Source of the DNA: Ammonifex sp.
Lineage (GTDB): Bacteria; Bacillota; Desulfotomaculia; Desulfotomaculales; DYER01
Assembly (NCBI GenBank): GCA_020725605.1
Contig: DYER01000061.1
Coordinates: 1-41,855 of the forward strand
DNA length: 41,855 nucleotides
Reading direction: 5' to 3'
Shown here: positions 1 to 41,855 of the stretch, in pieces
Numbering within the stretch: the stretch's first letter is position 1
Layout of the letters: each line of letters opens with the position of its first letter
Made by a program: the position numbers and the translations under genes
Notes under the pieces: model-generated
The model's input: only the letters and a program-made list of their open reading frames with translations
What the model was told of the DNA's origin: nothing
Databases searched by the model: none

Positions 1-978
1 CAGTGTTTCGATGCCGCACAGCCCGCCGAAGGCGTAAATGGTCTCGAACTCCGGCCCCTCCAGCCTGAGCCCGGCATGGGGGCCGGCCTTGAGCTCCACG
101 AGCTTGGCGCAGGCGATGAAGCACCGCGGACAGGCTTTGGGCCTGGCCCCCAGTTTCTCCACCAGATACTCGGCGGCAATCCGCTCCCAGTGCGGCGCGC
201 GGCCCTTCCGCCAGTAGTAGCTGGGAAAGGCGCCCACGCGGTTCATGACCGCCACCAGCTGGGGCGTGCCCCAGCGGCGGTAGCCTTCCACGGCCGGTTG
301 CCCCCGCGCGGCGCGGTAAAACTCCCGGGCGAAGGCGGCCAAACCCTGGGGATCTGCCACCCGGGGCCGCCGGTCTCCCCAGAACACCAGTCCCTTGACC
401 TTTTTGGCACCCAGCACCGCCCCCAGGCCCGTGCGGCCGGCCTGGCGCCAGAGGTCACTGCTCACCAGCGCCAGGCGCACCAGGTTCTCTCCCGCCGGGC
501 CTATGACGGCCGCCCGGGCGCCGGGCCGGCCGGCGCGCGCCAGGAGTTCCCTTTCCGCGGCGTGGCAGTCGCGTCCCCAAAGGTCCGCGGCCGTATGAAA
601 GTTGGCCCCCTCGGGGTGCAGCTCCACCCACACGGGCTCCGGGGCCGCGCCCACCAGGACCACGGCCCTCCAGCCGGTGCGTGCCAGGGCCTCCCCCAGC
701 CCCCCGCCGCAGTACGACTCTCCGAACCCCCCGGTGGCCGGGGAGCGGGCAAAGAGACCGCAGCGACTGGTGCCCCAAAAACCCGCGCCCGTGGCGGGAC
801 CGACGGCGAAGACCAGCGGGGCCTCCGGGGCCAGGGGGTCCAGGTCGGGGGCACCCAATGCGCCGAGCAGGTGGACCCCCAGGCCCCGTCCGCCGGGCAG
901 CCCTTTAAAGTGGCCCCCGTCCAGGGTCAGACTGCGGAAACGCCGCGCGGTAAGGTCAAGGAGCAAAACGGTGCCCAT
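1..978 (-). CDS. Tungsten aldehyde:ferredoxin oxidoreductase, N-terminal part (runs off window)
   Basis: The first 326 codons of an aldehyde:ferredoxin oxidoreductase (AOR) family gene; the 3' end lies beyond the left edge. Family members oxidise aldehydes to carboxylic acids in the cytoplasm with a tungsten bis-pterin cofactor, one [4Fe-4S] cluster and ferredoxin. The N-terminal AOR domain is visible (GGRGLG near 30, AVIGPAGENLVRLA near 157-170, TGLGAVLGAKKVKG near 183-196). Residues C283, C286 and C290 form the C-x2-C-x3-C part of the cluster motif; the fourth ligand would be downstream of the break. The ATG at 978 follows GGAGG at 8-nt spacing. It differs clearly from the AOR at 7918-9654 and is a paralogue. 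Substrate unknown. Confidence 0.9.
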   Translation of the reverse strand, partial: MGTVLLLDLTARRFRSLTLDGGHFKGLPGGRGLGVHLLGALGAPDLDPLAPEAPLVFAVGPATGAGFWGTSRCGLFARSPATGGFGESYCGGGLGEALARTGWRAVVLVGAAPEPVWVELHPEGANFHTAADLWGRDCHAAERELLARAGRPGARAAVIGPAGENLVRLALVSSDLWRQAGRTGLGAVLGAKKVKGLVFWGDRRPRVADPQGLAAFAREFYRAARGQPAVEGYRRWGTPQLVAVMNRVGAFPSYYWRKGRAPHWERIAAEYLVEKLGARPKACPRCFIACAKLVELKAGPHAGLRLEGPEFETIYAFGGLCGIETL

Positions 979-1248
979 GTCAAACACCTCCGAGGATGGT
1001 GCCCCGCCATGGAGAAGCCGGGAACCCGGAGGAGTCCGGGAGTCGGTAGCCGTGGCGGGCCCCGACCACACGTCTGGTGGACGTTACAGGGTCCGCCGGC
1101 CAGGTCAACCGGTGCGGAACCACTGCCTTTATTACCTCCGGCCGGTTTTTCGGCGCTGGGCCTGGCATGCGTAAGGACCCGAGGCCACCTGGACCGCGGA
1201 CCGCAGCCTCGCCCATCCCGGGCGGACGACCGGTGGGCATTCAATGAT
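979..1248 (-). other. Long 5' leader of the AOR gene, no gene seen
   Basis: Between the terminator-like hairpin after the hydrolase gene and the AOR start there are about 270 bases without a credible coding frame. On the minus strand it holds several short GC-rich stems, for example ACGTC/GACGT around 1066-1080, close to the start codon. Molybdenum/tungsten cofactor riboswitches are known upstream of genes of this kind, but I cannot match the consensus by eye. Confidence 0.3.
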
Positions 1249-1306
1249 GGAAGAAAAGTTTCCAAACGGTCGGGCGACCCGCATCGCGATGTGGACCGCC
1301 CGACCG
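1249..1306 (-). terminator. Terminator-like hairpin after the MBL hydrolase gene
   Basis: A perfect 10-bp inverted repeat (CGGTCGGGCG at 1267-1276 and CGCCCGACCG at 1297-1306) encloses a 20-base loop that itself contains ATCGCGAT. On the minus strand it is followed by TTTGGAAACTTTTCTTC, an interrupted T-rich tract. It lies 30 bases past the hydrolase stop codon, so it probably ends that transcript. Confidence 0.55.
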
Positions 1307-1335
1307 CCTGCAGGGTTTCCTGCCTCAAAGCCGGC

Positions 1336-2067
1336 CTATTCAGGGATCTCCCGGGAGTACGCGAAGGCCCGCTCGTGCTGCGGAATGAGAATATCGGCCA
1401 TCCGGTACACCTTGAGCGCATTGTCGTAGGCTTTCAGGGCATCGGTGTGAATACCGGGCGTCAGCACCGGTGTGTGCTCCCGGACCTCCGGAGGGGGGTT
1501 AAACACATCAAGGGTACTGCAGAATCCCGTAATCACCGCCTTGCCCTTGGGCGTGTCTATGGATACCGCCTGCGTCCCGGGCGTGTGGCCGGGAACGTGA
1601 TGGACCCTGATGCCGGGGAGAATCTCGGCGTCGCCCTCAACGATCTTGAGCTTGGTACCCGCGTAGAGGGCCTTGTCGTAAATGCCGGCCATCAGGGGAT
1701 GACCGGACTCGGCAAACCTGAGCTCCTCGGCCTGGACGTAGACGTCCGCATTCCTGCACCTGTGGGTGTTGCCGCAATGGTCGAAGTGGAGGTGCGTCTG
1801 GATGACCACGTCTATGTCCTCAGGTTTCAGCCCTAGCCTGGCCAGGCCTGCCTCAAACGAGGTGACGTCCCGCACCTCACCCGGCCAGTACCTGGCCATC
1901 ACCTCTGCGGACGCGCCGGTGTCGATGAGCACGTTCTTGTTCCCGGCCCGCACGTACCACGAGACCACGGGGATGAAAATCTCCTCCCCGTAGTTCATGA
2001 AGTAGGTCATCAGACCCTTGCTCAGCTTGAGCTCGCCGGTCACGATGGGCTTGATCACGTACGCCAT
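1336..2067 (-). CDS. Metallo-beta-lactamase-fold hydrolase, AHL-lactonase-like family
   Basis: A 243-residue protein of the MBL superfamily, closest in layout to N-acyl-homoserine lactonase (AiiA-like) proteins. It has the zinc motif THLHFDHCGN (H-x-H-x-D-H), then HVPGHTPGT with the next histidine, and a late histidine in IPQHE. The position that usually holds the metal-bridging aspartate reads TGFCSTLDVF, so that Asp seems absent and a Cys lies close by. The ATG at 2067 follows AGGAGG at good spacing. It sits between an acyl-CoA dehydrogenase gene and an AOR gene; lactone or thioester hydrolysis are both possible. There is no direct evidence for quorum quenching. Confidence 0.85.
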   Translation of the reverse strand: MAYVIKPIVTGELKLSKGLMTYFMNYGEEIFIPVVSWYVRAGNKNVLIDTGASAEVMARYWPGEVRDVTSFEAGLARLGLKPEDIDVVIQTHLHFDHCGNTHRCRNADVYVQAEELRFAESGHPLMAGIYDKALYAGTKLKIVEGDAEILPGIRVHHVPGHTPGTQAVSIDTPKGKAVITGFCSTLDVFNPPPEVREHTPVLTPGIHTDALKAYDNALKVYRMADILIPQHERAFAYSREIPE

Positions 2068-2208
2068 ACCGGGTTCCTCCTCTCCGGGCTGTATCTACCT
2101 CGCTCGACCGCACATGGCGGCGTCGCGCTCCCTTTCGCCCCGCGCCGTAAAATCCGACGCGTGGCGATGACCCCTTGGGTCCCCCGCCCGCCCCCAACCT
2201 CCGTGCGG

Positions 2209-3570
2209 CTAACCAGAGGCCCCGGGCAACAATCCCTGGGCGCGGACCCACTCCTCCATGCCCGCCCACTTGAACGGCCCGTAGAGCCCCTGGGCAATGT
2301 CCAGCCGGTCGCGCTGGGCGCCGCCCAGCCACATTTTGACGATTTTGAAGTCGCGCATGTACTTCTCAACGTGGAACTCGTACGCGTAGCCGTAAGAACC
2401 CATGAGCTCCATGGCCCGGTTGGTAACCAGCTCGGCAGTGTCGGCGGCGAAGGAGCGGGCGGCCGAAAAGCGGGCCACCATTTGAGGCGACCACGGTGGA
2501 CCGTAAATCTCGGGGTGAGTCACCATCCAGGTAGTGGCGAGATAGTACTGGCGGGAGAGTTCGATGGCCCGGAACATTTCGGCAATCATGCCGGCAAACA
2601 TCGACCGCTCGCGTACCGGGGTGCCGGCGATGCTGCGGTTCTTCGTATAATCGAGCACTATTTCGAGCACCGCCTGTGAAAGGCCCGTGAGGCGCGCCGC
2701 CCCCGCCAGCCGGCCCAGACCTATGATGTACCCGCGGACCAGCCTGGCGCCCTCGCCGGGCTGAGTGTCAATCCGGTATTTTTCAGGAATGCGAACATTG
2801 TCGTACCAGATGTCCACGTTCTCGTCGCTCCAGACGAAACCCATCTTTTCGTAAGGCCTGGAAAAGCTGAGGCCCTCCGCGTCGGCGGGCACGTAAAAAA
2901 CCCCGATGCCTTCCTCGCCGAGCGCCGGGTCGGTGGTGGCCACGGTCCAGTAGCCAAGGTGTCCCTTCATATGCTCACTTCGGAACCGCTCGAGGGCCCC
3001 CGCAGGTCCGGGCCAGATCTTGTGGCCTTTTATGACGTAGGAATCGCCGTCCCTTCGGGCGACGGTCCTGATGGTGCGCCCCTCCAGGGCAGGATCCTCA
3101 AGATTGGCACCCCCGGCGGGCTCCGTGATGGCCACGCAGGCGGTCCAGACCTCGCCGCCCGTGATACGCGGCGCGAACTCGCGCAACAGATCATCCCGCT
3201 TGGCCGCCACCATCAGCGAGACGACCCAGTGGATTTTCCCCACCATGGTGGCCAGACCGATGTCGGCCCGCGACAGCTCCTCGTTGACCATCTGGCGCAC
3301 CACGGGACCCAGCCCCAGCCCGCCGTACTCCTTGGGCAGGTTGGCCTGGGTCAACTGCAGCTCGACGCACCTGGCGTAAAGACGGTGCAGAGTGGCAAGT
3401 GCCAGTTTCTCGTCACGGTGCCAGCCGCCTTCCAGGTCGTGCCGGTGGGGCATCACCTCCCGATCCACAAAACGACGGATGTTTTCCGCCACCTCGATCT
3501 CTTCGGCGGTGCAAAAGGCCTGACAGTATTTCTGCTTTGCCGTCAGCAGCGGGTAGTCTCCGGCTGCCAT
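2209..3570 (-). CDS. Acyl-CoA dehydrogenase family protein lacking the usual catalytic Glu
   Basis: About 453 residues with the three-part acyl-CoA dehydrogenase fold: N-terminal helices, the middle beta domain beginning at CVAITEPAGGANLEDP (FAD/substrate loop), and a C-terminal helical domain with MGSYGYAYEFHVEKYMRD. Family members desaturate acyl-CoA using FAD and pass electrons to an electron-transfer flavoprotein; no etfAB is in the window. The usual catalytic motif Y-E-G-T is W-L-G-G here, so the common base is missing. Two ATGs lie 6 bases apart; the second (3570) has AGGGGGG at correct spacing, while that sequence abuts the first (3576). A sigma-54 promoter lies 90 bases upstream, next to an activator gene. 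Confidence 0.85.
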   Translation of the reverse strand: MAAGDYPLLTAKQKYCQAFCTAEEIEVAENIRRFVDREVMPHRHDLEGGWHRDEKLALATLHRLYARCVELQLTQANLPKEYGGLGLGPVVRQMVNEELSRADIGLATMVGKIHWVVSLMVAAKRDDLLREFAPRITGGEVWTACVAITEPAGGANLEDPALEGRTIRTVARRDGDSYVIKGHKIWPGPAGALERFRSEHMKGHLGYWTVATTDPALGEEGIGVFYVPADAEGLSFSRPYEKMGFVWSDENVDIWYDNVRIPEKYRIDTQPGEGARLVRGYIIGLGRLAGAARLTGLSQAVLEIVLDYTKNRSIAGTPVRERSMFAGMIAEMFRAIELSRQYYLATTWMVTHPEIYGPPWSPQMVARFSAARSFAADTAELVTNRAMELMGSYGYAYEFHVEKYMRDFKIVKMWLGGAQRDRLDIAQGLYGPFKWAGMEEWVRAQGLLPGASG

Positions 3571-3661
3571 GCGCATCCCCCCCTGTGGTGCGTTGGAATT
3601 CCCGGCCTCCCGGTCTCACCTCCCCGGTGAGGGACCGGCCCGGTCTCGGGAAGGTAGCAGA

Positions 3662-3677
3662 TGCAAGACCCGTACCG
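3662..3677 (-). promoter_or_regulatory. Sigma-54 (-24/-12) promoter for the acyl-CoA dehydrogenase gene
   Basis: On the minus strand the sequence reads CGGTACGGGTCTTGCA. It has the invariant GG and GC with exactly 10 bases between them, and differs from TGGYACR-N4-TTGCW only at the first base. Transcription would start near 3650, leaving a leader of about 80 bases before the start at 3570. The gene just upstream encodes a sigma-54-dependent activator, and rpoN is in the same window. Confidence 0.75.
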
Positions 3678-3759
3678 GACCGCCTGCCAGGGGTGCGGCC
3701 GCCGAATCCCGGCATATGCCCACCGCCCGGTGACACACCCGCATGTCTTGTTGGCACGA

Positions 3760-3769
3760 TTTTCGAAAA
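3760..3769. promoter_or_regulatory. Possible activator-binding palindrome (TTTTCGAAAA)
   Basis: A perfect 10-bp palindrome about 90 bp upstream of the -24/-12 promoter, just beyond the activator's stop codon. The distance suits an upstream activating sequence for a sigma-54 enhancer protein. Assignment rests only on position and symmetry. Confidence 0.3.
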
Positions 3770-3776
3770 CCAACTC

Positions 3777-5543
3777 TTACCTGTGCACACGCCGTTCTCC
3801 GTCCGTCAACCCGTACTTCCGCATGCGACGGTAGAGGGTGGAGAGGCTGATTCCGAGTTCGCTGGCTGCCGCCATTCTGCCGCGTAGCGTACCGTCGTGT
3901 GCTGCCAGGGCCCGGACCAGGGCCGCGTACTCCTCGTCTGAATTAGCATTCGCGTCGGGCGGATTCATCAGGTGAGGCGGCAGGTGGGCTTCGGTAATCA
4001 GCTCCCCCTCGGCCACCAGCACGGCGCGGTATATCACATGCTCCAGCTCCCGCACGTTCCCCGGCCACGCGTACCTCCGCAGCACCTCGTATACGTCGTC
4101 AGCTATCCCTTGCACCTGCTTGTCAAACCGGGCACTCGCGGCCCGGAGGAAGTGCCGTGCCAGGAGGGGAATGTCTTCGCGCCTCTCGCGCAGCGGCGGC
4201 AGCACCAGCTCGAACAGGTTCAGGCGGTGGTACAGGTCGGCGCGAAACCGGCCCGCTTCGACCTTCCCGCGCAGGTCGGCGTTGGTCGCGGCCACCACCC
4301 TCACCGCGGCCCTCCTTGCCGTGCGGCCGCTTCCCACCTTTTGTATCTCGCCCGTGTCCAGAAACCGCAGCAGCTTGGCCTGCAGGGCCGGGGTAAGCTC
4401 GCCAATCTCGTCCAGAAACAGCGTCCCGCCCTCGGCCAGCTCCACGTAGCCGGGCTTTCCCTGCTTCAGGGCCCCGCTGAAGGCGCCCGGCCCGTACCCG
4501 AAAAGCTCACTTTCCGCCAGCTCCGCCGGAATTGCGGCGCAGTTTACCGCCACGAAGGGCCCGGCCCGCCGGCCGCTGAGCCGGTGAACGGCCCGTGCTA
4601 CCAGTTCCTTTCCGGTGCCGGTTTCACCGGTGACGAGAACAGGGAGGTCTGTGGGAGCCACCTTCCGGACCAGGGCTTTGACTGCCTGTATGGGGGCGCT
4701 TTCCCCGACGATTTCGGCCAGGTCATCCCCGGCCGGGAAGGCGGCGCCGGCACCGTGCGCCCGCGCCGGCCGGAGCACAATCACCGCGCCGAGACCACGG
4801 CCCCCGCGCGTTCCGCCCACCTGCTTCACCGTCACGTGGGCCCGGGTTCCGCCCGGAAGGACAATCGTACGCCCGTCGACCGGGGAGAGGTCGCGCGGAA
4901 GCACCACCTCCCCGCCGCAGGGCTCAAAGCCGGGCAACAGCTGGCCCAGAGGTTTGCCCAATACTTCGGTGCCCGAACCCAGGAGCCGGGAGGCGCAGGT
5001 ATTCAGCCTGCGGACCACCCCGTCCTCCCCCACCAGGACCAGACCGCAATCCACCGCCTCCATGACCGCCTCGGTCTCCTGGCCGGCCCGGGCGGCCTCG
5101 GAAAACAGCGCCCTGGCACGCATGTCCTCGGAAAGCCAGTTCGTCAGGGCCCGGAGGTAAGCGACCCAGGCGTCCCTGCGGGCCAGCACCAGCTCCCGGG
5201 ACTGCAGGTCGTAGGTCAGGATACCCGCGACTCCGATGACCTCCGCGCCGTCCCGGACGGGCATGGCCAGCACGAGGGTGTAGGGACAGACCCGGTACGC
5301 CTCGCAATCCCGGCAGCGGCCCGGTCCCCTCGGTTCGAAAACGTAGAATTCCCTGCCAGTCTCGAGAGTGTGGTGAAAGTAGGACCCGTAGGGCCTGACG
5401 GTCCCCACATTGTTCCGGTAACGACCGGTGCCCAGGACCGCCACCCGGTCCTTCCCCGCCACCCCGATGTCAACGCCGACGAGGGTGGCCGTCGCCGCCA
5501 ACAAACGCTGCGCCGCACCCGTGACCTCAAGTCTCGCGGACAC
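3777..5543 (-). CDS. Sigma-54-dependent transcriptional activator (sensor-PAS-AAA+-Fis HTH)
   Basis: A 588-residue enhancer-binding protein. The N-terminal sensor region carries [10 protein letters not shown] (C77, C80, C86), possibly a metal or redox site. A PAS-like domain spans about 155-260. The AAA+ domain has Walker A GETGTGKE (306-313), the sigma-54 contact loop GAFSGA (353-358, a variant of GAFTGA) and Walker B TLFLDE (374-379). A Fis-type helix-turn-helix ends the protein ([17 protein letters not shown]). An ATG frame opens earlier at 5654, but the GTG at 5543 is preceded by GGAGGTGATC, complementary to the 16S rRNA 3' end at 8-nt spacing, so I start there. It likely drives the -24/-12 promoter at 3662-3677. 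Confidence 0.92.
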
Positions 5544-5654
5544 GGTGATCACCTCCCACACCTCCTCGCAAACGAGCACCGTCACCCGGTCGGCTCTTCC
5601 ACGCGCCGAAACCGGCCGCTGACCGGTACGATAACGGCCCGGCGGCGCCGACAA

Positions 5655-5944
5655 CTGGCAAGAAGTGCCTTCTGTAAGTGTTCACGCGATGTCCCCCCAG
5701 GCCGTGGAACTCCTCGTTCGGGCCGGGGCTCCCGCCGAGGCCGCCAACCGATGGGGTACGGCGGGGCATTTACAGATCCGCGGCAGTGCGAAGGGCGAAG
5801 TTGAAGATGGGGCCGCCCGGGGTCTCGATACTTCGCGAAGCCTCGAGTCCCGGTCGGCCCCCTGGCGAGAAAAACCCTGCTCTCTCGGGACGGCACGGGG
5901 CGGTAGGGGAACCCCGATACATATGAGCGCCTTCAGCCCTCACA
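5655..5944 (-). other. Intergenic region with an imperfect hairpin
   Basis: About 290 bases (400 to the chosen activator start) separate the DUF2284 gene and the activator gene. I see no gene. A hairpin lies around 5818-5847: CTCGA and TCGAG arms flank an inner CTTCGCGAAG palindrome. No clear T-tract follows. It could be a weak terminator or leader structure. Confidence 0.3.
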
Positions 5945-6475
5945 CTACTCGATAAGTATCAAACCCGTCCAGCGGACCTCTTCCCCGGGCGGAAACCTGA
6001 TGGTGAGGCCGACGTTGGCCAGGGTGGCGGCCACGTCGATGCCCATGCCCTCCATGGAGGGGCGCGCCTTATAGGGGTGGCGGCACGGTTCCCCGGAGCG
6101 TACGCCCACGCATTCGGGGCAGAGACGGCAGGCGCCGCCGATGAAACCGGCGGCGAACCGGAAGCCCATGTCGTAGGCCGCCCTCTCCAGCTCGTTGACG
6201 ATGTGGTGCAGCCTGAGGGCCCCTTCGTGCACGGCCGGTCCATCGGCCGGACACCGCACCTGCACGATCAGGGCCTGCCGGTAACGCCCCAGCACCCTGC
6301 GAAACCACCCCACCGGGGGCAGGTGGGGTGGACACAAAAGGGCGCGGCCGTAGTGGGGACACAGCGGCACCTGACACTTCAGGCGCACCCGCTCGTCGAC
6401 CACTATCTCCTGCGCTGCAACCGGACGGGCCTCGGTGGCCCCCAGGGCCACCGCCCGCAGCACGAGATTCTGCAA
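5945..6475 (-). CDS. DUF2284 predicted metal-binding protein
   Basis: About 176 residues of the DUF2284 family, which has no established function. It is rich in cysteines in conserved patterns: CPHYGRALLCPPHLPP in the first half and CRLCPECVGV followed by EPCRHPYKARPSMEGMGIDV in the second, which suggests an iron-sulfur or other metal site. An ATG at 6481 is only 2 bases from the GGGAGG ribosome site. A TTG two codons later (6475) has ideal 8-nt spacing and fits the family start, so I prefer it. It ends the AOR-moaD-moeB group, so a role near the tungsten enzyme or its cofactor is plausible but unproven. Confidence 0.85.
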   Translation of the reverse strand: MQNLVLRAVALGATEARPVAAQEIVVDERVRLKCQVPLCPHYGRALLCPPHLPPVGWFRRVLGRYRQALIVQVRCPADGPAVHEGALRLHHIVNELERAAYDMGFRFAAGFIGGACRLCPECVGVRSGEPCRHPYKARPSMEGMGIDVAATLANVGLTIRFPPGEEVRWTGLILIE

Positions 6476-6536
6476 ATACATGACCTCCCGGGTCAGAGCA
6501 TCGCGGCGCGGAGCCCGGTGCGGGCCCGCAACGGCG

Positions 6537-7292
6537 CTAATCCCGCGCCGGGCCGCAGTCCGGACATCCGGGGTCCCGGGCCACCTCCACCGTTTCGAAC
6601 CTGCCGGTCAGAGCCTCGAAGATGAGCAAACGCCCCACCAGCGGCTCTCCCGCGCCGAGCACGTACTTCAGCACCTCGTTGGCCTGGAGGGTGCCCACCA
6701 CGCCCGGGACCGTGCCCAGCACACCGTGGGTTTCCGTTCCGGGAGGGGGCACGGGTGGCTCCTCGCGGTAGAGGCAGCGGTAGCAGGGCCCGCGGCCCGG
6801 TAATACGGTCATGAGCTGGCCGGTGAAGGCCAGCACCGCACCGTAGACCCACGGCTTGCCGAGTTCGACGCAGGCCCTGTTGATCAGAAAGCGGGTGGCC
6901 AGGTTGTCGGTGCCGTCGACCACGATGTCGTAGTCCCGGACCAGGTTGCGGATGTCGGCCCCGGTCACGCGGCCGCAGTACTCCCGCACCTGCACGTCGG
7001 GGTTCAGGGCCCGCAACCTCTTCCCGGCCACTTCTGGTTTCGGCCTGCCGAGGTCCCCGGTGACATACAGAATTTGCCTCTGCAAATTGGAGAGCTCCAC
7101 CGCGTCGCCGTCCGCCAGTCCGATGCGGCCCACCCCGGCGGCCGCCAGGTGCAAAGCGGCCGAACAACCGAGCCCCCCGACGCCCACGACGAGAACGGCC
7201 GCTCGTAGTAACTTTTTCTGTCCCTCCGGCCCCACCCCCGCCAGCCGGAGGTTCCTGTGATACCTGATTTCCTGCTGCGGCGTGAGTGTCAT
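6537..7292 (-). CDS. MoeB/ThiF/HesA-family sulfur-carrier adenylyltransferase
   Basis: A 251-residue E1-like enzyme that adenylates the C-terminal Gly of a ubiquitin-like sulfur carrier. Visible features are the nucleotide loop GVGGLG (about 40-45), the ELSNLQRQILY segment, the D-x-TDN motif (VVDGTDNLATR) and two zinc-binding Cys pairs (CYRC and CPDC) as in MoeB and ThiF. The ATG at 7292 follows GGAGG at 7-nt spacing; the open frame extends upstream but that part has no family similarity. With the MoaD-like protein upstream and the AOR before it, the likely job is dithiolene sulfur transfer for the tungstopterin cofactor. A ThiS-type role cannot be excluded. Confidence 0.9.
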   Translation of the reverse strand: MTLTPQQEIRYHRNLRLAGVGPEGQKKLLRAAVLVVGVGGLGCSAALHLAAAGVGRIGLADGDAVELSNLQRQILYVTGDLGRPKPEVAGKRLRALNPDVQVREYCGRVTGADIRNLVRDYDIVVDGTDNLATRFLINRACVELGKPWVYGAVLAFTGQLMTVLPGRGPCYRCLYREEPPVPPPGTETHGVLGTVPGVVGTLQANEVLKYVLGAGEPLVGRLLIFEALTGRFETVEVARDPGCPDCGPARD

Positions 7293-7567
7293 GCCCGCTC
7301 CTCCCGACGCGCCGCTGAAATGGCCGCCAGCGCGGTATGCCCTTACAGGAAAGCCCTGATTTTCCGGCCAGGAACCTCCGACGGCGTTGAAAGCAACGGT
7401 GCCGCGAGGGAATCTCTCCGGAAGCCGACCCCGAGTCCCCCGGGGGCACCTCCCGCGACTCCTCAGGGAGGCACGCGGCGGCCCCGGGCCCCGCATCGCC
7501 TCCGCAACCCGGTCTCCCGCGCCGGCCCCGCGCTGCCACTGCGGTCGAGAAACGGGGGACCCGGGCC

Positions 7568-7810
7568 CTATCCGCCGGCCACCGGCGGGAAGAGGGCCAC
7601 CCGGTCCCCGGCCTCCAGCGGGTCGGAGGGGGTCCGGTGCCTGCCGTTGACCAGGATGGAAAAGACCTCTCGTTCCGGCACACCGAGCACCGTCAGCAGA
7701 TCCCCGGCGGTGGCGCCCTCCGGCAGGTCTACCTCCATGGCCTCGCCGAAGGAAACGGGAACGTACCTTTCCAGGCCCCCGTAGACCCTCACCTGTACCC
7801 GCACGTCCAC
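7568..7810 (-). CDS. MoaD-like ubiquitin-fold sulfur carrier
   Basis: An 80-residue beta-grasp protein ending in the diglycine tail (FPPVAGG) that carries the thiocarboxylate in molybdopterin/tungstopterin synthase. The body matches MoaD: VRVYGGLERY at the start, ATAGDLLTVLG, ILVNGR and AGDRVALFPPVAGG. The frame is open back to a TTG overlapping the AOR stop (7921), but the extra 36 residues do not resemble MoaD. A GTG at 7810, or nearby GTGs at 7813 and 7804, gives the normal length. The start is therefore uncertain by a few codons. It is translationally downstream of the AOR and upstream of its cognate E1-like gene. Confidence 0.85.
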   Translation of the reverse strand: MDVRVQVRVYGGLERYVPVSFGEAMEVDLPEGATAGDLLTVLGVPEREVFSILVNGRHRTPSDPLEAGDRVALFPPVAGG

Positions 7811-7917
7811 CACCCCGAAGGCCGAAGTCCGGGGCGCGATTTCCGCCCCGGATGGCCGGCAGCTGCCGCCGGAGGCCCCGCACCGGCGAAGGTGCGGAGC
7901 CCAAACCGGCCTAGCGG

Positions 7918-9654
7918 TCAAAAATTGTACACCGCATCCAGTTCTTCGTCCCGCACGTCGAAAACCGTATTGTGGGGCGGCAGGGCCTCCTCTTTCATGA
8001 ACTCCGGCAACCGGTCGTGGGCCGCGGTGAATCCCGCCGCCGCGTTGAAGGCCCGTTCCACCCTCAGTACCTCCTGGCCGTACCGCACGGCGTCGTCCAC
8101 GGTGAAATCCCGGCCGGTGCGGGCCGCAATCAGGTCCGCCACGGCCTGCAGGGCCTCGGGTACGTCCAGCAGGGCGAAGGCCGTGAAAAGGCAGAGGCCC
8201 GTGGAGTCCAGGAAGGCGGTGGCCACCTGCAGGTTGCGCGACAGTTCCACCTGGCCCTCGGCCTTCAGGGGATCGACGAAACCGCCCACCTTCAGCACGT
8301 TGGTCGCCGTGGCGTAGCCGGCCGTGTGGTCCGCGCCCATGCTGCTGGTGGCGTAGGTCACGCCGATGCCCTTGACGGCCCGCGGGTCGTAGGCCGGCAT
8401 GCCCTGGCCCTTCACCACCGGCACCCGCGTCAGCCCGTAGACCTGGCCCGCCACCGCGGCCCCGGCGCCGATAATGCGGCCCAGGGGGGTTCCGTGGCGC
8501 AGCTCGCGGTCCAGCAGCTCGATGGCCCGCTCCCCGTCGCCGAAGGCCAGCACCCCGGCCTCCATGAGCACGGCCAGGGTGACGCCGGTCTCGATGGTGT
8601 CCAGGCCCAGGTCGTTACACAGCCGGTTCAGGGTGGCGATGTGGTCCAGGTTGCCGATGCCGCAGTTGGCCCCCAGGGCCCAGGTACTCTCGTACTCCAC
8701 CGGCGCGCAGAGCAGGCCGCCCTTTTCGTCCGGGATCACGTTGGAGCACCGGATGACGCAGCCCGGGTGGCAGGGATGCCCCATTTTGCCCGCGCCGCCG
8801 CGCTGCTTCACGGCCTCGGCCATGGCCTCGCCGCCCGTGGCCGCGGCCTCCTCGAAGCGCCCGGCCGAGAAGTTGCGGGTGGGCAGGCCGCCCGCCTCGT
8901 TGATGATATTCACCAGCACCGCCGTGCCGTAGGTCGGCAGGGCCTGGCCGGTGACCGCATGATTCTGGAGGGCCTTGGTCAGAACCTGGGAGGCCTTGCG
9001 GAACCTGTCCTTGTCCGCCACCGGGGTCTCGAAGCTCTTGCGCGTGTTGACCACGATGGCCTTGAGGCCCTTGGACCCCATTACCGCGCCCAGGCCCCCG
9101 CGCCCGGCGTAGCGCCCGGGCCCGCCCTCCCGGTCGCTCGTGGACACGCCGGCCGCCTTCATGAGCATCTCGCCGGCCGGGCCGATGCAGATGACCCCGA
9201 TCTGGGGCCCGTACCCGGCCCTGAGGCGCTCGTTGACCTCGTAGCACCCCTTGCCCACCAGGTCCCCGGCGGGTTTGAGCTCCATGCCGCCCTCGCCGAT
9301 CACCAGCACGTGCCAGCCCTTGTCCGCGGCGCGGCCCTCGATCACCAGGGCCCCGATACCCAGGCTGGCCAGCTTCTGGCCGCAGACCCCGCCGGCGTTG
9401 GATTCCTTAATGGTGCCCGTCAGGGGAGACTTGCCACCCACCGAGAGGCGCCCGCTGCTGGGCGCGTTGGTGCCCGCCAGCAGGCCCGGCGCGAAGACCA
9501 GTTTGTTGTGGGGTCCCAGCGGGTGGCACGCCGGCGGTACTTCGTCGGCCACGATCCGGGAACTCAGAGCCCGCCCGCCCAGGAGGCCGTACTCCGGGGG
9601 CGGGTCCGCGGCCGTAACGGTCAGGTTTGACATATTCACGCGGACGATTTTCAT
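7918..9654 (-). CDS. Tungsten-dependent aldehyde:ferredoxin oxidoreductase
   Basis: A full-length AOR family enzyme (578 residues). It oxidises aldehydes to acids in the cytoplasm, reducing ferredoxin, with a tungsten bis-pterin and a [4Fe-4S] cluster. The cluster ligands appear as C295, C299 and C303 (CHPGCVIRC, one residue longer in the first gap than the usual C-x2-C-x3-C) and C488 in GLCLF. H443 in GADHTAGY fits the conserved active-site histidine. An upstream in-frame start at 9789 exists, but the ATG at 9654 follows GGAGGG at good spacing and begins the family sequence MKIVRVN. It has its own promoter and lies just after the microcompartment operon, hence a likely propionaldehyde or 3-hydroxypropionaldehyde scavenger (inference). 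Confidence 0.95.
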   Translation of the reverse strand: MKIVRVNMSNLTVTAADPPPEYGLLGGRALSSRIVADEVPPACHPLGPHNKLVFAPGLLAGTNAPSSGRLSVGGKSPLTGTIKESNAGGVCGQKLASLGIGALVIEGRAADKGWHVLVIGEGGMELKPAGDLVGKGCYEVNERLRAGYGPQIGVICIGPAGEMLMKAAGVSTSDREGGPGRYAGRGGLGAVMGSKGLKAIVVNTRKSFETPVADKDRFRKASQVLTKALQNHAVTGQALPTYGTAVLVNIINEAGGLPTRNFSAGRFEEAAATGGEAMAEAVKQRGGAGKMGHPCHPGCVIRCSNVIPDEKGGLLCAPVEYESTWALGANCGIGNLDHIATLNRLCNDLGLDTIETGVTLAVLMEAGVLAFGDGERAIELLDRELRHGTPLGRIIGAGAAVAGQVYGLTRVPVVKGQGMPAYDPRAVKGIGVTYATSSMGADHTAGYATATNVLKVGGFVDPLKAEGQVELSRNLQVATAFLDSTGLCLFTAFALLDVPEALQAVADLIAARTGRDFTVDDAVRYGQEVLRVERAFNAAAGFTAAHDRLPEFMKEEALPPHNTVFDVRDEELDAVYNF

Positions 9655-9769
9655 AACTTTCCCTCCTTGCTCCCCTCTTGCGGAGAACGTCCACATGTAC
9701 CCAACGGAGGTACCTCCCACCCCTCCAGAAAACTTCACGAAAACCACGAAATCTTTAACAAGAGAATAA

Positions 9770-9799
9770 ATTAAAATCCGCTCTGCCACAAGGGGTCAA
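9770..9799 (-). promoter_or_regulatory. Sigma-A-type promoter for the AOR-moaD-moeB group
   Basis: On the minus strand TTGACC (9794-9799) and TTTAAT (9770-9775) are separated by 18 bases, matching the TTGACA/TATAAT consensus at five of six positions each. It stands directly after the terminator of the microcompartment operon and about 115 bases before the AOR start. Confidence 0.6.
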
Positions 9800-9802
9800 T
9801 AA

Positions 9803-9837
9803 CGAAAACGTACGGTACGGTGGCCCGCACCGTACGT
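9803..9837 (-). terminator. Rho-independent terminator of the microcompartment operon
   Basis: A 13-bp stem (9808-9820 with 9825-9837, one G-T pair) closes a 4-base loop. On the minus strand it is followed directly by TTTTCGTT. It lies 27 bases past the DUF1097 stop codon and marks the end of the long pdu transcript. Confidence 0.85.
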
Positions 9838-9863
9838 CCTCTTCCCTGCGAGGCGGTCCGGTC

Positions 9864-10328
9864 TCAGGTGCCCGCGGTTTCCTTACCTGCCTTCTTCGGC
9901 GTCAACCACACGGGCAACATGGCCGAGATGTACCCCAGCCCCACGCCGATGGCCATCGGGATTACGGTCGGCCAGAATTTGGCCCCGGTGCCGAAGAACG
10001 CGGCACAGGCGGCGAACTGCGCGGGAACGAAGGTAAACAGCGACAGCGAACCCATGACGGTCATGATAAAGGCGATGACGGTGACCAGAATGGCCACGCC
10101 CAGTGCCTTCCCCAGGTAGGGCGCCCCCAGCACCGCCAGGTAGCCCAGAACGATGCCCGAGACGGCCGGAAGCAGGGCCCGGAAAAAGGCCTTGTCGTTG
10201 CCGCCGGCGGCGAAGAACAGGGCCCAGCCCACGAAGGCCGGCCAGGTCAGTATGTTCAACTGGGCCGAAACGTAGGTCCATATTCCGGCCAGAACGGCGA
10301 TGCTGACGGCCAGAGGAACCAGCTGCAT
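9864..10328 (-). CDS. DUF1097 family membrane protein
   Basis: A 154-residue hydrophobic protein with about five membrane segments (starts near residues 4, 28, 53, 77 and 121) and the family's short conserved stretch FVGWALFFAAGGND. DUF1097 proteins (E. coli YcdZ type) are inner-membrane proteins without a settled function. The ATG at 10328 follows GGGAGG at suitable spacing. As the last gene of the pdu-type operon, and with no PduF facilitator here, it could move the substrate or a product across the membrane; that is only an inference from position. Confidence 0.85.
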   Translation of the reverse strand: MQLVPLAVSIAVLAGIWTYVSAQLNILTWPAFVGWALFFAAGGNDKAFFRALLPAVSGIVLGYLAVLGAPYLGKALGVAILVTVIAFIMTVMGSLSLFTFVPAQFAACAAFFGTGAKFWPTVIPMAIGVGLGYISAMLPVWLTPKKAGKETAGT

Positions 10329-10413
10329 GGTTCACATCCTCCCTGAAAAGGAATTGAGGGCCGCAAAGGCGAAATCTAAATCTACTCCCTTTGCTTTGGG
10401 GGCGAAACAATCC

Positions 10414-10435
10414 CGTCCCGTTCGGGGACGGGACG
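10414..10435 (-). other. Stable hairpin between gldA and the DUF1097 gene
   Basis: CGTCCCGT (10414-10421) pairs perfectly with ACGGGACG (10428-10435) around a 6-base loop. It lies 20 bases past the dehydrogenase stop. The T-tract after it on the minus strand is poor (GATTGTTTCG), so partial termination or 3'-end protection of the upstream message is more likely than full termination. Confidence 0.4.
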
Positions 10436-10456
10436 CTTCGCTCCCTCTTTCTTCCG

Positions 10457-11560
10457 TTACAGAGTTCCCGCGTGGAAGGCCGTGCCCAGGGCGTCCGCCC
10501 CCAGAACGGCGTTGTAGACCATCTCGGGGGTTACCGGGAAGGGCATGTTGTGCACCATCCCCCCGGGCTGGCAGGTGGCGGTGGCTACCTGCATAATTTT
10601 TTTCGGGGTAACCTCGGTGACGTGAATCTCCCGCAGGGTGATGGGCAGGCCCACCGCCTTGCAGAAGGCGAGCACCTCTTTGATTTCGGCCTTGGGCCGG
10701 TTCTCCATCACCAGCTGGGCCACGGTCCCGAAGGCCACCTTCTCGCCGTGGTAGGCGTGGTGGGTCTCGGGAAGCACGGTGAGTCCGTCGTGGATGCCGT
10801 GGGCCGCCGCCAGCCCGGAACTCTCGAAGCCCAGGCCGCTCAGCAGGGTGTTGGCCTCCACCACCTTTTCAAGGGCCGGGGTCGGTACGCCCTTCTCGGC
10901 CGCCAGTTTGGCCGCCACGCCGTACTCCAGAAGGATCTCGTAGCACAGGCGGGCCAGGCTGAGGGCGGTGGCCGTGGAGTACCCGCCGGGCAGGTTCTTG
11001 GCGCTGGCCTGGCGGCAGGCGTCGGCCTCGAACCAGGTGGCCAGGGCGTCGCCCATCCCCGAGACCAGCAGCCGCACGGGGGCCCTGGCGATGACGGCCG
11101 TGTCCACCAGCACCAGATTCGGGTTGGTGGGCAGTACCAGGTAGCTTTCGAACACGCCTTCCTCGGTGTAAATCACCGAAAGGGCGCTGCAGGGGGCGTC
11201 CGTGGCCGCAATGGTGGGCACGACGACCACCGGCACGCCCATGTAATGGGCCACGGCCTTGGCCGTGTCGATGACCTTGCCCCCACCCACCCCAATGACC
11301 ACATTGGCTCCCGCCCGGGTGCCCATTTCCTTCAGGCGGTCGATCTCGGTGCGGCAACACTCACCCCGGAACGGCTCGAAGGTGGCCCTGATGCCCTGGG
11401 CCTCCAGGCTGGCGGCCACCGCCTCCCGCGCCACCGAAAAGGTGGTTTTCCCACCGGTCACCAGGGCGTGGTCCCCCAGCGGTTTCACCTGTTCCCCGAG
11501 ATGCTGCAGGACCCCGGGCCCCTGCACGTACCGATTGGGAGCGATAAGGATTTTCTTCAT
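10457..11560 (-). CDS. gldA: Glycerol dehydrogenase family NAD(H)-dependent alcohol dehydrogenase
   Basis: A 367-residue metal-dependent dehydrogenase of the GldA family, in the iron-containing alcohol dehydrogenase superfamily. The NAD site is VIGVGGGKVIDTAKAVAHY. Metal ligands are the Asp of SGMGDALATWFEA and the His residues of HGIHDGL and HHAYHGEKVAFGT. An ATG-like frame opens at 11578, but the ATG at 11560 has AAGGGG at 8-nt spacing and begins MKKILIAPNRYVQG as in the family. In Salmonella the Pdu operon's alcohol dehydrogenase is PduQ, which is absent. This enzyme could reduce propionaldehyde to recycle NADH, or oxidise glycerol to dihydroxyacetone. No clear encapsulation peptide is visible. 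Confidence 0.9.
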   Translation of the reverse strand: MKKILIAPNRYVQGPGVLQHLGEQVKPLGDHALVTGGKTTFSVAREAVAASLEAQGIRATFEPFRGECCRTEIDRLKEMGTRAGANVVIGVGGGKVIDTAKAVAHYMGVPVVVVPTIAATDAPCSALSVIYTEEGVFESYLVLPTNPNLVLVDTAVIARAPVRLLVSGMGDALATWFEADACRQASAKNLPGGYSTATALSLARLCYEILLEYGVAAKLAAEKGVPTPALEKVVEANTLLSGLGFESSGLAAAHGIHDGLTVLPETHHAYHGEKVAFGTVAQLVMENRPKAEIKEVLAFCKAVGLPITLREIHVTEVTPKKIMQVATATCQPGGMVHNMPFPVTPEMVYNAVLGADALGTAFHAGTL

Positions 11561-11574
11561 ACCAGCAACCCCTT

Positions 11575-11660
11575 TCACGTTTTTACTTTTCGTATTCGTT
11601 TAAATTCGCTAATGATATTAATAATCGTATAATTGACCACCTCCTCCGGAGTCGGTATGA
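11575..11660 (-). promoter_or_regulatory. AT-rich spacer between pduT and gldA, possible internal promoter
   Basis: About 70 bases here are strikingly AT-rich for this GC-rich operon. On the minus strand it reads GGTCAATTATACGATTATTA and then further A/T runs. -10-like elements such as TATACG and TATTAA are present, but no convincing -35. It could be an internal promoter or RNase-entry site feeding gldA and the DUF1097 gene. Confidence 0.3.
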
Positions 11661-12215
11661 CTAGCTTACGAAGCCCTTCAGCTCGGGATGGGGATGGGGT
11701 ATCACCACCGCCGACACCAGGGCCCCCCTTTCGCGCGCCGCGGCCGCCGCCTCCTCCACGGCGGCACGCACGGCGGACAGCGTGCCGGTAAAGGTGACGT
11801 ACGACTTGCCCGCCAGCATGATGGACATGCGTATCTCCACCAGGGAGACGCGGGCCCGTTTGGCCGCCCGGTCGGCGGCCTCCAGGGCCGAGCACATGCC
11901 GAAGGTCTCGACAATGCCCAGCGCCTCTATGCCTTCGGTTTCGGTGGTCTGCATCAGGGCCGGAAACAGGGCCGCGTGGGGATTGGTGAGGTAGAGGCTG
12001 TCGGCCACGGCGTCGCCACCCCTCTCCAGGCCCGCCTCTAGGGCGTGACGGACGTCTTCCACCGTCCCGGTGAAGCAAAGGAAATACTTCCCGGGACACA
12101 AGGGGCGGCTGAGTACCATTTCCACGGCCGCCCGTTTGAGCACCGCGTCGGCCGCCTCGATACCCAGTCCGATACTCGTCAATTCCAGGGCGCCCAGGGC
12201 ACCTGCGGAAAGCAT
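11661..12215 (-). CDS. pduT: PduT tandem-BMC shell protein with iron-sulfur site
   Basis: A 184-residue protein with two BMC domains in tandem (about 1-92 and 95-184), of the same length as Salmonella PduT. C40 in SRPLCPGKYF matches the cysteine that in PduT trimers holds a [4Fe-4S] cluster at the three-fold pore, thought to pass electrons through the shell. The second domain ends with VVIPHPHPELKGF. The start ATG follows AGGAGG and lies one base after the pduS stop, so the two are coupled. This fits the known pairing of PduS (flavin and iron-sulfur reductase) with PduT. Confidence 0.95.
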   Translation of the reverse strand: MLSAGALGALELTSIGLGIEAADAVLKRAAVEMVLSRPLCPGKYFLCFTGTVEDVRHALEAGLERGGDAVADSLYLTNPHAALFPALMQTTETEGIEALGIVETFGMCSALEAADRAAKRARVSLVEIRMSIMLAGKSYVTFTGTLSAVRAAVEEAAAAARERGALVSAVVIPHPHPELKGFVS

Positions 12216-12216
12216 T

Positions 12217-13548
12217 TCACGCCTCCTGTGCCGTTATTTCCACGTAATCGGGGGTCACCGCCGTAACTACCCCTTCGATGCTGGCGTGGGCGCGCGCGCC
12301 GAGGGCCCCCTCCGGTACCTCGCCTACCGGATCCCCGGTTCGCACCCGCGCGCCGGCCTCCACCACGGGCCGGCAGGCCGCGCCGAAGGGCGGGCGGAGG
12401 GGAACGCGTACCCTGCTACTTGGGACCGCCACCGGGTCGAGCGGGGCCGGACGGTCCCAGGGATCGAGTCCCAGGCGCCGGATCAGCCGGCCCGTGGGTA
12501 CCCGCCGGCCCTCCCGGTACCTGCGCACACCCGCGCCGGTCCGCCCGCGGGGGTAGCGCACGCCGGCTGCCAGGAGCCGCCTCTTCACCTCCGCGGCCAC
12601 GGTCCTGGGGAAGATCCCGACCGGGCAGGCGAACTGTTCGCACACCCCGCACTCCACGCAGAGCAGCGCCGCCAGATGGTCCTCCGGCTCCACCCTGTCT
12701 CCCCCGTAGGCGAAAGCGCGCATGATCCTGTGCACCTCGAGGGGATGTCCCAGGAGGTAACGCGGACAGAGGTCCGTGCACATGCGGCATATCTCGCAGG
12801 CATTGCGGGACCTGCGCAGCACGGCCTCCCACGGGGTGCCAGCGCGCCGTGCGGCCCGCGAACCGGCGGGCAGCACCACCAGGGCTTTGGTGGCCTTGGT
12901 CACCGGTAGCCCGAGATCCGCGACGGGCCTGCCCATCATCGGTCCGCCGTCGAGGCAGGTGAATTCCTTTACCGCCGGACCGCCGGCCAGCGCCAGCAGT
13001 TCGGCGTAGCTGATGCCGACCGGCACCCGCATGGTCTTGGGGGCTGTCACGGCCCCGGCCACGGTCACGAACTTGTGGGTCACCGGTTGCCCTTCCAGGG
13101 CCCGCGACACGTTATACAGGGTTTCCACGTTCATGACCAGCACCCCCACCTCGGGGGGTATGCCTGCCGGCGGCACCACCCGCCCTGTGACCTCGTAGAC
13201 GAGCACCTGCTCGTCGCCCGCCGGGTAAAAGTCCCCGAGACCGTGTACTCGCCCGCCGAGGGGCGCAAGTAATTCCTCCCAGGTGTGGAGGATTTCCCTG
13301 TGCTTGGTTTTGACCGCCAGGTAAACGGCCCTGGGCCGCAGGTGCTCGACCACGGCGGCCAGACCCCGCCGCAGGGCCTCCGCCTCGAGCAGCAGCAACT
13401 GCTGGTCCACCCGGAGCAGGGGCTCGCACTCCGCTCCGTTGACGATCACCACTTCCACCTGCGCCCCCAGCTTCACGTGGGTGGGAAAGCCGGCGCCCCC
13501 CGCGCCCACCACGCCGGCCTGTTGTACCAGACGAACCAGGTCCGCCAA
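12217..13548 (-). CDS. pduS: PduS, RnfC-like flavin/iron-sulfur cobalamin reductase
   Basis: A 443-residue protein close to Salmonella PduS (about 450), which reduces cob(III)alamin for reactivation of the B12 enzyme and docks on PduT. The N-terminal flavin/NADH region begins GVVGAGGAGFPTHVKL, then the AECEPLL segment. Two [4Fe-4S] motifs follow: C251, C254, C257, C261 and C297, C300, C303, C308. The C-terminal quarter has a lipoyl-like fold (VVEAGARVRTGDPVGEVPE). The start is TTG at 13548 with GAGGGGACC before it. It sits 13 bases after pduP. Confidence 0.95.
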   Translation of the reverse strand: MADLVRLVQQAGVVGAGGAGFPTHVKLGAQVEVVIVNGAECEPLLRVDQQLLLLEAEALRRGLAAVVEHLRPRAVYLAVKTKHREILHTWEELLAPLGGRVHGLGDFYPAGDEQVLVYEVTGRVVPPAGIPPEVGVLVMNVETLYNVSRALEGQPVTHKFVTVAGAVTAPKTMRVPVGISYAELLALAGGPAVKEFTCLDGGPMMGRPVADLGLPVTKATKALVVLPAGSRAARRAGTPWEAVLRRSRNACEICRMCTDLCPRYLLGHPLEVHRIMRAFAYGGDRVEPEDHLAALLCVECGVCEQFACPVGIFPRTVAAEVKRRLLAAGVRYPRGRTGAGVRRYREGRRVPTGRLIRRLGLDPWDRPAPLDPVAVPSSRVRVPLRPPFGAACRPVVEAGARVRTGDPVGEVPEGALGARAHASIEGVVTAVTPDYVEITAQEA

Positions 13549-13561
13549 GGTCCCCTCTCCC

Positions 13562-15013
13562 TCACACGATGGAAAGGGCGTCCACCAGGGTGCACCGGCG
13601 TTGGCGGGTGAAGCAACGCGCCGAGGTCAGGCCCTCGCCGGTGGGCCCCGCGATGGTGAAGCTGGTGAACCCTTCTCCCCCCAGGCCGATCCCGGCGTAC
13701 GATGGGGCGTTCTTCACGAACAGGGTGGTCTGGATGGCGCGGGCCAGCCTGGTCATGTGGTCCACGTGCTTGGAGTGCATCACCGCCGTATGCCGGTAGC
13801 CGTGCTCCACCTCCACCGCCAGTTCGATGGCCTCGTCCACGTTTTTCGCCCGCACCAGGGGGAGAATGGGCATGAGTTGTTCTTCCTGGACCAGCGGGTG
13901 GTCCCGCCCCACCTCCACCACCGCCAGGCGGACGTCCCCGGGGATGCTGTAACCGGACGCCTCGAGGATGACCCTGGCGTCCTTACCCACCCACTGCTTA
14001 TTGAGCACCCACCGCCGGCGGGGGTTGTGCCCCGCTCCCCCTGAGGAAGTCGTATCCTCGGTGACCTCGGTGAACACGGTGCTGGTCAGTTTCTCCACCC
14101 AGTGGGACGGTACCACGAGGGCGCCGTGGCGCCGGAGCTGCTCGAGCAGGGCATCGGCCACGCCGGCCACGGCAATGAGTACCTTTTCCGCGATGCACGG
14201 GAGGTTGTTGTCAAAGCCCGCCCCGGCGACGATGTCCCGGGCCGCCTTGGGAATGTCCGCCGTCTCGTCCACAACGGCCGGCGGATTTCCGGCCCCGGCC
14301 CCGATGGCCTTCTTGCCCGAGCCCAGGGCCGCCCGTACTACCCCCGGTCCGCCGGTGGCCACGATGAGATTGACCCTGCGGTGGCGCATCAATTCCCCGG
14401 CCTTTTCGATGCTCGGCTCGGCAAGGGTGGTGAGGACGTGGGGCGGCCCCCCCGCTTCCACAATGGCCCGGTGCAGGATCTCCACCGCCTTGTTGCAGGA
14501 ACTCCGTGCCGACGGGTGGGGACAGAATACCACCGCGTTCCCGGCGGCCACCATCCCGATGCCGTTGTTGATGACGGTGGCAATGGGATTGGTCACGGGT
14601 GTTATGGCGGCAATGACGCCGAAGGGCGCCTGCTCGGTGATGGTGAGCCCGTGGTCCCCGCTGTACGCCCCGGTGCGGAGGTCCTCCGTACCGGGCGTCT
14701 TTCTCGCGGCCAGCAGGTTTTTGGCCGTCTTGTCGTCGGTCCTGCCCATGCCCGTCTCGCGGACCGCCATCTCCGCCAGCAGGCGGGCATTGGCCACGGC
14801 GGCCTCGCGCATGGCCCCGATCAGCTCGTTACGCTTCTCCAGGTTCAGGGCCATGAGTCTCTTCTGGGCCAGCCAGGCGGCCTCCACCGCCTCGTCCACG
14901 GTGCGAAAGATTCCCGCCTGCTCGTTGGTCGCCCCGCCGTTTTGCGCCATGGACTCGAGAACTTTCCTTACGATGGTGGCAATCTGATTGGTGTCCACCT
15001 GCACGCACTTCAC
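13562..15013 (-). CDS. pduP: PduP, CoA-acylating propionaldehyde dehydrogenase
   Basis: A 483-residue aldehyde dehydrogenase of the PduP/EutE branch, which turns aldehyde, CoA and NAD+ into acyl-CoA inside the compartment. The N-terminal helix TNQIATIVRKVLESM (8-22) is a typical encapsulation peptide, followed by a Gly/Asn linker. The catalytic cysteine is C273 in NNLPCIAEK. Glycine-rich NAD contacts (ATGGPGVVRAALGSGKKAIG) lie at 219-238. The open frame runs up to 16021, overlapping pduO in another frame, but the GTG at 15013 overlaps the pduO stop as GTGA, a classic coupled start. With no pduL in the window, the fate of the acyl-CoA is open. Confidence 0.95.
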   Translation of the reverse strand: MKCVQVDTNQIATIVRKVLESMAQNGGATNEQAGIFRTVDEAVEAAWLAQKRLMALNLEKRNELIGAMREAAVANARLLAEMAVRETGMGRTDDKTAKNLLAARKTPGTEDLRTGAYSGDHGLTITEQAPFGVIAAITPVTNPIATVINNGIGMVAAGNAVVFCPHPSARSSCNKAVEILHRAIVEAGGPPHVLTTLAEPSIEKAGELMRHRRVNLIVATGGPGVVRAALGSGKKAIGAGAGNPPAVVDETADIPKAARDIVAGAGFDNNLPCIAEKVLIAVAGVADALLEQLRRHGALVVPSHWVEKLTSTVFTEVTEDTTSSGGAGHNPRRRWVLNKQWVGKDARVILEASGYSIPGDVRLAVVEVGRDHPLVQEEQLMPILPLVRAKNVDEAIELAVEVEHGYRHTAVMHSKHVDHMTRLARAIQTTLFVKNAPSYAGIGLGGEGFTSFTIAGPTGEGLTSARCFTRQRRCTLVDALSIV

Positions 15014-16011
15014 CCCGCACGTATCCTTTCCCAGGCCTCCACACCGGCGCGGGCCACGGCTACGTCCTGCTCCACCGTGCCCCCGCTGACGCCTATGCCG
15101 CCGCAGACCCGCGCCCCCTCGTACAGGGGCAGCCCGCCACCGAAGATCACCATCCGCCCCCGATTGGTGACCTCTATTCCGTACAGGGGCTGACCGGGCT
15201 GCGCCAGGGCCCCCAGTTCCTGTGTGGGCATCCTCACGGCGCAGGCGGTGAAGGCCTTGTTGACGGCAATGTCGATGCTGGCCAATAGCGCCCCGTCCAT
15301 CCGGTGCAGCGCCACCAGGTGGCCGACACCGTCGACCACGGCGATGACCATCGGCACCCCCAATTCCCCGGCACGGGCCTCGGCCGCGGCGATGATTTCT
15401 TTGGCTGCGCTCAGGCGCATCGCTAACCCTCCTTCGCTCCCGGTCCCCGTCCCCTGCCGCACTGCCAGGTGCAGCATCGCGGCGCGGGTAAGCCTCTGTA
15501 TCAGGGCCCGGTGTCTCTCGTACTCTGCCATGACGAAGAGCAGGTCCGAGAGGCGGTTGAAATACTGTAGAAGGACGGCGTCCACCCCTTCGTGGCGGGC
15601 CAGGCGCACCAGGTGCCGCTCCGCCCGGCGCGCTACCGTCCGCGCCAGGTGCAGGAGTGCGGCGCTGCGCGGCGGGCCGGGCACCACGAAACCGCGAAAC
15701 TTTGGCATGGCGGCCGTGAGGTCGTCGATGTACGCCTCCATGAGCCGCACGTCCTCGGCGTCCGGTTTCAGGGCGTTTGGCCTGGCCCCTCCGGGGTCTG
15801 CCAGCCCGGCGGCCGCCTGCTGCAGCAGGCCCTGGATGGCCTCCAGGAACGCCGCCGCGGGGCCCTCCAGTTCGCACCGCGCCACACCGAGAACGGCGCC
15901 CAGCTCGTCTATGTCGCCCAGCACGGCGATGCGCAGGTCGTCCTTGAAGACCCGCCGTCCGCCCAGTAGAGACGTTTCCAGACGGTCGCCCTGCCGCGTG
16001 TAAATCGCCAC
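15010..16011 (-). CDS. pduO: PduO two-domain ATP:cob(I)alamin adenosyltransferase
   Basis: A 333-residue fusion as in Salmonella PduO. The N-terminal domain (1 to about 190) is a PduO-type adenosyltransferase that makes adenosylcobalamin: YTRQGD and TSLLGG at the ATP loop, DIDELGAVLG, the signature RSAALLHLARTVARRAER and YFNRLSDLLF. The C-terminal domain (about 198-333) is the HbpS/GlcG-type (DUF336) domain with AKEIIAAAEARAGELGVPM and GGGLPLYEG, implicated in corrin or haem binding. The GTG start follows GAGGGGGC. It supplies cofactor to the diol dehydratase and is coupled to pduP by a 4-base overlap. Confidence 0.95.
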   Translation of the reverse strand: MAIYTRQGDRLETSLLGGRRVFKDDLRIAVLGDIDELGAVLGVARCELEGPAAAFLEAIQGLLQQAAAGLADPGGARPNALKPDAEDVRLMEAYIDDLTAAMPKFRGFVVPGPPRSAALLHLARTVARRAERHLVRLARHEGVDAVLLQYFNRLSDLLFVMAEYERHRALIQRLTRAAMLHLAVRQGTGTGSEGGLAMRLSAAKEIIAAAEARAGELGVPMVIAVVDGVGHLVALHRMDGALLASIDIAVNKAFTACAVRMPTQELGALAQPGQPLYGIEVTNRGRMVIFGGGLPLYEGARVCGGIGVSGGTVEQDVAVARAGVEAWERIRAG

Positions 16012-16021
16012 GCCCCCTCAC

Positions 16022-16428
16022 CCGCCTTTCCTGCCGAAGCCCCCTAAGCGTACCGCCACAAGGTGACTATCCGTTCTTCGGCCGGCGTGTGTCCCGCTCG
16101 CTCCAGTGCTTCGCGCCGACAGCGCCACGGCTCGCTACGGACCGGCCTAAGCGGCGCTGCAAATGCTGACCTCATACCGTAATGGTAAGCTACCGCTGTC
16201 TACATCACCTGTTGCTGTGAGGCTCGATGCAGCTGTCGAGCGCGCGTTTCGCGCCGCAGGCCGGTTACCCTCCGCTCGCCGGGCGCTGTTACCGGCGCTT
16301 TCGCAAGTCGCTGGCTTGCGACCGGGAATTTTGCCCCCGGAAATCTTGCTGTTCTCGACGCGTGTACCTGGCAAAATTCCCGGTCGTCCGACACACGCCG
16401 GCCTTATCAACATCTTTCTCGTAGCGGT
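16022..16428 (-). other. 407-base intergenic region between eutN-like gene and pduO
   Basis: This is the largest gap inside the microcompartment operon. I see no convincing gene: the 88-codon frame at 16147-16413 runs through a hairpin element and resembles nothing. It holds the palindromic element at 16319-16386 and a small stem TCGCAAG/CTTGCGA (16301-16307 with 16315-16321) that overlaps its left end. The rest lacks clear promoter motifs. Confidence 0.6.
16319..16386. repeat. Palindromic hairpin element, copy A
   Basis: A perfect 17-bp inverted repeat: CGACCGGGAATTTTGCC at 16319-16335 and its complement at 16370-16386, around a 34-base loop. A second copy at 20081-20149 shares the inner arm sequence and much of the loop (CGGAAA, CTTGC, TACCT). 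Its stem differs at two outer positions by changes on both arms that keep pairing. It lies 43 bases after the vertex-protein stop codon. Confidence 0.8.
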
Positions 16429-16743
16429 CTACTGCGCGGAGTACTCGCCCCCCGGCACGGCTCCCTCCTCGAGTTCCACCGTGTCGATGATACCCACGAT
16501 GGCCGCATCTACCGGTAGCCGCACGCGGTCCGAAATGGCCCGGGCCGAACTTCCCGTGACCACCAGCACCCTCTCGCCGACCCCCGCGCCCACGGTGTCC
16601 ACCGCCACGAAGGGTTCCGGGAGGCGGCCGTCCGGCCCGGATCCGTCGAGGGGCAGGGGCCTTACGACCAGCAGCTTGTAGCCCACCAGCTCTTCGTCCT
16701 TGCGGGTTGCCACCACGGTACCGATAACCCGGGCGATTAACAT
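16429..16743 (-). CDS. pduN: PduN/EutN/CcmL-family microcompartment vertex protein
   Basis: A 104-residue BMC-P protein; five copies form the pentamer that caps a vertex of the shell. The start MLIARVIGTVVATRKDEELVG is typical of the family (a barrel with the VxATRK signature), followed by DTVGAGVGERVLVVTGSSAR and VDAAIVGIIDTVE. The frame is open to 16785, but ATG 16743 starts the conserved sequence; a GAGGGGGC site lies somewhat far upstream. It is 16 bases after the flavoprotein gene. It is the only BMC-P gene seen here, so it is probably essential for closing the shell. Confidence 0.93.
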   Translation of the reverse strand: MLIARVIGTVVATRKDEELVGYKLLVVRPLPLDGSGPDGRLPEPFVAVDTVGAGVGERVLVVTGSSARAISDRVRLPVDAAIVGIIDTVELEEGAVPGGEYSAQ

Positions 16744-16759
16744 GCCGCCACCCGCCCCC

Positions 16760-17548
16760 TCATTCGGTCTCCAGCAACCGCACACCGTGCTCCGTGGCCA
16801 CGTCCCGCGCCAGGGGCGTCACCAGCACCCCGGGGCCCAGACGGATTTCCCTTCCCTCGCGGGCCGCCGCCAGTATCTCGGCCGCGGTGATCACGCCGCG
16901 GGCCACGGGGGCCGCCGACGGGTGGTGCGCCTTTAGTGCCGCAGCTCTGCCAAGGCCCAGGGTTTCACGGGCCGCCGCCCCCAGGTCGGCCGCGGCCACC
17001 AGCCTGACCCCCAGGGCCTCCACCCGGCGCAGGTTCTCCCGCAGGGCCGCCGCCAGGCCCGGGTGGGCTTCTCCGCCCAGGACCGACCGCCACTCCGGGT
17101 GGTCCGGGTCCGCGGCATCCCGGGCCGCCACCACCGGTAACCCCCTCATCAGGGCTTCCAAAATGAGATTGGGAATCAGGCCCGCAAAGTCCAGCATCGC
17201 GACCCGCGCCGCCGTCTTCCTGGTCAGGACCGGGACCAGCACCCCCCGAATCTCCTGCAAGAGGTGCCAGGCACCCTGCTCTCCGTCCTCTTGCACGATG
17301 TACCCGGAAGGGCAGAGCTCCAGGAGCTCCTCCCTTTTGTGGATGCGGGCCGCGGCCCGGCTACAGGCCATCCTGAAGGTGATCCCCTCGGCCGCAAGCG
17401 CCCGCAACCCTTCCCGTGCCCGCGGCCAGCCTATGGTGCCTCCGGTGAGCAGAACCAGGATGTCCGGTGCCTGTACCGGGTGCCCCAGGCGCCGCAGTAC
17501 CTCCGCCACCACCCGCCGGACCAGTTCCTCGTCGGACAACGGGATCAC
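16760..17548 (-). CDS. Microcompartment-associated flavoprotein-family protein
   Basis: A 262-residue protein resembling the flavoprotein-fold (PF02441-like) proteins found in several BMC loci. It opens with an amphipathic helix, LSDEELVRRVVAEVLRRLG (4-22), like the encapsulation peptides of PduD and PduP. It then has LVLLTGGTIGWPRAREGLRAL, which fits a flavin phosphate loop, and a C-terminal stretch GVITAAEILAAAREGREI found in BMC-linked proteins. No catalytic function is established for this group; a flavin-dependent role in cofactor or redox balance inside the lumen is inferred. It overlaps the EutJ-like stop by four bases (ATGA). Confidence 0.75.
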   Translation of the reverse strand: MIPLSDEELVRRVVAEVLRRLGHPVQAPDILVLLTGGTIGWPRAREGLRALAAEGITFRMACSRAAARIHKREELLELCPSGYIVQEDGEQGAWHLLQEIRGVLVPVLTRKTAARVAMLDFAGLIPNLILEALMRGLPVVAARDAADPDHPEWRSVLGGEAHPGLAAALRENLRRVEALGVRLVAAADLGAAARETLGLGRAAALKAHHPSAAPVARGVITAAEILAAAREGREIRLGPGVLVTPLARDVATEHGVRLLETE

Positions 17549-18381
17549 CTCCCCGCCAGACAGTGCAGAGCGATGCCCAGGGGCGTCACCAGCAAAGGAT
17601 TCGCGGGCCGTACCGCGGGAATGCCGAGCCTTTGCTCCAGTACCCGGTCGAAGTCGGGAAAGGAGACCGCCCCCCCTACGAGGTACACGGTGTCAATCTG
17701 CTGCCCCGCCAGGTGTTGCTCCACGATGGTCGCCACCTTCTCCATGCAGGGCCGGATGACGGGGGCGATTTCCCGCTGGCGGCGGGGGTCGAGCTTCAGC
17801 CTTTCGGCCTCCTCGAAGCCGATCCCGAACCGGCCCGCAATCACCAGGGTAAAGTGGGTTCCCCCGGTGGGCTCGTCGGCGGTATACACCACCCGTCCCT
17901 CCCGCAATACCGAAATACCCGTGGTGCCGCCCCCCACGTCCACCACCGCCCCTTCGGTGACGCCCAGCACGGTGGCCGCGGCCGTGGGCTCGTCCACCAC
18001 CCCGACCACCTCCAGTCCCGCCGCCTCCACCACGTGCACGATGCCGCGCACGTCGGCCACGCTGGTTCCCGGCGGTATTCCGGTGGCCGCCCTCTCCAGC
18101 GGGTAGCGGAGCCGTTCCTGGATTTGCTCCACCATGCGCCGTACGATGGCGATGGCCTCCAGGAACTCCACCACCAGCCCGTCCCGTACCACACGGGCCG
18201 GTGTGAGGGCTCCGGCCACGGGCTGCCCCGCCCGGTTGACCACGGTGACCACCACGTTGGCCGTACCCAGATCCACGCCCACGTACAGCTCGTCGGCTTC
18301 CCCCGCGGCCGGTTCCCGCATGACCCTTTCGAGACGGCGAACCCTTTCCTCGGCCCGGCACAACGCGGCTTTTCCGTTCAT
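17545..18381 (-). CDS. eutJ: EutJ-like actin/Hsp70-fold chaperone
   Basis: A 278-residue protein of the EutJ family, with the actin/Hsp70 ATPase fold. The phosphate loops are GVDLGTANVVVTVVN (near 34-48) and VVDVGGGTTGISVL, and the adenosine motif is YLVGGAVSFP. EutJ is named a chaperonin in ethanolamine operons, with a presumed role in enzyme assembly or reactivation rather than direct proof. An in-frame GTG at 18396 also exists; ATG 18381 has GAGG nearby. Its presence in a Pdu-type operon that already carries pduGH gives the locus a mixed Pdu/Eut character. Confidence 0.88.
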   Translation of the reverse strand: MNGKAALCRAEERVRRLERVMREPAAGEADELYVGVDLGTANVVVTVVNRAGQPVAGALTPARVVRDGLVVEFLEAIAIVRRMVEQIQERLRYPLERAATGIPPGTSVADVRGIVHVVEAAGLEVVGVVDEPTAAATVLGVTEGAVVDVGGGTTGISVLREGRVVYTADEPTGGTHFTLVIAGRFGIGFEEAERLKLDPRRQREIAPVIRPCMEKVATIVEQHLAGQQIDTVYLVGGAVSFPDFDRVLEQRLGIPAVRPANPLLVTPLGIALHCLAGR

Positions 18382-18392
18382 GGCCACCCGCC

Positions 18393-19016
18393 TCACCGGC
18401 CCGTAAGCCCTTCGATGGCCGCCAGCGCGGCCTCCTTGCCGGCCAGGACCTCGGACTCGGTCCCCGACAGGAACATGCGTCCGAAACGGCCGACGTTTCT
18501 GATGTCCACCACCTTCAGGGCCGCGGCCTTTTCCGCCTCGTTGGCCGCCAGTACGATGTAACCGGCCGGCGTGACCTCCAGGACGAAGAGGGTCTCTCCC
18601 GGCACGAGCAGGCCGCCGCGGCGGAACTTGTTGATCAGCTGGGCCTGGTAGGGATCCACGTTGGTGATGATTTGCACCGAGGCGATCCTGGGCTTGATGC
18701 GGTCGCCTTCCTCGAGGCCCAGGTAGTCCAGGATGGCCCGCCCGCCCTGCAGGACCGCGGCCTGGTCCGGGGCGTGGATTTCCATCATGCCGAACTCACG
18801 TTCCACCACCAGGGCCGCCGGCCGCACCGGTGCCGACTTGAGCACGATGTCGGCGATGCGGAAGATTTCGTTACCCGGGCCCACCTCCACGTAGAGTTCG
18901 GACATACCGGCCACGGGAATGTCGCCCTGCACCGTGGTACCCACGTAGGCCGCGTACTGGGGTTGCATGCGGTCGATAAAAACGTAGGTTCTCAGTTCCA
19001 ACCCTCTTTCCGACAA
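18393..19016 (-). CDS. BMC-T shell protein (two fused BMC domains), not PduB-like
   Basis: A 207-residue protein that reads as two BMC-like domains: about 8-110 beginning ELRTYVFIDRMQPQYAAYVG, and about 115-207 ending with FGRMFLSGTESEVLAGKEAA. Such tandem proteins form pseudohexameric trimers, some with a gated central pore. It is clearly different from PduB (25423-26220) and PduT (11661-12215), so the shell has three kinds of tandem protein. The start is TTG at 19016, nine bases after GGGGAG; a second TTG four codons on is possible. The central loop PGNEIFRIADIVLKSA is a good tag for finding relatives. Confidence 0.8.
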   Translation of the reverse strand: MSERGLELRTYVFIDRMQPQYAAYVGTTVQGDIPVAGMSELYVEVGPGNEIFRIADIVLKSAPVRPAALVVEREFGMMEIHAPDQAAVLQGGRAILDYLGLEEGDRIKPRIASVQIITNVDPYQAQLINKFRRGGLLVPGETLFVLEVTPAGYIVLAANEAEKAAALKVVDIRNVGRFGRMFLSGTESEVLAGKEAALAAIEGLTGR

Positions 19017-19052
19017 TACAGTTCACTCCCCGGGGACCGGCCGCTTCCGGTA

Positions 19053-19331
<279 letters not shown>

Positions 19332-19355
19332 ACTACCCTCTCCCTGTCCTCAGTT

Positions 19356-20045
19356 TTACTCCACATTGTGATGGATGCACCTGGAGCGCGGTTCCCCCTT
19401 GCGCCGCGGACAGGCCGGGTCGCCGCAGAGGTTGCACGAAGGCTCTCCGGCCGCCGGGTAGGGCGCGTAGCCTTCCACCTCCGGGACGCCACCGGCGTTC
19501 TCCGGCCGCACCCGCACCCCCGTGACCTCGTGTTCCTCCGGGCCGCCGACCTCGGCGGCGGCCGCCTCCCAGGGCTCCGCAACGGTCACCTCCCCGGCCT
19601 CTGCGGCGGCCGCCTCGTCGGGTTCCGCGCCCCCGGCATCCAAAAACGCGACCCCTTCCCCGACGTCCGGCGTCTCGGGTGCTGCGGCTTCGGGTTTCTC
19701 GCGGGGCTCCCCGCGGTCTTCGGGCACCGCCACCTCTTCCGTTCGCGGCGCCGGCGGCGGAGGCACGTTGTCCGGGCTTTGGACCATGAACTCCAATCCG
19801 GACGCCGGACGCGGAATCACGTGCACCGCCCGTACCGTACCCACCCGAGCCGCGGCGGCCGCACCGGCGCCCACGGCCGCCTGCACCGCCGCCACCTGGC
19901 CGACGACCTTGACCGTGACCAGACCTCCCCGGGCCACCTCGTAACCGACCAGATTCACGTCGGCGGCCTTGGCGGCGGCGTCGGCCGCCTCCACCGCCGC
20001 GGTCAACCCCAAAGTTTCTATGAGTCCCAGCGCCGCGCCCGTCAC
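19356..20045 (-). CDS. pduK: PduK-like BMC-H protein with long C-terminal extension and Cys motif
   Basis: A 229-residue protein. An N-terminal BMC-H domain (about 1-90) is followed by a low-complexity Pro/Glu/Ala-rich linker of about 110 residues. A C-terminal tail then has C204, C207, C212 and C223 ([20 protein letters not shown]), the spacing of the PduK tail thought to bind a metal or iron-sulfur cluster. The pore loop is ARGGLV instead of GSGLV. The frame opens at ATG 20063, but the GTG at 20045 follows GAGGGGGA at proper spacing and begins [12 protein letters not shown]. It starts 36 bases after hairpin element B. Confidence 0.9.
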
Positions 20046-20080
20046 CGCCGCTCCCCCTCGCATGGTAATACCCAGACGTC

Positions 20081-20149
20081 CGACTAGGAAATTTGCCCTC
20101 GGAAAGCCTTGCCCGCAGCACGAGTTTACCTGGGCAAAATTCCTAGTCG
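20081..20149. repeat. Palindromic hairpin element, copy B
   Basis: An 18-bp inverted repeat with one mismatch: CGACTAGGAAATTTGCCC at 20081-20098 and GGGCAAAATTCCTAGTCG at 20132-20149, around a 33-base loop. The right arm overlaps the pduH 3' end and encodes its last codons and stop. It is related to copy A at 16319-16386, with paired changes in the outer stem. Confidence 0.8.
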
Positions 20150-20590
20150 TCGCAACACCTGCAATACCACCCCGGCCACGGCGGCCGGGTCAACCCGGCG
20201 GTCCGGCGCGCTCGATCCGCTCCCCGACGGCGGTTGCGAAAGGCCCTCCAGGGGCAACCCCTTCACCAGCCGTCCCGCGTTCTGACCCGCCAGGCGGGCC
20301 TGCGCGGCATCGGCCCGCGGCAGGTGCTGGACCGGCCGCTCCGGTGGCAGCTGGGCGTGGTGCAGCACCACCGTGCCGTCTCCGGCCACGGCCAGCCCCA
20401 CCCGCAAAACCGACCGCCCGGCCGCGCGGTGGGCCAGCGCCACCGCCTCACCACCGGCCACCTCGACCTCCCAGGGGACGCCCTGCTCCTCCAGCCCGGC
20501 GAGCAGCTCGCGCAGAACACTTCCTCCTTCCACCGCCGGATGTACCGTTATCTCGATGGCGGGCTTCCGCGGGCCGACCCCTGCCTCCAC
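20126..20590 (-). CDS. pduH: PduH, small subunit of diol dehydratase reactivase, with C-terminal helix
   Basis: About 154 residues. The first 110 match PduH, the small subunit that swaps onto the dehydratase to release damaged B12: [34 protein letters not shown], the subunit-contact-like [10 protein letters not shown] and [14 protein letters not shown]. After the usual end there is a Ser/Gly/Pro-rich linker and a helix [19 protein letters not shown] that resembles an encapsulation peptide. This is longer than Salmonella PduH (about 115). The start is set at GTG 20590 behind GGGGGTGACGG; the frame is open to 20665 within pduG. The last seven codons lie in hairpin element B. Confidence 0.88.
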
Positions 20591-20607
20591 CGCACCGTCA
20601 CCCCCGT

Positions 20608-22425
20608 CTACCGCCGGCACGCCAGCACCAGCCCCGTGGCCACCGCGTTGCGCGGCCCCTCGCAACCGCGCACGTTGGCCCGCCCCGCCACCACCCCGTA
20701 CTCTGCCAGCTTGCGGGTGATCATTTCCGGGATCTCGAAATCCAGAGCCGAACCGCCCACCAGCACCACGAAGTCCAGGTGCCTGACGTTGCCCGTGGGC
20801 ACCACCTTTTCCAGGGCCCTCAAACTGTTGGTGAGAAAAACCCGTTCCTTGCTGGTGCGCCGCACCGCGCGAATGCGCTCCAGGGGCTGGTCCGTGGCCA
20901 CCGGCGTCATGGTGCCGTCCTCCTCCAGGAGCACGACGCGCCCGAACAGCCTGGGATCCAGGGCCTCCCGGAAGAAATGCACCGTCCCGTCCTCCAGCCG
21001 CATGTGGAAAAGGCTTTCCACCTTGGCCAGCGGGTAGCGCTTCACCTTTTCGGCCAGCTCACGGTCCCGCAGCGCCAGCTCGGAGTCGATGAGCATGGTC
21101 ACCATTTCTCCGGCCCCGGCCAGGTGCACCGTGCGGACCTCCCCGTTGTTCGCGATAAAGGCGGCGTCGGTGGAACCCCCGCCCAGGTCCAGCACCGCCA
21201 GGGGCCGGTCCACGCCGGGCGTGGTGAGGGCACCCAGGACGGCCATTTCGGCCTCCACCCCGCCCAGTTCCACGGCCACGCCGGTTTCCCGTTCCAGGGC
21301 CGAGGCCACCTGCTCCATGGGCAGGCGCGTGGTCTTGACCATGGCGGCCAGGGCCACCGCGTTTTCCGCGGCGAATTCTCCGGCCAGGCCACCCCGCACC
21401 GTCTGGTGCGCCATGGTGTCCACGGCCAGGACGTCCTGAATACGGATGGCCGCCGGCGCCTGGCCCGTCAGTTCGGCCATGGTCTGCCGCACGCGCTGCA
21501 TCATGCCCCCCACGTTGGTGCCGGGTTCCCCGCGTACGTCCCGTAGCGGCCAGGCCCTCTCCACCGCCCTCATCACGGCCTCGGCCCCGTCTTCAATGTT
21601 GACATCCAGGCGCGCCCTCTCGCCCTCAACGGTCAGCACCCCGGCCGGTATGCGCCGCTCGCGCACCTGACCCTGGGGTGTCTTCAGCACCACGGCCGAC
21701 CGGTTGCCGATCAGCGCCCGGGCGATGGGCACGATGGTCTTGGTCTCCTCAGGACCCAGCCCGAAGATGGTGGCGATCCCGTAGGGGTTGCTCAACGTCT
21801 GAATGGCGCGCCCGGGCTCGGCCACCTCCACCGCGGCGGGCACCCCCGGGGGCACCAGTTCGATCAGCGCCACCTCGTCCACCACGGGTATCCTGCGCCC
21901 CAGGCGGTTGTTGAGCAGTACGGCCTCGTCCTTCTGCATGATCGCCCCGGTGACCTGGACGCCCCGGTCCAGGGCGCGGTTGATGAGGGCCGCGGCCCCG
22001 TCGTAGGTGTGGGCCCCGCCCACCACCACGACCACCCGCTCACCCGGGGCCACCCGGTCCAGTTGCTCGAGCGGGACCGTAATCCCCACGCCCAGGCCGG
22101 CCCCTCCCGGAGTGGAGGGGTCGTGGCCGATCATGGTGGACTCCGTGATGATCGTCTCGGTTATGGTTTCCATGGCCACATCGGTGATCACGGGGGTGGC
22201 TTCGTTGAGCCGGATCAGGGACAGGTCCTGCACCCGCAGGCCCACCCGGGCCACCGCGTCCTGCAGCGCCATGACCACCCCCCGCACGTTGGGAAGGGTA
22301 CCCTTGACCCCGGTGGTCCTGGTGATGGCCGAGGCGATGAATTCCGGAGGCCCCGTGGGCCCCAGACGCGCCACGGCCACCTCGGTGGTCACGTTGCCGA
22401 TGTCAACACCCGCCACGAGTCGCAA
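20608..22425 (-). CDS. pduG: PduG, large subunit of diol dehydratase reactivase
   Basis: A protein of about 605 residues with an ATPase fold, which with PduH removes inactivated cobalamin from the dehydratase. It begins LRLVAGVDIGNVTTEVAVA (phosphate loop), then has INEATP-type (LNEATPVITDVAMETITETI) and GHDPSTPGGAGLGVGI segments that match PduG/DhaF closely, and later DLGGGSTDAAFI. The frame is open to 22476, but the TTG at 22425 follows GAGAGGG and gives the family length. A hairpin between pduE and this gene could set lower expression than that of the enzyme subunits. Confidence 0.95.
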   Translation of the reverse strand: MRLVAGVDIGNVTTEVAVARLGPTGPPEFIASAITRTTGVKGTLPNVRGVVMALQDAVARVGLRVQDLSLIRLNEATPVITDVAMETITETIITESTMIGHDPSTPGGAGLGVGITVPLEQLDRVAPGERVVVVVGGAHTYDGAAALINRALDRGVQVTGAIMQKDEAVLLNNRLGRRIPVVDEVALIELVPPGVPAAVEVAEPGRAIQTLSNPYGIATIFGLGPEETKTIVPIARALIGNRSAVVLKTPQGQVRERRIPAGVLTVEGERARLDVNIEDGAEAVMRAVERAWPLRDVRGEPGTNVGGMMQRVRQTMAELTGQAPAAIRIQDVLAVDTMAHQTVRGGLAGEFAAENAVALAAMVKTTRLPMEQVASALERETGVAVELGGVEAEMAVLGALTTPGVDRPLAVLDLGGGSTDAAFIANNGEVRTVHLAGAGEMVTMLIDSELALRDRELAEKVKRYPLAKVESLFHMRLEDGTVHFFREALDPRLFGRVVLLEEDGTMTPVATDQPLERIRAVRRTSKERVFLTNSLRALEKVVPTGNVRHLDFVVLVGGSALDFEIPEMITRKLAEYGVVAGRANVRGCEGPRNAVATGLVLACRR

Positions 22426-22465
22426 TCGCCGACCCTCTCCCCCACCGTTCTGCTTCCGTGGTCGC

Positions 22466-22491
22466 ACCGGGGGCACTCCGGCGTCCCCGGT
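22466..22491 (-). other. Hairpin between pduE and pduG
   Basis: ACCGGGG (22466-22472) pairs perfectly with CCCCGGT (22485-22491) around a 12-base loop in the gap between pduE and pduG. No T-tract follows, so it is not a normal terminator. It might protect the upstream pduCDE message or tune the pduGH level. Confidence 0.35.
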
Positions 22492-22510
22492 CGCCGTCCT
22501 CCCGGAAAAG

Positions 22511-23020
22511 CTACGCCTTCAGCCGGCCGCGCCGCTCGTAGACCTCCGCCGCCTCCCGGATGAAGGCCGCATTGATGCGCGCGCCGTACCTGCTTTCCAG
22601 TTCGTCCGCGATGGCCAGCAGTTCGGCCTTGGTGGAACGGTAGGGCCGCAGGGCGTTGTAGATCTCCAGGATTCTCTCGTCGGGAATGGCCGTCAGTTCG
22701 GCGGCCCGGCGCAGGTTCTCGGCCAGTTGCCGCCGGCCGACCGCCGCGGCGATCTCGGCCTGCAGGCGCAGCGTTTCCGGGGTGATGCGGAATTCGTCGG
22801 CCGTGATCTCGCCCGACATCACGCGCTCCAGAGTGAGTTCGTCCAGGCGGCGGCCGCCGGGCGTGCGCACCAGTTCCGGCCGTTGCGTGGCCAGGGGATA
22901 ATCGCGGGCCGGGTCCAGCCCCCCGCCGACGGCCGGCGCGGGCTTTTCCTCGGGCGCCTGCCGGCCAAGGCTCTTCAGGACCTCCCGCACCACCTGCTGA
23001 ACGAGGCTTTCGTCGATCAT
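22511..23020 (-). CDS. pduE: PduE, small subunit of B12-dependent diol dehydratase
   Basis: A 169-residue gamma subunit of propanediol/glycerol dehydratase. The N-terminus IDESLVQQVVREVLKSLG is an amphipathic helix of the encapsulation type. The body has DYPLATQRPELVRTPGGR, LDELTLERVMSGEI, DFRITPETL-like (EFRITPETLRLQAEIA) and RPYRSTKAELLAIADELES, all family hallmarks. A GTG at 23032 overlaps the AGGAGG ribosome site, so ATG 23020 is the better start. Fifteen bases separate it from pduD. Confidence 0.96.
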   Translation of the reverse strand: MIDESLVQQVVREVLKSLGRQAPEEKPAPAVGGGLDPARDYPLATQRPELVRTPGGRRLDELTLERVMSGEITADEFRITPETLRLQAEIAAAVGRRQLAENLRRAAELTAIPDERILEIYNALRPYRSTKAELLAIADELESRYGARINAAFIREAAEVYERRGRLKA

Positions 23021-23035
23021 TGCTCCGCCCACCTC

Positions 23036-23701
23036 CTAATTCAAGGGCTTGAAGGAAACCTCCAGTTCCACCGGCGGGGCCCCGGGCTGAACGAGTTCGG
23101 TTTCCTTGAGGTGCAGGATGGCCGCCTTGGCCTGGTACTTGGGCCGCGCCATCTGATCGATGCGCACCGGCACCGGTTCCGGTACCTGTCCCTTGGCGTA
23201 GCGCGCGGCGTTGCGCCCGATGGCCCGGTAGGTCTCCGGGTCCAGCACCGGCGACTGGGGAAACAGTTCCAGGTTGTTCAGGGGCTGCAGGTCCCGCTGG
23301 TGGATGAGGGTCGTGCCCCGGGACTGGATGCCCACCGCTATTCCGGAGCCGCTCAACCTGGCCGCCGTGTGACCGATGAAGCCCAGGTCCGAGGTGTGCC
23401 GGACGCGCACCACGCGGGGCTTCAGACCCTCTTCCTCTATGCCGGCCATGAGCTCCCTCAGTACCACGGCATGGGGGATGTCCACGATGGTCTTGCGCAA
23501 CCTCGTGCCGAAGGCCGGTCCCACGCCGATCACCACCTCGTCGGCGGGACCCTGCCCCGCCGGGCCCTTTTCCTCAAGCACCAGTTCCACCCCGGCCGCT
23601 GCCGGTGCCGTTGCCGGGGCCGGCGGTGCCGCGGCGGGTTCTCCCATGGCGCGCAACACCTCGGTAACTATCTGTTCGATCAGCCGCTCGTTGATTTCCA
23701 T
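23036..23701 (-). CDS. pduD: PduD, medium subunit of B12-dependent diol dehydratase
   Basis: A 221-residue beta subunit. It begins with the encapsulation helix [19 protein letters not shown] and an Ala/Pro-rich linker (22-37), which suggests that it brings the whole dehydratase into the compartment. The core has [35 protein letters not shown], the cobalamin-contact region [15 protein letters not shown] and [16 protein letters not shown]. The ATG at 23701 follows GGGAGG at good spacing and the gene lies 20 bases after pduC. Confidence 0.97.
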
Positions 23702-23721
23702 AGCCCGTCACCTCCCGGCCG

Positions 23722-25392
23722 CTAAACGTCGAAGTCCTCCGGCCTGATGGCCTGGGGGATGTTCTTGATTTCCTCCCACCGCGCTCCGCTCAGCCGGTAC
23801 CCGGTATTCGGGCCCCGGTAATCGTTCGGGTCGTTCACCGCGCTCAGGACCCGGAAGTCCGCGGTGATGATGGCCGAGGTCTGCAGGTAATCGCCCGACA
23901 CCCGCTGCTTGAGCATGTTGAGGACCCGCTCCGCGATGTCCTGGTACCCGTGCTTGGCCAGGGCCCGGACCACGTCCAGGCCGGTCACGCCCCGCCGCAG
24001 CATTTCCTGCGCGGCCTGCAGGTCCTCGGCCACTTTGCGGGGCGGCATCTCCTTGCTACCGTGGGCGTAGGTGGCCGCCTCCACTTCCTCGTCCTCGATG
24101 GGCGGCAGCCCCAGCTCCCGGAACACCGCCTGCAGGGCCTGGGCCGCCCGGCGGCGTACGGCCAGGATTTCCTCCTCCCGCACCGGCCGGAGACCACCGT
24201 CCACCATGAGGTCCCGCTGCAGGATCAGGTAGTCGTCGAAGTCCTCGGCGTCGAAGTTGGAGCCGGCGAACATGTTGTCGTAGTTGGGGACCGCGCTGAA
24301 CCCGGAGAAAATGAAGTCGGTGCCGGGCAGCATCTGCATCAGCATGCGCGCCGTGCGGCGGATGTCCGAATGGGAGAAGGTCTGGTCGTTGCCCGAGGCC
24401 ACCTCCAGGTCCAGCATGGTGGTGATCAGGTTCTCCGCCAGCACCGCCCTGATGCCCGAGGGCACCGCGCCCGGAATGCCGATGCAGCTGATGGACCCGT
24501 TCTGCAGCCCCTGCACCCCGGCCCCCTTGGTGATCATCACGCAACGGGTCTCCAGGTACAGCATGGATTTACCCTCGGCATAGCCCATCTGCACTTCGGA
24601 CCCCGTACCGGAGGTAAACCGCATCTTGAGGCCCCGCGAGGCGTAGGCCGAGGCCAGAAAGGCCTTGGACCAGGGGGTGTCGTCGCCGTCCACGAAGACC
24701 TGTTCGGTGCCGTAGACCGAAATGGTTTCGGCGTAGGAGGTCAGACCCCGCATCCCCAGTAACAACTCGGTCGCCTCTTCCAGGGCGCACTGGGTCAGCA
24801 CGCCGCCGCGCCCGGTCTGGGACCCCACCAGCAGGGCCAGGGCGTTGAAGGGCGCGTAGCGCACCACCCCCACGGTCGTCTCCTGCTCGTCGAAGCCCCG
24901 CACCGCGGCCTCCGCCGCATCGGCGGCGAGCAGTACCGGATTGTCGCGCAGGTTCGTCACGTGGCACTGGTTGGAGGGGGTCCTGCGCGCCCGCATCTTC
25001 TGCAGGGCCATCATCATTTCCACCACGTTGAGATGGCCCACCACTTCGACGATCTTGGCCGGCGTCATGCCGCGCGTAAGGGCCACGATCTCCTCCCGCG
25101 GCACGTTCACGTCGACCAGCATTCTGGCCAGGGTGACGCTGTCCATGGCCATCACCCTCGGTGCCACGTCCAGATCGATGGCGTAATCGGCGATGAACTG
25201 GTCGATCATGTCGAAATCTTCCCGGCGCTTCCCGTCCAGCTCCACGACCCGTCCCTGCTCGATGCGGATGCCGGGCTGGGGGTCGTTGGGGCTGTTCATG
25301 GCAATGAGGCCCACTTCGGGCCATTCCACCACAAAGCCGTCCTGGTTCACGGGTCGCGCCGCCAGTACCTCAAACCGCCTGGACCTCTTCAA
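23722..25392 (-). CDS. pduC: PduC, large catalytic subunit of B12-dependent diol dehydratase
   Basis: A 556-residue alpha subunit that converts 1,2-propanediol to propionaldehyde (or glycerol to 3-hydroxypropionaldehyde) by adenosylcobalamin radical chemistry. Active-site residues of the family are visible in order: Q and H of NQCHVTNLRD, E of RGFDEQET, E of SYAETISVYG, Q of GVQGLQNGS, D and Q of GNDQTFSHSD, and S of IFSGFSAVP. The C-terminus closely matches the Klebsiella enzyme (GDYLQTSAI, VNDPNDYRGPNTGYR). The start is TTG at 25392 behind a perfect AAAGGAGG. Sequence alone does not separate propanediol from glycerol preference. Confidence 0.97.
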   Translation of the reverse strand: MKRSRRFEVLAARPVNQDGFVVEWPEVGLIAMNSPNDPQPGIRIEQGRVVELDGKRREDFDMIDQFIADYAIDLDVAPRVMAMDSVTLARMLVDVNVPREEIVALTRGMTPAKIVEVVGHLNVVEMMMALQKMRARRTPSNQCHVTNLRDNPVLLAADAAEAAVRGFDEQETTVGVVRYAPFNALALLVGSQTGRGGVLTQCALEEATELLLGMRGLTSYAETISVYGTEQVFVDGDDTPWSKAFLASAYASRGLKMRFTSGTGSEVQMGYAEGKSMLYLETRCVMITKGAGVQGLQNGSISCIGIPGAVPSGIRAVLAENLITTMLDLEVASGNDQTFSHSDIRRTARMLMQMLPGTDFIFSGFSAVPNYDNMFAGSNFDAEDFDDYLILQRDLMVDGGLRPVREEEILAVRRRAAQALQAVFRELGLPPIEDEEVEAATYAHGSKEMPPRKVAEDLQAAQEMLRRGVTGLDVVRALAKHGYQDIAERVLNMLKQRVSGDYLQTSAIITADFRVLSAVNDPNDYRGPNTGYRLSGARWEEIKNIPQAIRPEDFDV

Positions 25393-25422
25393 AAGGCCGC
25401 ACCTCCTTTACCCGCAAGTCCC

Positions 25423-26220
25423 CTAGATGTAAGGTTTGGTAAGGGACTTGGGCTCCTCACCCAGCGCCCCGAGCAGCATCAGCCCGACCTCCCGCGCCGC
25501 GATGAGAGCCTGCCGTACTGCGCCGGAATCGCCCGTCATGAAAAGGATGGCTTCGTTGGTCATGCTCGTGCCCTTGGCCGGGCTGGCGTAACCCACGATC
25601 TCCACGTCCGCCGCCTTGACCGCCGTGTCGCAGCACATCACCCCGATGGCCGCCGGCGCCCCCACGATGAGGCCGAAGGCCTTGCCCACGGGGGCGTTGA
25701 AGGCCCTGGCGATGGCGTAACTGGCGCGGGCCGTGTACTGGAACTCCAGATGCCCCGCTTCGTTGGCGTAGACGTCGCCGAAGGTCCGCTCCAGTTCGCG
25801 GAGCGCGACCTCCACCGCCCGCCGGGCGTCGCTGACGTCTTCGGCCCCGAAGATGATGAGGCACCCGTGGCCGGCCCCGCCCTTGGTGTCGCGGGCCAGC
25901 TCGATGGCCAGGACTTCGGTGTTGGTGGCCTTGACGGCTTCGTCCGCGGCCATGATCTGCGGGCCGGCCCCGGTGCGGGCCCCCAGGATCCCCACCGCCT
26001 TGAAGCGCTTGTCCAGACCCATCTTCTCCTGCAACTCGGGATCCAGGTGGGCGATCACGATCCCGATGGTGTCGCCGATGGCGGTGCCCACGAACTCCGG
26101 CAGCGGCACCCGGCGCCCGGGGTCCGGATTGGCCGAAGGGGCCGGTGCCGCCCCGCCTTCGCCCGCCCTTAATCTCTTCACGACCTCTTCTACCACCGAA
26201 CGGATCGTCGGGTCGCTCAT
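25423..26220 (-). CDS. pduB: PduB, trimeric tandem-BMC shell protein
   Basis: A 265-residue BMC-T protein. After an N-terminal helix (PTIRSVVEEVVKRLRAG) and a Pro/Ala linker come two circularly permuted BMC domains: about 40-150 (GDTIGIVIAHLDPELQEKMG, GARTGAGPQIMAADEAVKAT) and 155-255 (GLIVGAPAAIGVMCCDTAVKAADVE, GYASPAKGTSMTNEAI). PduB trimers line the shell and may gate substrate passage; the N-terminal helix in Salmonella PduB links the shell to cargo. The ATG follows AAGGGGG. A shorter PduB' start from an internal site is possible as in other species, but I see no obvious ribosome site for it. Confidence 0.96.
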   Translation of the reverse strand: MSDPTIRSVVEEVVKRLRAGEGGAAPAPSANPDPGRRVPLPEFVGTAIGDTIGIVIAHLDPELQEKMGLDKRFKAVGILGARTGAGPQIMAADEAVKATNTEVLAIELARDTKGGAGHGCLIIFGAEDVSDARRAVEVALRELERTFGDVYANEAGHLEFQYTARASYAIARAFNAPVGKAFGLIVGAPAAIGVMCCDTAVKAADVEIVGYASPAKGTSMTNEAILFMTGDSGAVRQALIAAREVGLMLLGALGEEPKSLTKPYI

Positions 26221-26244
26221 TTACGTGACCCCCTTGGCGCGGCC

Positions 26245-26523
26245 TTACTCCAGCCGCGGCAGAATTTTCTCCACGTCGGCGTGCGGCCGCGGAATGACGT
26301 GCACGGCCACCAGTTCGCCCACCATCTTGGCCGCCGCGGCCCCGGCGTCGGTGGCCGCCTTGGTCGCACCCACGTCGCCGCGGACCATCACGGTCACCAG
26401 GCCGGCGCCGATCTTCACGTAGCCGATCAGCCGCACGTTCGCCGCCTTGACCATGGCGTCCGCGGCCTCGATGGCCCCCACCAGACCGCGTGTCTCGATC
26501 ATGCCCAGGGCATCGGTGTTCAC
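26245..26523 (-). CDS. pduA: PduA, hexameric BMC-H shell protein
   Basis: First gene of the microcompartment operon; 92 residues. It has [37 protein letters not shown] and [15 protein letters not shown] as in Salmonella PduA. The central pore loop is KIGAGL, so the pore serine of Salmonella PduA (GSG) is alanine here. The GTG start at 26523 follows GGGGGAG. The promoter region with palindromes lies just upstream, and pduB begins 24 bases downstream. Confidence 0.96.
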
Positions 26524-26552
26524 ACCCTTCTCCCCCTTCCCGGATAATTGGG

Positions 26553-26573
26553 TTGTGCGAAATATTCACACAA
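26553..26573. promoter_or_regulatory. Operator-like palindrome upstream of pduA
   Basis: A near-perfect 21-bp palindrome, TTGTGTGAATATTTCGCACAA on the minus strand, 30 bp upstream of the pduA start. Its half-site TTGTGYGA recurs on the minus strand at 26664-26671 (TTGTGCGA) and partly at 26679-26686 (GGTGCGAA). It overlaps a possible -35 (TTGTGT) that stands 18 bases before AATTAT. The AraC-type regulator encoded just upstream is the natural candidate to bind here. Confidence 0.5.
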
Positions 26574-26699
26574 GGCGCCCCTTCCACCTCTGAATTCGAT
26601 TGACCTGATCTAGCACCGATCGGTGGGGGCGGTGCGTGATGACCCGCGGTTGGGAGGGAGTAGTCGCACAATTTTGACTTCGCACCCTGCGCTTTCGTC

Positions 26700-26734
26700 C
26701 TAACAAAGCAAGAAGGCCGGGCGAATGCCCGACC
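26700..26734 (-). terminator. Terminator after the response-regulator gene
   Basis: GGCCGGGC (26715-26722) pairs with GCCCGACC (26727-26734), one G-T pair, around a 4-base loop. On the minus strand TTCTTGCTTTGTT follows. It separates the regulator genes from the pdu promoter region. Confidence 0.7.
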
Positions 26735-26761
26735 CAAGCGAAAAACCTCAAATAGCAGCGG

Positions 26762-28405
26762 TCACGGCACAGGGGGTCTGCCCCTGTTCAGGCGGTACTC
26801 GGTAGGGCTTATACCCTCCTTTTTCTTAAAAATCCGGCTGAAATAGTTGGCGTCGGGATATCCTACCTCCCTGGCTATGGCGCCCACCGGCAGGTCCGAG
26901 CCCAACAGCAGTTCCTTGGCCTTTTCTATGCGCACCATGGTCAGGTAGTCGACGAAGGTCATGCCCATCTCACGGCGGAAGACCCGGCTGAAATACTGGG
27001 GATTCAGGTAAATGACCCGTGCTACGTCCGTCAGCGAAACTTCCTGGCGATAGTTCTTCTTAATGTAATCGACGGCCTTGGCCACCGCCGTGGAATTAAC
27101 CCGGGACTGACCGTCGAGGACGTGATGGACGTAACTGTCGATAACTTCCTCGACCCACCGGTTGAGCTCGCCCACGGTCCTGCAGCGCAACAACTTCTTC
27201 AGGTACCTGAATTTCTCACGCACGAGGTCCCGGCAGTAGACCTGCGTGGCGGCCACGTTTCTCGAAAGCAGGGTCAATAACTCGATGAGCTGCACCTTGG
27301 CCACTTCGCAGGAACCGTTACTTGCCGGCCCGAGCATCACGGTGATCAGTTCCCGGGCCGCCCCCAGGGCCGCCTCTCTGTTGCCCGCCCGGACGCTTTC
27401 CACGATCAGCCGCTCTGTTTCCAGGGGATAGCTCTGATCACCCATGCGCAGGGCTGCGAGCTGGTCCCAATGCACCACGCGATTGGGGCCCAGAAAGAAG
27501 CTTCCCAGTTGTTGGGCCTCGGAAGCCTCCTGGTAGGAACGGTGTAGCTGCGTGGGACCGTAGGAGCGGCCTATGCCGATGGTCACGGTGACCTCGGTAC
27601 GTTCCTCCACGGCCTGCCTTGCCGTCTCGGCCAGCTGCATGACACGGTTACGGGCTTCTTCCCCACCTTCCCCCTCGGGAAGGGCGCAGAGAATGACCAT
27701 CTCATCCCCGCCGAAGGGGAGCACCAGGGCCGAGGCCGCCTCCGCGGCGGACGTGACGGACCTTATGACCTGGTACACCCGATTCTTGAGCAGCTGCTTT
27801 TCCACCTCCGGTTTTTCCCAGGTGGCCTCCCCGAACCCGTCGATGTCCGCCACCATGGCCACCGAAGGGAGGCCGCGGACGCCGAGGAATTCGGCGCGGG
27901 CCCGAATTTCGCCCTCGTCCGGGCAGTGTCCCGAAAGCAGGTCGTAACCCAGGCTCATCTGGATGTAGGGCATGGCCTCTATCAACTGGTGGCGCAGCTT
28001 TTCCTCTTCCTGCCTCTTGATCTTCGTCCCGGTGATTTCGGCCACGAGCCTTTCGACCACCGGTGCCAGGTCACCCGGCAGGTAGGGCTTCAGGATGTAG
28101 TCCGAGGCGCCGAGTTTGAGGGCTTCCTGGGCGTAGTCGAACTCGCCGTAAGCCGTAATTATAATTACCTTCGCGTCCGGGCACAGTTCCTTGAGGCGCT
28201 TGGTGGTCTCGAGGCCGCTGGGCCCCGGCATCTTGATGTCCATGAACACCAGGTCCGGATGGCACCTGCCGGCCAGCTCCAGGGCCTCCAGGCCGTTCCG
28301 CGCCTCTCCCACGACTTCGAGCGGCAGGCCCATGCGTTTCAGGATTCTTGCCAGTGCCGCGCGTTCCAGGACTTCATCGTCCACCAGCAGGGCCTTCACC
28401 ATCAT
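26762..28405 (-). CDS. AraC-type response regulator of the microcompartment operon
   Basis: A 547-residue regulator. The N-terminal receiver domain (1 to about 125) has VDDE and the phosphorylated Asp at D56 (DLVFMDIKMPG), with K in ILKPY. The middle region (about 170-330) resembles a degenerate GGDEF domain (FGGDEMVILCALP). The C-terminal 100 residues are two AraC helix-turn-helix units: SLTDVARVIYLNPQYFSRVF and AIAREVGYPDANYFSRIFKK. ATG codons at 28405 and 28402 both follow AGGAAAAGG. It overlaps the kinase gene by 32 bases, so they form a pair. By position it likely activates pduA onward, replacing the single-component PocR/PduR of enteric bacteria. Confidence 0.92.
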   Translation of the reverse strand: MMVKALLVDDEVLERAALARILKRMGLPLEVVGEARNGLEALELAGRCHPDLVFMDIKMPGPSGLETTKRLKELCPDAKVIIITAYGEFDYAQEALKLGASDYILKPYLPGDLAPVVERLVAEITGTKIKRQEEEKLRHQLIEAMPYIQMSLGYDLLSGHCPDEGEIRARAEFLGVRGLPSVAMVADIDGFGEATWEKPEVEKQLLKNRVYQVIRSVTSAAEAASALVLPFGGDEMVILCALPEGEGGEEARNRVMQLAETARQAVEERTEVTVTIGIGRSYGPTQLHRSYQEASEAQQLGSFFLGPNRVVHWDQLAALRMGDQSYPLETERLIVESVRAGNREAALGAARELITVMLGPASNGSCEVAKVQLIELLTLLSRNVAATQVYCRDLVREKFRYLKKLLRCRTVGELNRWVEEVIDSYVHHVLDGQSRVNSTAVAKAVDYIKKNYRQEVSLTDVARVIYLNPQYFSRVFRREMGMTFVDYLTMVRIEKAKELLLGSDLPVGAIAREVGYPDANYFSRIFKKKEGISPTEYRLNRGRPPVP

Positions 28406-29630
28406 GCGCCTTTTCCTCCCCGTACCGCAGCGGAACCCGCACCCGGACCGTGGTGCCCTGACCTTCACGGCTCTCAAGGGTGAGCCCGTATTGCGGGCCG
28501 AACTGGTGCTGCAATCTCTTGTGCACGTTCGCAATCCCGATGCCGGTGGTGTGCCCTTTTCCGGAAACCGTACCGTCCATGGTCAGGACCTCCCGCAACC
28601 GTTCCTCGCTCATCCCCAGACCGGTGTCCGCGACCTCGATCACCACGTCCTCGCCTTCCCGACGTCCCCGAATGGCCACGTGGCCGCTATCGATTTTGGG
28701 CTCGATGCCGTGCACGATGGCGTTTTCTACCAGGGGTTGCAACATCATGAGGGGGACGTGGACCTCCGTGAGTTCCTCGGGAATGTCGATGGAAAAGGTG
28801 ATGTGGTCCCCGAAGCGCGTCTTCTGGATGAAGAGGTAATCCCGGATACTGCCTATCTCCTCCCGCAACGGCACCATCTGGTTGATCCTGCGCAGGTTGT
28901 ACCGCAGGAGTTTCGCCAGCGAATATACGATCTCCTGGGTCAGCTCGGCGTTTTCCAGAAAGGCCTGCTTGATCACGGCGTTGAGGGTGTTGAACAGAAA
29001 GTGGGGATTCACCTGAGATTGCAGGGCCTTCAATTCCAGGGTCTTAAGGGTCTTTTCCAGTTCCGCCCTGATCTTCATTTCGGTCATCAGTTTTTGCTGC
29101 GTTAGCTTGGCTACGCCCACGCTCACGATGTAGTTGGCCATAATGTGCAGGAGTTCCGCCGACGCCTTGACGCGGTCCTCCCGCACCACCTCTATTTCCC
29201 GGAAGGCGTCCAGGAGGACCTCCACGTCGAGCCCCAGGTCACCGGCGCGTCGCCGCACCATGCCATAATATTCAGAATCCGGTGGTTTCAATAAAACCTG
29301 TCCACATAGCACGGAGCCCAAATAGACGCCGTCCACGATTACCGGCGCCGCCAGATCGATGAGGCCCGCATGGCAATAGTGGATGTAGGGCTTCCTTAGT
29401 CTGGCGGCCTCGCGTCCCGCCTTGCCGTCCGATTCGAAGCACCTCCTCACACCTTCACTGCTGGAGCGGATCATGCGGCAAAAGCGCGAAAAGTTGCTGG
29501 GTTTCGTTATGGCCTGGCCCTCGCTGTCGGCTATGATGGCCGCCAGGCCCGTGGCCTCGGCAAACTTGTCCTGCACCTCCTGCAGGACCGGGATGTCCAC
29601 GATGTTCCTCAGGTCCAGGCTTTCGTTCAC
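28374..29630 (-). CDS. PocR-domain sensor histidine kinase
   Basis: A 418-residue cytoplasmic kinase with no membrane segment. The N-terminal PocR ligand-sensing domain (about 1-170) shows the cysteines C51, C64 and C86 (FCRMIRSSSEGVRRCFESD and HYCHAGLIDLAAPV). In Salmonella PocR this domain senses 1,2-propanediol. A coiled-coil linker leads to a LytS-type kinase core: phospho-acceptor H210 in QVNPHFLFNTLN, N-box ENAIVHG and G-box DTGLGM. The chosen GTG at 29630 has CCGGAGG upstream; the frame is open to 29690. Its partner is the AraC-type regulator it overlaps, and rpoN precedes it by 82 bases. Confidence 0.92.
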   Translation of the reverse strand: MNESLDLRNIVDIPVLQEVQDKFAEATGLAAIIADSEGQAITKPSNFSRFCRMIRSSSEGVRRCFESDGKAGREAARLRKPYIHYCHAGLIDLAAPVIVDGVYLGSVLCGQVLLKPPDSEYYGMVRRRAGDLGLDVEVLLDAFREIEVVREDRVKASAELLHIMANYIVSVGVAKLTQQKLMTEMKIRAELEKTLKTLELKALQSQVNPHFLFNTLNAVIKQAFLENAELTQEIVYSLAKLLRYNLRRINQMVPLREEIGSIRDYLFIQKTRFGDHITFSIDIPEELTEVHVPLMMLQPLVENAIVHGIEPKIDSGHVAIRGRREGEDVVIEVADTGLGMSEERLREVLTMDGTVSGKGHTTGIGIANVHKRLQHQFGPQYGLTLESREGQGTTVRVRVPLRYGEEKAHDGEGPAGGR

Positions 29631-29712
29631 GGGGCCCGAGCCTCCGGTTGACGGTCCGCCGCCAGCCTTCCGCGGGCAAGGGCCCGCCACCGGGCTGCGG
29701 CCGGCCGTTATG

Positions 29713-31083
29713 TCAATACCGCCTGCGCTGTGATACCGAGGGAATGCCGAGTTCCTGCCGGTACTTGGCCACGGTGCGGCGGCTGATCTTGAGGCCGCGC
29801 GAGGCGAAAAAGTCCGCGATCTGGCGGTCGCTCAAGGGGGCGCGGGTATCTTCCTGGGTGACGAGTTCCTGGAGGAGCTTCTTGATGCTTTCGGCGGAAG
29901 TCACGGAACCGTCGGAACAGTTGAGGCCGGAAGAGAAGAAGTACTTCATCTCGAAAATGCCGCGCGGCGTCTGCATGTACTTGTTGGCCGTGGCGCGGCT
30001 GACCGTGGACTCGTGCAGGCCCACGATTTCCGCCACCTGGCGCAAATTCAGGGGCTTGAGGTACTTGGGTCCGTGGTCCAGGAAGTCGCGCTGGAGATCC
30101 ACCAGACACCGGGCCACCTTGTAGAGGGTGAGACGCCGCTGTTCGATGCTGCGGATGAGCCACGTGGCGGCGGCCAGCCTGCTTTCGACGAAGCGGCGCG
30201 CCTCGGAATCGCCGGCCTTGCCCTGGAGCAGGACGGCCCGGTAGGCGTTGTTTATCGTCAGGCGGGGCACCATTACGTCGTTGACCAGTACCACGTACTC
30301 CCCCGCCACCTTCTCCACCACCACGTCGGGCACGATGTAGCGCACCTGCTGGGCACCGGCAAAGTTGCGGCCCGGCTTCGGGTCCAGGGCGCGCAGCCGG
30401 TCCGCGGCCCGCTGCACCTCCTGTACCGGCAGGTTCATCAGCTGAGCCACGCGGTTCAACCGGCCCAGACCCACGTCCTGAAGGTGGTCGTTGATCAGCC
30501 TGATGAGAGTACCGTCCTCAATGCCCAGGTGCTCCACCTGCAGCAGCAGGCACTCCTGGAGGTCGCGCGCCCCGACCCCCGGAGGGTCCAGGGATTGCAC
30601 CACCCGCAGGGCCGCCTCCACCTCGGCGACCGGAACCTTAAGCTGTGCCGCTACTTCTTCCACGCCCACCTGGAGGTAGCCGTTCTCGTCGATGTTGCCG
30701 GTCAGATATTCCGCTATCTCGCGAATGCGTCCGGAACAGGGGTGCAATGCCAGCTGGAAGAGGAGGTGCTCCGCCAGGGAGGGGGGGGTGGACCAGAACT
30801 GGTCACGGCGCGTTTCCCGCTCCTCGTTCCTCGCGGGCAGGCCCAGGTCGCTGCTGTCCTGAAAGTATTCCACCCAGTCGTAGTCGGGGCCGTCCTGATC
30901 CTCGGCCGCCTGCCCGTCGCCGTCCTCCCGAACTTCCAGGAGCGGATTCTCCTGGAGCTGCTCCTCGACGTAGGCCGCCAGTTCCGTGGTGGGCAGCTGC
31001 AACACCGTGATGGCCTGGCGCAGTTCGGGAGTGATGATCAGTTTTTGGGCCTGCTCCAGATTGAGGCCGTACCCGGTCTGCAT
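29713..31083 (-). CDS. rpoN: RNA polymerase sigma-54 factor
   Basis: A 456-residue sigma-54. Region I begins YGLNLEQAQKLIITPELRQAI, which binds the core enzyme and activators. A short acidic region II (EDGDGQAAEDQDGPDYDW) follows, then the core-binding domain and the DNA-binding region with the helix-turn-helix and RpoN box SRRTVAKYRQELGIP. The frame is open to 31101, but ATG 31083 has GGAGG at correct spacing and the usual family start. Sigma-54 serves the activator at 3777-5543 and the promoter at 3662-3677. It may share a transcript with the kinase-regulator pair downstream. Confidence 0.97.
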   Translation of the reverse strand: MQTGYGLNLEQAQKLIITPELRQAITVLQLPTTELAAYVEEQLQENPLLEVREDGDGQAAEDQDGPDYDWVEYFQDSSDLGLPARNEERETRRDQFWSTPPSLAEHLLFQLALHPCSGRIREIAEYLTGNIDENGYLQVGVEEVAAQLKVPVAEVEAALRVVQSLDPPGVGARDLQECLLLQVEHLGIEDGTLIRLINDHLQDVGLGRLNRVAQLMNLPVQEVQRAADRLRALDPKPGRNFAGAQQVRYIVPDVVVEKVAGEYVVLVNDVMVPRLTINNAYRAVLLQGKAGDSEARRFVESRLAAATWLIRSIEQRRLTLYKVARCLVDLQRDFLDHGPKYLKPLNLRQVAEIVGLHESTVSRATANKYMQTPRGIFEMKYFFSSGLNCSDGSVTSAESIKKLLQELVTQEDTRAPLSDRQIADFFASRGLKISRRTVAKYRQELGIPSVSQRRRY

Positions 31084-31137
31084 GGCGTCCATCCTCCGCA
31101 CCGGCGCAGTGTTTTGTCAATTAGCCATCTTTAAACT

Positions 31138-31146
31138 ATTATAACA
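31138..31146 (-). promoter_or_regulatory. Extended -10 promoter for rpoN
   Basis: TGTTATAAT on the minus strand is a perfect extended -10 (TG-N-TATAAT) in the AT-rich 80-base gap between rapZ and rpoN, about 50 bases before the rpoN start. No good -35 lies at the right distance, which extended -10 promoters can do without. Confidence 0.6.
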
Positions 31147-31163
31147 TCAAAGCACCTCCGGGG

Positions 31164-32051
31164 CTACCCCGCCGGGTGCCGCACGCACTTCTCCAGGTCC
31201 CTGTGGCGCACCACCACGCGGTGTCCCTTCTCTTTGAGCAAGCGTCCCAGATGGTTGGCAAGGGTGACGGACCGGTGCATCCCGCCCGTGCACCCGATGG
31301 CCAGCATCAGGGTGGTCTTGCCTTCCTTAATGTAGTAGGGAATGAGAAACTCCAGCAGGGAGGCAAAACGCCCGATGAACTCGGCCGTCACGGGCCAGCG
31401 CATCACGAATTCCTGCACCTCGGGGTCGTTGCCGGTAAGGGGGCGCAGGGCCGGCACATAGTGGGGATTGGGCAGGAACCTGACGTCCATGATCAGGTCT
31501 GCGTCCATGGGCAGTCCGTATTTGTAGCCGAAGGACACCACGGCGATGGTGAGCCGGGGTTCGTCGGCCGCCTCGCCGTACAGATGGGCGATTTCCTCCT
31601 TGAGCTGGCGTACGGTCAGGCTGGAGGTGTCGATGATTTTGTGGGCCCGCCCGCGCAGCTCCTGCAGCTTGCTACGTTCTTCCCTGATGCCTTCCAGCAC
31701 CTCGCCGTGGGGCCGCAGGGGATGCCGGCGGCGCGATTCCTTGAAACGGCGCACCAGGGTTTCGTCAGAGGCCTCCAGAAAGAGGATCTCGTAGGGCAAC
31801 CCCAGTTCGTCCAGTTCGGCCAGCCCCTCGTGGACCTTTTCGAAAAACTCGCCCCCGCGGATGTCCACCACCAGGGCCACCCTGCTGACCCTTCCGCCGG
31901 ACTGGAGGCACAGTTCCGCGAACTTGGGGATGAGCGTGGGCGGCAGATTGTCCACGCAAAAAAAACCTATGTCCTCCAGGCAGTGAATGGCCTCGGTCTT
32001 GCCGGCCCCGGACAGGCCGCTGACGATTACGAACCTGGCAGGTCTTATCAC
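31164..32051 (-). CDS. rapZ: RapZ/YvcJ nucleotide-binding protein (RNase adapter family)
   Basis: A 295-residue protein of the RapZ/YvcJ family. Walker A is [10 protein letters not shown] (13-22), the Walker B-like segment is [13 protein letters not shown], and the C-terminal domain has [24 protein letters not shown] and [11 protein letters not shown], which binds amino-sugar phosphate in E. coli RapZ. The family binds nucleotides; in Gram-positive bacteria its role is less settled. The start is GTG at 32051 with a weak ribosome site. It is next to rpoN as in many Proteobacteria, whereas many Bacillota keep it with yvcK and whiA, which are not seen here. Confidence 0.95.
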
Positions 32052-32070
32052 AGGAGCAAAACCGCCCCCC

Positions 32071-33129
32071 TCAGTCGGCCATGGCCTGCTTCAGGTAGTC
32101 GATGACCCTCACCGGTCCCGGGTCCACCCCGTAAAGGAAGGCCAGGTAGACACTGGTGTAATCACCGATGTAAATCAGGGAGTACATGCGGGCCAGCCTG
32201 CTCCGGCCCGCAGCCTCGATTTCCTTCAGGCCCGATACACGGTGCCGCACGAGATCCGCGGTGATGGCCATACGCTTCTTAACCCGCGGGTGGTCGTCGG
32301 GGTCCCTCAGGATGACCAGGTAGAGGTGGTCGAGCACCTGCCGGGGGTGCTCGAAACCCACGATCTCGTTGTGGTTCAGTTCGGGAAAGGCGTTCCAGTA
32401 GGCCGCGATCTTGGCGTTTTCGTTGAACTGACCCTTCCACCGCTGGGCCACCACCTCCGTGGTACCGCTGGCCCCCCACACCACCGGCACGTTGCCGAGG
32501 AGCTCCCAGGCCAAAGTCTTGGCCGGGTTCTCGGGCGCGGGCACGCCCGGCTCTAGCCTGGAGCGCAACTCCGTCAACACCGCCACCATTTCGGCCACCT
32601 CTTCTTCCACCGGCGCGATGAGCCCCAGCCGGCTCAGGAGGGACAGCATGGGGAGGAACAGGTATCCCGTGGCGGCGCGCGGCGCCAGCCCGGCCGGCAC
32701 CACGATGAGCGGCACCCCGTCCTCCCCGGCCAGGGCGCCCAGGCGCCCGCCCGTGGTGATGGCCACCACCGGTGCCCCCTTTTCCCGGGCCTCCCGGTAG
32801 GCGCTCAGGGTCTCCTCGGTATTTCCGGAGTAGCTGACGGCGAAAACAAGGGTGTGGGGACCCACATGCCTCGGGAGTACGTAATCGCGGTTGACCGCCA
32901 CCGGCACCGAAGCCACCGCGGCGGCGTAGGTGCGCAGCAGGTCCCCTCCGATGGCCGATCCGCCGAGGCCCGTCACCACCACGCCGTCGACCCGGTCCGC
33001 CTTGGGCAGGGCCGCGGCCTGACCCAGTTCCCAGGCCCGCGCGCACTGCTCCGGCAGGCCGTGGAGGGCCCCCAGCATATCCATGGAATCCCGCTCCCGC
33101 ATGGCCATGAGATCGTCAAGACGGATCAA
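32071..33129 (-). CDS. Bifunctional phosphoglucose/phosphomannose isomerase
   Basis: A 352-residue enzyme with two SIS (sugar isomerase) domains, which interconverts glucose-6-phosphate or mannose-6-phosphate with fructose-6-phosphate. The first domain has [13 protein letters not shown] and [10 protein letters not shown] (phosphate binding). The second has the catalytic Glu region [15 protein letters not shown]. The frame is open to 33312, but TTG 33129, with GGAGG upstream at 9-nt spacing, gives the normal family length and overlaps the debranching-enzyme stop by 14 bases. It belongs to a sugar-handling group with the debranching enzyme and the ROK kinase. Confidence 0.92.
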
Positions 33130-35131
33130 GGGCCTTCTCCTCCCACTCCCCCTCGTAAGGGGGGCGAATTTCCAGGACCTCTTCCACCCACGCCCGCAGG
33201 ACCTCGGCCACGCTCCAGGCCTGGGCGAAACAGCCCCGGGGCACGACGGGCTCGTCGCCGTCGAAGATTTCCGAAATAAAACCGATTCCGTGATGCCGCA
33301 GGTGGTCGGCAAAGGGCCTCAAAAAGGCCGCGGCCCGCTCCCGGCTCTGCCGGGAGTACCCGTGCACCCGCCGGTACGCGGTGACGAAGGGACCGATCAG
33401 CCAGGCCCACACCGTTCCCTGGTGGTAGGCCGCGTCCCGCGCCGGGCGATCCCCCTGATAGGTACCCCTGTATTCGGGATGACCCGGGGCCAGGCTCCGC
33501 AAGCCGTAGGTGGCGTACAGCTCGCGCCACACCGCCCGCAGGACCTTCCGCCCCTCATCCGGCGTCACCAGGGAATAGGGCAGGCTCAGGGCCAGGACCT
33601 GGTTCGGTCTCAGGCTGGCGTCCCTATTTTCTCCTTCCACCACGTCGTAAAGGTATCCCGCACCGGGGTCCCAGAACGCCCGTCGGAAATTCTCCCGCAC
33701 CCGCGGCAAAAGCCGCGCCCGGGGGAAGGGCCGCCCGTAGCGCGCCGCCAGCCGCCCCAAAACCTGCAGGGCGTTGTACCAGAGGGCGTTGACCTCGACG
33801 GGTTTGCCGTGGCGCGGGGTCACCACCCAGCCGTCCACCCTGGCGTCCATCCAGGTCAGCTGGACCCCGGGGCTTCCCCCGCCCACCAGTCCGTCTTCGT
33901 CCGCCCCGATGCCGAACCGGGTGCCGGCCAGGTACCGCTCCACTATCTCCTCCAGCACCGGGTAAATGCGCTCCCGGATCAGCTCGTGGTCCCCCGTGTA
34001 GCACAGGTACTTGTAGACCGCGTGGAAGAACCACAGGCCCGCGTCGATGGTGTTGTAGAGGGGCTCCTCCCCCTCGTCGGGAAAGGTGTTGGGCAAAAGC
34101 CCGTCCCGGCAGTAGCGGGCGAAACCGCACAGGATTTCGGCCGCCTCCTGGTAACGCTTTGTGACCAGGGTCAGGCCCGGCAGGGCGACCATGGCGTCCC
34201 GGCCCCAGTCCGTGAACCAGGGATAACCCGCGATGACGGTCCGTCCGCCGGTGGACTCCCGGTGGGCGAGGAAGGCGTCGGCCGCCAGCACCAGGCGCCG
34301 TGCCAAACCGTCCGTGTGGCCGGCCAGCACCACCAGCCCCTCCCGGCGCGCCACCGCCCCGGCCAGCAGGGCGCTCCCGTCGGGCACCCGGTCCCGCCGG
34401 GTGGAGGCCACCACCGTGATCAGCTTTTCCTCTTCGTCCTCCACCGGAACGGCGAAGTAGCCGGGCACGTAGTGGTCCTCCCGGGCCGCTTCCCCGCGCT
34501 CCCTTTCCAGGGGGTACGTGAACCCGTGCCGCCAGTAACCGGCCGGGTGGAAGCTACCGGCACTGCCCGTGAGGTACAGGGTCACGTCCGCCCCGAGGGG
34601 CCGGACCGCCGCGCCTTCCGGCAGGGGCTCCACCCGGAACTCCACGTGCCCGGCGGGCACGGTCCAGTGGTAGTCCCGAAAATTCACCAGGGGCGTGAGG
34701 TAGAGGGTCCCGGGGGTGGCGCCGCCCGCTACCCGATAAAGAACTACGGTGGTATTCTCCCCGTAGACCATGAAAACCTGCTTGGTGAGAAGCACGTCCC
34801 CGAAGCTGAAGACGAAGGTGGGCACCGGGTCCGCCAGAAACCGCTGCAGGTGCAGGAAACCGCATTCTGCGACCTGCTCCTCCAGTTCGTTGGTGGCAAG
34901 ATTGTACTGCCGGTCCCCGGATACGAAACGCTCGTCCAGCTTGGCCACCAGCAGCACCCGGCGCACGGGCGGCCTCAATGCCGCCGTCAGCAGGCCGTGG
35001 TACTTCCGGGCGTTGGCCCCGATGATAGTACCCGCGGCGAAGCCCCCCAGGCCGTTGGTGACCAGCCACTCCTTCTCGATGCCCCGGCGGAAGTCCCGCC
35101 AGTCGGCCTTGCCGAACTCCAGGTCCCCCAT
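33116..35131 (-). CDS. Glycogen debranching enzyme (amylo-alpha-1,6-glucosidase, GH133-type)
   Basis: A 671-residue enzyme of the archaeal/bacterial glycogen-debranching type. The N-terminal domain (about 1-280) starts EWLVTNGLGGFAAGTIIGANARKYHG when read in two parts (WLVTNGLGGFAAG, then ANARKYHGLL). The C-terminal alpha-barrel has GYPWFTDWGRDAMVALPGL with the catalytic Asp region, LWFFHAVYKYL, NALWYNALQVL and the late PYHQG-like YHQGTVWAWLIGP. It removes alpha-1,6 branches from glycogen in the cytoplasm. The ATG follows GGGGAG. It lies 19 bases after the ROK kinase gene. Confidence 0.92.
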   Translation of the reverse strand: MGDLEFGKADWRDFRRGIEKEWLVTNGLGGFAAGTIIGANARKYHGLLTAALRPPVRRVLLVAKLDERFVSGDRQYNLATNELEEQVAECGFLHLQRFLADPVPTFVFSFGDVLLTKQVFMVYGENTTVVLYRVAGGATPGTLYLTPLVNFRDYHWTVPAGHVEFRVEPLPEGAAVRPLGADVTLYLTGSAGSFHPAGYWRHGFTYPLERERGEAAREDHYVPGYFAVPVEDEEEKLITVVASTRRDRVPDGSALLAGAVARREGLVVLAGHTDGLARRLVLAADAFLAHRESTGGRTVIAGYPWFTDWGRDAMVALPGLTLVTKRYQEAAEILCGFARYCRDGLLPNTFPDEGEEPLYNTIDAGLWFFHAVYKYLCYTGDHELIRERIYPVLEEIVERYLAGTRFGIGADEDGLVGGGSPGVQLTWMDARVDGWVVTPRHGKPVEVNALWYNALQVLGRLAARYGRPFPRARLLPRVRENFRRAFWDPGAGYLYDVVEGENRDASLRPNQVLALSLPYSLVTPDEGRKVLRAVWRELYATYGLRSLAPGHPEYRGTYQGDRPARDAAYHQGTVWAWLIGPFVTAYRRVHGYSRQSRERAAAFLRPFADHLRHHGIGFISEIFDGDEPVVPRGCFAQAWSVAEVLRAWVEEVLEIRPPYEGEWEEKALDPS

Positions 35132-35150
35132 GTCTTTCTCCCCGTGCCTA

Positions 35151-36110
35151 TTATGCCCCCAGGGCCAGGGCCACCGCTCCCATCACCCCCGCCTTTCCTC
35201 CCAGCAGGGCCGCTTCCAGCCGCACGGCCCCGTGGGCCGCGGAAAGGGCGTGGGCCCGCACGGCCTCGTCCACCATACCCACAAGAAAAGGCGCGCCCTC
35301 GACCACGCCGCCGCCCAGGACCACCAGTGCCGGATTGAGCACCTTCACCACGTTGGCCAGGCCCAAGCCCAGAAATCCCGCGGCCCTGCGCAGCAGGGCC
35401 AGGGCCTCGGCGTCCCCTCCGGCGGCTGCGGCCGAAACCGCCGCCGCCGTCACGGCCTCCGGACGGCCCCGGGCCGCGGCGAGAATGCCCCGCCCCTCGC
35501 CCCGGGCCACCAGTTCCCGCCCCTCCCTGCCGATGGCCGTACCGGAGGCCACGGCCTCCAGGCAGCCCCTGTTGCCGCAGCGGCACAACGGTCCCTCCGG
35601 CACCACGGTCATGTGCCCGATCTCACCCGCCCCGTCGCGCCAGCCGCGGTAGAGCCTGCCTTCCAGGATCAGGCCGCCGCCGATGCCGGTGCTGACCGTG
35701 ACGTAGACCATGTGGTCCACGCCCCGGCCGGCCCCGAAGGTGTGCTCCCCCAGGGCCCCCAGATTGGCGTCGTTGTCCACGAGCACCGGGACTCCCAGGG
35801 CCTTTTCCAGGACCTCCTTTACGGGCACGTCCCGCCAGCCCAGGTTGGGGGCGTGATAAACAATACCCCGCGCCACGTCCAGCGGCCCCGGGACCCCCAG
35901 CCCCACGGCCCGGACCCCATTCCGCGGTACGCCTCCCAGGCGCAAGACCTCTTCTACGGTCTGCACGAGGCGGTGCAGAACCGCCCGTTCCCCCCTGGCG
36001 GCCTCGGTGAGCACCTTAACCTCTGCCACCACCCGTCCCGCGGCGTCAGCCAGGGCCGTGTAGATCTTGGTTCCCCCCAGATCGATTCCCACTACGTAGC
36101 GGTCCGCCAC
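35151..36110 (-). CDS. ROK-family sugar kinase (probable glucokinase)
   Basis: A 319-residue ROK protein, most likely a glucokinase acting on glucose released from glycogen. It has the ATP loop VGIDLGGTKIYTAL, the catalytic Asp in VLVDNDANLGALGEH, STGIGGGLILEG and the ROK zinc motif CRCGNRGCLEAVASG. There is no N-terminal DNA-binding domain, so it is not a ROK repressor. A GTG at 36119 abuts the AAGGGGG site; the GTG at 36110 has proper spacing and is preferred. Its start lies inside the 3' end of uvrC (overlap about 65 bases). Confidence 0.92.
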   Translation of the reverse strand: MADRYVVGIDLGGTKIYTALADAAGRVVAEVKVLTEAARGERAVLHRLVQTVEEVLRLGGVPRNGVRAVGLGVPGPLDVARGIVYHAPNLGWRDVPVKEVLEKALGVPVLVDNDANLGALGEHTFGAGRGVDHMVYVTVSTGIGGGLILEGRLYRGWRDGAGEIGHMTVVPEGPLCRCGNRGCLEAVASGTAIGREGRELVARGEGRGILAAARGRPEAVTAAAVSAAAAGGDAEALALLRRAAGFLGLGLANVVKVLNPALVVLGGGVVEGAPFLVGMVDEAVRAHALSAAHGAVRLEAALLGGKAGVMGAVALALGA

Positions 36111-37974
36111 CGGCCGCACCCCCCTTCAAGAAGGCGTGGAGCGCCTCGGCGGCGCGGCGCGTCATGCCCGGCACGGCGGCCAGTTCCTCCACGCTGGCGG
36201 CGCGCATGGCCTCCAGGGACCCGAAGGCCCGCAGCAGGGCCCGGCGCCGCTTGGCGCCCACGCCCTCGACCTCGGCCAGCAGGCTCGCCAGCCCGGCCTT
36301 TTCCCGCCGCCGTCGGTGCTGGCTCACCGCGAAACGGTGGGCCTCATCGCGCAGGCGCCGCAGCAGCAACAGCGCCGGCGAGTCAGGCGGCAGGGCGAGG
36401 GGGGCCTGCCGGTCGGGAAGGTAAAGGCGCTCTTCGCCCTTGGCCAGGCCGCAGGCCGGTATGTGACCGAAACCCGCCTCCACCATGGCCTGCCGGGCCG
36501 CCGCCAGCTGGCCCCGGCCGCCGTCCACCACCACGAGGTCCGGCAGACGGTGGAACCGCGCCTCTTTGCTTGACAGCTGTCCGGTGGCCAGGAGTTCCCG
36601 CTCCTGGCGGGCCCGTTCGAACCGGCGCCTGATGACCTCGGCCATGGCCGCGTAGTCGTCGGGTCCGGGGGCCCTCACGTTGAAGCGCCGGTACTCCGAG
36701 GGGCGCAAGTTCCCCCCCTCCAGTACCACCATGGAGGCCACGACGTGCTCGCCGTGAAGGCCGGAGACGTCGTAGCACTCCAAGCGGGCCGGGGGCTGCG
36801 CCAGCCCCAGGGCCCCGGCCAGCTCGGCCAGGGCGGCGTCGGCGCGGATCCGGCGCGCCTCCTCGTCGGCGAGGTGCCCGGCCAGCATCAGGCGGGCGTT
36901 TTCGGCGGCCATGTCCACCACCCGCCGCCGCGCCCCCCGGCGCGGAACCACCAGCTCAACGGGCCCCCCGCGGCGCCGCCCGAGCCAGGCGGCGATTACG
37001 CCCGCCTCCTCGCCGGGCGCTTCGGGCAACAGGACGGTCTTCGGCACGAAGTCCACCCCGCTGTAGTACTGCTTCAGAAAGGCGGCCAGCACCTCCGAAG
37101 CCGGCGCGTCCCCGGTCCGCTCCAGAACGTGGTGCCCTCCGGCGATTACCCGCCCGCCCCGCACCACCAGAACCACGGCGCAGGCCCGGTCCTCCGCGAG
37201 GGCCACGCCGACCGCGTCCAGGTCCCCGAGGCGCGGTAGGTCTACCCTTTGCTGTTCCAGTACCCGGCGCACGGCCTGGAGCTGGTCCCGGTAAAGGGCC
37301 GCCCGCTCGAAGTCCAGCCGGGCCGCGGCCTGCCGCATCTTGCGCTCGAGACCGCGCAACAGCTCTTCCCGGCGGCCCTCCAGGAAAAGGCACACCTCTT
37401 CGACGGCCGCCCGGTAGGCTTCCTTGTCGACCAGGCCGGCGCAAGGTCCCGGGCAGCGCCCGATGTGGTAGTTGAGGCAGGGCCGCGCCCGCGACCCGGG
37501 CACCTTTTCCTTGCAGGTCCGGAAGGGAAACAGCTTGCGCAGGAGCTGCAGCGTTTCCCGCACCGCGCCCACGTCGGTGTAGGGCCCGTAGTAGCGCGAC
37601 CCGTCCCGAACCACGCGGCGGGTGATGGCCACCCGCGGGAACTCCTCCTGCACGGTTACCTTCAGGTAGGGGTAGGTCTTGTCGTCCCGCAGGCAGATGT
37701 TGTAGGGGGGCCGGTGCCTCTTGATCAGGTTGCACTCCAGCACCAGGGCCTCCACCTCGGAATCCGTGGCCAGCCAGTCCACCTCCGCGGCCCGGCCCAC
37801 CATGGCGGCAATACGGGCCGGGTGGCGCGTCCCGCCCTGGAAGTAGGAGCGCACGCGGTGGCGCAAGTTCACCGCCTTGCCCACGTAAAGCACGCGTCCG
37901 CCCGCGTCCTTGAAGATGTAGACCCCCGTGCCCTCCGGTATGAACCTCAGCTTTTCCTCCCAATCCGGGACCAT
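36046..37974 (-). CDS. uvrC: UvrC, excision nuclease subunit
   Basis: A 642-residue endonuclease that cuts on both sides of a lesion held by UvrB. It has the GIY-YIG domain (PEGTGVYIFKDAGGRVLYVGKA, read here as GVYIFKD and YVGKAVNLRHRVRSYF), the central Cys region CLNYHIGRCPGPCAG, the UVR domain (about 195-230), the RNase H-like domain with LECYDVSGLHGEHVVASMVV and DLVVVDGGRGQL, and a C-terminal helix-hairpin-helix pair (GVGAKRRRALLRAFGS, AVPGMTRRAAEALHAFL). A tail of about 27 Gly/Arg-rich residues past the last HhH overlaps the kinase gene. It is 69 bases after uvrA. Confidence 0.97.
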   Translation of the reverse strand: MVPDWEEKLRFIPEGTGVYIFKDAGGRVLYVGKAVNLRHRVRSYFQGGTRHPARIAAMVGRAAEVDWLATDSEVEALVLECNLIKRHRPPYNICLRDDKTYPYLKVTVQEEFPRVAITRRVVRDGSRYYGPYTDVGAVRETLQLLRKLFPFRTCKEKVPGSRARPCLNYHIGRCPGPCAGLVDKEAYRAAVEEVCLFLEGRREELLRGLERKMRQAAARLDFERAALYRDQLQAVRRVLEQQRVDLPRLGDLDAVGVALAEDRACAVVLVVRGGRVIAGGHHVLERTGDAPASEVLAAFLKQYYSGVDFVPKTVLLPEAPGEEAGVIAAWLGRRRGGPVELVVPRRGARRRVVDMAAENARLMLAGHLADEEARRIRADAALAELAGALGLAQPPARLECYDVSGLHGEHVVASMVVLEGGNLRPSEYRRFNVRAPGPDDYAAMAEVIRRRFERARQERELLATGQLSSKEARFHRLPDLVVVDGGRGQLAAARQAMVEAGFGHIPACGLAKGEERLYLPDRQAPLALPPDSPALLLLRRLRDEAHRFAVSQHRRRREKAGLASLLAEVEGVGAKRRRALLRAFGSLEAMRAASVEELAAVPGMTRRAAEALHAFLKGGAAGGGPLRSGNRSGGNQDLHGPG

Positions 37975-38043
37975 CTTGCCGGGTAATGACTCCTTTCCGC
38001 TTCCCCTGTGGGCGTCTCGCTCCGGGCCGGCTCGCGTCCTGCG

Positions 38044-40920
<2,877 letters not shown>

Positions 40921-41037
40921 TCCGTTCTCCTTCCGGGAAGCAAACTCCGCTCAGCAACAATCGGCTTTCGGATACAGTACCTTCACCTGCAAACGCACAC
41001 CACCGACGACGCGAACCGGACGGGCTTCACCACCGGC

Positions 41038-41855
41038 CTACCGGGCGCGGGCCACCGGGGCCGCGGCACCGCCGGCTTTGCGGCGGGTCCCTCCCCCGGC
41101 CGCCTCCAGTTCCACCCGCAGTTCGAAGAGGGCGTCGCGGAGTTCGGCCGCCCGCTCGAATTCCAGCTTGCGTGCCGCCTCCTTCATCTCCTTCTCCAGG
41201 CGGGCGATCAGTTGCTGCAGTTCGCGGCGCGAGCGCGGCCTGCGGTCCGGCCGGTAGGTGGTGGTCTCCTCGGCCGCCCTGGTGGCCTCGATGATCTCTC
41301 GCACCGGCTTGATTACCGTTCTGGGTTGTATGCCGTGCCGCTCGTTGAACTCCATCTGAAGCCGGCGCCGGCGCTCGGTCTCCTCTATGGCCCGCCGCAT
41401 GGACCCGGTTACGGTGTCGGCGTACATGATTACCTGTCCGTTGACGTTGCGTGCGGCCCGACCGATGGTCTGGATCAGGGAACGCTCGGAGCGCAGGTAG
41501 CCCTCCTTGTCGGCGTCCAGGATGGCCACCAGGCTGACCTCGGGCAGGTCCAGACCCTCCCGCAGGAGGTTGATGCCCACCAGCACGTCGAAGACCCCCA
41601 GCCGGAGGTCCCGCAGCAGCACCATGCGGTCCAGGGCGCTGATCTCCGAATGCATGTAGCGGGCCCGCACCCCGGCCTCCTGCAGGAAGTCCGTGAGGTC
41701 CTCGGCCATGCGCTTGGTGAGGGTGGTGACCAGCACGCGCTCGCCCCGTTCTACCCGCCGCCGGACCTCGGCCAGCAGGTCGTCGATCTGACCCCGGGTG
41801 GGCCGCACCAGCACCTCGGGGTCCACCAGGCCGGTGGGCCGGACGATCTGCTCCA
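41038..41855 (-). CDS. uvrB: UvrB, excision nuclease helicase subunit, C-terminal part (runs off window)
   Basis: The last 272 codons of uvrB; the 5' end is beyond the right edge. The helicase C-terminal domain is visible: [38 protein letters not shown], the [20 protein letters not shown] motif (in two parts), and motif [11 protein letters not shown]. The C-terminal UVR domain that binds UvrC follows ([20 protein letters not shown]), then a short Gly/Arg/Ala tail. It loads onto damage with UvrA, encoded 117 bases downstream. Confidence 0.97.

Follow-up and report, generated by a model that had tools for sequence, protein, structure and literature searches.

The window, a stretch of 41,855 nucleotides from Ammonifex sp., carries a Pdu microcompartment operon on its minus strand. 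Within it, pduH (20126-20620, minus strand; PF02288, E=2e-29) encodes the small subunit of the diol dehydratase reactivase, extended by a C-terminal tail. The start of this ORF is uncertain: GTG at 20620 was used, and GTG at 20590 or TTG at 20665 would also be possible. Its PF02288 domain adjoins pduG (20608-22476, minus strand; PF08841, E=1.3e-157 in this genome), the gene for the large subunit and partner of PduH, which identifies the product as a PduH/DhaG-type reactivase small subunit. The same strand encodes pduE (22511-23032) with the N-terminal encapsulation peptide (EP) LVQQVVREVLKSLG (EP score 30.0) and pduD (23036-23701), also with an N-terminal EP (score 28.1). Two BMC shell proteins may be binding partners of such peptides. 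One is encoded at 19053-19331 (minus strand; ORF, BMC seed, and repeat family D1 shared with two other shell genes), and the other, which is PduA-like, at 26245-26523 (minus strand; ORF, and repeat family D1 shared with 19066-19345).

Further genes of the operon were noted. The ORF at 16760-17548 (minus strand) encodes a protein of 262 residues that has no Pfam or NCBIfam match, carries a strong N-terminal EP, LVRRVVAEVLRRLG (score 19.4), and corresponds in position to the 'flavoprotein' gene of the Ilyobacter pdu operon. The gene at 18393-19016 (minus strand) was considered as PduL and rejected, since it matches a CcmP-like BMC protein of the beta-carboxysome type (E=9e-79, below the NCBIfam cut-off). 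No PduL was seen in the operon of the window; in the Ilyobacter operon, the region corresponding to 18393-19016 holds a phosphate propanoyltransferase gene. At 19356-20063 (minus strand) lies a gene for a BMC shell protein whose extension is long, acidic and rich in proline and whose C-terminus is rich in Cys; we take this protein to be PduK-like.

The core domain of PduH (Dehydratase_MU, PF02288; 20249-20566, minus strand) was delimited by the Pfam match, the AF2 model and Foldseek. The protein continues for 40 residues past ...LVKGLPL before it ends at a TAA codon at 20126-20128 on the minus strand. These residues comprise a Ser/Gly/Pro-rich linker of about 20 residues (125-144; 20189-20248, minus strand), an EP-like helix (residues 145-158 of 164; 20147-20188, minus strand) and, from 20126 to 20149 on the same strand, the last seven codons RLGILPR with the stop, which are coded by the arm of a palindromic repeat. 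The original prediction had read the protein in this way, and the ORF and the repeat coordinates confirm both its positions and its reading of linker, helix and repeat-coded end. The AF2 model, built with 49 relatives, had a mean pLDDT of 87.7, with values of about 97-98 in the core, below 50 for linker residues 130-137 and about 92 for residues 151-160. The tail thus combines two properties of EPs, a predicted short terminal helix and a flexible linker to the cargo. The model for PduH of Sporomusa malonica follows the same plan: a core, a low-confidence linker and a helix at residues 129-150. Best Foldseek matches of the core were the reactivase beta subunits 1nbw_B, 2d0p_B and 2d0o_B (E=3e-12 and a TM score on the target of 0.87 for 1nbw_B). 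The core therefore shares the fold of solved diol and glycerol dehydratase reactivase small subunits (1nbw_B and 2d0o_B, 38-40% identity), but these proteins have 117 and 125 residues and are tail-less.

Similarity of the tail to EPs was scored with a profile of 14 positions trained on the N-terminal PduD and PduE regions of the same loci (181 of 207 sites); PduP N-termini were not among the training sites, and a PduP-like seed was part of the starting matrix. Among scored BMC loci the profile recognises PduD in 84/85 and PduE in 83/86, positives that belonged to the training, and it recognises neither protein in BMC-free loci (PduD 0/12, PduE 0/10). PduH tails were separated from 601 C-termini of other Pdu proteins with an AUC of 0.96, and from shuffles with the same value. 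Slightly more than half of the tails (25/48) scored above the 99th percentile of the controls and 23/48 did not; L099 and L074 have long PduH ends with poor EP scores. The tail of the window scored 10.1, which was reached by none of the 601 control C-termini and by none of 500 shuffles of the tail, so that the resemblance of its helix to the N-terminal EPs of PduD and PduE, as originally proposed, is above chance. All six conserved hydrophobic positions are filled in the tail, and the hydrophobic moment of the helix, taken alone, is not significant (p=0.08 for the 14-mer, p=0.48 for the 20-mer). Tails and PduD/PduE EPs agree in their hydrophobic positions with r=0.91, a value that is high partly because the sites were picked by the profile. 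In all five groups of related species the median dN of the helix was lower than dS, with dS undefined or saturated in 38 of 91 pairs.

For the comparison of PduH ends, loci with pduG and pduH were taken from three sources: the best 80 of 579 confirmed candidates from a PduG-alignment scan of named genomes, a set biased towards the PduG of the window; PF08841 matches in 398 evenly drawn genomes of the phylum, 29 of which matched, the window's genome included; and two genomes of the same order. This gave 114 loci (L037-L149 and the window), from which seven without an adjacent PduH (L044, L073, L112, L120, L121, L128, L141) and six duplicates (L127, L134, L135, L138, L139, L146) were removed, leaving 101 non-redundant loci. 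Three of those without an adjacent pduH, L120, L121 and L128 (genomes G123, G223 and G080), are pduG copies in genomes with a second pduG, and two of these three copies have at their end an Arg/Ala-rich extension without EP character.

With a tail defined as at least 20 residues beyond the last PduH core motif, 48 of the 101 loci encode a PduH with a tail, in most cases an EP-like one, and all of them are loci with shell genes (48/87 versus 0/14 without; Fisher p=5.6e-5, kinship ignored). Presence in BMC-associated and absence from BMC-free homologues is the distribution expected of an EP, with the reservation that a phylogeny-corrected test was underpowered: independent pairs of tail and BMC state numbered two on starred branches and five on all branches, never discordant and too few to test. 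Hence the association of the tail with BMCs is not proven to be free of shared ancestry. The phylum sample alone (27 loci, duplicates kept) had tails in 12/25 loci with and 0/2 without BMC genes (p=0.49). Tail lengths in BMC loci are bimodal, with 39 loci at 17 residues or fewer, one at 21 and the remainder between 28 and 128; one tailed PduH (L119) is cut by the end of its contig. Apart from the window, tailed loci with a named phylum belong to Bacillota (36) and Synergistota (1), and ten more, under coded labels, to the phylum of the window. Since 39 of the 87 BMC loci lack it, the tail is dispensable. It was also missing from eight reference operons in a plasmid collection, four of which have shell genes (Salmonella, E. 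coli, Listeria and Ilyobacter), and the tail may have been overlooked because these well-studied systems are tail-less. Comparative evidence of this kind supports the encapsulation-like reading of the original prediction.

A hydrophobic helix could pack elsewhere than on a shell, and EPs themselves are reported to self-associate (PMC12339742). The tail could then form a coiled coil, act in dimerisation or touch PduG or the dehydratase, instead of being a shell-targeting signal. This seems unlikely to us given that the tail is lacking in all 14 shell-less loci, which have reactivase and, for the most part, dehydratase genes, and given the match of the tail to N-terminal EPs of other enzymes.

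Regarding the history of the tail, the window groups in the PduG tree (quick search, SH-aLRT 96) with 11 loci that are all tail-less. This place is not firm because the branch of the window is long and its composition odd, and the PduH tree had too few columns to place the window. The tail label requires 11 changes on the PduG tree. No decayed tail was detected 3' of PduH in the 11 neighbours (best EP score -11), and the tail of the window may therefore be a separate gain. Duplication of another EP-coding stretch was rejected as its source, as DNA matches within its own genome were only short (17-43 bases). The tail-less neighbours and the weak amphipathicity of the window's helix would also suit a functionless hydrophobic extension that arose by chance after loss of a stop codon. 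We give this explanation very little weight, as the profile score beats every one of the 601 controls, tails recur under 18 family labels (some of which may overlap) and the helix has a dN below dS.

The end of pduH lies in an imperfect palindrome of 69 nt (20081-20149) with arms at 20081-20112 and 20118-20149 that are 78% complementary. The RLGILPR codons and the stop correspond exactly to its outermost 24 bases, 20126-20149, in the 3' arm. Arm and genome matches mark this palindrome as one copy of a genome-wide repeat family; its predicted RNA fold is strong (z=-4.5). By its arm matches, a second copy in the operon was located between the pduN-like and pduO genes (16319-16386). Arm CGACTAGGAATTTTGCCC has four matches in the window at up to three mismatches, against an average of 0.01 in shuffles, and the arm pattern CGACNNGGAAWTTTGCC has 63 matches in the genome against 0 for the reversed control pattern. 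In 59 other genomes of the order the pattern matched once in each of three, so the family is nearly private to this genome. A palindrome in the linker-coding DNA, CCGGGTTGACCCGG, was considered as a second repeat and rejected, because it occurs only once in the genome.

Members of the family measure 66-71 nt, and 30 complete palindromes, that of the window included, were examined for their position. Nine of them lie in or at the end of seven genes with a Pfam domain: NAD kinase (L178, interior), MoeA (L203, C-terminal), PduH (C-terminal), ProC (L205/L153) and a cation efflux protein (L216/L162), both with two C-terminal copies, and a HAD hydrolase (L213) and QueH (L215), where the ORF stops inside the repeat. 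The other 21 are intergenic, 5' of an uncertain start or over ORFs without a Pfam domain. In NAD kinase, the peptide coded by the repeat was unmatched in all 15 relatives compared: all C-terminal matches begin at residue 154-162, and the N-terminal match ends at 128-131 in the 10 relatives with this match listed, with 0-24 bases between the pieces. The absence of the peptide from relatives indicates that the family is read in frame inside proteins. Rickettsia palindromic elements (RPE) are likewise reported to be translated in frame within unrelated genes or at their ends (PMC10969869), and the copies in NAD kinase, ProC, cation efflux protein and MoeA are palindromes placed in frame within unrelated protein-coding genes. 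The likeness is one of in-frame placement; the family differs from RPE in size (66-71 nt versus about 150 bp) and belongs to another phylum. We regard it as a candidate for protein-coding palindromes outside Rickettsia.

The hairpin could also act as RNA, stabilising a 3' end or providing a processing site in the space from pduH to the next shell gene, the coding overlap being incidental. The fold of the copy at the pduH end is strong, three other copies are comparable (z=-3.4, -7.5 and -5.2), and copies occur in intergenic as well as coding places. No terminator-like T run was seen at this hairpin and no Rfam match was obtained, and some copies lie within coding DNA. Such a role, which would be compatible with an EP in PduH, is possible but less likely than not.

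The original prediction further proposed that the repeat had helped to create the tail. Of this claim the part that stands is that the repeat codes the end of the protein, and it stands in a wider sense, as copies of the family contribute coding sequence to several unrelated proteins in this genome. As origin of the tail, however, the repeat fails: relatives carry the same kind of tail without it, with no repeat at the PduH end in any of the 47 other tailed loci. Near the PduH stop it was absent from all 100 other loci, so tails of this kind do not stem from it. Single arm-like matches (at most two substitutions) in these 100 loci numbered seven, as did those of the control pattern, the nearest lying 1.07 kb away. 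In the window itself the repeat codes residues 158-164, and the predicted helix (145-158) ends at the first of them. Only one residue of the helix is thus repeat-coded in the AF2 model, and linker and helix upstream of the palindrome are not repeat DNA. The part of the tail upstream of the repeat still scores EP-like, at a value reached by 1/601 controls and 2/2000 shuffles. With the repeat missing from the other tailed loci and nearly all helix codons lying 5' of it, the tail did not originate from the repeat, which forms its cap and did not supply the helix. The repeat is probably a late neighbour that trimmed or replaced an older end of pduH.

Several observations nevertheless speak for a creative role of the repeat, which on insertion would have abolished the former stop and given rise to the targeting helix. 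RLGILPR and the stop codon are repeat-coded, the grouping of the window's PduG with 11 tail-less loci suggests that the tail may be young here, and protein ends are coded by the family elsewhere in the genome. In addition, the repeat fills one hydrophobic profile position in the tail with the leucine codon CTA. Of the 63 arms, 48 have GG at the NN of the arm pattern and only two have TA, both in the PduH copy. With common arm variants the codon would become Arg or Pro and the EP score would fall from 10.1 to 3.1, a difference of 7 units that, coming from a single copy, cannot show selection. Against the 47 other tailed loci and a helix that ends where the repeat begins, we consider a repeat-born tail highly improbable.

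We therefore consider it likely that the tail of PduH is an encapsulation peptide, a linker followed by a helix with a hydrophobic face, which would bind the inner face of the shell and/or co-aggregate with the EPs of PduD, PduE and PduP, and that the repeat is a late neighbour. For this tail, we infer binding and targeting from sequence features and the structure model: the tail itself, the predicted helix, the EP-like sequence, its restriction to loci with shell genes within the set compared, and a helix dN below dS in related species. EPs are described as binding shell tiles and aggregating cargo (PMC11157265; PMC12339742). Like the N-terminal EPs of Pdu enzymes, the PduH tail is a terminal helix of 14-20 residues with a disordered linker and their pattern of hydrophobic positions, encoded in the same operon. 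Unlike them, it is C-terminal and sits on the reactivase small subunit, where the Salmonella, E. coli, Listeria and Ilyobacter operons have none. C-terminal EPs are already known on other proteins (PMC8217296). The PduH tail resembles those of CcmN in beta-carboxysomes, type I aldehyde dehydrogenases (EUT2) and pfam00596 aldolases (ACI), described as lying behind a linker (PMC8217296; PMC12339742), but its cargo is a chaperone-like repair factor and not a pathway enzyme or scaffold. No report of an EP on PduH was found in the literature searched, which takes in few subscription papers.

In Salmonella, PduG, which lacks a signal sequence, was reported to reach the core and apparently depends on the body of PduD (PMC12108088), and PduGH alone was dispersed in the cytosol (PMC9132943). 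A self-contained signal on PduH would therefore be a meaningful difference. A scan of Salmonella proteins reported terminal extensions for PduC, D, E, L and P and for no enzyme without a predicted contact to PduA or PduJ (PMC4315436). The same source describes that one PduH is released during reactivation and PduD takes its place. With a signal on PduH, PduGH could enter the compartment independently, and the subunit freed during reactivation might be kept inside. A more elaborate scenario would have about half of the BMC-linked reactivases in this Bacillota-centred sample target themselves via PduH, the subunit exchanged for PduD, with the freed subunit tethered; in the window, an RPE-like repeat would have inserted at the end of pduH, acquired in its two arms a variant that alone among the 63 arms gives leucine, and thereby become the helix cap. 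We judge this whole chain to be doubtful. The entry of the B12-recycling proteins PduG, H, O and S into the compartment is described in print as an open question (PMC6873790). A C-terminal signal on PduH in many Bacillota would offer a direct test of how these proteins enter, and the tail could find use as a naturally occurring C-terminal tag, here carried by a small folded protein.

Just downstream of the pdu operon lies a large ORF (7568-9789, minus strand) that presumably resembles aldehyde ferredoxin oxidoreductase, and it is accompanied by small MoaD-like and ThiF-like ORFs.
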